From: Onthophagus taurus
Lineage: Eukaryota; Arthropoda; Insecta; Coleoptera; Scarabaeidae
DNA: 64,000 nucleotides
Direction: 5' to 3'
NCBI RefSeq assembly: GCF_036711975.1
Contig: NC_091971.1
Coordinates: 7,571,501-7,635,500, forward strand
Part shown: positions 1 through 64,000 of the stretch, piece after piece
Numbering within the stretch: the stretch's first letter is position 1
How the letters are laid out: every line of letters starts with the position of its first letter
Made by a program: the position numbers and the translations under genes
Notes under the pieces: model-generated
What the model was told of the DNA's origin: nothing
Seen by the model: the letters and a program-made list of their open reading frames with translations, nothing else
The model's database searches: none

Positions 1-394
1 CACCGAACAAAGCAAATAAACGTATCAAAGAAATAAAATATTCATTTGATGGATCGTTTTTATTGACAACTTAATCTTTATCCGTTCGTGTCAGCTTAAT
101 TGTACTTTTTGGGGTAAGGAGGAGGAAGAACTAGATGGCATGCACATTCGCATGTTCTCACGTAGGTACTCAAACTATGGTAAGACATTTCATTCCTTAA
201 TGGAACTTTCATGTTCTGTAACACCAATAAATTCTTATTATCTTAAACCTGTACCAAAAAAGCATCTAAATTTTCTCTTTCAATAATCGATATTGAAACC
301 TTAATATTAAACCCATAAAATTGAAAAAAAGATAATGTGGCATTCGTTTAAGTCTTACGAGGCATGTAAATTAATTTTATTTTAATAGAATTAC

Positions 395-830
395 AATTCA
401 ATATTGTCTCTCTCAAAATAACTTCCTTCTGAAGCCACTGCTGAAGATGGTTCTTACCATTTTCATAGCAGTGCTGAAACTCCAGTACTGGAATAGCCTT
501 CAGCTGATCGGTTACAGCCGTTTGAATGTTTTCGAGTGTCCCAAAATGAGTTCTCTTGAAGTGATTTTTCAATCTCTGGAAGAGGTAAAAGTCACAAGAA
601 CTCAAATCAGGCAAATAAGGAGGTTGAGGAGCCACAGGAATGTTGTTACTGGCCAAAAACTCGTTTATTGAAATTGCTTCGTGATGCAACACCCAGCTGT
701 TCTTGATGTTTGGTGCCACACGAATGATCCTTTTTCGAAGTTTTTCAATAATCTCTCGGTAAGTGTTGATTAACTGTTTGACCTTGAGGCACAAACTGTT
801 TGTGGACGATTCCCTGAATATCAAAAAAAT
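395..830 (-). pseudogene. Mariner transposase C-terminal fragment
   Basis: Reading the minus strand gives the C-terminal half of a mariner (Tc1/mariner superfamily, DD34D) transposase: KNSWVLHHEAISINEFLAS, then QPPYLPDLSSCDFYLF, then HFGTLENIQTAVTDQLKAI. The usual stretch carrying the second catalytic aspartate (LHHDNAPxHTAxS) is collapsed to LHHEAIS, so that Asp is lost. At the upstream edge the homology continues in another frame, a frameshift. The 5' half and terminal repeats are absent. The same family recurs at 49178-49792. Dead relic; family call is confident. Confidence 0.85.
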
Positions 831-1000
831 ATTTTCTGTAAAAATTTCGAATAAACTGTAATTAAACAATTAAACAATCAATTTTTTTAAAAATTATATA
901 TAATTACTTTAATTACCATTAAAGGAATTGCGTCTTTGTTTACTACTTAAAAATAATGTTAAAGCCAAATTGTTTAAAATAAAATAGCAATTTACAGCAT

Positions 1001-1034
1001 TATATATATATATACATATATCCTTTTGTCAGTT
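1001..1034 (+). promoter_or_regulatory. Core promoter of luciferase-like gene (TATA + initiator)
   Basis: A TATATATATATA run at 1001-1012 is followed by TCAGTT at 1029-1034, a good match to the arthropod initiator. This puts the predicted start (A, 1031) about 30 bp downstream of the TATA run and 72 bp before the ATG at 1103. The TA run could also be a plain microsatellite. Spacing and initiator support a promoter; transcription is inferred. Confidence 0.5.
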
Positions 1035-1102
1035 AAAAACAATAGTCGTTGATTTATTGTTAAGTTAAAAGCGGTTTGTTGCGTTCGAATTTTTATTCAA
1101 AC

Positions 1103-2963
1103 ATGGATCGTATATTAAATGGGCCGGATTTTATAACACCGATTCCATTGGTTTCAATTGGAATAAGATTATTTGAAAAATTAAAAGAAAAAGAAGACGA
1201 TGTTTTATACGTAAATTAAATTAGAGGTAAAAATTTTTGTTATTGATTTATACTCGAATTTTAGGTTGATGTTTCAAAAGATACGAAACTTACAAACAAA
1301 GAATTTTTAATTTTATGCTGTAAATTAGCGGAAAGTCTTCGAAATTGTGGGTTTAAAGAAAACGACGTTTTAGCTATTTCCGCGGAAAATAGTATTTATT
1401 ATAATGTTCCCACAGTTGCTGGTTTATTTCTTGGGATGATTACAGGATTTATTAACCAAAATTACACTAAAAGTAATAAATAATTAAATGTTTTTTTAAT
1501 ACTTTATAATATAAAAAATTAAATCATTTTAGATGAATTTTTACACCTTTTGAATATATACCAACCAAAAATCATTTTTATGTCTTCAAAATTACTCCAA
1601 TTCTTTGAATCATCCGATTCAATAAAAATCATAATTTTAGATGAAGAAGTAATTCCAGGTTATGATAACCTAAATATGTTTATTAAAAAATATTGCGAAC
1701 CTAATTTTCTCATCAAAAATTTTAAACCTGTTGATGTAAATACTATTGAGCAAATTGCGTTTATTGCATCATCTTCTGGTACCACCGGTTTATCAAAAGC
1801 TGTTATGATAACTCATGATAACACAGCAATAAGAGTGAATCATATAAGTATGAAGGTTATTTCTAGTACTAGATTTAGTGTTACTTCTAGTTTTTGTTCA
1901 AGACTAAATCAATTAGAGTGATTTTTCTAATTTAAATCATTTAAATACATTTATTTTAGGTGACCCAAGATTTTCTTTAGCAAAAGAAGAAGTTGTTTTA
2001 TTAGTAGTACCAAATTTTCACGCTTTTGGTATATTAGTTAGTATTTGTGGAATTATCAATGGCAATAAACTGGTTATAATGCAAAGATTTGACGAAGAAA
2101 CTTACCTAAAATCCATCGAAAAATATAAAATAACAAATTTACCCATCGTTCCAACGATAATTTACAGGTTAGTTAAAAGTTGTATTCTTAAAGATTATAA
2201 TGTCTCAACGGTCGAGGAAATTCTTTGTGGGAGTACACCACTAAGTGAAAGCGTCGAAAAAGAATTCATCAAATGGTTTCCGAATTTACAAAGTTTTCGT
2301 CAAATTTATGGTTTAACTGAATCAACGTTTGGGATTACTGTAATGCCAACGGGAGAGACAAAATTTGGATCATCGGGGAAAATCGTTCCTGGAATGTCGC
2401 TTTGTATTTGCGATGAATTTGGTAATCGCTTAGGTCCTAATCAACGAGGAGAAATTAATTTAAAAGGTAGAATGGTAACTAAAGGTTATTATCGTAACCC
2501 AAAAGCAACAAAAACCACTTTTATCGACGGTTGGTTACACACCGGAGATGTTGGTTATTACGATGAAGAAGGTTTCGTTTTTATCGTCGATAGACTCAAA
2601 GATTTGATTAAATACAAAGGGTTTCAAGTTCCACCAGCTGAAGTAGAAGGAATTTTAATATCTCATCCAAATGTTAAAGCAGCTTGTGTTGTTGGTAAAC
2701 CAGATGAATTTGCTGGGGAGTTACCAACTGGTTTCGTGGTTAAACAACCAAATTCAAATGTAACTGAAGAGGAATTGATTCAATTCGTAGCTGGTTTGTA
2801 TTAATTTCATTTTAATTCGATTTTTAATCAGTGAAATTATTTATTTTAAGAACGAATTTCAAAAACGAAACATTTACATGGAGGAATTTATTTTTGGGAT
2901 GAGTTACCACTTACAGCTAGTGGCAAAATTCAAAGACACATCCTGAGGGATTCCTTCAAATAA
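1103..2963 (+). CDS. Luciferase-like acyl-CoA synthetase (4-coumarate:CoA ligase-like), 5 exons
   Basis: Exons 1103-1210, 1265-1472, 1533-1847, 1960-2793 and 2851-2963 join in frame to 525 aa, close to beetle luciferases and 4CL-like enzymes (about 540-550 aa). It is an ANL-superfamily enzyme: it activates a carboxylic acid with ATP to an adenylate, then transfers it to CoA. Visible motifs are the phosphate loop SSSGTTGLSKAV (about residue 184, with S in place of the usual P), YGLTES (about 326), GWLHTGD (about 400), DRLKDLIKYKGFQVPPAEVE, and the C-terminal catalytic lysine in TASGKIQR (about 512). Where firefly luciferase has HARDP, with a luciferin-pocket Arg, this protein has HISDP, and HHGFG is replaced by FHAFG. 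A fatty/aromatic acyl-CoA synthetase is therefore likelier than a light-emitting luciferase. The C-terminus is SFK, with no clear SKL-type peroxisome signal. Intron 3 carries a CTAG-repeat fragment. Confidence 0.93.
1857..1905. repeat. CTAG palindromic repeat, fragment in intron 3
   Basis: TTTCTAGTACTAG, then TTAGTGTTACTTCTAG, match the outer arm of the repeat family best seen at 55556-56215. It lies wholly inside intron 3 (1848-1959) of the luciferase-like gene, so it does not affect the protein. Confidence 0.5.
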
Positions 2964-3105
2964 TTATATAGTATTGATTATAAAATGTAATGTGGCATGA
3001 TGAAAATAGAAGTTTTGAAAAATATATCAAATTCTAAACGTTTTAACCCTCTAGGTTTATGGAATCAGTTTAAATTTTGAAAGTTTGGTGAACATATTCA
3101 GAAAA

Positions 3106-3111
3106 AATAAA
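3106..3111 (+). terminator. Poly(A) signal AATAAA
   Basis: AATAAA lies 143 bp after the stop codon of the luciferase-like gene and is the first canonical hexamer downstream. It is the likely 3'-end signal for that transcript. Confidence 0.4.
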
Positions 3112-6100
3112 GAAGTTCGGGATAAATTCCAGGGTTAAGTTTTCAAGTGCGAATAAATCTTCTCTCTGCCCCGGTTATGATATGGGCAAGTTTAAAATCT
3201 AGATTGTAGAAGTATGAAGTTGGTGTAATTTACATTAAGTTGGAAGTTCCCGAAGGCCCATAGGTTACTGCTTTTCTGTTCGCTCTAAAAACTTGTTTCA
3301 AACTTTTATGCATTATTTTAACTCGGAACCATATCGGATTATGTATCGTTAAGAAACACGTTTGGGGATTTTTAATGGCCGTCAAACTTTTCGTAGCCCA
3401 AAAAGCCTTTTTCTTTTTCGTTCGTCGAGGTAAACACAAAGTTAAAGTTTGAGGTAATTAACTTGCGCTATGAATAACAAATCCATCATATCCCGGTTTT
3501 CCTTATTTCGGCTTTTCCGAAGTCCGTTTATACAAACTTTATGCTCCTTAGGATTAAAGGAGCTGATGGAAGCAAGCTTCTGGTGTATTTTAGCGTACTG
3601 AAGCCACATTCGTATCAGCCCGGATCAACGTTTGCTCTCTGATAAGTTTCCCGGTTTCCAATTGGCAGCTACTTAAGGGATTATCCAGTGACCACTGCAT
3701 TAATGGAGTTGCGGAACAGTTACTTAAACTTTTATAATCCTATTTCGGTTTTCCCATCGTTGAAACTCCGATAGCAGCTGTATTTGGTGGAGAAACTCTC
3801 TTAAAAATTTTCTAATTGTTTTCGAATTAAACCGATTAAGTTTGGATTACTGTAAGGAGATATTTTATCTTAACTTTTTTAGGTATATTTAATAATTAAG
3901 AACTTTGTAAAGTTGTTTAATTTGATGTAGATGTTCGTTTAAGGGAGGGTATTGGAAATTGATTTCGTTTGATTGTCTGTTGGATCACTGTTATATAGGC
4001 AAATCGGCTATTGCAACACCTCTTCCTCGTACCGCTTCTCTCTTCTCTTCCATCTCCATTTTCTACTAATTTACGGTTGTACCCGACCAGGAGGAGTAAT
4101 CTGTACGCAGCCAAGATAAGCACGGAGCCGGAGACATGTCCTTAGGGACGAGAGACTCCACCTCTTGAAGTCTCACTTGATTGACAGACACTATCTGCGA
4201 CAGTCAGCTTTGTCTCGCCCTCGGCAACGCGGAGCTTTACCAATAGCTTTCCGGACGCGACCGGGTGCACCCAGTCCTTATCAGTTCCTCTTAATTAAGG
4301 CGGACGTTTCAATTTTGCCGTTAAGCTACTGGTATTTCGGGTACTGAGGTCGCGTCCATTTGATTTGAATTTATTGTGTGTTGCTTCGAATCTAATTACT
4401 TTTGTAGACAAAACCTTCCAACCGAAACAATCCAACATGGTGAATAATTGTCTTCTTTTTGTGACCACCATGAATTTACAGTTTGAAAAAAATATATCAA
4501 AAAAAAAAACAATTATATCTATATATAACGTAAATGTAATAAACGTGTATGCAACGATTTAAAAGTTTTAATAGCAACCTTTATAACATATACACTGCAA
4601 CGGTTGAGTGTAAAGTTAACTGTAGAGTCATGTAACGGTCACGCTTTCTGAATCGTTATTTTGAACCCTTTAAAAGCTCAAATAGTAACCTTTGTAACAA
4701 TGCCAGCGTTACAATTTAATTTAATAACAATGCTTGTTTATGCTTTAGTAACAATCACATCGAAATATTTATATTTTTATGAAATGAAAACTTGAACTTT
4801 CCACGCCATGTTTTATCCTGATATATATAGACATCTGCGGAAACTGCTGCTACTGAGACCCGTTAAAAATCACATTAAACATTTATAAGGTCCCGGCGCT
4901 GTCGAATTTCTCCAAAAGGCGTTCCTTCCATGTTTGAGTTTACCGGTAATCCCTTGTGATGACCTCTCACGGTTCAGTTACAGTACAAGAGCACCTGTGT
5001 CCTGCTCGTGCACCAAGACCGGGATAAAGGATTTACATAAAAGACGTTTTCATTTATTTTTACGGCCCTGTTTCCGTATGCGTTAGAAAAGCTTTGATAT
5101 ATCATATTAAAATATTAATGTTTCAATACTCTCACGCGGATTATTACCACAATAATAACTATAATTCTAATAAATATTGCAAGAAAAGGTCTGAAGATGC
5201 ATGGTTAACCCGAAACTTTCTAGGTCTAGTGTTAGCTTTAGTTTCAATTATTTAGCGTGCATTATTTTATGAAGAATTTAGTTCCATTGTCAAAAGCGAA
5301 CTCACAGCGACTGAGTAAGCGCGTGTACTGAAAGGTTAAAATAAATTTTTAACGTCTCTTTTTATCAATAAAATTAATTCTAATTTATAATTGAATAAAA
5401 ACGGATAACCGAAGAGTGTAATTTCCCGGGGATCACTTATGCATGTAAAAGGTCTTTGGAATTCCGCTGTCACGTCCGTAAGGCGATTGGAACCAATTTT
5501 TCAGTGTGCACATGGTCCGTTCACAAAGAACGGCGTTGACATTGCCTGAATAATCCTTTCATTCAATCCACGAGATAGGTAATTTTCTATTTGAATTGCC
5601 GATAGGTTCTCAAAGGACACCCTCTTGAGTGACGACGAAACGAAAACACGTTAACACCGGCCAGAAAGGGTAAGAGGGACAAGATCTCATTTGCTTTATT
5701 GACCTATGTCCTTTTCAAACTTAGTTCATGTTTTACTTTATACGAACCCAACTCTTAATATACAGTAAATGCTAATAAAACATGTGGATGTAACATAATT
5801 CGATTACATATTTATGATCTTGCTACCCGAATAATTGCTTGTAACCGTTATTTATATGCAAACAATGTTGGTCGCGGACAACATATCCGTTCCAACGTTC
5901 CGGTTTATATGGAAAACCCGAGGGTATTATCAATTATAGATACAATATTCGGTATAAATATTCCCGATTCTAATTAATAGGCCAATATTACCAACATTTC
6001 AACTATCCAATTACTGTACGGTGTATGTCTCTTGTCACTTGCTTGCAAACACAAAACATACAAAACACTTGATTTGTTACTAATTATTCCAATCGAATTA

Positions 6101-9100
6101 ACTATGCACTACAATTAATTAATAATTATTAATCAAATTTGTCTCATTAAACCTCATATATAAATAAATATTTAAAAACGTATCCAATTAATATGCTTAA
6201 TTAAAACAAGTAATTAGAAAATTTCTAAAATTGTCAAACGTTTTCCTGAAAATTTAATTAAAATGATGAAGTGGCAGAAATATTTGCATCGTCGAGCAGG
6301 CTGATAATTGAAATTTCAGCAGTTCTGTAGGCGATTAATGAGGGGAACTCTACTGAATAATAAGATGTGTTCGATTTTATCCTAATTGATTTCCCAATTA
6401 AGTTATTCGAATACTTCGTTCCTATAGATGTTAAGGCGAATGTTGGAATCATGTAGTAATGCACAACTTCATCTTATCCCTGTCTTTAACAAATATAATA
6501 CGGTAATTAAATTGAGTTAGTAGTAAGTAAATTTTAATTTAACGAAAATTGATTTGTAGATTGATATATAATTGAACCGGAAGTCGTCAACTGTTTCTCA
6601 TTAAGATCAATTACTTTTAATTGTTGGAATAAAATGTGATGAGGGATAATTTGACCGTAACTTTCAAAGAAAGTTGCAGGTCCAGCACGACAACGAGACG
6701 TAGAAAGGAACTATTCAACTCGGAAACACCCGAGACGGTAGGAGACAATTTTCAGAAACAGGTTGTCAATTAAAGAGGAAAGAAATTTTATTAGAAGTTC
6801 CTAACTCGAAACTATAGGGCGTAATTCCCTCTATCCGGCGACAAATTACTAACCTAGCCTCCTTCTTTTAAAAACTCGGAAGCGAGCCGACGGCCCGAAG
6901 AAACGGCTGACTCTGCACGCTACTTAACCATTATCCAAAGAACTGCGTCACTACGTGTCTTCGTGGTCGAAATTGTACAAGTCTCTGTATCTTTTCGGTA
7001 ACTTTTCGGGAATTCAAAGGAAGTATCCCAGAAAAATTTAAAAGGTTGGATTTCTGAGGTAAAGATTCCGACTCCATTTGCCAACTTCGTTTCGCAGTGC
7101 TTGAAATCGTCGCCTAAGTTCAAATGGGGAGCTCTTTCTATATCAGTGCAAATATCGTTAGGTTCTATTGAAAGCCCCAGAATTTTAGTGCAAATATACT
7201 TTTTAGAGTAAATCGTAATTTTTCTTATTGACCTTAATTTTATATTCATCATGAACATCAGAGGATGTTATTTCTATTAAAATCTTGTGTAACTTTAATG
7301 GATTTACTATATTAAAATATAATTTTGTAATTTATTAAAATCATTAAGTAATTACAATTTGAAGTAGATATTCAATTAAAATAATATTACCCACAACAAA
7401 GTGTTAATATTCCCTTTTACTTACTTAGTTTCTCTTCAAACTGGTTAACGACCTAACAACATATTTCGTTTTATATTCAACTTGACGCTGACGTGCATAG
7501 CTCATATCTGTATAAGTCTCGAGAGCAAACGCGACGGGCTCGGAGCGCATTGTTTCCAAAATTATCCTTTCTACCTTCGCTTTTATGGCGCGGCATACAA
7601 TATTAACGTTGCACCGCCGTCGCCACTGATGTGTCGGGGCCAAAGGGCCTTCTCGGTTCGCAGAGCAAACAGCCCTTTGGGATTCGCGGTTTGCAACCCG
7701 CACGTGGACAAGAGGTAAAGGGATGCCCGCTACTGTCTGCCAGAAGCAATTGTTCCCTCTCCTGACATGTTTATGACCCGGTTTGGGTCGAACCGTGATC
7801 ATTAGGAAGCCGCTACAATACGAGAACGTCTTCCTCATCTGAAGGATTACAACAGGGGACCGAAATGTCTGAAATGGTTCTAGTTTCATCCGATTAAAAG
7901 CTTGTACTCTATTTAAAAAGTGTTGATTTTTAACTAAATACACAATATATTACATCAAACCGATAAATTATTAATATAGCGATAATAATAAGGAATCTTA
8001 CGTAAATCAAACATGTCATCATCACAGCCACATATCTCCGATATTGATTGAGCCGTTACATTCCTCCATTTCGACAGTTGATGTTAACAGTAATAATACT
8101 AATTTGGTGAGAATTAACCCAATTATGAACAGACGGCCTATGCTACATAATCACTAATCAGTAATGACAAAGCTGCTTCTGTCGAACTCCATTTGTGCAT
8201 CATAAGCATTCAGCGTATTCTCTCGTATCAATGATCCCTAAACAACAATATACGTGGTTGCATTAAATCTTGAAGTAGTTGTTTATAAACGTGCACCTTC
8301 AGCATTTATGAATTCGATATTGATTTATGCTGTCATCGCTGTTGTACCACATGAAAATTCCATTAAGCTGCTTGAACTTCATCGGCATTATTTTAAAATA
8401 CACACGCGATGTTTTTGACTGCAACTCTACGTCAAATGCAAAAGTCATGTATCTAAAGTTCTTCTTTATTTTTCGATAAAATGCATCGTTTAATATTTCC
8501 TTGAAATTGAATTATGTACAATTTAATTTAAAAAGTTTAATGAGTCTGAGGAAATATTGAAATAAAGAGCATTAAATATAAACTGCGTTACTTAAGTAAC
8601 GCAAACAGTAGTAAAGTATTTCCTAGATTTAATTGCAACCTCTGCATTTACATTTACAAGTTTTGTTTCCAGGTACATTTCTGACCCATTTACCGTTTTC
8701 GAGGGAAAATAGAGAAACTTGGTAGGGCAAGGGAGAAGTTTGTCATAAAAGAGGTGCTCTACCGTAAATTTTGGGGTTCTTGCAGTACACAATGTGGATA
8801 AAACAAAACGGGGTTCACCAATAGCGTGCGAAGACCTTTCAGCCGATTAAGCGAGTAACGATTTTAACACATTTCAAAAACTCAAGGCGATTAATAAAAC
8901 TCGGCATTGCGGTAACACATGGTAACATTTCGAGCAGCGGGGAGCTTACCACCTGCAGAGATATTGTGCAACATGGGATGCATGGGTGGGCCCCAGACCA
9001 GAAGTGTTTTTATAAACCCCCTCTGAAGTGGTGGAAACCCCTATATTTGTGAAAGTGTTCGTATTTATATACGGGTTCCTATTAATCTCAGACAATTTAT

Positions 9101-11700
9101 TACCCGACAATTTTTTTTTAAATAATTCTCACAAAATGCAATTGAAAGGTTTAATGAAATATTTACGCTTATTTAAACATAGTGTCTATATTTTTTTCTT
9201 TGCATATACTTTGTTCGCAAGTCTTTGCGTGTCGACATAAATGTTGATCATTTACATATATTTGATCGTTTACAACAGCGTCGGCCGCAGGAAATTATAA
9301 ATGAGTGCATTATACGGGGTTTCTCCTATCTTAGTTGGAAAGTAAAAAAACATTACTTATCGGGACATAAATACACTTTTAGTAAGGTTTTGTACATGAT
9401 CATAAAAACAATTATCATGTAGGCGAATCGACACGAACTATGTAATGTAGGTTGCATGTAATGCATACCGATAAAGTTGTAAATGATTTCTTGATAAAAA
9501 CATCCACTCTCCGACTTCTCTTTCACCCAAACACGATTTTCTTACGATTATTTTACTAATATATAAACATGATATAATTATCGTGCTTTCAGATTTAATG
9601 TATAAGAATTTTCCACGAATTTAGCTATTAATTCGTATTGCATGTTAAGTTCCAATTTCACTAGGATTAGTTATATCGTTGGTTGTTTCTTGATCTTACC
9701 GCCAAATAGTGCAATTTGCGTGACAAGCAATGGCGGTGCCATCTACTAGAACGGAAGGATCGTAAAATTTACATAGTGCGTATTGAGCAGCACGAGGGGT
9801 CGTAATGTAGGTCGAGACAAATTGGGGTTTTCTCGAGGTCGAACAAAGAGGATGCGGATAACGCAAAAGTGCCTAAAAGAGACGTTCGAGTGGTATCAGG
9901 TGCTTATTTATTTATTGCCTGAATTCCGTTCTTGGAAGGACTCAATGGGATGGCCCTGCTTTGGTAAATCATGAGCTTTTCCGCCCTGACAGAAAAAGCT
10001 TCGTTTCGATAACTCAAAGTTCCTTCTGCCCCAGGAATTTCATTACTCACTCGGGTATTTGACATTTCCGGACGGGCTTCTGTTCTTTTAAACTTTCAGC
10101 GGAACTTACTTTCGTGATATATAGTGTATAACGAATAACTAAACTTCAAATAATACCTCAATTTACTCGTACCTCTGGAAAACTGTTAGTTAAATTGGTA
10201 AAATGAGACTAAAAGCTTTGTTGATTGGATTTCATTTTTAAAAAGTTTTTTATAAAAGCAGATATTGTTTTTGTTTCATCAGACATAAAAGTGGCTTTAG
10301 TTTTAATTAGTTCGATCAATCTGGGCAATCACTCTTTTGAGGCAACAGTGAAAAAAGGTAATTTCTACTGTCACGACGATAGCTGAATGCATGGCGGACT
10401 CGGTGAAGTAATAATAATAAATTTACCAGGGTTTAAATTCAATTCACAGTTTGTTTGGCTGCTGCCACTCGAATGTCGACCTATAAATTTCCTACAAGCC
10501 CGTCCGAACCAGTGATGCACCGAGCTTTTTTCAATTAAACGAAAAAAACGAATGAGCTACATGCCTTTTAATGGCGGAATTCTGTTTGGCCCAAAACCGG
10601 CCCATGTCGACAATGTACTTTTGTACTACACAGAAAATAATTCAACGACTATATTATTTTTCTATTAAATAAACAAATAAATGAATCAAAGATTTTAAAC
10701 TTTTATAGTTACATTTTCAAATCTACTTTTTGAAGCACTAAAATGGGTTCCTTCTTCTAGTCTGGAGATGTAGGTCGCAAACATATTCACAATTACCTTA
10801 AAATGAAAATAAAGTAATCAGTAAAAAGGATAAAGTAACAATTTTGATGTTGCTTCATTAATTAGGCCATTAATAATATATGTTGTTATTTGATCAAAAT
10901 TGAAATTGCATGGTATTAAATTGAGTAATACAATTAGTATTGAATTGATTAGAAATTATTAACATCCTAACTAATATTTTATGACATTAATTTAATTAAT
11001 AGCACTATCTAGTATAAATTACCCGTTGACATACACGCCAACTTAACCGCGAATTAACAGCATTAGTTCGCGCCCAAGCTCGCCAACAACGTACAATAAT
11101 TTAGCTCGACGCGCCGGCGTAAAATACACTCCCCTTTGCCCGAAGGTTGGGCTACGTAGTACTCGACAGAACCGACAAAAATGCACCATTCCACCCAACC
11201 ACAGGGTCGAATACATAAAACGTGGAGAGACGGTTATGTTGCTTCCTGCCAGGGGGCGATTTCCTGCCGCCTCTTCAATTGATTCCCATCCGGGCCGGCA
11301 TAAAATGTTTAATGTACGATTGCCGGTGTAGTTCTTGCGCCCTTGAATTAAATAGAAAGCCGAATTTATTGAGATTTAGGTATTATTTCCTTAGACTCGA
11401 GCCGTTTTCTTAAAGGGAAGGCGAACATTTGGTACAAACGCTGAGTTGAATTGGATGAAATGCTCGAAACGTAAACGCAGATAAAGATTCTGAATTTAGT
11501 ACAGCTTTGCTTTTAAACTCATTCCAGGACTATTGTTGTCTACTCAGTTTTATGGCTTTCTTAAATTAAGTTTTATGTTGCGTTAAATTAAATGTATTTT
11601 GCTAGTTTTTTAGCGAGTTAATATCGATCAATTTGATAGTTGGAATCTTTATCTTTTATTGAACTAATTAATAAGCGTTTTACTGTTTATAATTTACAAT
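3112..11700. other. Long gene-poor region, no recognisable gene
   Basis: No reading frame here resembles a known protein and none has a convincing splice pattern. The longest frame, 7425-7943 on the minus strand (172 aa), overlaps an open frame on the other strand in a locally GC-richer patch and shows no domain. The region alternates AT-rich stretches with short GC-richer blocks (about 4100-4340, 7490-7760, 11030-11340). One half-unit of the CTAG repeat is at 5189-5249. Confidence 0.5.
5189..5249. repeat. CTAG palindromic repeat, half unit
   Basis: Reads GGTTAACCCGAAACTTT, then CTAGGTCTAGTGTTAGC, then TTTAGTTTCAATTA. This is the right arm of the repeat: the stem-side GGCTAAACCCGAA, the CTAG arm, and the A/T-rich outer edge. 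Only one arm is present. Confidence 0.6.
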
Positions 11701-11719
11701 TTCCAATACTTCTCCAGTA

Positions 11720-13165
11720 CAATATATGTATGCATCCAAACCATCTACCCTCCTACCCCATCTCCACACCTCCCTCATCCATCTTTTGCTCTCACCTCCT
11801 CTTCCTGCCAATCGCCTCCTCCCTTAGCTCACTACACTCTCTCAGCATGTATTCCAGCGTCTCGCAATCCTCTCCACACAGCCTACACCACCTCTCCACA
11901 TTGTCCGCCTAGTACGTATTCCCTATCTCCTCATTGTCACAGCTGAATCTGGCCACCAATCTATTCCCTTCATCATCCCCCTCCATCAACAGATACTTTG
12001 GCAGTTCCTCTGTCACTATTTCCCCATACCTTACATTATATCTCTCTTCCCGTATCTGTGACCTTGTTTCCTGCCTCTGTATGTCCCTATCTCTCAGGTC
12101 TTTCCACATTTCACTTCTCTCCGCTCTTCTGTTGTCGATCCCAGTTAGTGAATATTCCACTCTCCTATAACATCCTGCAATGCGGTATCACTTCCTCGCA
12201 CTTCACTGCTCTTCTCTCAGCCTCCACGCCTAGTGCATCCACCTTAACCTCCTCTCACTAACCTCACATACCTTGGAGTGTCCCTCACCAACCCTAGTAC
12301 CCATCTCTAATACTTTGTTTGTACATCCTCCTGCAATCCTTGCTCTCTCCATCCCCATACTTCTGCGCCGTACATCATTGTGCTCCTCACCAAGCCCTCA
12401 AACATAACTTTTCTTTATCCCACATCCCTCCCAAAAATTCTCTCCCCCCATCCCCAAGCCTGTCCCATCACACTGTTCGCTCTTTTTTCCATCGCCCACA
12501 CGTGCGACCCGACGTTATTACTTTCCGAAAACCCATATCCCAGGTATGTATTCACTTTCACTTCCTCTACCTCTCTTCCTAGCCACCTCCATTCCTCCTT
12601 CTTTCTTCTCCCCCTTTTGCATAACTTCATGATCTTTGTCTTCTCGACGTTTACCTCCAAATATTTCTCGAGAGACCTCATCATCTCCTTCATCTCGCGG
12701 ACACCCTTGTCTCAATCCCTTCGTCGTCCAGAATACTTCGCTTAACTCTACCCCCACATTAACCTTGTCCATCGTCCCCCTGTACGTCTCGTTCACTCTT
12801 TCTATCAGCTGTTTTGTGATACCTCTCCTAATCATTTTTTCCCACATCTTCCCTCTATCCACATTATCAAATGCCGCCATCAGGTCTATGGACAATGCAT
12901 ACAACATTCCTCCCCTTCTTGTTCAATTCCCTATCTGCCAAGTTTTTCAATATGTATATATTGTCAATTGCCCCTCTTCCCTTCCTGAATCCCGCCTGTG
13001 CATCCGGCAAAAACTCCCCCCTCTCCATTTCCTCTTCCAATTTCGCCAGCAGTACCTTTGCATATATTTTAAATGTAGTGTCTAACAGAGTGATCTATAA
13101 TTGTCCACCACCCTTTTACTCCCCTTTTTATACATATTATCCCCATCCTCCACCTGTCTGGATCT
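11720..13165 (-). mobile_element. Non-LTR retrotransposon fragment (reverse transcriptase and C-terminal zinc knuckle), broken
   Basis: Pieces read in order on the minus strand. About 13110-12700: ITLLDTTFKIYAKVLLAKLE, DAQAGFRKGRGAIDN, SIDLMAAFDNVDRGKMW and GLRQGCP (reverse transcriptase domains). Then, after a deletion and frameshift at about 12690-12705, LEVNVEKTKIMK and NTYLGYGF. At 12160-11909 there is a late C-terminal segment (RYNVRYGEIVTEELPKYLL). At about 11905-11790 the end is WCRLCGEDCETLEYMLREC, a cysteine knuckle whose usual His is Tyr. The deletion removes the block that should hold the YADD catalytic motif, so the element is dead. I cannot fix the clade. A CTAG palindrome begins just beyond its upstream edge. 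Confidence 0.85.
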
Positions 13166-13199
13166 TTTATTGAATTAAAATTAGAAATAACATTCGCAC

Positions 13200-13375
13200 C
13201 ATCACTAGAACTAGAAAGTCTTGGGGTTTAGCCGTGCGTCTGAAGACGAAGACGTCTTGTGTTAGTTCTAGTTTTAGTGCAGCAAATATATGGAACAACC
13301 TGGCGCTGAATAACAACTAAAACTAGAACTAACACTATCACTAGAACTAACATTAGACTTAGTACTAGAAACATT
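13200..13375. repeat. CTAG palindromic repeat
   Basis: Contains CACTAGAACTAGAAAGTC, then GGTTTAGCCGTGCGTCTGA, then AGACGTCTTGTGTTAG, then a second arm AACTAAAACTAGAACTAAC. The GTGCGTCTgaAGACG core is the loop end of the hairpin seen in other copies. The copy is rearranged. It abuts the upstream edge of the broken non-LTR element. Confidence 0.7.
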
Positions 13376-13379
13376 CATC

Positions 13380-16300
13380 TCTTAAGTGCATCTCTTAAAA
13401 CTGCTAAATTCGCATAGTTTTTAGTTCACTACAAAAGTATCAATTTTCTTGAATCTTTATATGTTACATTAAGTTTTATGTTAATTTAAATTAAATGTTA
13501 TTAATATTTATCTATTTTTTTTTTGTAGTAGTTGATGTCGATCATTCAGATCGTTTTAATTCTTCTGTTTACTACCGCTCGGATGCATTCCGTCAGACAT
13601 AAACCTATTTAATTAATTGAGGCACGGTGAATACGAAATTTGCTGCGTCGTAAACATCTGAGCGACACATTTGAAATCGCCGATAGCATGGTCATTAACC
13701 GGATGCACATAAATGTTCGAATTAGGGAAGCGCGCACTAATGAATTACTGCCAGTTTGGAAGCGTCGTCTACGTCGACATTATGCGCCCCCAGAGTTTTA
13801 TAGGAGACGGAATTTCGCTTTGTAAAAGTACGGCGCGAGCGGCGATAAAATTGAATTAAAACGCGCTCGCGGTCGGTCCTGCATTTATATGCTCGAGGTT
13901 AAAGGTTTATTTAATTAAAATTACGAGCGTGGTCGGGTCCGCCCCCGCGCTCACTACTTCCGACAGCTAATCCAGGGCTTTTGTTGTTTTCCACGTAAGT
14001 GATACTTTGCACTGACTTCACGTTTTTCGAACGTGACTAGAATGTGTCTACATACGCAAGATTTTCTAACTGCCACCGAATTACCGTTTCACTAATACGT
14101 TTTCACGGTTGGATTTTTTTCCACAAAAAATATTTCTTTCTGTCACGTTCTATTTCCATTTCGCGTTTTGTTCAGAAAACAAAATTATTTAATTTTTTTA
14201 TATAGAGATAGACACCAAGATAAAGCAAGAATCATTACTTTTATGATCATCGAAGCTGGTTCTATTACATGGCGAATGGGGTTGTAATTCACAATTTCAC
14301 TGCCACGCCACAATAGGGATGGGATCTGGGTGTCACAGCTGGTCTATAAATCATACCCACAATTAAATCAGTTTGACTGTACCTACTGGACGCTCCCGTA
14401 AGGGGTGGAAGCCCTTTGTATTCAGAGGGATGACACCCGACTAAGATGTGATCCCCTATTACAATAGAAATTACGGGAAGAGTAAATAAATGGGACGTAT
14501 ATTTAGTTTTGGGTGGGTTTACTGTTATGAAAATAAAGATTTACCTACTTCACTATTATTGCTTTGCATTAAAATCTGTATATTTTAAAAGTCATTTCCG
14601 ACAAAAACGAAATATACAATAATGAATGACTTAACGAAAACCGAAAAAGATCTATATTGACTTGCGTCGATAGAGGTGTCACACGGTTGGTAAAATGACA
14701 TAAAGAGAACTTAGAAGACTTTGGAGAAGGCCTTTTGTCACCATTACACACCTTGATTCCGTGCTGTACACTCACCCGTAGCCATAAATCACGACATTGA
14801 ATCACTTGGGTCTACCTTACAGCTCTTTTCGATTGAGTTGAAATCCCATAATGGCCCTAAATGGCCACATTTACAATTGTCCCGCTCTAGGTATGAACTT
14901 TGAAGATTTGAATCTTTCACGATATGTACGTGAGAGAGTGGTACGGGTTTCTACTGGGAAGGAGTTTTACTTGAAGACGTTGAGTAACGTTTATTTAACC
15001 GAAGTACTTCACATAAGCTCTTCGATAAAGAGTTGAGATACGTACTCTCTTTCTATATATAATTGTTACATAGGTAAATACATTCGTCGGTGTCGATTTT
15101 CGTTAGTGTACCGAAATTATTTAAAATGTTTTACTGTTTAAATGTTTTATGTCACTCCGTGTACTAAATTATTTATAAGCTGATCTAATGCCACGTGGCA
15201 TTAATAATTAAGTTTTGGAATGGGCCCCAATACTTTTCATATCTTTTATAATTTATCATTAAAAGATTTACCCTCTTATTAAATCATTTCCGCCTTCATT
15301 CTCCGCTCATTATCGCTCAACCCCCCGGTTTATTGACAACTGGAGCGTAAATGCGTCTAAAACCAATCCATCTGATTATCAGCCCAGTGGATAGGAAACC
15401 AGATAACCGTATGGGAGTAATAGTAAATTATTCTATCAGCGTACTGTTTATTTTGAGAGATATGTTCTCGCCAACAGTAATTAATTTCATTTATCAGGAT
15501 ACATTTGGAGAGTAGAATAAGCGCGGTCAAATTACCAAATGATTTAGTAATACGTTTTGAAACGGAAATTGTTAAAATCAAAGGGATGAGATAACTGTAT
15601 ATGGTTAATTATATTTGTTGAAATACGAAGCTTTTAGAGGAACTCCCAAGAAAGCAATAAAAATCGATTAGCGAGATTTTTAATCAACATTGATTTTACC
15701 TTAAAATATAGGAATAGTAGAGGTTACAATAAAGAAGAAAAGCAATAAACTTGACTGTAAGATTACCTGACCTCTCAGGTCTGTGCCGTTTGCATACATT
15801 ACGGCTATTGATTCAGAGGGAGGCTATAAATTGAATGCGGACCGCCCAGTTTTTCACTGTCTAACCGTATCGGCCTCAAGGGAACGCTCAAGTCCGGGAG
15901 TGCATTTTCAAATCAAGCTTTAGCCCCTTCGGCTAACTACTTATATATAGCGACGTTCCGAATTGATCCTCTGGCCCAAATAATTTTCTTTATGGATGCC
16001 TTGCAAGCGGTGCTTGCACTTTAGTTCGGCGGTTACACGCTAAAAGTCCAGCTTTACGATCTTGCCGGGAAAATCGTTAAGAACCCATTGATTCCACGGT
16101 GCTTTAATTATGGGAATTTCACGTGATTAAACCAGGAAGTTACGCCTTTCCTCCACATCTGCTCGTAAAAGTATATGGACACGCTATCCGACATTAATAA
16201 ATCAAGACATTGTCACGATATTTCCACCGATTATCTCCGTGGTGTGCCCCTAAAGGAGTACATTATTCAACATTTTTCTTTTTTACCATTCATATTGCTG

Positions 16301-18070
16301 AAAATTGTGCCATTAATTAACTGACCTAAACGGAAATGCGTGCATTACTACCCTTCCGTATAAATTATTCTTCTATCTCCCTTATAGATCATTTTGGATA
16401 AGGTTAATTACAGTAATAAATATAAGCCTTGCAAATGATGTATGGTTTTCGTTACGTGAATATGCCCCTTTAATCAACGGACGTATATCAAATATTAAAA
16501 AGCAATATAAAAAAATTTATGACGATTAAAACTAATTTCATTTTATGTAAGTATTTCTTAATACTTTATTCCAATGTGTGTGTATAGTCACGATGCAAAC
16601 TTACGTCTCTGAAAACGTCGAAAGAGAAAGAAGGAGGGAACTGTATACTCCACAGTTGCAGTGGCTTATAAAGTAATAGGAGAAAATGCTGGGTTTCTTG
16701 TGACCCGAGCATTCAAAGAGGATTGCGCGAGATTTCAGTAGAATGAAAAATTCTGTTCAAGTAATGTCGCACACGTAAGAGTTCCACAGGACCGGTATTA
16801 AGGAGCTTTTGCCCAGTAGTTACGTGATGAAGTGGTCTCTATCAATTAAGAAATCTAAGAGAACTTTTTTTCAAAATAGTAAAATAAAACGTTACGGTCG
16901 AATTCCACTTGGAAAAATATTTATTGTTGATTTTCACCCTCAATTTTGAAGGCAATCTCAGCGCACAATGGTATACACAAGGATTATTTCCTTACAATAT
17001 ACGTGATGTGGAACCTTTCTCACCACAAAACTTGAGGACGTTCTTACGTATCTATTCCCGAGATATCGGCAGACCTGAAGATCTCAAGCCGACAGATTAT
17101 TACATGTTCATGTGAGGAATAACAGGTGTCAAGTGCGAACCGTCATCCAGCTACTTCTGTAGAAAAGCAAAAGCGTGTTTGCCTATCTAACAATATGGGA
17201 AAGCGATGCTTTCCTTATTTTCAAAGAATACAATTTGTGCTCCATCTAAATCTCGCTCTTTTATAACTACTTAAGTTTGATGAATCTGTTGCAGATTCAG
17301 ATACGTAACATTAAAGCCATTATGACGGAAAACAATCATTTTCACCGTCCGCTAAATTAATTTTCCGGCAAGATATAGCAGAATATAGGCGGATCACTGA
17401 CCCGTTACGACGCCATCGCCGTATAGCTGCCGCGTTCTGTTTACCGTAAATACAATGGCTCTGTTCGGTGATTTACCGACCGTGACTGAGCCCTGTCACC
17501 GGCCCGTACACTCTCATTTAACCCGGTACACGTTAGATCGCCGTTAAATAATTACGCCTTCACAGCCGAGCACCGCTCCTGGATGTACACGTCGGAATTT
17601 GCGGTCGAACGGCGGCGAATCCAGAACAAAACCACCGAAATCTACTGGCAACATGGAACGGGTCACGTTCCACGACACCCATAACTGAAATCCCTTCTCT
17701 TTCTCCGGATTAATCCGTGCAACATCAACTGTTCTTCACTAAACTTAAGAGGTCACGATCAAATTACTATCTAATTTATAAATGTTTTTGAGATTTTATT
17801 TAGGCACATTAGATTCTTATATAAAATGCTTTACCCTATTTATTTAAGCATGAGCTATTCAAATAAAAAGGGAATTCAAATAGAAAAGTTGCAGCTGCTG
17901 TAAATCATCAACTATAGTTTTGTTTAATCCTAGCTGTATATTTACGATAGGGTGCACTCTCTCTTTATGTAATTGAACTATAAAACAGATAGTTTATACC
18001 TTTGGGTAACATATTGGCCCTCATTCTATGTTTTAACCCATTTATATCATTCAAAAGAAATGGCATGGTG
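13380..18070. other. Gene-poor region with GC-richer non-coding blocks
   Basis: No gene recognised. Blocks at about 13620-13960 and 17340-17680 are clearly GC-richer than the surroundings but code for nothing recognisable. A perfect 18-bp palindrome with a CACGTG core is at 15186-15203. The short frames at 13640-13825 and 16909-17115 match nothing I know. Confidence 0.45.
15186..15203. promoter_or_regulatory. Perfect palindrome with CACGTG E-box
   Basis: TAATGCCACGTGGCATTA is an 18-bp perfect palindrome centred on CACGTG, the site bound by several bHLH factor dimers. It lies in non-coding DNA with no gene close by. Function is inferred from the motif only. Confidence 0.3.
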
Positions 18071-18075
18071 CCAAG

Positions 18076-18160
18076 TTTCAGGTTTAGCCGTGCATCTTCA
18101 GACGCACGGCTAAATCCGAATGTTTATAGGTCTACGTCTAGCATTAGTTCTAGCTTTAGT
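18076..18160. repeat. CTAG palindromic repeat with near-perfect hairpin
   Basis: GGTTTAGCCGTGCATCTTC is followed directly by AGACGCACGGCTAAATCC, forming a compact hairpin with one or two mismatches. The right arm continues TCTAGCATTAGTTCTAGC. It lies some 25 bp upstream of a non-LTR retrotransposon fragment. Confidence 0.7.
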
Positions 18161-18184
18161 TTAATATAACACTATTAAGCGCCG

Positions 18185-18880
18185 TTCAACAGTTACTAAT
18201 CTTGCGGTGAATACACAAGAAATATGTGAATCCCTGGATAAGGGTGGTCAAGTGGATATGTGTACACTGACTTTTCTAAGTCGTTTGATGCGATCCATCA
18301 CGATCTTCTCCTCCAGAAGCTTAGTATGTTTGGCTTTTCCCCTGGGCTTATGTGTCTAAACAGCTTTCAGTCTGGTGTATTGGCCTATGCTGATGATCTT
18401 AAAATATTTCGCCCTATGACCTCGGATGATGACGTGGCTTCGATGCAGTCCGATTTTGATATCTTGGTGGAATGATGCGATCGTAATCAGCTTAGGATTA
18501 ATGTGGAGAAGTGTAATGCTCTCACTTTTACACGTAGAACTACTCCTATCCTTTAATCCTACTGGATAGGTGGAATCTCCCTGCTTAAGTTGACTTCTGT
18601 CAAAGATCTGGAAGTAAGTTTTAATAGCAGACTATCGTTTATACCGCACATAGAAGATGTCGCTTCCTTTTGCATCAACTTCAGTGTATCCAGCCACGCT
18701 ACCCGATACAGTTGTATCTTCTATTTGAAGAATAGTGGAACCAACGTGCAGGCTGGAGCTTCGCTACGGGGAATATGCAGGCTTGTGTTAATGTAAGTTT
18801 GTATTTCTGTATAATATAATATTGTTATGTAATTGGTAGTTTGTTGGGCAATAAAGATATATTATTATTATTATAAACCA
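18185..18880 (+). mobile_element. Jockey-like non-LTR reverse transcriptase fragment, internally deleted
   Basis: Plus-strand frames give NTQEICESLDKGGQVD, then, after a frameshift, VYTDFSKSFDAIHHDLLLQKL (RT domain), then LAYADDLKIF (catalytic YADD box), then LRINVEKCNALTFTR and VKDLEVSFNSRLSFIPHIED. The segment between FSPGLM and SGVLAYADD is missing (no LSDRxQxV or SGVPQGSxLGP blocks), so it has an internal deletion as well as frameshifts and stops. The tail ends AATAAAGATATATTATTATT at about 18850-18870, a short repeat tail typical of the 3' end of such elements. Severely 5'-truncated and dead. Confidence 0.85.
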
Positions 18881-18889
18881 TTAATTATA

Positions 18890-21800
18890 ATCAAAGTAGT
18901 AATATTTGTGTAAATAATATCTATTTCGTATATGTGCACTTCAGTGTTAATGGCCAGGAAAAATCTGTGCTTATAATGTAACTGGGTTAAACTCCATCTA
19001 CATCAACTAGAAACGTGATCAACAGGCAGCATCAGGCGGTTTATCGACGCAAATGAAGCAATTAATGACTGGTTTAGTCAGTTGGTCAACCGCGGTTCTT
19101 TCGAATTTCACCATCGAAAACTAATTACTCTACAAGCGACCACTTGATAACGTTTTGGGTGGCAACTGTAAACCCGGAGTGGAACCGAAATTTAACGATT
19201 TCACTCACTGTTGTATTATTAAACCATCAAATAATTACATTTTCGCATAATTGAACACCGCAATTATTGTTTCGCGTACACGGTACCACATTTGGTATTG
19301 ATATATTCAATTATTTCACGAAATGAGGTTGCGTTATGAGAATGTATTAAAAAAAATTTCGCCTGTAGCATTGCGGTTTTCACGCATCCAAAGCATTAAT
19401 TACCTTATCGTTATTTTGTAATTAAATCGACTTTTATTATTAAACTAAAATATTTAATAGATACCGAATAAATATTGACCATGTAAAGTTTAAAAATTTT
19501 AAACCGTATATAATTTAGTTAATTCGAGTTGAGCTTCGTAATAAAATGTGGACGCTATCGAAGGGCACCCCATTATTATGAAAATTCGTCAATAATAGAA
19601 GCCCTTTCAAAGAAATTCCGTTGTATCCATACAATGAATGTCAAATTGATGCACGCTAAATTATAGATGGTGAACGCGCGACGTCATTATCCACTTTTAC
19701 GGTAATATTATCGTCATTACGACTAAAATTATAATGACGGTCGAGTGGCAGGTATCCTCGCTTCACGTTTCTAAGTAATCGGCGATGTATGTATATAAAG
19801 CGGCTCAAGAAAGTACTTTATTCCCAAAAATAAATCAAAATTATTTTAAAATGGTTTCAGAAATATAAAATCCTTGAGGCGATTCGAATATTCTGATATT
19901 CAGTACATTCCAGGTAAATCGAACGGGACGTTATTATAATAATCGATTATCATAATCTCGGAGATGCGTTTTCCGGAGGAATTATGTATTCTGAATATAT
20001 TACGGACATAATGTGGCCAGTAGGAGTCTGTAATTTTATCTCCCACATTCTGAAACCCGTAATTTTGCCGGTGTTGTAAAATATGCGAGTCTCGTCGAAG
20101 TTTGTGGAGAGCGTCGTTTGCACCTTGATGCCTGTTGCCGCATGTTTGTGCTATTAACGTAATTTCGAGCAATCTATTCAGTGATAAAATGACCAAAATT
20201 ATTTGTTTTTCAATTATAACAACATGCTGTAATGTAACAATAATATATCTAACGATTTTTAATTATTAATCACATTCATCTTTGCCAATATTTTTAAATT
20301 ATCACCTTCAGAAGAAAATGTTTGATGAGAAAGTAATTAACACCGCAAAAATCGATTAAGTAATTATTAAATTAATAATACTACTTTTCCCTTACTTTCC
20401 ACCCCTTATTACTAACCCCAAGGGCTTTTACCTCACTCCCAAAAAAATACTCAAACCTTATTTTAGTCCATTTCTTCGCTGTACGAAATTGCATGGAAAT
20501 CGGTTAGGGAGAGTTGAGACACTTCCCCTGTAGTAGTTTGAAACATTTCAAACAAAATTATGCTTTAATTTAATATCACCATTAAAGTTCTTCTTGCAAT
20601 AATCTTTTAATAAGATCACAAAAAGACTAATACGTTCAAAATAACTCTTTCCCATTTAAGGATTGGTATTATCCCGACGACGAAGAGCTCTTCAAGCCGA
20701 TATAACACTTCGCATTAAATTTTTACGATTCAGTAACGCCTTCGGCTATTAATAACGACCTGATCGATGCTTAATCATAAGACGCAAATCGCAAAAAACT
20801 CAGTAATTGCTTGTAATCGCCGCCATGCTCGGGTATTACCGCATCATAGTACGTGCATAGTCATACCAGTAAATGTAACCACAATGTTAGGCGTGATGTG
20901 TACGTACACATATGTACATCGGAGGTAAATTGCAAAATACCTCTTCGGTGAAGTGAGCACGCCCGCGGGCTTTAATATGATGCATGGTGCATTCGGCTGA
21001 TAATGACGAAATTGGGATGCTATTCCATCATGATAACGTGTGTACCAACAGATGAAAGACTACTTCTATTAGAGTAATGTAAAATATTTCTTCGGCTTTA
21101 ATTTACATAATTCACTATATACGTATATAACCGGTGAATTGATAAGATGTATCTTTGTATAAATTGTTAAGTCAACATCGGTAATTATGATATCTCTAAG
21201 TGTACCCAGACGACGTAGCATATGATAAGCGTTTTATTAAGTTCAAACCAGACGGGTGATTGCTGATACCGACCAAGACTCCTGAGAAAGCTACTGGACT
21301 TGAGTTGAGGGTACCTAATTACGGCGTACTACTATCATGTTGATAGGGATCTCTATTTCTATATAAGGAGAAACGAAGAAACGTAATAAAAAAGATGAAA
21401 AAATACAAACATAAAACCGTGTAGCGTGCAGACAAAAATAAAATATATTTCTGCTACAAAAGGATTTTTATTAGCGTTTAGCATTCAGAAAGGAACATTT
21501 GCATTATTACAAGCGCGACAGGTTGGCAAAAGCGACTACGGCGGCCGATCGTAAATTATATTTTTCGTAAACAGCGTTACGTTCCTTTTTATAACAACCG
21601 CGTGGTACAAGAATGGCAACGTAGCCAATTTACATACGAAGACAGCCGCGTTGGTCCCGGCATGAGGTAGTACAAGGCATAGCGACATCGTTATTACAAG
21701 GTGTTGTAAAAATTAAAAATGCAAGCTGTGATTTACTGCCTGTAGGGACGTTAAAGGCGATGGTTATATTGAATTATTTTGCTACATTTTACTTCTGTTA

Positions 21801-24800
21801 TAAAAGTTTAATACCACCATTAAACTAATCACAAATACCTCTCTTAGTATTATTCACATAATGCACCTATTATAATTCATTATACGTCCAAAATGATTTG
21901 CACATTCGGGTCAATACCTGAGATGACTAGCGCATTTTCTTAATTATCACATCCCGTTCAGTGTTGAGTTAAAGAACGTCTAGAGAATTTGAACGTTTAG
22001 TGATCCAACGGCACTTAAGTTCGTTCGAATTACTTTTACGAACGGCATTGTGCGACCTCATGAATATCTACCAGGAATTTTCATTATTCGTTTTCGTTGG
22101 AATATTTTCCCTCGCACAAAACACGTCGATATACGACCCGACTTTGTAATTGGAGCGTGTAGTTATAAGCAGATTAGCAACAATTCGATGTCGGCATAAA
22201 AGCTACAACAGCAACAAGGCAACAAAAATTTAGGACTCAATTTTTGTCGTAGCGAGAGCAATTTATAGCTGCTAACGCATTTCCCTAAATGACCCAATTC
22301 GCCCCTAAACGAGCCACACTTTATGTGGTCCATATCGAGACAATTTAATTTGCTGGCAACGCACAAATTGAAGTGTGCAATCGATGAGAAAAATTGCGAT
22401 AAAACGTTGAACGCGGTTTTAAAAATTTTCACTATATTCATGAAGGTAATATCTGTTGGTACTGCCATTATTACTTTTTTTTACACAACGTGTAATATCG
22501 TAGCAGGTAAACTTTTTGAAATAGTCAAAAAAAAACTTTACCCAAAAAAAATTTAACACGCCAAATGCTTTAAAAACAGAATATCGACGTATTAATAAAT
22601 CCTCAATATGGCGGAATACATGTTTTCTGATTTTACAGTTTTAGTTCAAATATTGAACTTTATTTGATTAGACTCGTTATAAACATCATTACTATTTTTA
22701 TACAAATATCCCATTTTTTTTTTAATAATTAAATTCTTTAGAATCGTTTTAAACTATTATTTTACACTTTAAGATGTTTCTAATCGATTTTGACATTTTG
22801 GCAAATACCACTAAGCGTTTTGTAGACTCTGGCATCTTTGAAACAGTTTTAAAAAACATCAATGTTAGTTTCCCCAGCTCTATCATCCTCATTCGACACC
22901 GTACACAGTTTTGAAGCGATTACAATCGTTTTGACTCACACCAATCGGATTGTTCCACATTCTGAAGTTTTTGAATTTTCTGGAAATCATCCCCTTTAAT
23001 GTTAATATGTTGTGTTGCCTATGTTAAGTAATCCTAAGATATTTCCAAGCGATTAGTACCGTTTTGACACACTCCATTAAAGCTTTTGTAGAAGTACCCA
23101 TCGGTTGGTGTCGCGAATAGGATATTGATTGAAATTTATAAATTGATGCAGACATTTTATTTTAGAAACTGCATACATAACTTGTAAATATTAATTTTTT
23201 TATTCACCATTAAGTTCATGAACAACAAAGCTCTATTCAAAGACAAAAAATATGAAACCTTGCATTAGACAAACCCACGTGCGCTCGTATTCTCACGCCT
23301 ACGAATACTGAAAGCTGTCCTTGCCTTAACCATACAAGAGACATTTCCGTTTGGAGAGAGAACACAACGATACAACGTTGAGAAATCGACCGGGATGAAC
23401 GCACCAATGTACTAACGCAATTAAGAGAGTCGGGTATCGTAATTATGTTAAACTGCGTCGGACGGAGAAGCGCGTTGGATAATATCACTTAATAACAGCT
23501 TTAGTTGTGATTAAGTTAAAAGCAGAAGACGTTAAAATCTCTTGTAACCTACTCCTGCTTCGATAGCGTCCGTAAGGCTAATAATTACAGGAAATGAAGC
23601 TGAGAATTGTTGTGAGCTTGCTAAAAATATCTCGATTATTTGAAATAATTATTAAGTTAATAATCATAAATAAATTTAGTCAAAAAAAAAAATAAACGTT
23701 GAAAGCATACCCTCCAGGGATACTCGTTTCTCAGTACCACCTAAGGCATTTTTATATTTTATATTTCTTAGCTTTCGAGTAAATGAAATAAACGAGCTCT
23801 TGTGAGGTCCCTCGTGCGTTCAACTTGCAGCCCCAGGGCGGACGCCATCGCCATTTGAAAGGGTCGAATGTGGGAAAAGAAACCGGGCAAGATTCAATTT
23901 GGCCATCGCCATCCCAATGCGATATTTACATGCAAAGTGTCGATGCATTCCAAGGAGGAAAAGGTCGATTTATTTTGGCGCCTCCCTTAATACCGCTACG
24001 CTATACGCACGTACAATCCCTTCAATAGTATAAATATGAATTTAAAAGCACAAAGCGATTTTGTCTAAAGCGGATAATTTATTAAAAATCCTATAAAAAA
24101 GGAAGCTTAAAAGAGGATTGTAGATAAACGAAACTAGGAGGGAAAAACGGTGGAATGAGAAGCTATGTAAACTGAAGGGGGTACTCACTGGTCGTTTTGT
24201 ACAATTACAAAGTCAAATTAAAAACGTGCAAACACTGTGAACTCTTAACGAGACGGTTTCGACTTGGTAACATGAAATAATTGAGGTAAATTTGCCGTGG
24301 ACATTTCAAAACGTTATACTTATGAAGTTGGTTATCATAATCTTATTATATTTACAATTTTAATTTAAAATTTGTGTATAGTTAAAAATCGTTACCAAAA
24401 ATGTAACCAATAAATATTTGAGTAATGTTTTTATTCCATTAAATTTCCCATAAAAATAAAGCAATTAAATTAATTACAATAGCACAGTTTGTGTTATATA
24501 AATAAAATTTTTGGCAAACCAATCGGCAAGTTTAACTTTTAACATGCATTGTTTAATATTCCGGAGGACGCATCGTTCGCATTTATTTTTGTCATATAGA
24601 ATTTAAATGTTATCGGAAAAACCCGAACGAATAAATAACAACTTCGGATATTTAATACGTATCGACAAATATGTAAAACTGAAAATGGCGGTGTGACTCA
24701 GGAGAATGGAACAGTTTGCGGGCAATAAAAGTTGGGTGAGAAATCGTCGAAATGATGTTTTACAAACACAGTTTCGGAGGTTAAAAATTTGCATAAGAAA

Positions 24801-25085
24801 AGCACGTTACGGGCAAGTTCCTGAAAACTTTCAAAACGAGAGATTTGTAAACGTCACCACCATTTCTAAACAATATTTATATTGCATTTACAGATATTTC
24901 TATTCTCACAAATCCTTAATATTTTTATAAGTTAAGATTTAAGAATACATACTTTTTGAAGTATTCAGAATTATATTACTGAGTAATTACTTAAAATACT
25001 TACCAAATTTATGATGATAAAGCGATCATTTTTAAGTATGCTTCAAATAAAATATTTTAGCACAATGTGAAGGTTAAAATTAAGT
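18890..25085. other. Gene-poor region, nothing recognised
   Basis: AT-rich DNA with short open frames on both strands (for example 19900-20196 minus and 22163-22468 minus), none with a recognisable motif or convincing splice structure. TGTGTACGTACACA at 20898-20911 is a small perfect palindrome. Runs of A/T at about 22510-22555 are low complexity. Confidence 0.45.
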
Positions 25086-25089
25086 AGTA

Positions 25090-25160
25090 ACACACTATCA
25101 CTACAACACTAAACCTAGTAGGTACTAGAAATATTTTGATTTAGCTGTCTTAAGAGACAC
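25090..25160. repeat. CTAG palindromic repeat, diverged fragment
   Basis: CACTATCACTACAACACTAAA, then CCTAGTAGGTACTAGAAATA, then TTTAGCTGTCTTAAGAGAC match the left arm and stem of the family with many changes. An old, partial copy. Confidence 0.5.
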
Positions 25161-25164
25161 ATGG

Positions 25165-28100
25165 ATAAACCATCTTATTAACCCGCACATCTCTTTTTTT
25201 CATCTTTCTCTCCTCATTCTTTATATTAACATTGGATACAGTCTAAATTGCTAATTCTAAGTTTAGTCCGTCATTTTTCTGTCTCTGCTTCATCTCTTTA
25301 ATGCTTTGATCCTATACAATAGATATTGTTATTCCTCCATACCTTATCTCCCATCGTCACAACAAACTGTTGTAGTTTGCCTGTTAGGAACGAGATATGA
25401 AACAAATATATCTAAATTTAATTTTTTATTAAAAAGCATAAATATTAAGTTTAATTATACTGATAAGAAAATTAAAAAAATGTTTCAACAAAGGCAATAA
25501 AAGGTAGTACTATCGTTTTCTTGTTCAACTAATGATGATTACTTTTGCCATTACACACAAGCACGTATTGGTGGAGCGCGAAAAACTGCAAACGTTGGTT
25601 ACCCGGATAATTAATTTTATTTTAAGCCCACCGATATTACCTGGCGGCTGATTTTGATTTATTGCCCGTTCACGTGTGTATCCAGCGCGATTTACTCGCG
25701 GGTTTTCAATTAGCGTTCGCCATTTTTGTTCGCACTAATGGCAGTCGACGTGTAATATTCGTGTCAAATGGATTTTTCCCGATAAAACTTACTGTTATTA
25801 ATGGTTCAAAGATTGTCCAATTCTTTTATTGGTACGACTGGTGGCGGGTGGTCGAGAAAATTGCATTAGCAGAACCCAGAAATACGAGAAACTGAATTTA
25901 ATTCCTCCGTTAAAGCAGTTGCGATTGTACCACGAACGGCTTTTTCTCGCAGGAGGTTTAAAAGTTCGATAATTTTCATAAATATCAAACGCGTTCCCAA
26001 TACAAATATTTTTCGTTCGGTGCTTTGCGGAAATTATGCTGCGGGATTGACCCGTGACCCGTGACTCGAATGAATAAAATATAATCATAACTTCAAAGAG
26101 AGGAAATAAAAAAACTTTTACAGAAAATATATTTCAATTTTCAAGTTGTTTTAAAGAAAGTTTTAAAACAAATCTTGATCAAATTGAAATGTTTAAAAAT
26201 TAATAACCAAATAGCACACTATGGTTCGATAATCCTTATACATAAACCTTTAAAAGCCCTCCAACAAGAACAATATTAAGATTAGGTCCATGCATAGGTT
26301 GTTGACTCACGTCATAATACCTCACGCAGTCACACAGCAAATTAAACGTGCATTAACAGCTTCGCTGGATCGCATTTAGCTTCACGTTAAAACGATCACG
26401 AACCACCAGACTGACGTTGGTATCGCTGAGAAGACAGACTAGACGTCTCTAATAACAATGAAATGTCTGTTATTGTCACTGAAATTGTTAGGTGGATGGA
26501 TTTAATTTAGTAGTACGATGCCAGCTCTGAATTAACTCTGAGAGCTTCTGCATTCCTTAGATATACTGCGGAAACTTGACGCGTCTGGTTATGTACATCT
26601 CATAGAATTGCAATTTAAGAACTTTTATTACTCGTTAATTTTGATGGTTATTATAATTAAAATTTATTGTTTTTATACGTTTAATCCTTTCAAACTTGGT
26701 TAATAAAATCGTATTGTGTAGATTTAATGGAATTTATAACGAAACTTTTGTGTTTTGCTCGAATGTAGTATATTCCATAGTTTTTAGTTCAATATTTCAT
26801 CAATAGGTTGTATTTCGTTGAAAACAAAGCATCGGATTTAATACGTAATACCTTATAAATGCGTTTGTATGTAACAAATCGGCGAGAATCAAAAAATTCG
26901 AATTGCTATTTTTAGTCAAAATATGTAAAACAAAGGCTTTGTTTTAAACGAACCACTAATGTAATGAAAATATCGAATTGCATGTTGTGGTCAACGTAAA
27001 TACATAAAACAATGAGCGGTTCGAACAGGGTATATTTTGTAGATTGATGATTAACCCATTGTTCCAAATAATTTCCCACACTCGCTTATTTTTGTGTTTT
27101 TTTACTTAAATTTAAATATTTGTCAACATTAACCCATTTGCAACATTCAGAAGATATGACAAAGTTGCATATTTTTATTGAAAAATCTAGAACTAATACC
27201 AGATCTAGAATTTAAAATTATTTTCGTCCCTAAGTAAGAAAATTAATTTCTCTTTTAGTCTTCACGTCAAATATTTCATTAAAACGACATTAAGGAATTA
27301 GGTTTAGATTAAACCTCCTCATATAGTTTGTAGCTAATAAGTTGGGTAAGTTTAGGGAACAGAGGTCTATCCGGAACCGTCTACATTTGCATAACTGTTC
27401 GGACGTTTAGGGTTGTCTTTCAGTAATCGCCTCTAACGCCGTTTACAAACGCACGCTAATGAATTATACCAGGTTCATTTCGGCTAATTGCTTGGCAATG
27501 AAGCCGCTTTCTTTCAGTGAGACTATATGAGACGTACTCCTCAAACCAACTTTTTTCTATCGTATGAGGAACGTGGGTGAACACAACTATGACATAATGA
27601 TGAATACTTCCACGGTAATTAGTAAGAACATCGCCATTAGAAGGCAATTAGTCTTAGTCAGAATCCCATAGTGGCTTTAAAGTTAATTAGCGTCGGTTTT
27701 TAAGAACTTAACGTTGTATTCAATTAACTTTGTGGGGTTATTACACTCCGTAAAGAAAGAATCGATACTTTTATGGCCGTTAAAAGAAATATACAGCTAA
27801 AAGATATTTAACCTTTCTATAGAATTGTTACTATAATAAAAATAGCTTTACAACGCCTTTTCAATTCAAACCAAATCCCTATTGTGACAGGACCATGAAT
27901 GGCACCAAGTCAAACATTGCAGACAAAGAATTGAGCACATGTGTGCAGAATCTGACGTTAAAAACGACCTAAGATTGTTCAAAATGAGACATTCAGATGA
28001 AAGGGCCACACACACGTTCAGGTATAACGTGGTCATAAGTTACCGGAGACCGTTTCCAAAGAGATAAATGCTGGGGCATTACCTGTGTTTCAACGGTAAT

Positions 28101-31100
28101 GAACGTCCACTTATTCAGGTATCATTTTATATTGTTCGATTGGGACTGTAAGTTACGTTTATGGGATTTTTATGGCTCGGGAAAGTGCTATTGATTAAGT
28201 CGATGTCGAGGGTTTAGGTTATCTTTTTTAAATCGTTCACTATTTATTTTATATCACGCAATGTGCTATAGGATATAATTTTACATAATTTGTAATTTGA
28301 TTACTGCGACTGACGCACTACAAATTCAATACGGATTTAGGTAGACGGACATAAATTTGAGCGGATTGTTTGCCGACATCAAAATAAATGAAATCTGTAG
28401 TTGCGAACCCCGCGTAGTACAATGAAGGGTCTAACAATGATTCGGATTGTCGGAATACCACCCCAAAAGTTAGAAGGGGTTAATGTCGGGGCGCATTCGC
28501 AGTTACCGGCTTCTGTGAAAAACGACCTTTAGTGGCCAGGCACAGATTTCATTACCGATACCGTTCTTTGTGTTGGCTATGATTAACTGACCATGATATG
28601 AAAGTTACAGCTCGTTTCATCATGCACATAGCAAGGGCTAATGTGCTTTGCGCTCGGTCAACGTTTAAACGAAAACAGCGCGTCCGGAAAGCGCTTGAAA
28701 AACGACAGAGGGACTCCGAAAACGTGAGCAACCCTACGTGCAACCGTTTTGCTTTGTTAACATTTATGAGCATCGTGCCCAATTAATCACGGTTTCAATG
28801 GGGGTTTTCAATTAATCGCTTCTACGACCTTTGTGTATTTTAAAAATTTTTTTTCTTCTCTCGATTCCCTCAAAACACAAAACTCTTCGAAACATGTATT
28901 TTCTTAAAATTACATTGTATCTAATTGCGTGTCGACAGCAAAGAAGTTTAACTTTGTTCGGCAGACGAGAAGCATCACATCATGAAACTTAAATTAATTT
29001 TGTTCGTGACATTCGGTGGATAATCATGGCGCAACCCTTTCGCTTACTTCCAACCCTCGTATTTATCTCACGCTGACACATAGGGGTCGTCTGGTTATGG
29101 GAACGGATGAAGGGTTAGAGACGACTAAACCCTCCTAACCCCTGCACTGTATCTTCCTTATAACTGAATCTTTTATACACTTATCATCGTGATGATCTTT
29201 CGCAGATCGGACAGATGTATTAAAGAATTTTAGCAAACAGTTAAGTGAAAGATTTAATAGATAGTTTATTTAAAATTCTACTTAAATTAGAATTATTAAT
29301 TTAATCCTAATTTATCAATTGAAATAAATAGAGCTGCTTTAGTTGAATTCGAGGTTAAATCCCACAACCCCTCTAAAGTCCAAAGAGCTTACACACGTTG
29401 TCCAATCAAACACTCGTTTGCAAACTAAAAGCCCGTAAAAAAATTGCAAAGCTGACAGAGAGGGATGAGTCGGAACACATGTGTACACTCAAAATATGTT
29501 CACGACTCGGAGCGGTTATTCGGCAATTAGTGGTGGTGCAGGGGTTAAATCCTCCTTGCCATCAAGGTTATTGCGTCGGTCACAGATTATAGAAGGGGAC
29601 GTTTTCCCTGAATGCCGTCTTTAATCCGTTTCCCTGCGAACCGAAAGCTGTGCAATTGATCTAATCTGGTCTTTTGAACGCAACCGACTTTTTGAGGACG
29701 TCATCGTCGTCGCGGCTTGAGTCGTTTTCACCCACCATGATCATCTATTCTTTGAGGGACAAACGGTGAAATTATGATGAATTTCGGTTGAATGGGGTTC
29801 TGTAATGAAGCATAAGGAAGTTGATTGACAACCAAGGGGTGGTCGGATAATGGGATTGGAGAATAAATCATCTTTTCTTTTCGTGAAGAAAAATTATCGT
29901 ATTTTTTTTAGATTTAATCTTAATTACAAGATTACATAACCTCTTTTCTAAAAGTACAGGATTCCGGTAGTAACTTAAAGTACATGGACCTGACTTTGCA
30001 ACGTTAGGGCGACTTTCATCTCTCTCTCTACGTACTAATCCGGTTAGGTTAGGTTGTCCTCAGCAAAATTTCCGCCAGGGCAAAGTTTGCACAGCAAACT
30101 ATTACCGAACGTCGTCGCTGAGTAAAGTTTGACGATGGTCCGGACAATTAACCAAATTAGCAAGTCTTATTGGCGTTATTGCAAAAACCGAACCCCCTTC
30201 ACTCAGGCTCTATTAGCTTCGGCAAACTGTCTATCTGACCTACTCAATATCCAAACTTCGTTCGCTAACTGACTTTCAAACAAAAAGTAGAAAATGGAAA
30301 TTTGTTTTTGTAACCGTATTCAACAGTTAAACCTAGTGGCCTAATACACCAATAAATTTGATATTCTAATGTAACAAAAGTAAAGCGAAAATAAATTTAG
30401 TAGTAAAAATTTTATTTTCTTAAATCACTTATAATCCATACTCACCACGACACAAATTATTGATTTATTTATGACGTTAGGGTTGACCCGGTTCCTCGTT
30501 TGATAATTGGTGTGCGATTCCGGATCCTAATCCTCTCTTCCCTGAGGGACTAAATCCTGCAAAGTCGACGCTCTCCGCCGCGACGTCTTCGCTCTAATTC
30601 CATCGGCGTCGAATCAACCGGGGATAAACGGTTACGACTTCATCAACTCGCTTATAAAGTAGGGCCTGTAAGACTGTACTAATAACTCTTGAGGCCCTAA
30701 CGACGCAAGTTTGTACGTGCCCTAAACGACGCTCCACGACTGTTACAATGTACAAAGTTTCCTGTTAATCCAAATGCTGGAAATACGACCCTATTTCAAG
30801 TGGCCACAATTTTATGAGTGTATACGCCTTTAAACATTCACATCAAAATTGATGTAAAGAGAATGTGTAGTGAAGTTAAGTGTAATTGAAAGTAAATATG
30901 AGAGTTTCATTATATCAAAATGTTCCTATAGGTATTGTGAACACGCTATAAAAGCCATTTCAGTAATTGGATTCTAAGCATTGTAAAACTTTTGATTGCT
31001 CGAACGACAAAAAGAATATCGCTACGCCACTTTTATAGGTGCTTACACACCCAGTAGTAATTTAAGAAATGAAATATCGACTACTTTGTTTTTCTTCTTT

Positions 31101-32490
31101 CTTTTTCAATAAGCGAAACGGTGCAATTATGCAGTTCAAGTGTTATTTATTACATTCAATTTTACATTCGACGTTTGTGATGGGGACAGCAAGTACAATG
31201 GAAAACCCGAGGTAGCTTTAGGGTCGCGCAAGTACAATCTGTTCCAATTCGCGTAATAACTGTCAAGCGAACCGGTACCTGCAACCCCGCAGACACTAAC
31301 AATGTCCAAAATCCGGAGAGAAAAACAGAAAAAAGAAATAGGAATTTTTTTTGAGCGGGATTATCCCGGATTAGCCTTTGCTACATCGTTACTCAATATC
31401 GGACTTACTACGATTCTCTTATTTTACCTTAATTTTCTTTTATAGAAATTCGTCTTTGATGTTTATACGAGAGTTATCTCGTGTAACTTTCTAATTAGTA
31501 AACTTCATACGTAAATGATTAATATCTAATCCGAGATTTAAGAATGAGCACGGAGAGCGGAGTTTGCGATTGCGGTTGATCAAACGCGACAGGTTGTGCG
31601 ATCACCGAGGCCGATACTCCGTCAATTAATTCTCTGTAATTGCAGCGCCATCTCCGTCTCTTTTGCCGAGGAAGCCCGTGTTTATCTGGAATTAGCTGGT
31701 CAGGTTCGAAGTCGATACATCAATCGATATCTTCCTTTATGTCGCGCTAGTCAATTACAGAAAGCGGCCCCAGACGGGTTAATACGGACCAATTGCCGCG
31801 TGATCAAACGAATATCAATCAGAACTGGGACCAGTGTAACGCTGCAAATAGATATTGCGGTGTAGCTATCGGCAAATTTCGCTATAGAGTCTTGATCATG
31901 CTTCTAATGATTTAATTCCAACCGTCATTGTTGGTGTAAATTAAGTCATTTTTGTAACAGTTGCTAGGAACTTTGATTTTCCGTTTTCAAGCAAAATGTT
32001 TGATCTACCCTTAAGCTTTTTTAAGGCATTTATTTTATCCTCCCTCTCTTAGTATCTTTTACCCCTCACGGAAAAGAGCAAAAAGAGTCGGGAAAAATAA
32101 CGCACCGTAAATGATTAGTGTGCAGGGTCCACAGCACTTTGCGGGCGTTATTTTTTTGTCAAAGCTTCCTTTATGGGATCAAAGCTCGATACGCTTTTAT
32201 TTGCTACCGCATGAGCGGTAAATAAATTAATATGCGTGCGTCGGTTTCAATGGAGCCATTGTTTAACTGCACCCATTGTGCTGCTACTTTCGTATGGTGT
32301 ACACGTCCCCGTTTTCGAATTATAATTGGCTGGATTTGTGTAATCCCCTTAGTGTTGTAAGACCGACGTGCGTTGGGATGCGCGAAGGTTGTTTTCTATG
32401 CACGGCCTTCGTAATGAGCTTTCAGCCAAATTGAATGGGTTCCATGGTAAAAATTAATTAATCGTTCTCGGTCGGTCAAAAAATATACAA
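25165..32490. other. Gene-poor region, nothing recognised
   Basis: No frame matches a known protein. GC-richer patches occur at about 28590-28790, 30480-30740 and 31560-31860. The last includes an 89-aa frame at 31596-31865 with no recognisable motif. These could be regulatory DNA or diverged exons; the sequence alone does not decide. Confidence 0.45.
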
Positions 32491-32493
32491 CTC

Positions 32494-32960
32494 TGATTAT
32501 TTATTTTTTATCTGGTGGGCGCTGGTTAACAACAAAATCTTGGTTTTACGTTTCCATAAACTTTATTATTAATTACACTTAAACTATACATATAAATAGC
32601 GATTAGTTGTGGCGAGAGTTATATAGGGAGCCTTGCTCCGCGTAAATTGAAGGGGTACTGTTTCGGTGTGTGTTAAATCGAAGACTGAATAACTGATACG
32701 AGTTGAGCTCGCAGGCTCCTTCTTTATTTTAGGTCATAACTAAAAACCCTTACCTAAACACCGAAATACCCCAACGCATTCCCACACTTAACTCCACCCA
32801 ATAAATAATGCGATAAAAGACTCTAATATTGCGACTCGAGACACTTCAAATCTAGACTAAACAAATGAGGCGATACAAATAAATCCAATATAAATGAACT
32901 AATATAATATAAACCTATCAAATCTAATATAAATTAACCAATATAATATAAAATCTAACA
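32494..32960 (-). repeat. 3' LTR of BEL/Pao element
   Basis: 467 bp, matching 38533-38999. In element orientation it starts TGTTAGATTTTATATTATAT and ends TAATCA. It is preceded by AACTC, half of the target duplication. Confidence 0.95.
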
Positions 32961-32973
32961 TGCTCCCCGCCTT
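32961..32973 (-). other. Polypurine tract of BEL/Pao element
   Basis: On the minus strand, AAGGCGGGGAGCA lies directly before the 3' LTR. A purine-rich stretch here is where plus-strand DNA synthesis starts in LTR retrotransposons. Position and composition fit. Confidence 0.65.
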
Positions 32974-33147
32974 GAAAGAACCACCTTTCAACAAATAATA
33001 ACACAAATTCACAATAAGGACTCAACATCAAAATGTATGAAAAAAACAAATGGAAAAATTAAATTTACACGACTGATCGTGAGTGATCAATCGCGCACAC
33101 ACAATTCACGCAATCATAAGCAATCACATTAATGAAACACAAGACTG

Positions 33148-36100
33148 CTATTCCATTGGTAGTGGACACAGTCTGACCGTGGCCCTTTTGACGATCCCAT
33201 TTTGTGTGCGTAGCGTGGCCACTCGTGCGACTCCATCCTTACCGCAGTGCAATTCTATAATTCGGCCAGTAAGCCACTTTAAGACAGGCAAATTATCTTC
33301 CTTTATTAACGCCAATTGGCCCACCTTTAGGTTAGCGTCACCCGTTGACCACTTGTGGCGACTCTGCAGTTCAGACAAATATTCTTTGGACCACCTAGTC
33401 CAAAAATGTTGTTGAATTTGCTGTACACGTTGGAATTGGGATAAGCGGTTTTCACTGATGTGACTCAAGCTCGGATCTGGTGGCGACGTAAGTTTTCTAC
33501 CAATTAGGAAGTGTGCCGGGGTTAAAGGAGTCGTATCGTTGGGATCGGTGGATAATTGGGTTAATGGCCGGGAATTTAGGATGGCCTCAATCTGAACAAG
33601 CAAGGTATAAAAATTTTCGTACGTAAACGAGGCATTGCCGGCAACTCGCCGCAAATGAAATTTGACCGACTTAACACCGGCTTCCCATAATCCGCCAAAG
33701 TGTGGCGAGTTAGGTGGAATAAACGACCAACCAATCGAAGCGTTTTCAATCAGAGTTTTGAGTTCGCTAGAGTTATCAGTCAAAAACTGACTTAGCTCCT
33801 GTAATTCGCGGTTACCACCAACGAAATTAGTTCCGTTATCGGAGAACATTCGATTCGGTTTCCCGCGCCTAGCTGAAAACCGCCGAAGAGCGGCAATAAA
33901 ACACTCTGTAGTAAGTTCGGTTACCAATTCTAGGTGTATAGCGCGTGTGGTAAAGCAAACAAATAGACAAACATACGCCTTGGATAATTTTGCTCCTCGC
34001 CCTTTTTTGTCCTTTAGCAGGAACGGTCCCGCGTAATCTACGCCTGTAGTATAAAAGGGCGGCGCCGGTGTTACTCGCTCACGTGGCAAGTTCCCCATTA
34101 CCGGTTGCTTGGCGCGCGGATTTGCCCTGTAGCAACGTATACAGTTATGGACTATCGACTTGGCTAAATTACGCCCCCCAATTGGCCAAAACCGATCGCG
34201 AATGCAAGCCAACAAATGCTGCGGACCAACATGTAATAGCTGTCTATGTTCCATCTCAAATAGCAATCTTGCGAACGCATGTTTACAAGAAATCACCATG
34301 GGAAATTTCTTATCGAATTCGTAATCCGAATTTCCCAATCTACCGCCAACACGCATAATCTCATTTTTATCTAGAAATACGTTTAATTTCGCTAATTTAC
34401 TATTTTTTTGAATATCTTTATTACTCTTTAACGCCCTTATCTCCTCAGCGAAGGAGTCTCTTTGACTGATCTTAACAATAAATTTAAGCGATTGTTCCAA
34501 TTCGGTTTTATCCAGCGGTCCCGTGTTACGTATTGCTTTCCTATAACAATTATGACCAAATCGAAATACATACGCGATCACACGCTGCAAACGGATTAAC
34601 GATGAAAATCGAGAAAAGGATAAAAGATGATCATCCGTCGTCGTAACCGCTGAGAACAGTTTTCTCATTTCTGGTAGCGATTCGTTACGAAAATTTCTAA
34701 CAGGCCACGCGTTGTCTGTTTCTCTTAGCCATTGGGGCCCAGTCCAATACAATTCTAAACCGGACAATTCTGAGACGTTCACCCCTCTCGAGACCGGATC
34801 AGCGGGATTATCACGCGTGGGTACATACCTCCAATCACCAATTCGCGATTTCTCCAATATTCGCGAAATTCGGTTACCCACGAACATTTGTAATTTGGAT
34901 AAATCGGTCGACAACCACCCCAGGACCACACTGGAGTCGGTCCAATAAACTGTTCGCGTAATATCAATACCCAATGCCGTCTTTACCTTAGCTACCAATT
35001 CGGTAAGTAGCAATGCACCCATTAATTCCAAACGCGGAACCGTAACCCGTTTTAGCGGCGCCACTCTGGATTTGGCACAAGTCAATCTTATCAAAACCTC
35101 TCCGTCGTTTCCGATAGTCCGAAGGTACACGCACGCTCCATAAGCCTTTGTTGACGAATCTGAGAAACCGTGCATTTCGAATGTGGAGGGATTTTTCAGC
35201 GATATATGGCGCGGACAATTGATTAAATGTAAATCCTTCAAACTGTTGCTAAACCGAAGCCAACTTGTGTAAATGTGATTGGGAAGTGCTTCGTCCCACC
35301 CCAACCCGGACTCCCAAATTTCCTGTAAGATTATTTTCGCCGTAATAATCACAGGGCTTAATAAACCGAGCGGGTCGAATATTTGGGCTATTTTCGAAAG
35401 AACCGTGCGCTTAGTAATATGACTGGTTGAATTTTCCTTCATTTTATAACGAAAACAATCTTTAGTGGGGTCCCATAATAAACCTAACGTCCGAGTGTTT
35501 TCATTTTTTCCCAAATCAAGCACTTCTGAAAGCTCTGTAGACTGAGTACCCTGAACATCGCGTAATATCTCTGGATCGTTCGAAATCCACTTGTGTAAGT
35601 TAAATCCTCCGCCGTTCAACACAATTTTTACATTTTTCGCTAAACGAGTAACTTCGGTCAACGAATTTGCTCCCGTCAACAAATCATCTACGTAAAAATG
35701 TGAATTAATAACATCCGCGATGACCGGGTCCGCGCATTCTGAACTTAATTGTTTTAAACACCGAGTCGCTAGATAACTAGCCGAAGACGTTCCATATGTT
35801 ATCGTTAATAACTCGTACGTATCGACGGGTGAATCTTCCGAATCGCGCCATAATATGCGCTGAAATTTCGTCTGCTCAGGATTGATTAGACAGGCACGGT
35901 ACATTTTTTGAATATCCGCTGTAACCACGTACGCGTACTTCCGAAAACGTATTAAGGCGCTAAACAGGTCAGGCTGTAATATGGGTCCCACCACCTGACA
36001 ATCATTAAGTGAATATCCCGTTGATGTGGGACATGATGCATCGAAGACGACCCTTAACTTTGTAGTGGCACTATTTTCATTTAATACTCCGTGGTGTGGT

Positions 36101-38241
36101 ATATAATAACCCTCGCGCGTGTCGACAACCTTTTTCATATGACCTAACTCCAAATACTCTCGCATAAATGCATGGTATCGCTCACCGAATTCGCGATTTC
36201 GTTTGCATTTTCGCTCGATACCCATTAAACGATTTTCAGCGGTTTTATACGATTCGCCTAACCGATCTAAACTTTCCTTTAGCGGTATCGAAACAATGAA
36301 TCGTCCGTCTTCTGCACGTTTAGTAGTTTTGTTAAAATGATTTTCGCAAAATGTTTCATTTTTGGATGAGTGAACTAACCCTTCAATCTCCTCGATTTCC
36401 CAAAATCGCGCCAACTGCTTGTTTATTACGGAATTGTCATCCTTACAAATTAAATTGCACCGCACCGAATGTGCCGCGCTCGCTTGTATCGGCCCCGAAA
36501 CGATCCACCCCAAACGGGTGTTTTGCATGATAGGCCCTTTTGCAAGTTTGATTTGCCCGACGCATAACAAATTCCAAAAATAATCAGCCCCGATCAGCAT
36601 ATCTATCTTATCGGATTTATTGAACAAGGGATCCGCCAAGCGAATGTGTGTAGGTATTCCTAAAGTGTTTGCGTCTATTTCAAAATTGGGTAAATCATTC
36701 GCGATTGTTGCTATAACCAAACAATTAACCTTAAGTGAAAAATCCGTGCAGTGTGAATGTATTCGCAATGAACAGGAACTCGTTATTGTTGACTGTGTTT
36801 GATTTATTGTTGCTACATTAACGTTTGTTGCTGTTCTAGACAATCTTAACCGCTTGAAAGCGTCTACCGAAAGAAAACTACTTTGACTGCCCGGATCCAA
36901 GAGTGCGCGTAATGAATGTTTTTTGTTATGTCTGTCGAATGCGTGAACAGTTACGGTGGAGAGTAAGATGTTTGAATGATTTGCATGCTGTGCGAAATTT
37001 AGACTGTGTGCTTGGGTGGATGTCGTTGGTTGTGGTGGTGAATCTGAGCGATCGTGCGTCAAATGAAGTAAGGTATGATGACGAGAATTGCACCGTTTAC
37101 AAGAGCTCGAACGGCATTGTTTAACAAAATGTCCCGACCGAAGACAATTCATACACACCTTTAATTGTTTGACCCGGTCTATACGGCCCTGAACCGTAAG
37201 TTTAGTGAAATTTGAACATTCCTGTATGTAATGTTCCCCATTGCAGTTTACACAACGCTTAACACCCGAATTAGCAACCAAAAACGTTTTTGATTTCGGT
37301 TTTGGTTTATCGATTATCCGCTTACCCGAACCGTTTTCCAAAGTTTCCAATAAATCAGCACGTTCTTTCAAAAACCCTAACAAATTTTCTAAATTCGCTT
37401 TCTTTAAACCGGACTTTTTCCTTTCCCACTCCCGATTGGAATCAGCGTCCAATTTCGACACGGCTAAATAAATAAGTAGTGTGTCCCAATTATCCGTAGG
37501 TTCATTCAATGCAGCTAACGCGCGCAGATGTTTACGAAAGTCGTCAATAAAACTTCGAATCGGCTGTGGATTATCACCCGAAACCCCTTCAATTTCGAAC
37601 AATGCCTTAACGTGATTATGAATTAATATCCGCGGGTTATCATAACGCTCGCGAATCAACCCCCAAGCGACTTCATAGTTAGAATTTGTCAATTCTAAGC
37701 TTTCGATAACCTGACGAGCATTACCGGTCAGTGCCGACAGTAAGTAATGAAATTTTTGAATGTCGTTGATCATTGGGTTGTTATGAATTAATGATTCGAA
37801 AATGTCTCTAAACCCTAGCCATGCGTCGTAACCACCGTCAAACTTTGGTAAATCTATAACCGGTAGCTTTACATGTTGATCCGGGGAAGGTCCTACAATG
37901 AACGACGAATCGGCGCATATATTTCTATTTGTCAAAATTCGCTTAGCTTTAGCCGTATTTGCGTAAAAACTCGCCTCGAATGTCTCCCTCTCCGCGTTTT
38001 GTGACTCGCCATCAACGCTTAACAAATCTATTTCACCCTGAATTTCCTCGAACTCATCGATAAGATTAATTGCCCGATTGTATCTTTGTTCTAACTCTAA
38101 CGAAAGTTCCTGATTAATACCGCTTTCTCTGATATTTGATTCAAATTTTATTACAAATTTCGCAAAATTCGTGAGTTTGCCCTTGACAATACCTCGTTTT
38201 TTAGTTAAATTTTCTGACTGACTCATGATCGCGATTGACAA
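33148..38241 (-). CDS. BEL/Pao Gag-Pol polyprotein, 1697 aa, intact
   Basis: Domains in order with approximate residues: gag-like DUF1759 (about 125-290, LPKFDGGYDAWLGF); three zinc knuckles (about 320-385, including CVNCNGEHYIQEC and CMNCLRSGHFVKQC); aspartic protease of the DUF1758 type with ALLDPGSQSSFLS (about 445); reverse transcriptase (VVFDASCP and the catalytic YVDDLL at about 850); RNase H (GFSDSSTKAYGACVY, then LELMGALLLTELV and YWTDSSVVLGWL); integrase zinc-binding region (HxxxxHxG, CxxC) and core (TTGVDYAGPF, then FSDNGTNFVGG at about 1467, then FGGLWEAGVKSVK); and the C-terminal DUF5641. No stop or frameshift. Two in-frame ATGs (residues 1 and 6) are possible starts. Every catalytic block I would look for is present. 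Confidence 0.97.
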   Translation of the reverse strand: MSIAIMSQSENLTKKRGIVKGKLTNFAKFVIKFESNIRESGINQELSLELEQRYNRAINLIDEFEEIQGEIDLLSVDGESQNAERETFEASFYANTAKAKRILTNRNICADSSFIVGPSPDQHVKLPVIDLPKFDGGYDAWLGFRDIFESLIHNNPMINDIQKFHYLLSALTGNARQVIESLELTNSNYEVAWGLIRERYDNPRILIHNHVKALFEIEGVSGDNPQPIRSFIDDFRKHLRALAALNEPTDNWDTLLIYLAVSKLDADSNREWERKKSGLKKANLENLLGFLKERADLLETLENGSGKRIIDKPKPKSKTFLVANSGVKRCVNCNGEHYIQECSNFTKLTVQGRIDRVKQLKVCMNCLRSGHFVKQCRSSSCKRCNSRHHTLLHLTHDRSDSPPQPTTSTQAHSLNFAQHANHSNILLSTVTVHAFDRHNKKHSLRALLDPGSQSSFLSVDAFKRLRLSRTATNVNVATINQTQSTITSSCSLRIHSHCTDFSLKVNCLVIATIANDLPNFEIDANTLGIPTHIRLADPLFNKSDKIDMLIGADYFWNLLCVGQIKLAKGPIMQNTRLGWIVSGPIQASAAHSVRCNLICKDDNSVINKQLARFWEIEEIEGLVHSSKNETFCENHFNKTTKRAEDGRFIVSIPLKESLDRLGESYKTAENRLMGIERKCKRNREFGERYHAFMREYLELGHMKKVVDTREGYYIPHHGVLNENSATTKLRVVFDASCPTSTGYSLNDCQVVGPILQPDLFSALIRFRKYAYVVTADIQKMYRACLINPEQTKFQRILWRDSEDSPVDTYELLTITYGTSSASYLATRCLKQLSSECADPVIADVINSHFYVDDLLTGANSLTEVTRLAKNVKIVLNGGGFNLHKWISNDPEILRDVQGTQSTELSEVLDLGKNENTRTLGLLWDPTKDCFRYKMKENSTSHITKRTVLSKIAQIFDPLGLLSPVIITAKIILQEIWESGLGWDEALPNHIYTSWLRFSNSLKDLHLINCPRHISLKNPSTFEMHGFSDSSTKAYGACVYLRTIGNDGEVLIRLTCAKSRVAPLKRVTVPRLELMGALLLTELVAKVKTALGIDITRTVYWTDSSVVLGWLSTDLSKLQMFVGNRISRILEKSRIGDWRYVPTRDNPADPVSRGVNVSELSGLELYWTGPQWLRETDNAWPVRNFRNESLPEMRKLFSAVTTTDDHLLSFSRFSSLIRLQRVIAYVFRFGHNCYRKAIRNTGPLDKTELEQSLKFIVKISQRDSFAEEIRALKSNKDIQKNSKLAKLNVFLDKNEIMRVGGRLGNSDYEFDKKFPMVISCKHAFARLLFEMEHRQLLHVGPQHLLACIRDRFWPIGGRNLAKSIVHNCIRCYRANPRAKQPVMGNLPRERVTPAPPFYTTGVDYAGPFLLKDKKGRGAKLSKAYVCLFVCFTTRAIHLELVTELTTECFIAALRRFSARRGKPNRMFSDNGTNFVGGNRELQELSQFLTDNSSELKTLIENASIGWSFIPPNSPHFGGLWEAGVKSVKFHLRRVAGNASFTYENFYTLLVQIEAILNSRPLTQLSTDPNDTTPLTPAHFLIGRKLTSPPDPSLSHISENRLSQFQRVQQIQQHFWTRWSKEYLSELQSRHKWSTGDANLKVGQLALIKEDNLPVLKWLTGRIIELHCGKDGVARVATLRTQNGIVKRATVRLCPLPME

Positions 38242-38509
38242 GTTTCAGATTGAGAACGATAAAGGAGAAAGCAAAGGGACTTACGGTACTTGTTTCAATG
38301 GCGTTGGTCGCTTCCAGTACGTGATGGACGAATTTCTTCTATCTCGAATTTGTTGAGAGTTGCATGAAGTAGAAATTCGGTCTTCGAACACTCCTGGCGA
38401 ATGTTCTCCAAAAAGCTGCGTAACTGGCGGGCCAACGTTGTCGAATTTAATTTAATTTTACACGCCGCATCAAGGAACCGAAGACACTTAAATCTTCTTA
38501 TATTTTCCC

Positions 38510-38529
38510 TATCCGGCTCGAAGGACCAT
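38510..38529 (-). other. Primer-binding site of BEL/Pao element
   Basis: On the minus strand, four bases (TAAA) after the 5' LTR comes TGGTCCTTCGAGCCGGA. It begins TGG, the complement of a tRNA CCA end, and includes a TTCGAGCC stretch that resembles a T-arm complement. I cannot name the tRNA from memory. Confidence 0.6.
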
Positions 38530-38532
38530 TTA

Positions 38533-38999
38533 TGATTATTTATTTTTTATCTGGTGGGCGCTGGTTAACAACAAAATCTTGGTTTTACGTTTCCATAAAC
38601 TTTATTATTAATTACACTTAAACTATACATATAAATAGCGATTAGTTGTGGCGAGAGTTATATAGGGAGCCTTGCTCCGCGTAAATTGAAGGGGTACTGT
38701 TTCGGTGTGTGTTAAATCGAAGACTGAATAACTGATACGAGTTGAGCTCGCAGGCTCCTTCTTTATTTTAGGTCATAACTAAAAACCCTTACCTAAACAC
38801 CGAAATACCCCAACGCATTCCCACACTTAACTCCACCCAATAAATAATGCGATAAAAGACTCTAATATTGCGACTCGAGACACTTCAAATCTAGACTAAA
38901 CAAATGAGGCGATACAAATAAATCCAATATAAATGAACTAATATAATATAAACCTATCAAATCTAATATAAATTAACCAATATAATATAAAATCTAACA
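38533..38999 (-). repeat. 5' LTR of BEL/Pao element
   Basis: 467 bp, apparently identical to 32494-32960. In element orientation this is the promoter-bearing LTR. It is followed on the plus strand by AACTC, the other half of the target duplication. Confidence 0.95.
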
Positions 39000-39004
39000 A
39001 ACTC

Positions 39005-41170
39005 TCACACACTAATCATTTACGCTGTTTTATTACCGTTCTTTTTTATCCATGCGTGACGGTAACTCTACCAGAAATTGCCCTCTTTCCACAACGCGAA
39101 GGGTGGGTATCGATGATTTATTTTTATCGTATACGCCGCTCTGCCGCCTTCTGCAGACCCCGAAACGTTTCCAATCTAACCGGTTGACGTTGGTCGTCGA
39201 TGGACATTGGTAATAAAACGAATTTATACCTTCGATATTATTGATGCGTTGAAAGGTATCTTCTTGATTTATACAGGCCGCATTGTATGTTGAACTCTGC
39301 CCACACAATTCTCAAATCAAAGCTTTTCTGGGATATGAAGTTAAATGACGCGAATATTTTTTCAATTATTATTTATGCTGCTTATTTTCGAAACGTATCA
39401 AGATTATAGACCACGCAAAGGGCGTTGGTAGATGTAAACGACTGCCAAATAAATATTAATGCGAACGGTGATTTATGCCGTATATCCGACAGAGTTCTAT
39501 ATAAATCAACATAATTACCATTAATATCATTTCAATTGTAATTAATTTTCTCTTCGACTAACGAATACAAAGAAAACGAAATTAATAACAAGCACAAACG
39601 GGTAGCGGTGTGGCTGTATAATGTATAATTTAAATTTCGTAGTCATCCACAATGGGTGTGGTAAAGGGGACCATACACGTGCCGACAGCCCCCTGCTGCT
39701 AAGTCAAAGACTCATAACAACGCACCGAATCATAACGAACATAACCCATTGTATTATTATCTAGGAGTCGAATTCATATGAATATTTTTAAATACATCAT
39801 ATAACCGCAGTTGTTTACTTTGTATAAATAGTATTATATCTTTATATCAAGAAACCCACTAGAAACGTCATTAATCCTATTCTTTAGAAAAGAAAGATCT
39901 CTTCTAAAAATGATCCGAGAAGGAGATAAAAGAATAAGATAAGAAACGATAAGGAGTGGTTCATTACTCATATAGAAACTTGTCAAGTGCAAAAGTTAGA
40001 TGTCGACACAAGAGACGACCCTTCAGGGACCTATAAGCATAAATGGGGTTGTAAACTAACGCTCGTTGGGTCAGAGGAGACCGAAGGATAATTACAGCAA
40101 TCGCTGTTTGAATAAATGACATCAAATTACCGATTGTGAAGCTATGTGTAATAACAGATAAAATAAGGTTTAGACTTTAGAGATAAAACTTTTCTAATAA
40201 ACTGTAATGGTTTGTTTTTATAGGTTCGATTGTGTTTGACGATTCTTTGTTCTCCGCACTAATTTAACCAAACGTTAATAAAAATTTCTTTTTTCTATAT
40301 TAAGTTCGTCTAGATCGGCGTGTGTAAGTATAAACAATTTAGAAACTTTTGTTATAAAACAAAAACTGAGCTTACAACCAATTTTTATTCATTTAATTAT
40401 AATTATTCGTTGCAAAAAAGAGATAGGAATTTTGTTAGCACCGCATTCATACCTCGTTTTGATATGGTAGCGAGATTACAGGTGAATAACAGAATGCATA
40501 CTAGGGCGAAAAGGGTCTTTTAAGGTATTAAATTCCCAGATAACATCTTGAACAAACGTAAAGGTTAAACCAATTTCTTTTATTACGTGATAGGGACGAA
40601 GGAAATGCTGACAAACAAAATTAAATGATCTTTTTTCTACAAGAAACACGCCAAGTCTCGTTAATGCCTGCGAAGCAATCAAAATAAACGCGAAAGAAAC
40701 GTCCTCTAATTTGATAATTCACATTAATGAAAACGATGTAATTTTATAAGCGAAGTACATTTGATCCAATTTTAACTTATTTTAATTAATATAAATAATA
40801 ACTGTAGTATTTAGAGTATTTTCTTCTATCACAATCCGTCGGTACCCGTAAAATAAAGTAAACGAATAGCAGATACGATCATAGAAACTTGGACGGAGAG
40901 TATCGATATATACGAACGGCAGGTTCAGCGAAATTGCCAATTCACATTCGATGGCATATGGATACAGATAAAAGGGAAGTAACATTACGAAAACTTTATA
41001 AACGTTACAGTTATGGGGTAAGTTTTATGCGAACCGTTCTTTGAACCTTTATCAGAATTTCTTGTCGTTCATTATCTTGTCGGACAGGAACTCGACTATT
41101 ATTTAAATATTTTGCGTTTTAATTTTTTTGGGCCATGTTTCTACGAATTTTATCACCACCATTAGTTTTT
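39005..41170. other. Gene-poor stretch upstream of the astacin gene
   Basis: No gene recognised. The 91-aa minus frame at 39033-39308 and smaller frames match nothing I know. The part nearest 41170 is the probable upstream regulatory region of the astacin gene. Confidence 0.45.
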
Positions 41171-41175
41171 TGAGC

Positions 41176-41213
41176 TATATAAAGTCACGCTGGAAACGAC
41201 TTAACCATCAGTT
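41176..41213 (+). promoter_or_regulatory. Astacin core promoter: TATA box and TCAGTT initiator
   Basis: TATATAAA at 41176-41183 and TCAGTT at 41208-41213 (A at 41210 as the start) are about 32 bp apart, the textbook arthropod arrangement. They predict a 30-nt leader before the ATG at 41240. TATA-type promoters are common on inducible or tissue-restricted insect genes such as secreted proteases. Confidence 0.8.
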
Positions 41214-41239
41214 GTCTACATCAACTACTAACAACAACG

Positions 41240-42109
41240 ATGTATTTCATTCGCATTATTTTCGCAGTTACCTTAATCACTTTTGCAACTTCTGCAACCG
41301 AAAAGGATTCCATCAACATCACTCATTATGGAACGAGTATTTTTGGGGTACCCAAAGAAGAAGTGGGAAAAATGGTAAACGAATGGACGATTGATTCTAA
41401 TATTAACCCAGAAGAAGTAGGGGGATATTTAGAAGGTGATATCTTGGTTCCAACGAAAGGTAGAAATGGACTTGTTGCGTTTAGTGCTAAATGGGAAGGA
41501 TCCGTGGTTCCATATGTAATTGAGGGACCTTATACTATGAAAGATGAAGAAATGATTCAAAATGCAATAAAGCAATATCACGATAATACTTGCATAAGGT
41601 AAATAAACAAATTTATTAAGAATTTAATTAAACGTTTTTTTCTTAGATTTAGAAGAAAACAACCCGATGATACTGATTACATTCGTATAATCAACACAAA
41701 AACTGGATGTTGGTCTAGCGTGGGTCGTATTGGAGGTGCTCAAGAAGTCAATTTACAAAGTCCAGGTTGCTTATCAACCGTTGGAACTCCAATTCACGAA
41801 CTTATGCACGCCTTGGGTTTTCATCATGAACACACGAGATATGAAAGAGACGATTTCGTTAAAATTATGTGGAATAACATAGGGAAAGGTCACGAAAATA
41901 ATTTCCAAAAAGTTCCAAAAGATACAACGAGCGGATTTGGAGTCGATTATGATTATGAATCGGTTATGCATTACTCAGCTTATGCGTTCAGCATTAATCA
42001 AAAACCAACCATTGTTACCAATAAACCTAAGGCTCAAATTGGACAAAGAAAAGGATTCAGCGTTGGAGATATTAGAAAAATAAGATCTATGTATAATTGT
42101 ACCGTTTAA
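41240..42109 (+). CDS. Secreted astacin-family zinc metalloprotease, 2 exons
   Basis: Exons 41240-41598 and 41647-42109 join to 273 aa. An N-terminal hydrophobic signal peptide (FIRIIFAVTLITFATSA) is followed by a propeptide with YLEGDI, matching the FxGD 'aspartate switch' that keeps astacins inactive. The mature domain begins near AKWEGSVVPYVI. The zinc site is HELMHALGFHHEHTRYERD (about 170-188), with the three His ligands and catalytic Glu, and the Met-turn is SVMHY. Four cysteines (TCIRF, GCWSS, GCLST and YNCTV) fit the two conserved disulfides. There is no C-terminal EGF, CUB or ShK domain, so this is a minimal astacin, in insects often a gut digestive enzyme. All catalytic residues are present; the substrate is unknown. 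Confidence 0.96.
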
Positions 42110-42184
42110 TTGATGAATTATTTAAAAATAATATTCGAGATATTTTAAAAATAATTTAAGTAATATTCCATGGTAATATGTGTG

Positions 42185-42190
42185 AATAAA
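42185..42190 (+). terminator. Poly(A) signal AATAAA
   Basis: Canonical hexamer 76 bp after the astacin stop codon, giving a short 3' UTR. Confidence 0.6.
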
Positions 42191-42199
42191 TAATAATAA

Positions 42200-42900
42200 C
42201 AGCAAGTTTATTTCTGTAATTTTCATTATTTTCCGTGAAAACAGTGTATAAATTGCATAGATTCAGTCTCATACGGGCCACACTTTGCAATTTAAATACA
42301 AACAGGGGTATATAAACTGTTATTGTTCGAGGAAATCTATAGCTGGCGATATTATCGCAAACTCCCCATTTAGCAGTGAATTTCCTATACCTGTATTTCA
42401 GCCGGCGCAGTCGTGAAACTAGTTCCGGCAATTAATGGGGGACGCTATTTGCGCACGGCTATATGTAATGAATATATCATAGCATTGTTTTGGCCGCGAC
42501 GATGCCCAACAGCCAAAACAAACAACATAAAGAAACACTATAAATTACAACTGCGCGAGGATCCCAACGATGGTCAGAGGATACATTGGACCCCTACGTT
42601 AATAACGAATTTTGGTCGACCGAGTGTGGAGATAAAGCAATGGAATCAGCAAATACGTAGCGCAGTTCGTTGTGCTTAATTTATAAACTCCGCGATTACG
42701 TGTTCAATCATCGTGCGAGTGATAGCGGACTGGAAATTTATTATGGATCTGCAGCGGGTTAAATTACCACTGTTTCGAGAAACGTATACAATAGAACGTT
42801 TCGATAAATCCAAACATCATTAGGAGCATCAACTGCAATTTGCGTTAGATACACTAACGCCGTAGATGCTATATTTACGTAATTAAATCAAAAATTACTA
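42200..42900. other. Intergenic, nothing recognised
   Basis: Short frames on both strands (42156-42431 minus and 42413-42679 plus) have no recognisable domain and overlap each other. Confidence 0.4.
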
Positions 42901-42904
42901 CATT

Positions 42905-43058
42905 ACTTGAACTAAAACTAACATTAGCATTATCACTAGAACTAACATTAAACCTAGAACGAGAAATATTCGGGTGATTCTTTTCGAATCTTTCTAGTTC
43001 TAAGTCTAGTGTTAGTTCTAGTGATAGTGCTAGTGTTAGTTTCTAGTTTTAATTCAAT
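42905..43058. repeat. CTAG palindromic repeat, ~150-bp inverted repeat
   Basis: The left arm contains GAACTAAAACTAACATTAGC and TCACTAGAACTAACATTAAA. The right arm contains TTCTAAGTCTAGTGTTAG, TAGTGATAGTGCTAGTGTTA and TCTAGTTTTAATTC. They pair as a long imperfect hairpin with ATTCG...CGAAT at the loop. The outer edges (TTGAACTAAAAC and TTTTAATTCAA) match those of the other copies. The GGTTTAGCC stem seen elsewhere is missing or degraded. Confidence 0.75.
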
Positions 43059-43059
43059 T

Positions 43060-46005
43060 ATTACCGTCCGTATAACTCTATATACTTTTTTAAAACTTTT
43101 CATTTGTTAGATATAACAAAATAAAGTTTCAGTATTCAAATTAGTCCATATGCTTAAATAGCATCTGAAATTGCAAAGGATCTCGGAGTCCCAAGCTATT
43201 CAAAAAGCAACAAGGTCGTACATCAAAAAAACTTAGAGAACGTTCCTCGGAGGATGTAATTTACATTTTGCTGCAATATATTTTCACTTCCTTGGTGTAA
43301 TAAACATCCTCCTACAACCAAAAGAGAGCAAATTGAAAGTGTTTTTTTTTCTCCTTGTTATATTACCGCGGAGAGGCTTGCAGCTTACTTGCAACTACCT
43401 CGAACGAGAGTGTATAGTCCTTTCGGGAAATCCACCGCGTTTGGGGAGAAATAAAGAAACGGGATTCTTTTCACACGTATTTCGATCAATTTTATTAAAT
43501 TTTTTTTGAAGCGTAAAGTTCACTTCCGATGCCCTCGTTAGTAACCCATCGTAAAATTTTGCATAGTCAGTAATCATCGCAATTCGTTTAACAAGCAAAC
43601 TTTGAAAGCGCAATATTCCCAGACTTAAGTAACCGTGATACAGGGGTGACCACCCCTTGTTTAATTTCACTCCTCCCGTCACTGGCACGTGCTCAACGCC
43701 ACCTAGCAATTAGTTCCATTATGATTTCTTTGCCACCGCTGGCAAAAGTGTCCCACAAGGCTCGTTCGTTTCTATCGTTACGGTGAATTGATGCGTATTT
43801 CTACGGATTCAATCAACCGTTATTATCTGGGGTTACAAGTATGAATCATTTAAATGGTCTAAAAGTCTTTCTAAAACTTTATATCTACATCATATTGATT
43901 TTAACAATAATGACCTTTATTCCGAGCTAAAATAATTGAAAACCACCAACAAATTTTCTTCGCCTTGTTTATTTATATCCTATATGTGCTCCTTCTAGAC
44001 CCTTCCGCTCCATGTTCCCCGTCATTGACCAAGTCACGCGAATCGTCGGAAATATAGCACCTGGGCTCTATGGGGCCACAATACACCTCTCTGGAAATAC
44101 TACTTCTTACACATTGCGCGCGACTTATTTTATTCTTTACGCCTTCACACAAGGCGGCTTGCTTATAGGTAAGGTGAGAATTTTCCCATTTCGTCGGGGT
44201 TTCAGAGAACATAAAACCTTTCCACGTTATTTAGTGGATCACCTCGTGGTCGAAAACGTACTACAAGTACGTTATTTACGATGAAAGACTTCCTATCCGT
44301 ATAACACCTTAACGAACTCTTTCATCACTAATTCTCGAAAAACTAATATAAATAAAATACATTTGTTTTAAATAATTGTTTATATTTTTGTATTAGAACC
44401 TCTGTTTAATTTAGAACCTCTGGAATTAGAAGAAGAACCACCAGCAAAGCGAAAACCTCTGCGTGGGACGGGGCAGGTGTGAATCCCCACACGTTACCGA
44501 TGATTTAATCTCGCCTTAAGTGTGGTCCAGCACGACGAGGTGGAGGGCTGTAATGAGCATTTTGCGACCACATGCACTAACCTACTTTACAAGCTGAGCA
44601 CAAGCACTTGTAACACCTCATTACTATTTAGCAGAAGGTTGCATTTGTGAGCTTGTATAGGAGTTGCAAATTCACTATTCTTGTAAACAAATTTTTAATT
44701 TCTAAACAAATTTATTCGGAAATTGATGAATTGAAGAGAATTTAAGTTTGAAATAGAAATTTAGAGTATTTCTTTAAGAAAAGAAAGACGATGTAAAGTA
44801 ATTGAAAAGGTTTCCGTTGTCCTATATATCGAAAATGTGTCGGATATTTATTTATCTACGGTGATGCGGTCTGGGTGCATCGCGGGAGAAGCATTGAATA
44901 ACGTCCGAAAATCCTGAAGTGCACGTACAGGCTCAAGGAGGCTTTACTGTATTATCTTGGGAAATTAGAAAACGGAATCAGATTTGCTTTCCGGAAAATC
45001 CGAGACGTCTTATTGTCGTTTCTTTTGCGCTTGTCCCAGACGTGCACTTCTATATCCGAGTAAATTACGTTGGCTGGTGCAACATTTGCGACCACCGCCG
45101 CCGGTAGATACAGGAGAAAGAGTTGACAAAGAAACTGGTTGTCTACATCGCAGTGCTAATGTAATTTACGACTTTGTTTCGAGATAGCGGTAAAGCCTTT
45201 CTGTACGGGACGGAATTTACTGAATTGTGATGGGTATATTTCGTACTTTTTTATTATAAAATGTTAATACAACTTGATGAGGAATGCATCATGGAGCATG
45301 TAACATGGAATTACACTCGTGCCGTTTTAGTAAGCTGATATAAGCTTAAGTTTTCTTTTTCACAGCAAGGATAAACAACGCGCCAGCCCAATTTCACTAA
45401 TTTAAGTGTACCTAATTGAAATTTACTGTTGGACGAAACGCAAGCAGAAACTTAAACACGTAAACCAGTCTAAATACGTTAACCGAGGCAAGTCTACCTA
45501 CGGCTATAAATTAAATTATCTCTCATATGGCAGAAAGCACGTTTGGACGCGTGTATGTGCAACTGAAAATAAATTTTATCTTGAAAGATATATATATGTA
45601 AAAGCACGTCGCGTTTACTAGATAAACTGGCTGTTATCTGTACGTCATAAATTCGCATACATTTGTTTTTAAAAAAACCATACGTTACTTTGATTTGTGG
45701 GAAAAACTATACCAAAAACTAAATTGAAAAAATTAAAAATAGGAAGTGAACGAATTTCTATTCCAATTTCGATTTTCCATTCAGGGAGTTATTAAATTGA
45801 CGCTCCGAATTTTTTTCAAGTATTTTATCTGCACTTGGGGTGTGGACCCCACAATGCTGAATCTCCCTCCTATTGTTCGGCAAATCTAATGAATTGCCGG
45901 CTCATTGTTACACGCTCCAACTGCATGCAGGAAGTAACGGGAGGGGTGTGAGGTCTTGTTACAATTGCGGATGAAGGGGGCGTCTAGACAGGGTATTGGA
46001 AGATA
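43060..46005. other. Intergenic, nothing firmly recognised
   Basis: No gene assigned. An isolated exon-like segment at 44415-44476 has a plausible acceptor (TTTAATTTAG) and donor (CAG|GTGTGA) and encodes an acidic-then-basic stretch (LELEEEPPAKRKPLRG), but there is no partner exon. Other frames are short and unremarkable. Confidence 0.35.
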
Positions 46006-46007
46006 AG

Positions 46008-46237
46008 CGGTTCTAAAAGAATGGGGTTACAGGAAACTCAAAGAAGACAATGAGTACACTTACAAAATACTTCTAATACCTGAAAAAAAAACAGTTAGAT
46101 TAAGATGAATCAATAAAGTCAAAAGAGTGATCTCACGTGAGTACCTCATTTGAAAATTGTATCCCGGTGGCTTAAGAAGGGATTACGAAAGAAAATTAAA
46201 GGCCAAATAAAGTCTTGAGGAAGGTTTTGAGACGGCG
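46008..46237. repeat. Direct repeat copy A (5' part), interrupted by the Transib element
   Basis: Begins CGGTTCTAAAAGAATGGGG and ends TTTTGAGACGGCG. It continues on the far side of the Transib at 49140-49166 (CGGCGTGTGACCTGTAATCC). Together these match copy B at 49793-50036 with scattered changes and a small indel. Confidence 0.85.
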
Positions 46238-49139
46238 CACATACGTAGATTTTAAAGATTTGGGCGGCCAAACATATTTTATGGTGTTTTTTGGTTAAAC
46301 ATACGATATATAATGTAAAAAAAAAACGTTATTAAAAAACAAATCATTATTTTCATAGTTACACATTTTTTTTGGCAAGAAATAGCAATTTTTAGGGCAA
46401 GTACAAAAAATACATGAAAAAATACTTTTTACCTATTATAACGTAAAAATATCATGCACTAAATATAAAATAACATAATTATAACTAAATAACATCGTCT
46501 TTATCTTCGGACCATTCTTCCATCAGAGAGCTGATGGAAGAATGGTTTGGTTCGGCAGACATCAATAGTGCTATTGTTTCAGGGAGGAATGCTATGCGTG
46601 AAGGTTTCTGTATTTCTCTCATGCAGCTAATTAGGGGGTCTGAACTTAAGAAAAGTCTATTAAATACATCTAAATTACATTCCTCTCTCGAAAACTTTCT
46701 AGCGAAGTTAAGCCGATACGATCGGAAGTGTTTGTTTCGGGCTTCTGCTGCCTCTTCCGATAGCTGGCCAATAGGAAGTAGGGAATTTTGAATTATTTGT
46801 CCACCATGCATCAATATTGTATGCATGGTCGGAGTCATTGGGTGCCACCCATACAGTTCTATATACAATTTTGCGGTATCATATGCATATTCATCATATT
46901 TTACTTTGTCAATTTTGTGACCACTTGATATTGTTTCTAATAGAACCTTCAATCTATAGATCAGTTCAAAGCTAATCCCTGTGATCTCAGCAGCTAATTC
47001 TGGGTTTGCAAAGAATCTCCTGCTAGTGTTGCCATCATTGGTATTGCCAAAGTTAGCCTTTAGCATATCAATGAGTAGTCCGGTTTCATTACGAAACTTC
47101 TCTTGGATTTCGGACTTTCGTTGTGCTTCCAATGCCTTTTCTTCTTCAGTTTTCCTTTCTCTATATTTCTTAACCGGTAATTTGTACGCTAGATGGATTA
47201 TGCTTTCAAAAAGCCGAATTCTAGCGTGTAATACAGACAAGCCGAATTCTAAAACAGAAGGATTTACAATGCTCCTTTTGTTCAAATCATTGAAGCTCTT
47301 CGAGGTAGCTCCACAGATGTAGCACTGAGAGGTTGATTTAGTATTTGTGGCAGCGTTACACACCTTTCCGTCGACCATTGTCATTTTTAGTGTGTGCCGG
47401 AATATAAATTCCTTGTCTTGTAACGTGACATTGGTGTTATTCAGCAACTTTGCAGAATCCTTCACGTAATTTATCTCGTCTTTCGTTACGTCTATAGACT
47501 CTTTCAAATACCGGAATCGGATAGGACGACAAAATCGCGGAGAGGATGGCGTTGGATTTTTCCAAATTATTTTACTGCCTTCTTTTCCACAAACAATGCG
47601 CAAAGGTACAAGAAAACTCATAAACATATTTCCATCACATTCGGTCTCATTGTTAAAATTTTGTTTAAACCTGGATTGTTGAGAGCCATCACAACCCCAT
47701 TTACAAATAATTATTAGCGATTTCCTTTCTTCTTTGCTAAGTGTAATTAGCACCTCTTCTAGAAAAATTGATAAGCGTTTCACAGTAAGGTCCATTAGGC
47801 ATTGTAAGTTGCTTTCTGCACAGGTAGCCGTAATCCTTAGGGATTCTTTTGGCGGATAACATTCTTCTTTCGCCTTTAACAAAAGGTCATAGCAAGGGTA
47901 ATGTTTTGGGTTTGTTGCCCTTATTATTTCGTATTGCCGTCTAGTAAGGTCGACTTCCACGAACATCCGAAGTGCTTGCAGAGGTGTTAGCGGAAGTATC
48001 TCGTCATTCACTTTAGAGTAGGCTCTTCTATATTTACTAGCTCATGTTGGAGAGTTTGTGATATCTTTTAGAACTTTCGAGGCATCTCTGTGTCCACTAG
48101 TTTGCAAACCCGATTGTGCAGCTTGCACAATGATTTCGTCGTCTAAAGAGGCGCGAACTTTTTCAGTTTTCCTTCGCTTGCTTCGGTCACTTAACTCTCC
48201 AAAAGGTTTGGGAGGTCGACCTTGTGGGGAAGGCGATTTTCTTGGGATTTCGAACGTTCCCTCTAACCAAGATTGGTTGTTTTTAAGAAAAACACGTTCG
48301 TGTTTGTTGGCTTTCAACCATCTTTGTTTGATTTGTGATTTTACATAAGAAAATCTTTGCTTCAAACACTTTTTACCGTCTTCAGTTTCTCCATAACGAA
48401 GTATAAGATGATTTTCATAAAAATCGAGTTTTTCACTTAAAGTTGGTAAATTTTGCGCTTGTATTTGATTAAACAAATATTTTCGAGTCACCATTTTAGT
48501 ACCCGAGGCACTAAACTGACCTAATATAAAAATAAAGTTGATTTAATATCAAAAAGCACAAATATGACATTTTGCTTTCTTTCGACTCAATAGTTTAAAC
48601 TGCTCTTAAATTGAAAAAGCGCGGCTTTCCGCGGCTAAATTTTTTGTCAATATATAGCTTAATATGTTAAATGTGGAGTACGAAATAAATTAGTACAAGG
48701 ACGAACACTGAAGTACTTTAAAAGACCTTTTGAAAATTAATTAATACAAAAAAATAATATTTAACAGTGTCATTTTTGACAGTTAAAAAATTTATAAAGG
48801 AATATTAAAATTACGTAAATACATAAGTATCGAAAAATATTGTTCCTTACCTGAATTATCGCAATCCATCATTGTCACTTAAAAACAATCTGAATGAAAA
48901 TAATGATGCACTTTAGAAAAGTTGCAAGTTTGCAAACGCCGAGAACAGATAAGTACACGTTAAGTAACTATCGAATTCCGACTACCTGACAATTAACTAT
49001 CGCGCATCGATGAGGGGTGGGAGGGGTGTCATATTATTCCTAGAAGTGTGTACTAACTCAAGTAATTGTTAATTTAATGATATACTGTTTTTTAAAAATT
49101 GACTTTTGGCCGCTTAAATCTGTAAAATCTATGTATGTG
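46238..49139 (-). mobile_element. Transib DNA transposon (RAG1-like transposase) with TIRs and CGGCG target duplication
   Basis: 2,902 bp. The left end reads CACATACGTAGATTTTA, then AAGATTTGGGCGGCCAAA. The inverted right end reads CACATACATAGATTTTA, then CAGATTTAAGCGGCCAAA, with about 4 mismatches over about 35 bp. CGGCG occurs at 46233-46237 and again at 49140-49144; a 5-bp, GC-rich CGNCG-type target duplication is the known signature of Transib elements, and ends starting CAC recall the RAG recombination-signal heptamer. The empty site is visible in direct-repeat copy B, where AGGAG (50010-50014) stands at the same place. The element holds one transposase gene, interrupted by a single stop. 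Confidence 0.93.
46485..48494 (-). pseudogene. Transib/RAG1-like transposase, one in-frame TGA
   Basis: One frame of 670 codons runs from ATG at 48494 to the stop at 46485, broken only by a TGA at 48044-48042. The ten codons between it and the 508-codon downstream frame are open, so no frameshift is involved. RAG1-core landmarks are in order: KWGCDGS, with the first catalytic Asp as in RAG1 CDG; CRPIRF; the zinc pair CYIC; then H-x4-H in MHTILMHGGQII; then SEEAAEARNKHFR, where the Glu four residues before Lys aligns with the RAG1 catalytic Glu in NESGNK. The second catalytic Asp I could not place with confidence. The TGA may be a nonsense mutation, a sequence error or (least likely) read-through. 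Confidence 0.9.
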
Positions 49140-49166
49140 CGGCGTGTGACCTGTAATCCTTTTTAA
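49140..49166. repeat. Direct repeat copy A (3' part)
   Basis: CGGCG, the Transib target duplication, followed by TGTGACCTGTAATCCTTTTT, the end of copy A split by the Transib insertion. Copy B has TGTGACCTGTAATCCTGTTT at 50015-50034. Confidence 0.8.
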
Positions 49167-49177
49167 TCTGTATGAAA

Positions 49178-49792
49178 TTAACCACGAAGCGGAAGGTCTT
49201 CATCTTCAAGAATCGATGAAAACGTCGACAGAATCCGGGATCTTGTGCGTGCAGACTCAATGACAGTCCGAATGATTGGGAAAGAGTTGAAATGACTCAC
49301 ACCACCGTTCATCAGATTTTGACCAATCAATTGGGGATGAGAAAAATCTACGCATTTCCAAAAAACCTTTCGCAAAACCAAAAAGACATCAGGAAGGCAA
49401 GGTGGCTTGATTTTTTGGAATCGATTGAAAATGATCCCCATTTTCTGGAACATGTTATTATTGGAGACGAGCCTTGGGTGATTGAGTACAATCCGGAAAC
49501 CAAGCGCCAGAGCATGGAGTGGCACACTTCAACCTCTCCAAGGCTCAAAAAAGCAAGAATTAGCAAGTCGAAGATCAAATGCATGCTGATTTGTTTTTTC
49601 GATATCCTGGGAATCGTCCACAAACAGTTTGTGCCTCAAGGCCAAACAGTCAATCAATACTTTTACCGAGAGGTTCTTGAAAAACTTCGAAAAAAAACTG
49701 GGTGTTGCATCACGATGCGCCTTGTCACATAGCAATTTCAATAAACGAGTTTTTGGCCAGTAAAAGCATTCCTGTGACTCAGCCTCCTTATT
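49178..49792 (+). pseudogene. Mariner transposase fragment (N-terminal HTH to second catalytic region)
   Basis: Starts about GRSSSSRIDENVDRIRDL, read as SSRIDENVDRIRDLVRADSM across a frame change, then THTTVHQILTNQLGMRKIYA (helix-turn-helix), then VIIGDEPWVIEYNPETKRQS, which normally reads TGDETW, then GQTVNQYFYREVLEKL. It ends HHDAPCHIAISINEFLA, then PVTQPPYS in a shifted frame, where it stops abruptly at direct-repeat copy B. Single-base losses break the frame near 49695-49740, and the last part and both termini are missing. Same mariner subfamily as the fragment at 395-830. Dead. Confidence 0.87.
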
Positions 49793-50036
49793 CGGTTCTA
49801 AAAGAATGGGGTTACAGGAAACTCAAAGAAGACGATGAGTACACTTACAAAATAAAAAAATTATTAGATTAAAATGAATCAATAAAGTCAAAAGATTTTA
49901 AACGTAATCCCACGTGAGTTCCTCATTTGAAAATTGTATCCGGGTGGCTTGGGAAGGGATTACGGAAGAAAATTAAAGGCCAAACAAAGTCCTGAGGAGG
50001 GTTTTGAGAAGGAGTGTGACCTGTAATCCTGTTTAA
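49793..50036. repeat. Direct repeat copy B (uninterrupted)
   Basis: Matches copy A (46008-46237 plus 49140-49166) from CGGTTCTAAAAGAATGGGG to TGTGACCTGTAATCC. It keeps the pre-insertion sequence GAGAAGGAGTGTGACC where copy A holds the Transib. The repeats flank the mariner fragment. Confidence 0.85.
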
Positions 50037-50039
50037 CAC

Positions 50040-53000
50040 TTTCTGTGTGCGACTAAGAGAGAATGTTGGAGGGGAAGAAGGAAACCGCCGAAACTGAACG
50101 GGTGCGGCATCTGTATCTCATTTATTCGGCCGCAGCCGCCCCTTTCGATTACTTAGGATGCCGTTTGCCGTTTGTATTAGGATCGGCCGAATCCGCGTTT
50201 ATGCAAATTGGACACGGGTCATGTATCAATTTATTAGAATATAAAGCTTACCGAGCCTGTTTCCTCCCAAATTGACATGTTCAAATTCAATTCTAAACCC
50301 GGTCGGCGCCAGTTTACGGTATGACTTGGGAGTTTCTGGGGAAACGATCCAAATCTAAACTGAAGCCGGACGTAAATTAAATGTAAATTACGTAAATGCG
50401 AAGCTGTTTCGAGATAATTGACAATTATTTTTCAATTATAAATAAATTGACCTACAACTAGAGTAGCGGGAGCATGCAATTTCCTATAGATTAATTAAAT
50501 TAACCGATATGTTGGCGCTGAATTTAAACGAGTTTTCTAAATAGTTCATTAAACCCTTTTATATATTTTAGTAACGTACAGGGCATATTTAATGATGGGA
50601 TTTTATATTAATTATCGTATCATAATTGAATGTATTATATTCGCTCTCGCTGCGAATGCTATTAATGAGCAACCCACAAGCACGCAAATAATTCTATATT
50701 AAACCCTCCACTTTGATTATTTATTATTTTAATAATAAATTAAAAATTAACCACCATCAAAATTAAATAATAAATCTTATTCACCATCCAAATAAAAAAC
50801 TTCTAAATTCCAATATATCGTTTGTCACATCCCAAAAACAGTGACAAAGTAGAATAAGGGGAGCTATAAAAGAATGGGAGCCGTATCTAACACGGATTAT
50901 GCAACAGAATGCAATTTTCCACTGCGTTCCGCAAAAGATATTTAAAGCAGATGTGTGCAAGTTGTGGAAAACGGTAAGAGGGGGCATAAATTTATATAAT
51001 TGGTTCTGCCGAACCATTTACTTTCGAAAATTGTTGTTGCAGCTTTTACGACGAGTGGCGAAGCTTTTCTTTATTTAGGAGGGACCGTTTGACGTAGATA
51101 ACTCTTCTTTATACCACCTAAAATACATCTCAAAAAAAGGATAACTACAGTACGTGCTGATGTCCAATGAAATAAAAATGTACTAAAAATTTCCCTTCTT
51201 CAAAATAAAACGTGGATGTTCGTAATAACCTGCCTAAGCAAAAAAAAGTTCCCCCCATTTTTGCGCGGGCCAAAATTGTATTTTTAATTCCTCAATAAAG
51301 TCGACTCGGTTCGAATTAATTGAAGAGTCTGAAAAAAAAAACTTCGATCATTTTCAAGAGGAACGTTCATCTTTTCGGGAGATGAATTATTAACAACTTA
51401 ATTTTTCCACTTTGGCACAAAAAGTGACCGTCGTTAAAATTCTTAAACGAAGCCGAAGGTTATTCAGCGTCGACACAATAGAGACGTAAATGAAGAGATT
51501 CGATAAAATTTTAAGGGTGTATAGAAGACAAACCACCTGGAAGAACCGTTTTAAACACCCCGAGAAAGTCATTAAACGAAATTAGAAAAGCCGAAACGAG
51601 AAATCATTCCTCGATTTATCGACATTTTAAAGTGGTTTTAATTAATAACTTTCCATTTAAACAAAGTCTAAAAGGGTAGCGAAATTCAAAATTCGGTAGC
51701 AGCTGGTTTATTGTTACCGATTACTAAAGTTATGATTAGAAATGGTTCCAATACAAAACTTTTTGTGTTTATATTAAACAACGAATGGAATTTTGGCGTT
51801 CTAAAAAAATTGTTTCATAAAAATGCAATCATATTAGTAATACTAGATGGTTTGGTATTCCCTTCCCCAAAACACCGATGTAATATCCGTACTATTTGCG
51901 AAGGACAGCGAACCATCCGTACTCAAAACACCGGTATTATTGTACGTGCTGTCCGAAAATCGTGATCGGCATACGACCGCTAACTAGATTCGGAAGCTGG
52001 GGGCATCCCGCCGAGCGAGACCTCGTCCAACGGATAAAATCCAATATCCTACTCGTACATCAACACACACACACGCCTTTACACACTTGAGTTTCTATTT
52101 GCCGGCAGTGTGTAATACAGCCCGGGGCCCCCTTGTTAAGCCCCCGTCTATCAGGATTAAGTTGGGGCGAAGTGCGCCCGTCAATCTCTTGCCCATTCAC
52201 CATCTCCATCGCGACACGCCGTTATTGACGCACCCGAAAATATTATGCTAATACTTCCCGGACGGGGAGTTCGTAAGCAAAGACTCCTATATCGAGCAAT
52301 ATTGAGATATTACCGAATCCTATTGAATATCACTTGTCACGTATACTCTGCGACGCAGGAAGTTGTATTAAATGTAAGCCATTCTATTAAGTCTACGTAA
52401 AGGGAGGATAAACGAATCCATCACTTGGAGATATATTGAGTTAGCGTTCAAAATCTAATATTGAATTTAAATTACTATTTATTTTATTAAACAATTAAGC
52501 ACATAAATTATAATAAATGAAATAAAATAAGCAAATTAAATAATCAAAATCATTAGCACAAGGTTTACAACTCATCTGGTATAGACGAGGACGCTTGCAA
52601 AAATGTGATGGCTACTTTCTGATTAATATAATATTAACCATTGAGATTCGACCACAGGTGACCTCGGCTTAATTAGTCAAAAGATCTACAATTTCACCTA
52701 ATGAAGTCGAGGCAGTTACAATATGATGACGTGTCCAAATAGTTACATTAAAAGTTAAGTACAAATCCCTGCATCTTAGATCGCATTAGAAGTTCATTTA
52801 AAAATCATACAATTACTACATCTAAATCGTTACAAATCTTTAGCACAAATCTTACAATCGTTTAGTCGTAACAAAAACTTTCAGTTGTCAATGTCAAGTT
52901 TAATTTTATTATTATATTCGTAATCTTCATAAAATAATGATGAAAATGAAAATCCCGTTTTTCTCAACACTATTCATTTGTCGTTTAGTCAAGTGATGCG

Positions 53001-53340
53001 TAACGCGGTCCAATTAAAATTAAGCATTAAATTAATTTGAAAACCGCTACTAATTAGTAAAATTTAATTACTACTTTAAAATCAAATTCAAATAGTAAAA
53101 TACACGATATTCAAACGAATTACACATTTCGCGTAAAATAATCAAATCAATAAATGAGGTGAAAATGATTTACCCTCGAAAACCTACATTTACTCTACAT
53201 TTGGATGATGAACCGAATTAAAAAATTAAAATACAATTTGTTACATAACAGTCTAATTTCGAATCGAATTGATTTATTGCATTTTATTAAATAAATTAAA
53301 TTACAACTTTTTAGTATATTGGGTTGCATATCCACAACCA
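50040..53340. other. Intergenic, nothing recognised
   Basis: No gene assigned. A short (CA)n-like run lies at about 52062-52085. Local GC-richer sequence occurs at about 50050-50330 and 51960-52280. The AT-rich DNA from 52440 to 53340 precedes IFT80. Confidence 0.45.
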
Positions 53341-53352
53341 ATAAAGTTCTCT

Positions 53353-53366
53353 ATTACCATAGCAAC
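53353..53366 (+). promoter_or_regulatory. RFX X-box upstream of IFT80
   Basis: ATTACC-AT-AGCAAC fits the X-box consensus RYYRYY N1-3 RRNRAC at every position and lies 35 bp upstream of the IFT80 start codon. X-boxes bound by RFX factors control ciliary genes in flies, worms and vertebrates, so the site is where it should be. Confidence 0.75.
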
Positions 53367-53400
53367 CACTTCATATACAAATAAACGTCAGAAAAGAAAA

Positions 53401-56400
53401 ATGAAGCTAAAAGTAACTGTTGCTAAAAATAATTATCATAAAGCTGCTGTAACGTGTTTAAGTTGGAGTACAACTGAAGAAGTTTATTCGGCAGGGTAAG
53501 TTTTAATAAGTTAAATAATCTAATTACTTTAAAAAACATTTATAGTGATGATAACCAATTGTTATGTTGGAACGTTTCAAATAACGAAGCAATTAAGGTC
53601 ACCGATTTCAAAGCAGAGCTGCTTCCAACCGATTTACATTTTTTGCCTCGAATTGGGGGAGCTTTAGGAAAACACGGAGATCTGATATTAATCACTTCAA
53701 CAGATGGCAAATTTCATATAGTTAATAAATCTGGAAGAATTGAACGATCTGTTGAGGCTCATAAAGGAGCTATTTTATCTGGACAATGGAGTAATGATGG
53801 ATCAAGTTTGTTAACAGGTAAAGTTTAATGTAATTTCAAATTGAACTATCACATTAAATGCATTGTTGTTCTCTTTTTTAAGCTGGAGAAGATGGATTTA
53901 TAAAAATATGGTCTCGTTCTGGTATGTTGAGGTCTACAATAGTTTCAAGTGATTTCTCAGTTTACGGGGTTAGTTGGTCACCGGATAATCAATCAATAGT
54001 TTATACAAGCGGTAAATTCATTGTGATTAAAAATTTAGCACCGAATACAAAACCTCATAAAGTAATTATTATTTGAACCAAAATAATTGTTTCTAATTAT
54101 TAATTTATTTCTAGTGGAAAGCTCATGAAGGTATTACATTATGCCTATCATGGAGTTCCTCATCCGAGTTAATTATATCAGGAGGAGAAGATTGCAGATA
54201 CAGAGTATGGGACAACCAAGGGAGACAATTATTTTCAAGTAACTTACATGATCATCCTATAACCTCTATGGCTTGGTCCCCAAATGGGGATCTTTTCGCG
54301 GTTGGTTCTTATAATACTTTACGTCTTTGCGATCGCTCAGGGGTATAAATTAAAAGAAAAAGTAATCACAAAATAATAAAAAAATTTTAGTGGTCTCAAT
54401 CGCTTGAAAAACCATCAACGGGTTGTATTTATAAAATATCGTGGTCTAGTGATGGAACTCAACTTGCTGGGGCTTGCGCTAACGGCCACGTTTTATTTGC
54501 ACACATCGTAGAGCGACAAGTTTCTTACTTAAATTATGTAGCAACCGTAACTGAACGAAAAGTTGTGGTGGTTAAAGACGTTTTAAATGATGCAACAGAA
54601 GTTTTAGATCTTCCCGAAAGAGTTATTCAAATGTCACTTAGATATAATCACTTAGTTTTAACAACACCCATACAATGTTATATTTATGCCACTGTAAATT
54701 GGAATACCCCAACTATTTTTGATTTAAAAGATGGGTGTGTTATTTTATTGCTATTAACTGAAAAGTAAGTTAATTTTTTTTTAAATTAAGTACACTTACT
54801 TAATTATCGTAGCCGACGTCATCATTGCAAGTATGCAACCAATATCACAGTATTTTTATTACATTACGCGATTTGTGTATTGCAATACCAATATTGTGAT
54901 ATTAGTTGCATACTTGCAATGATGACGTTGGGTACGATAATTAATTAACACACTGTATATCTTATTGAAGAATTTTAATATAATAGGCATTTTTTATTGG
55001 TTGAAAAAACCACCGTGGGTCTTTATAATTATCAAGGTAGATTAATAGCATCGCCAAGATGGCCAAATATGCGTTTGGATAACATTCGAAATTGGCAAAT
55101 ATCTTTATCGCCGGATGTATTGGTGATTAGGGATGCTTCCGACACTAAATTGATTCACATCGTGGATATAACATCAAATAGAAGTATGATGGAACAGTCG
55201 TCTACTATCCAACATTCAAATCAAGTACTACAAATATCATTAAATCAATCAGGAGGTGCCGGAAATAGAATTATGGCCGTTTTAGATAAAAATAAAGATG
55301 TTTATGTTATATCGATCAAATCACAACATAAAACATTTTCTAAATTAGGTGAGGAACTGCACTAAATCTGGCGATAGATTACTATACTCTATTTTTTAAT
55401 GCGGAAGAGAAAATGAAAAGTCACGTTTACACAGTGTAATTTTTCAAAGCTATTTTTTGGCGGGAGTTTTAAAACCCGAGAGGATTTTAAGTAAACTGTA
55501 GTTACGAATTTAATTACTTGTTTGTTTAAACATAATAAAAACCATTCATCTAGCGTTGAATAACAAATAAAACTAGACAATACTAGCACTAGAACTAACA
55601 CTAGACCAAGAACAAGAAACATTCCGTTTAGCTGTACCTCTGTTAAGACAGCTGATAGGTGGTAGGTAGCGCTAGTTAGCATAAAATATCACTGTTGCAT
55701 ATTTTAATTGAACTAACACAAGACCTAGAGCTAGAATCATTCAGGTTTAGCCGTCCTGAGAGACGTGCGGCTAAACCCGAATGTTTCTAGTTCTCGGTCT
55801 AGTGTTGGTTCTAGTTTTACATTAGCACCATAACTAGAACTAACACAAGACCTAGAACTAGAATCATTCAGGTTTAGCCGCACGTCTCTCAAGACGACTA
55901 AACTAACACAGTCGTCTTGAGAGACGTGCGGCTAAACCTGACTGATTCTAGTTCTAGGTCTTGTGTTAGTTCTAGTGGCAGTGGTAGGTAGCGCTAGGTT
56001 GCATAAGATTACTATGTTGTATATTTTTATTGAACTACAACTAGAACTAACACTAGAACTAGAAAGTATCGCTGAAGACGCACGGCTAAACCGGTATATT
56101 TCTAGTTCTCGGTCTAGTGTTAGTTCTAGTATTGCAACACAAGACCTACCACTAGAATGATTCGAGTTTAGCCATACTAAGAAACGTGCGGTTAAACCCG
56201 AATATTTCTAGGCAGCTAGGCAACATCTCGAATTTTCCTAGTGTAATTTTTGCTTAAGACTAACTAATAGCAACCCTTGTTTTTGGCGCTTCAATTTGAA
56301 AACACTCTTCTGAATTAAAAAAATAGAGTATACATTGTGTTGTAGAGTAGTAACCAAGTCGAGGTCACTTGCAGCCAAGGCACTGCAATATGTGTAGCTT

Positions 56401-57536
56401 AACTTGTATTATGATGCTAGAGTCGCAAGCAGCCTCAGCTTAATCAGAAGATACACTGAAATCAAGGAAGCAAGCTGAGATTCTACAATAAAAGCACTGC
56501 AATATGTATTGCTGAACATATACAATATTTTCATTCGTAATTATTTATTTTAGGTGGTCAAATTCAAGGTTTCCAATGGAATTCGGATGAAAATATGTTA
56601 GCAGCTATACAAGACACACATTTAGTGGTTTGGTATTGCCCGTCGGCTTGTTTTGAAGCGACGTTATTAAGAATGTGCTCTTTCGTTTACGATTCATTAG
56701 AACTTAGTCGTAGTCCGAAAATCAATGATTTCGTTGGGAATTCAGTTTCGATTCGGCGTTCAGACGGTTCTTTATTAAACGTTCCTATTTCACCTTTTCC
56801 GGCGTTATTACACAGGTATTAAACTTAGTATTTATTTATATAGATAAATAGATTTTTGTTGTAGATATATTCAAGATGGAAAATGGACGGATGCTTTAAA
56901 TATATGTAGAACTACGGAAGATGTGGCTTTATGGACTTGTTTAGCCGTTTTGGCAACTCAATCTCAAAGCGCGGATACGTTAGATGTTGCTGAAGAAGCT
57001 TATGCGGCTATTAATCAATTCGATAAAGTTTTTTATATCCAACATTTAAAAGTATTTGAGTTTTTTTTTAGGTTAAATTAAATTTGAAGCATTTTTATTT
57101 TAAGGAAATGCCTACAAAAGCTCAACAATTAGCTGGTGCGGCTTTATTGGGGGGTTCTTTGCAAACTGCTGAGTCTATATTGATACATAACGGAATGGTT
57201 TATCAAGCTATATTAATAAATTTGCAATTATTTAATTGGGATCGGTAAATATTATTTTAATTAATTTAAACTTTTTGGAATTAAAGAATTTTTTGTAGTG
57301 CTTTAGATTTAGCGACAAAACATAAAAGTCATGTTGATACTGTGTTGTATGTGAGACAAAGATATTTGGATAAAATTCAAAAACAAGAAGTAAATGAGAA
57401 GTTTGTGAAATTGAGGAATTCGGTAATGTTAATAATAAAGTTTAGGTTGATTATAATATTGATGTTTTAGGTAAATATTGATGAAGAAAAGATTAAGTTG
57501 AAAATGGAACAAGAAAATAATAATTTTAAGAACTAA
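53401..57536 (+). CDS. IFT80: Intraflagellar transport protein 80 (IFT-B subunit), 11 exons, 762 aa
   Basis: Exons 53401-53495, 53546-53817, 53883-54061, 54115-54342, 54391-54764, 54987-55348, 56554-56815, 56865-57051, 57105-57244, 57299-57422 and 57471-57536 join in frame. The protein aligns end to end with vertebrate IFT80 (about 777 aa). WD40 repeats come first: [56 protein letters not shown] and [21 protein letters not shown] second propeller ([31 protein letters not shown]) and a C-terminal helical repeat region ([33 protein letters not shown]) follow. It acts in the IFT-B train that builds cilia, which in insects are found mainly in sensory neurons and sperm. I chose ATG 53401 because upstream ATGs lack homology. 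Intron 5 holds a MITE and intron 6 a repeat cluster. Confidence 0.97.
54804..54940. mobile_element. MITE-like inverted repeat in IFT80 intron 5
   Basis: A left arm from TTATCGTAGCCGACGTCATC through ATTGCAAGTATGCAACC to AATATCACA is matched by the inverted right arm with few mismatches, leaving a ~35-40-bp loop. TTAA stands at 54800-54803 and 54941-54944, possibly a target duplication. There is no coding capacity. This looks like a small hairpin MITE; the parent family is unknown. Confidence 0.75.
55556..56215. repeat. CTAG palindromic repeat cluster in IFT80 intron 6
   Basis: Several tandem units occupy most of the 1,205-bp intron. Arms read AACTAGAACTAACAC, then AAGACCTAGAACTAGAATCA. Stems read GGTTTAGCCGCACGTCTC, with the inverse GAGACGTGCGGCTAAACC. 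The best hairpin is at about 55847-55971. The segment GGTAGGTAGCGCTAG appears at about 55664 and 55984, suggesting a unit of roughly 315 bp. No coding potential. Confidence 0.85.
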
Positions 57537-57566
57537 AAATTACTTTTTCTTTTTTTTCAGCGATAT

Positions 57567-57572
57567 ATTAAA
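57567..57572 (+). terminator. Variant poly(A) signal ATTAAA for IFT80
   Basis: ATTAAA, the commonest variant hexamer, lies 31 bp after the IFT80 stop codon. If used, the IFT80 transcript would end at about the stop codon of the convergent RABGGTA gene. Confidence 0.35.
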
Positions 57573-57613
57573 TGCATTAATTATGAAATTGTGTTTAAAA
57601 AGTTATTTATCAT

Positions 57614-58851
57614 TTACTTTATAGATATTTTCAAATAATCATCATATTGCCCAGCTCTCAATGAATCCATTTTTTTCAAATCTTGATAATATTCAACTCT
57701 TTTATCTAAAAACTTTTCATCTGTCATCCTTAAACTTCCTGTTAACCATACTTTACCCATAATAATCCCTACAAAAAAAATAGTATCATTTTATAAGTAC
57801 AAATGCTTTAACAGTTAAAATGTGTTAGATTTGGTTTTAATAATATATCATTTCATTTCTAAAGATAATTCAATAAAAGTGGAAAGGTCTCATTAAAACC
57901 TACATTTACAATCAGGATCTAATTCTAATAATTCTTCTAAATTCCCCAACAACTCTTTTCTTTGCTCATGATCAACATTACGATGACTTAAAACCCATCG
58001 AAGATAAAACCAAGCACTGCTATCAGCAGGATCAGTAAAAACAGCACTTTTAACCAAATCCAATTCACCCTGAATGCTTTCATCATCTAATTTTCTTAAA
58101 GTACTCCTATAATGCCATGAGGAATAGTTTGAAAAGTTTACATTTAATCTTTCTGTGGAAAATTTAATTTCTTCTAATAGGGTTATGCCTATTTTGTTAA
58201 GCATTAATCTTCGATAATCCCAACAATGAACTATAAGATAAAAAATGTTTTACAAACTTTATAACTTATTGGAATTAGATTAATTACAGTTTCTATCATC
58301 CAAAGACAAATACTTAGTGCACAAATTAAACTCTTGATTCCAATTCGGTTTTGGATGATGATCTAATATCCAATAACGATGGTGCCAAGAACCATAAGAT
58401 TTTGGATTATTTAGAAGACATGATTCAGTTAATTTTATTTCATTTTCTAGAAACTTTATCAAATCTTCCGTATTTTCCCCTTCTTCCCCTGTCTTTTGAC
58501 TAAGAATTAAATATAATTAGTTACAAAAGAATCAATTATTCATACAAATAACCTCTCTTGTAGTTGTTGAAGCACAACTTCTTTTCTATAATTCCATAAA
58601 GTATACACATCTGGATTGGATTGCAAGATTTGGGCACAAAGTGAATACGTTTCAACGTGATACGGTACAGATTTTCTATTTAAAGACACTTGATTCATTA
58701 CATGTTTATAAGCAGCCAATTTCTTTTGCTGTTCTTTTTGTTTGAGGAGTTTTTGTTGTTCTGTAGTACGAACTTTTAATCTCCCGTGCTAAAAAAAGTT
58801 TAATTTAATTATTTCCCTTAGTTTAATCAATATAAAACGTATACAAACCAT
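57614..58851 (-). CDS. RABGGTA: Rab geranylgeranyltransferase alpha subunit, short form, 310 aa
   Basis: Minus-strand exons: 58851-58849 (only the ATG is coding), 58788-58553, 58499-58288, 58230-57904 and 57768-57614. They join in frame to 310 aa. The protein starts MHGRLKVRTTEQQ, as in animal RabGGTA (MHGRLKV), and carries five prenyltransferase-alpha repeats: LWNYRKEV, YGSWHHRYWIL, HCWDYRRLML, YSSWHYRSTL and SAWFYLRWVL. With the beta subunit and Rab escort protein it attaches geranylgeranyl groups to Rab C-terminal cysteines in the cytosol. It lacks the Ig-like and leucine-rich domains of the vertebrate protein (about 567 aa) and resembles yeast Bet4 in size. Its stop is 77 bp from the IFT80 stop on the other strand. 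Splice phases all agree. Confidence 0.93.
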
Positions 58852-59303
58852 TTTATAAAAATATTAAATTGTATTGGGAACGTAACATAACCTCACTTTT
58901 ATCTGTCAAAAAATATTTTATCCTTAAATTATAGAATTTATTTAATTATCAATTTATTTATTGAGAAATTACAGTTTCTTTTTAATTTAAATAAACATAA
59001 TAAAGAATACAGAAATGTCTTTTTGATTTAGAGTAAAAATAATTTAATTTAAATAACCTCACTTTTATGTGTCAATTCTTTTAACCAAAAGGAATAATTT
59101 TCTTTAATGAGGATTTTAAAATTATATTTGAGAAAACGTTTTTATTTCAAAAAATTTTAAACCGTGCAAATAGTTACAAGTAGTAATTTTTTAAGTTACA
59201 TGGACAATAAGACTTAAAATACATGAAAAGGATTTCTTTCTTGTTTTCTTTATGTACAATGCGTGTTTATTTTTTAATTTAATATCAAATACTTGTTTAT
59301 AAC
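58852..59303. other. Intergenic between RABGGTA and CSN8
   Basis: AT-rich. Contains the RABGGTA promoter/5' UTR and the CSN8 3' end. CCTCACTTTTATnTGTCAA occurs twice (about 58891-58909 and 59047-59065), a short local direct repeat of unknown meaning. Confidence 0.45.
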
Positions 59304-59309
59304 TTTATT
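59304..59309 (-). terminator. Poly(A) signal AATAAA for CSN8
   Basis: On the minus strand, AATAAA lies about 12 bp after the CSN8 stop. It would give a very short 3' UTR. Another copy at about 59263-59268 may be used instead. Confidence 0.4.
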
Positions 59310-59321
59310 ATAACTTTAAAC

Positions 59322-60085
59322 TCAATTTTCAAGAAAGGACACAAAATCGGTGAGCTTGTAAAGTTGATCCTCACTCGAGATGTGTCCGCTAGGTTCTAAT
59401 TTAGGTCTAACTGGATGTACCATTTGAGTGTCAGCTTCGACTAACCACCCTTTTTCAATACAAGCTGCCCCGGCAACTTCAACATTAAGATCTGTCATGG
59501 ATGCCACAGTTTCAAGGGCTATTGATGAGAAAGATTGTGCTATCAAATCCACAGCTCTACTTCTTACATTTTCTAAAAATAATGATTAAATAAAAAAAGT
59601 TTATGAAATTTTTATATAAATATGAAACCTTGAACAAGATTCATAAGTTCTGCAACTGTATCCGACCATTTAACACTTGTTAATGCTCTATAAACGGCAG
59701 GAAAGTCCCTTTGCCACATATGTTGAGCAACAGTCCATATTTGTCCTAATTCAGGCTTGCATAATTTTACCACATCGGGTATTCGTTTCCATAAATACTT
59801 AGCATTACATCTAAAAAGAGAAAAATGACAGAAAAGTTAGGTTAGGTTTAAAATATAATGATTTTGCGACGAATAACGGAATAACTTACAAATCGTTCTG
59901 GCATAAATAAATAGCTAACAATTGTTCGTAAACTTCGTACGTAGCGGTGCCGTTTGGGGCCTAAAATAAAAATATTTAGAGGTGTCATAACCTCAAATAA
60001 AAGTTTGGAAACCGAATGCGGGACTCACTTCAAGCTCCTGTCTTTCTAAATCTTCTGCTAATGTGTTTATATTATCCTTTAACAT
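59322..60085 (-). CDS. CSN8: COP9 signalosome subunit 8, 4 exons, 186 aa
   Basis: Minus-strand exons 60085-60029, 59960-59890, 59810-59629 and 59572-59322 join in frame to 186 aa (human COPS8 is 209). Family hallmarks in order: ELEAPNGTATYEVYEQLLAI, NAKYLWKRIPD, ELGQIWTVAQHMWQRDFPAV, RAVDLIAQSFSSIALETVA (PCI-like helical region), EKGWLVEADTQMVHPVRPK and the closing LYKLTDFVSFLEN. CSN8 is the smallest subunit of the complex that removes NEDD8 from cullins. The loop that is longer in mammals before the last helix is short here. Upstream lies a short divergent open frame at 60162. Confidence 0.96.
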
Positions 60086-60161
60086 TTTAAGCTATTGTCT
60101 AGAGGCAGGCCACTTTTATTAATAGTAAATACCCGTTAAATATTTAATTATTTCGTTCGAA

Positions 60162-60245
60162 ATGACAACCAACATTTTTCCTAATCGACCAATAGTTTAC
60201 CAACAAGCTTTTGGGCATGTCCCTAAAGTATGGCGGGATATTTAA
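60162..60245 (+). CDS. Possible 27-codon open frame or first exon, divergent from CSN8
   Basis: ATG at 60162 opens a frame starting MTTNIFPNRPIVYQQAFG and ending in WRDI. An alternative donor (CCTAAA|GTATGG at 60223-60228) could instead make it the first exon of an unseen gene. It starts 76 bp from the CSN8 start codon, head to head, as in a shared promoter. I see no matching downstream exon and do not recognise the peptide. Weak call. Confidence 0.25.
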   Translation: MTTNIFPNRPIVYQQAFGHVPKVWRDI

Positions 60246-60582
60246 AAATAACATTTTAAAATAATAATTTACATTAATCTATTTATTATTTATGGATAGG
60301 TTATAATTTAAAAGTTGGTTAAATATTGGATATTAATTTTAGAAAAATATTAAACGTACAGGTTATGATACTTAATTTAGCTATTCTCTATTAGAGGGCG
60401 CTGAAATCGATATTATATTATTTATTCTTATTTTACTATATTTTTTTCATTTTATTTTTGGATGAAATTATATTCAACTCATATAATGTTGTATAAAAAT
60501 TAATTTGCTTATTTAATTACAATGATATTTCTGATATAAAAATTATGTGACAAATTTACAAGACATACTAAAATATAAATAA
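60246..60582. other. Intergenic, 3' of the 366-aa gene
   Basis: AT-rich, no recognised features. On the minus strand it holds the 3' UTR of the uncharacterised gene. Confidence 0.4.
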
Positions 60583-61748
60583 TTATTTCTTTAAATTCAT
60601 TTTTATCCTGGAATTACAAGCAACTGGAGCGCTGGTTCCAGGCTTCAATTTCGATTGTAAATTAGCGTCAACACTAATAGCAGATTTGACCTTAGCAACA
60701 GATAAATTATATGATTTTCCGGTGCGATCTTTCACCATAGACGATGCAGGTGTTCTTCCCAACGAAGAAGTCGCTATATCTTTCTTATATTTCAATAAAT
60801 TTAACCTCGATGGGGGAATGAGTCCTTTTTTCTTCGCACCAGTTGACGCAGCTTGTTTCTTAGGCGTTTTACTTATTGGGGTTGATTTAATTTCAACACA
60901 TTGCACCATTGCCTGGTTTCCAGTTGGTTCTAATGCACTTGAAGTACTTGGTAAAGAGGCCAAAGGACTAATCTTCATACTATCGGAAGTTTTCGTAAAG
61001 GTGATGTTCTTTTTGGACGCCACATCAATAGCAAATTTTAGTTTTCCTTCGATTTCTTTTAAAACATCCACTAAGGAGTCGCTTCCTCCTAAAGAAGTCC
61101 TCGGGTGATTTAAACTCAAGCAGATTGGGCTTGAACTGTGTCGAGGAGGAGTGGAACCGATCGTAATTCTTGATAAATTATGATCGATTCTTATATTATC
61201 GGTGGATTTAGTTTTACGTAGTCCAAACATCGCCTTCATTTCTTGGATAAGATCTATGTTACGATCATTGGTGTTTGAAAAAACTATATATTCGATACAT
61301 TTTAAAAGGAGTGTGTTGATCATATTTGCTTTTGTTGGGGCAACTGTTGGGATGATGTTCGATTTAGTTATGGAGATATTTCCCTTTAGATAAATAATTT
61401 TTTTGTTAATTTAATTTAATAATTTGATTTGAATTAAATTCTTTTTACCTGTGCACTAACACCGCTAACATTCCACATTAAACCATCATCACTTTGTTCG
61501 GGAGGACATCTACAGCAACAATCATCTTTAGACAACCATATTTTTGTACCAGATTTAATGCAGGTTATCTCAACTTTGACCAAATTTTCTTCTTTATTTT
61601 TTAGTAATTTGTGGAGTTCTTCGAGATTATCAAGTTTTGCCGTGTCGACTAAATTAAATCCAATACATAGTAATAAACGTGCTAAATCCGCCGCATCAAA
61701 TGACTTCAAAAAATTACAATTACTTATAAGAAATTTTTTAGTCACCAT
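60583..61748 (-). CDS. Uncharacterised protein, 2 exons, 366 aa
   Basis: Minus-strand exons 61748-61449 and 61383-60583 join in phase (donor CAG|GTAAAA, acceptor TCTAAAG|GG). Residues 1-100 look folded (NCNFLKSFDAADLARLLLCI, then WLSKDDCCCRCPPEQSDD with a CCCRC cluster). After a hydrophobic/helical part (MINTLLLKCIEYIVF, LIQEMKAMFGLRKTK), the C-terminal half is Ser/Pro/Lys-rich and probably disordered (IGSTPPRHSSSP, TPKKQAASTGAKKKG). The tail could carry nuclear or microtubule-type basic motifs, but that is speculation. The length and clean splice make a real gene likely. I do not recognise the family. Confidence 0.75.
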
Positions 61749-61764
61749 TTTACCTTATGAACCT

Positions 61765-61972
61765 CCTTGGCTTTAAATTTGTCGCTGGAAGACGTTGGAA
61801 GTTCTTGTGTGGCGGAAATTGATGAACAAGATGTTTCGGAACTCATTATCGAGGATGGTTCGACACGAACTAAGGTCAGAACAATGTTAAATTCAACCTA
61901 TAACAAGGTTAAATGCAGCAAAACTGGTTTTAGGGGAATAAAAATTATTTGGATTCTGAGTTTAAATTAATT
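61765..61972 (+). other. Open frame without ATG, head to head with the 366-aa gene
   Basis: A plus-strand frame encodes ALNLSLEDVGSSC, then EIDEQDVSELIIEDGSTRTK, and has a donor-like AAG|GTCAGA after the last residue at about 61874. It looks protein-like (acidic, no low complexity), but the frame has no ATG and a stop immediately upstream, and no upstream acceptor is visible. It may be 5' UTR of the minus-strand gene or part of a gene whose start I cannot find. Confidence 0.2.
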
Positions 61973-61974
61973 TT

Positions 61975-64000
61975 ATTAAAATAATTTTGAAATATTATTG
62001 GAAATTAACGATTTTATGTTGGAAAAATTTATTTAAAAAAGCATTTTATTTTAAAAAATATTAAAAATGTTAATTTTAGCTTATCATGAAAACTTAGGCA
62101 ACCCAATTAAAACACTGAAAGATACAAAGCTTCAAAAGAAAACTTATTTACTGCCATCTCTTGAAAGGCAAGCCATATTCATCAATCAAAGCTGCAAAAT
62201 TTATAAGGAAGACTCTTAACTGCAGATTCTAATTAAAAACATGCGTTCCATGCGAAACCAACTCCATAATGGACTGTTATGAGGACGCGTTACTTCATCA
62301 TAAAGTACTGTGGGGTACACAATCTATTAATTTTAATGATGCACATACTCTAAATGTTGGTTAGGTGACTTTCTGAAACCGCAATGTAAAGCAAAGCATA
62401 TTCCCAAAAGATTCTTTCTGTTATTTTTGACAAAGGACTGGGTTACTCGACAAATGGTATGGATAGAATTGCTGTTCATATAGGACATGCCAAGATGTAT
62501 ATTTGGATTTGGATATTCTGAAATGTCTAAACTGTTGCTATCAACAGTACTAGCAGTACTGTGATCTACCACAAAAAGCATTCACCCCCACATGAAACTA
62601 CATACATACATTTCCAAGAGACTTAACTGGTCCATGAAAAATGCCATGGCAGAAATATTTGTAATTGTGGTGATAGCTCAAGTTATCTTTTAGTATTGAA
62701 TACTCATTACTTTCATTTTAAAGGAGTGGATTATCAAAATCAATATACATCTTAAACATTTTATTTAATCAAATGATAGAGTTACAATAAATTTTACACA
62801 CTTTATCAAAAAAAAAAAAAAAGAAGACGGGCGAATCATCATCAAAGGGAAATAATAAAGCACATAGTATCTAAAAATCTTACCGCCTTACATTGAAAAG
62901 GGAACGAAAAAAAAATACGTATGTATAATATAAAACTAAGGTCACGTAGAAAATGAATTTTTAATCATGACCGTCATTATTAACGCTACAATTCTAACAA
63001 CTGGAAATATAGTTGGTTACATTATTTACGAGGGATTTTATAGCTTTAACACAAGTTACACTGGTTTTCTCATTAATTTGTTGGGTAACTATAAACTATT
63101 ATAATTTAAAACTTAACGTTATGAATAATGTAAAAATTATGTAAATACAGCAGTATACAAACTGGCATTACAAGTAATGGCAAGTACGGTACGGTAAAAA
63201 TTAAACATATAGTTAACAAAAAAAAGAGATTCTAAACCAATTTTATTTTAAGTACATATTGCCGCGAGAACTTAATTAAAAAAAAAGAAAATGGAAACGT
63301 TTTAATAAAAAATTGTTTTTCATTTTTTAATTTTTATCTTATTCTTTTTTTAATCAAAACATACCAAACCTTATTTAAGTTACAGCAGTTAGGTTAAAAA
63401 TGTTAAAAATAGAAAAGCAGGTACAAATATCTATTATATTTCCATTTCTCTTTTTTTCTTCATTTCTACAAGACATTTACTCATTAATATTGCATAGCTC
63501 CCGTATGCCCGAACAAATTGTTACGAGATGTAACAAACTCTGACTCTCAATCTGCTTACATTTAATTTTATTTTTATTGTTTTTGATGGGGTGGTTCTTT
63601 TTTATTTTTGATCGATCCAGTTACATTTCTTACACAATATCAAATCATTTAACCATTAAATTTTTTTTTAATGATTAAAGTTTGAATTGATTATTTTTCT
63701 TATTGTCCAACTTATTTAATTTCTGCCTTCTCTTAAACAACTATATTTCTTGCGTATTTTTATGCGTGTATCGTGTGACGTGATGTGTTTCATTCTGACA
63801 TTGTGTGTATTTTTTAAGCGGACGGTGAAACTCGTTTTAAATTTTTAATACATATTTAACAAAAAAATGTGCAAACCTCCAATCCATAATTTCAAATTTT
63901 TTTTTTCAGGTAACTATCTTTCAGTCCATCTGTTTCCTTTCAAGGCAGTTTCTTGATATGAAATAATAATTAGGATAAGGCTACATAAATTTTTTTCTGG
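61975..64000. other. AT-rich terminal stretch, no gene assigned
   Basis: No recognisable coding sequence. Contains an A-run at 62808-62822 and many T- and A-runs after 62760. The part after 62.7 kb has the look of a long UTR or intron of a gene continuing beyond the window, but nothing proves it. Confidence 0.35.

Follow-up and report, generated by a model that had tools for sequence, protein, structure and literature searches.

Complete copy of a young Transib transposon, disabled by one stop codon, in the genome of the beetle Onthophagus taurus

We analyzed a stretch of 64,000 nucleotides of the Onthophagus taurus genome (GCF_036711975.1, contig NC_091971.1, positions 7,571,501 to 7,635,500), which is called the window below. 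It contains a transposable element that begins with the letters CAC at 46238, ends with GTG at 49139 and is occupied by a single gene on the minus strand, encoding a transposase. The features of this copy, designated L001, are listed in Table 1. Host exons on the plus strand, at 1917-2804 and 41603-42109, belong to an AMP-binding luciferase-like enzyme and an astacin metallopeptidase. A luciferase-like exon of the window shares 81% identity with an Onthophagus taurus protein; the second-best of the 120 proteins listed, likewise from O. taurus, has 54%, leaving aside short partial matches of up to 63%. Judged by this single exon, the host would most likely be a dung beetle near O. taurus rather than O. 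taurus itself. An open frame of 1,698 aa on the minus strand (33148-38244) looks by eye like a BEL/Pao-type retroelement polyprotein. The neighbour of the element on the right is a mariner-type relic (Pfam Transposase_1, E 7.1e-12, 49220-49732).

Table 1. Coordinates of the element and its parts in the window
Feature	Position	Strand	Remarks
Whole Transib element	46238-49139	minus (transposase strand)	2,902 bp
Left target-site duplication	46233-46237	.	CGGCG
Right target-site duplication	49140-49144	.	CGGCG
Left terminal inverted repeat	46238-46272	plus	35 bp: CACATAC, 19 bp, GCGGCCAAA
Right terminal inverted repeat	49105-49139	minus	35 bp: CACATAC, 19 bp, GCGGCCAAA
Transposase exon 2 including stop codon	46485-48520	minus	broken once by TGA
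Predicted intron	48521-48850	minus	330 nt, GT...AG; GT and AG kept in 8/8 copies
Predicted exon 1	48851-48872	minus	22 nt (MMDCDNSG across junction); like the MDCDNTG N-terminus of the Euphydryas editha relative
In-frame TGA	48042-48044	minus	common to L001 and L006 (another contig)
RAG1 nonamer-binding-domain (NBD)-like part	48000-48224	minus	GRP motif and helices; residues 91-165, frame from MVTRK
Catalytic Asp 1	47688-47690	minus	aligned with HzTransib D126
Catalytic Asp 2	47370-47372	minus	aligned with HzTransib D225
Catalytic Glu	46743-46745	minus	aligned with HzTransib E436
CxxC zinc pair	47313-47324	minus
HxxxxH zinc pair	46806-46823	minus
Perfect 16-bp inverted repeat, 4-nt loop	46511-46546	.	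C-terminal codons; 4/7 covering copies
Unfilled diverged duplicate of insertion site	49793-50036	plus	84% identical to joined flanks

The ends of the element form the longest inverted repeat of the region, with arms of 41 nt (each including 6 flanking bases) that are 88% complementary. A 24-base end pattern, searched with at most 3 mismatches, was matched twice in the window and in 0 of 100 shuffles. A preliminary description of this DNA had placed CAC-starting terminal repeats and a CGGCG duplication here, and its coordinates were exact to the base. When the flanks were joined with one CGGCG, they aligned to 49793-50036 across the junction, and the element is absent there. The alignment score was 327 for the joined flanks, compared with 289 for the left and 42 for the right boundary as they stand. 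Only 22 aligned bases lie to the right of the junction, and AGGAG is found where the target has CGGCG. We take this stretch to be a diverged copy of the insertion site, which supports a clean insertion, short of proof, and speaks for insertion only.

The reading of exon 1 joined to exon 2 is MMDCDNSGQFSASGTKMVTRK, and the predicted gene has about 685 codons. Splicing of the two is a prediction from the sequence. Exon 1 is supported by a relative from Euphydryas editha, a protein that begins with similar residues (MDCDNTGLLTTSGTRVVTRQ), and its start is present in 8 of 8 copies described below. A 670-codon frame with one TGA had been proposed previously; the long frame and its single TGA were found, while the short predicted first exon and the intron had been missed. 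The TGA is residue 151 of the frame from MVTRK and falls within the NBD-like part. The RAG1 landmarks (the D-D-E triad, CxxC and HxxxxH) stood at the expected places. The numbering of the HzTransib residues follows PMC6941560, with a chain-to-protein offset of 17 counted by hand. Inside the ends of the window copy we found no second frame of at least 150 aa, a RAG2-like gene included.

Further, a whole-genome DNA search identified at least eight copies over 2 kb with 97-100% identity; of 67 candidates 40 were scored, so that the counts are minimum values. The eight differ pairwise by 0.29-1.94% (closest pairs 0.29-0.30%), in agreement with the young family expected by the preliminary description. 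Both ends are kept in six of them (L001-L004, L006 and L007), L005 is without the left 171 bp and L008 without both ends. These six copies are flanked by exact 5-bp duplications, in this order CGGCG, CAGCG, CGGCG, CGCTG, CGTTG and CGCTG. The anticipated boundaries were thereby found in 6/6 copies, but strict CGNCG, given as the Transib target preference in PMC4735498, in only 2/6 (CGGCG); CAGCG/CGCTG occurred three times, CGTTG once, and CNNNG in 6/6. Flanks of different copies compared with each other gave no match at E 1e-3.

The main frame is open in L002, L005 and L007. L001 and L006 carry the same TGA, a different stop is found in L003, L004 is frameshifted by 2 bp, and L008 is truncated; L006 additionally has a 48-bp deletion in the frame. 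Inserts interrupt L006 and L007, the latter outside the frame. With the lost end of L005, seven of the eight copies are defective. A full-length copy without the stop, for which a genome search had been suggested, was found in L002, the sole full-length one that is unbroken where checked (both ends, duplication, exon 1, splice signals, exon 2). The L006 insert (L030, approximately 485-3124) measures 2.64 kb, has inverted ends of about 440 bp and a likely 6-bp duplication, and is Polinton-like by eye. That of L007 (approximately 4205-5267) measures 1.06 kb; its inverted ends are 219 bp long, and it contains an internal palindrome of 380 bp. The palindrome at 46511-46546 is present in L001, L002, L005 and L006; at its site L003, L004 and L007 have a non-palindromic stretch 12 bp shorter, and L008 lacks the region. 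The palindrome looks as if a template switch had copied the strand back.

The end pattern (at most 3 mismatches) was matched 21 times in the genome, and 13 matches with 0-1 mismatch are ends of seven of the eight copies. MITEs were considered and, for these 13, rejected, as 0 of them stand alone; the other 8 (3 mismatches each) carry the end sequence of a sister family. This sister Transib family (L031-L033 and further places) is approximately 67% identical in DNA; the frame was broken in all three copies read, and their duplications are CGGCG, CGATA and CGACG. The left end of a third family (L046, L047, L048; approximately 3.3 kb) starts with CACAGTG, the same letters as the consensus heptamer of V(D)J recombination; its duplications are CGTCG (L047) and CAACG (L048). 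The ends of all three families (35 bp in the window family) follow the pattern CACA, 22 free bases, GCGGYCAAA, which corresponds to a heptamer, 19 bp and a nonamer-like block, with the right end of L047 one base shorter than the pattern. This pattern was matched 55 times in the genome (25 distinct sequences), compared with 6 times when reversed. Judged by eye, additional bases are common to 52 of the 55 matches, and the remaining 3 resemble chance matches. For Transib, PMC8355894 describes heptamer and nonamer-like blocks separated by symmetric spacers of 20-22 bp. A fourth end type, CACATACGGGTATTTGAACGATCTAAGCGGCCAAA, stands at either end of a 2.3-kb stretch (G000:C3:15630556-15632882).

Pfam assigned no family to either of the two window reading-frame pieces, and the RAG1 model missed them; that model reached E 0.001 for 16 of 38 aligned members. 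The superfamily was settled by homology to HzTransib instead. When compared with solved structures, the 518-residue piece after the stop matched HzTransib (E 7.4e-113) and amphioxus RAG1L (E 6.9e-5), and no other solved structure at E<1. For the N-terminal piece COA6 was considered and rejected, as the two matches among solved structures were at chance level (E 0.2 and 0.29). The scoring of 7,993 candidates gave 928 relatives at E <=0.001, so this type of transposase is common; 120 of them were listed. Of these 120, 119 or 120 have the D-D-E residues and the CxxC/HxxxxH pairs, the rest being gaps. Scanning a viral contig collection with the Euphydryas editha relative (P0001) gave no match. In a protein tree of L002 and 24 hand-picked proteins of the 120 listed (12 of the 24 with a species name), L002 groups with one butterfly protein and two unnamed ones (support 99/99), and the tree mixes beetle with butterfly proteins. 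Horizontal transfer was considered, and we make no claim of it.

We conclude, with a probability of approximately 95%, that the element in the window is a cut-and-paste transposon of a young Transib family, complete in this copy but disabled. The ends, the duplications, the unfilled site, the near-identical copies, the unbroken copy, the homology and the predicted fold are the basis of this reading, and the superfamily, completeness and boundaries of the preliminary description are upheld. RAG1-like landmarks and fold would also suit a RAG1L-RAG2L (RAGL) transposon or another DDE superfamily. However, the element shows transposase homology, D-D-E at the HzTransib positions, CAC-starting terminal repeats, a 5-bp duplication and a single gene, while the window copy has no RAG2-like neighbour gene and its protein is closer to Transib than to RAG1L/RAG1 (381 bits with HzTransib, 25 with the RAG1L/RAG1 side). 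No different superfamily emerged, and we regard such an origin as very improbable; the element sides with the canonical one-gene Transibs, HzTransib-like and without a RAG2 gene. As regards its movement, L001 and L006 are located on separate contigs, their target duplications differ, and they alone share the TGA as well as sites 1017 and 2321. A tree of all eight copies, computed without the palindrome block, splits the two from the rest at 86.5/86. This suggests, with moderate strength, that a stop-bearing copy was mobilised in trans by an enzyme from elsewhere. The same stop could instead have arisen twice, in which case L001 and L006 would not be products of movement in trans. Sites 883 and 1006 contradict the grouping, and the support falls to 78.2/75 without the stop column; the two further shared sites count against a double origin, and we find it rather unlikely.

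Whether the family is still alive is harder to judge. Its youth and one unbroken copy suggest that it was active recently or may be active at present. The recent divergence among copies shows no sign of protein-level selection: pN/pS was 0.94 between L002 and L007, whose frames are open, and 0.18-4.06 for 21 pairs in which counts were small (the frameshifted L004 was omitted). Nonsynonymous to synonymous changes were 23:5 when shared (3:1 of these in one palindrome block) and 37:11 when private, stops apart, compared with approximately 3.7:1 for sites. In the comparison with a piece of the sister family (386 codons, 63% amino-acid identity), pS was 0.84, which is saturated, and pN 0.22; the protein therefore was constrained over long times. 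Such a pattern is consistent with copies drifting once inserted and being mobilised by an enzyme from elsewhere. It may also be that the family is extinct, after a burst that perhaps lies between half a million and three million years back, with all copies drifting since. This dating is rough, as it combines 0.3-1.9% divergence with an insect substitution rate near 3e-9 per site per year. The above ratios of changes and the defects in seven of eight copies favour extinction, but L002 is unbroken where checked and the closest pairs are as little apart as given above. We consider the chances of extinction to be even.

HzTransib (Helicoverpa zea, PDB 6pqn/6pqx) shares with the window family a common transposase core (38-41% identical in structural alignments), the same D-D-E residues and the 5-bp duplication (PMC1852546). 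It differs in size, as that paper reports 3,518 bp and a deduced protein of 489 aa. Residues 1-165 of L002, with the NBD-like part, lie outside the matched HzTransib chains, which align from chain residue 21-22. The nearest named protein among the 120 listed is P0001 of Euphydryas editha, an unnamed Transib-type protein, 78% identical over 97% of the query with similar first-exon residues, although it comes from another insect order; a protein of the scarab Popillia japonica is less close (68%). Drosophila Transib1, a DNA transposon of 3,030 bp, is comparable by its description, and it invaded D. melanogaster in 2013-2016 (PMC12230796); recent spread of Transib in insects is therefore already known. 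The RAG1/RAG2 recombinase and ProtoRAG (RAGL) resemble the window element in the RAG1-core fold, the triad, the CAC start, the 5-bp duplications and the NBD-like part, with RAG1 showing 14-20% identity in structural alignments. They differ from it in that the window element is without a RAG2 gene and has the 19-bp spacing at both ends, with no 12/23 asymmetry. According to PMC4411706 and PMC7204232, the V(D)J recombinase has its closer relatives in the RAG1L-RAG2L transposons. The window element is therefore a cousin, not the ancestor.

The surprise is small, since insect Transib activity, the NBD-like domain and heptamer-nonamer-like ends are in print (PMC12230796, PMC9435367 and PMC8355894) and beetle genome papers mention Transib. 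None of the open-access titles listed concerns the window family, which is weak evidence of absence. The window family is confirmed as a young canonical Transib of an ordinary kind, well preserved, and the genome holds an unbroken copy at another place. To our knowledge, biochemical activity has been demonstrated for few Transib elements, HzTransib among them. The youth of the family, its unbroken copy, its NBD-like N-terminus, absent from the HzTransib chains, and its bipartite ends, common to several families in one genome, would make it a useful second test system for RAG-type signal recognition.

In the mechanism that we propose, transposase from an intact copy would bind the bipartite ends and cut at the CAC terminus through its DDE active site, with a nick and a flank hairpin if the chemistry resembles that of HzTransib. 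The excised element would be joined into GC-rich 5-bp targets, giving the 5-bp duplication. The window copy, with both ends but no whole enzyme, could be moved in trans and probably was. Tentatively, and we think it unlikely in full, the family may still be mobile, with the core reading the CAC heptamer and the NBD-like N-terminal part reading GCGGYCAAA at the fixed 19-bp spacing. If this is true, a RAG2-free, symmetric version of recombination-signal recognition would be operating in a living beetle. Stop-bearing copies could then yield a fragment of approximately 166 residues that contains most of the NBD-like part but lacks the catalytic core; this fragment would occupy the ends and repress transposition.
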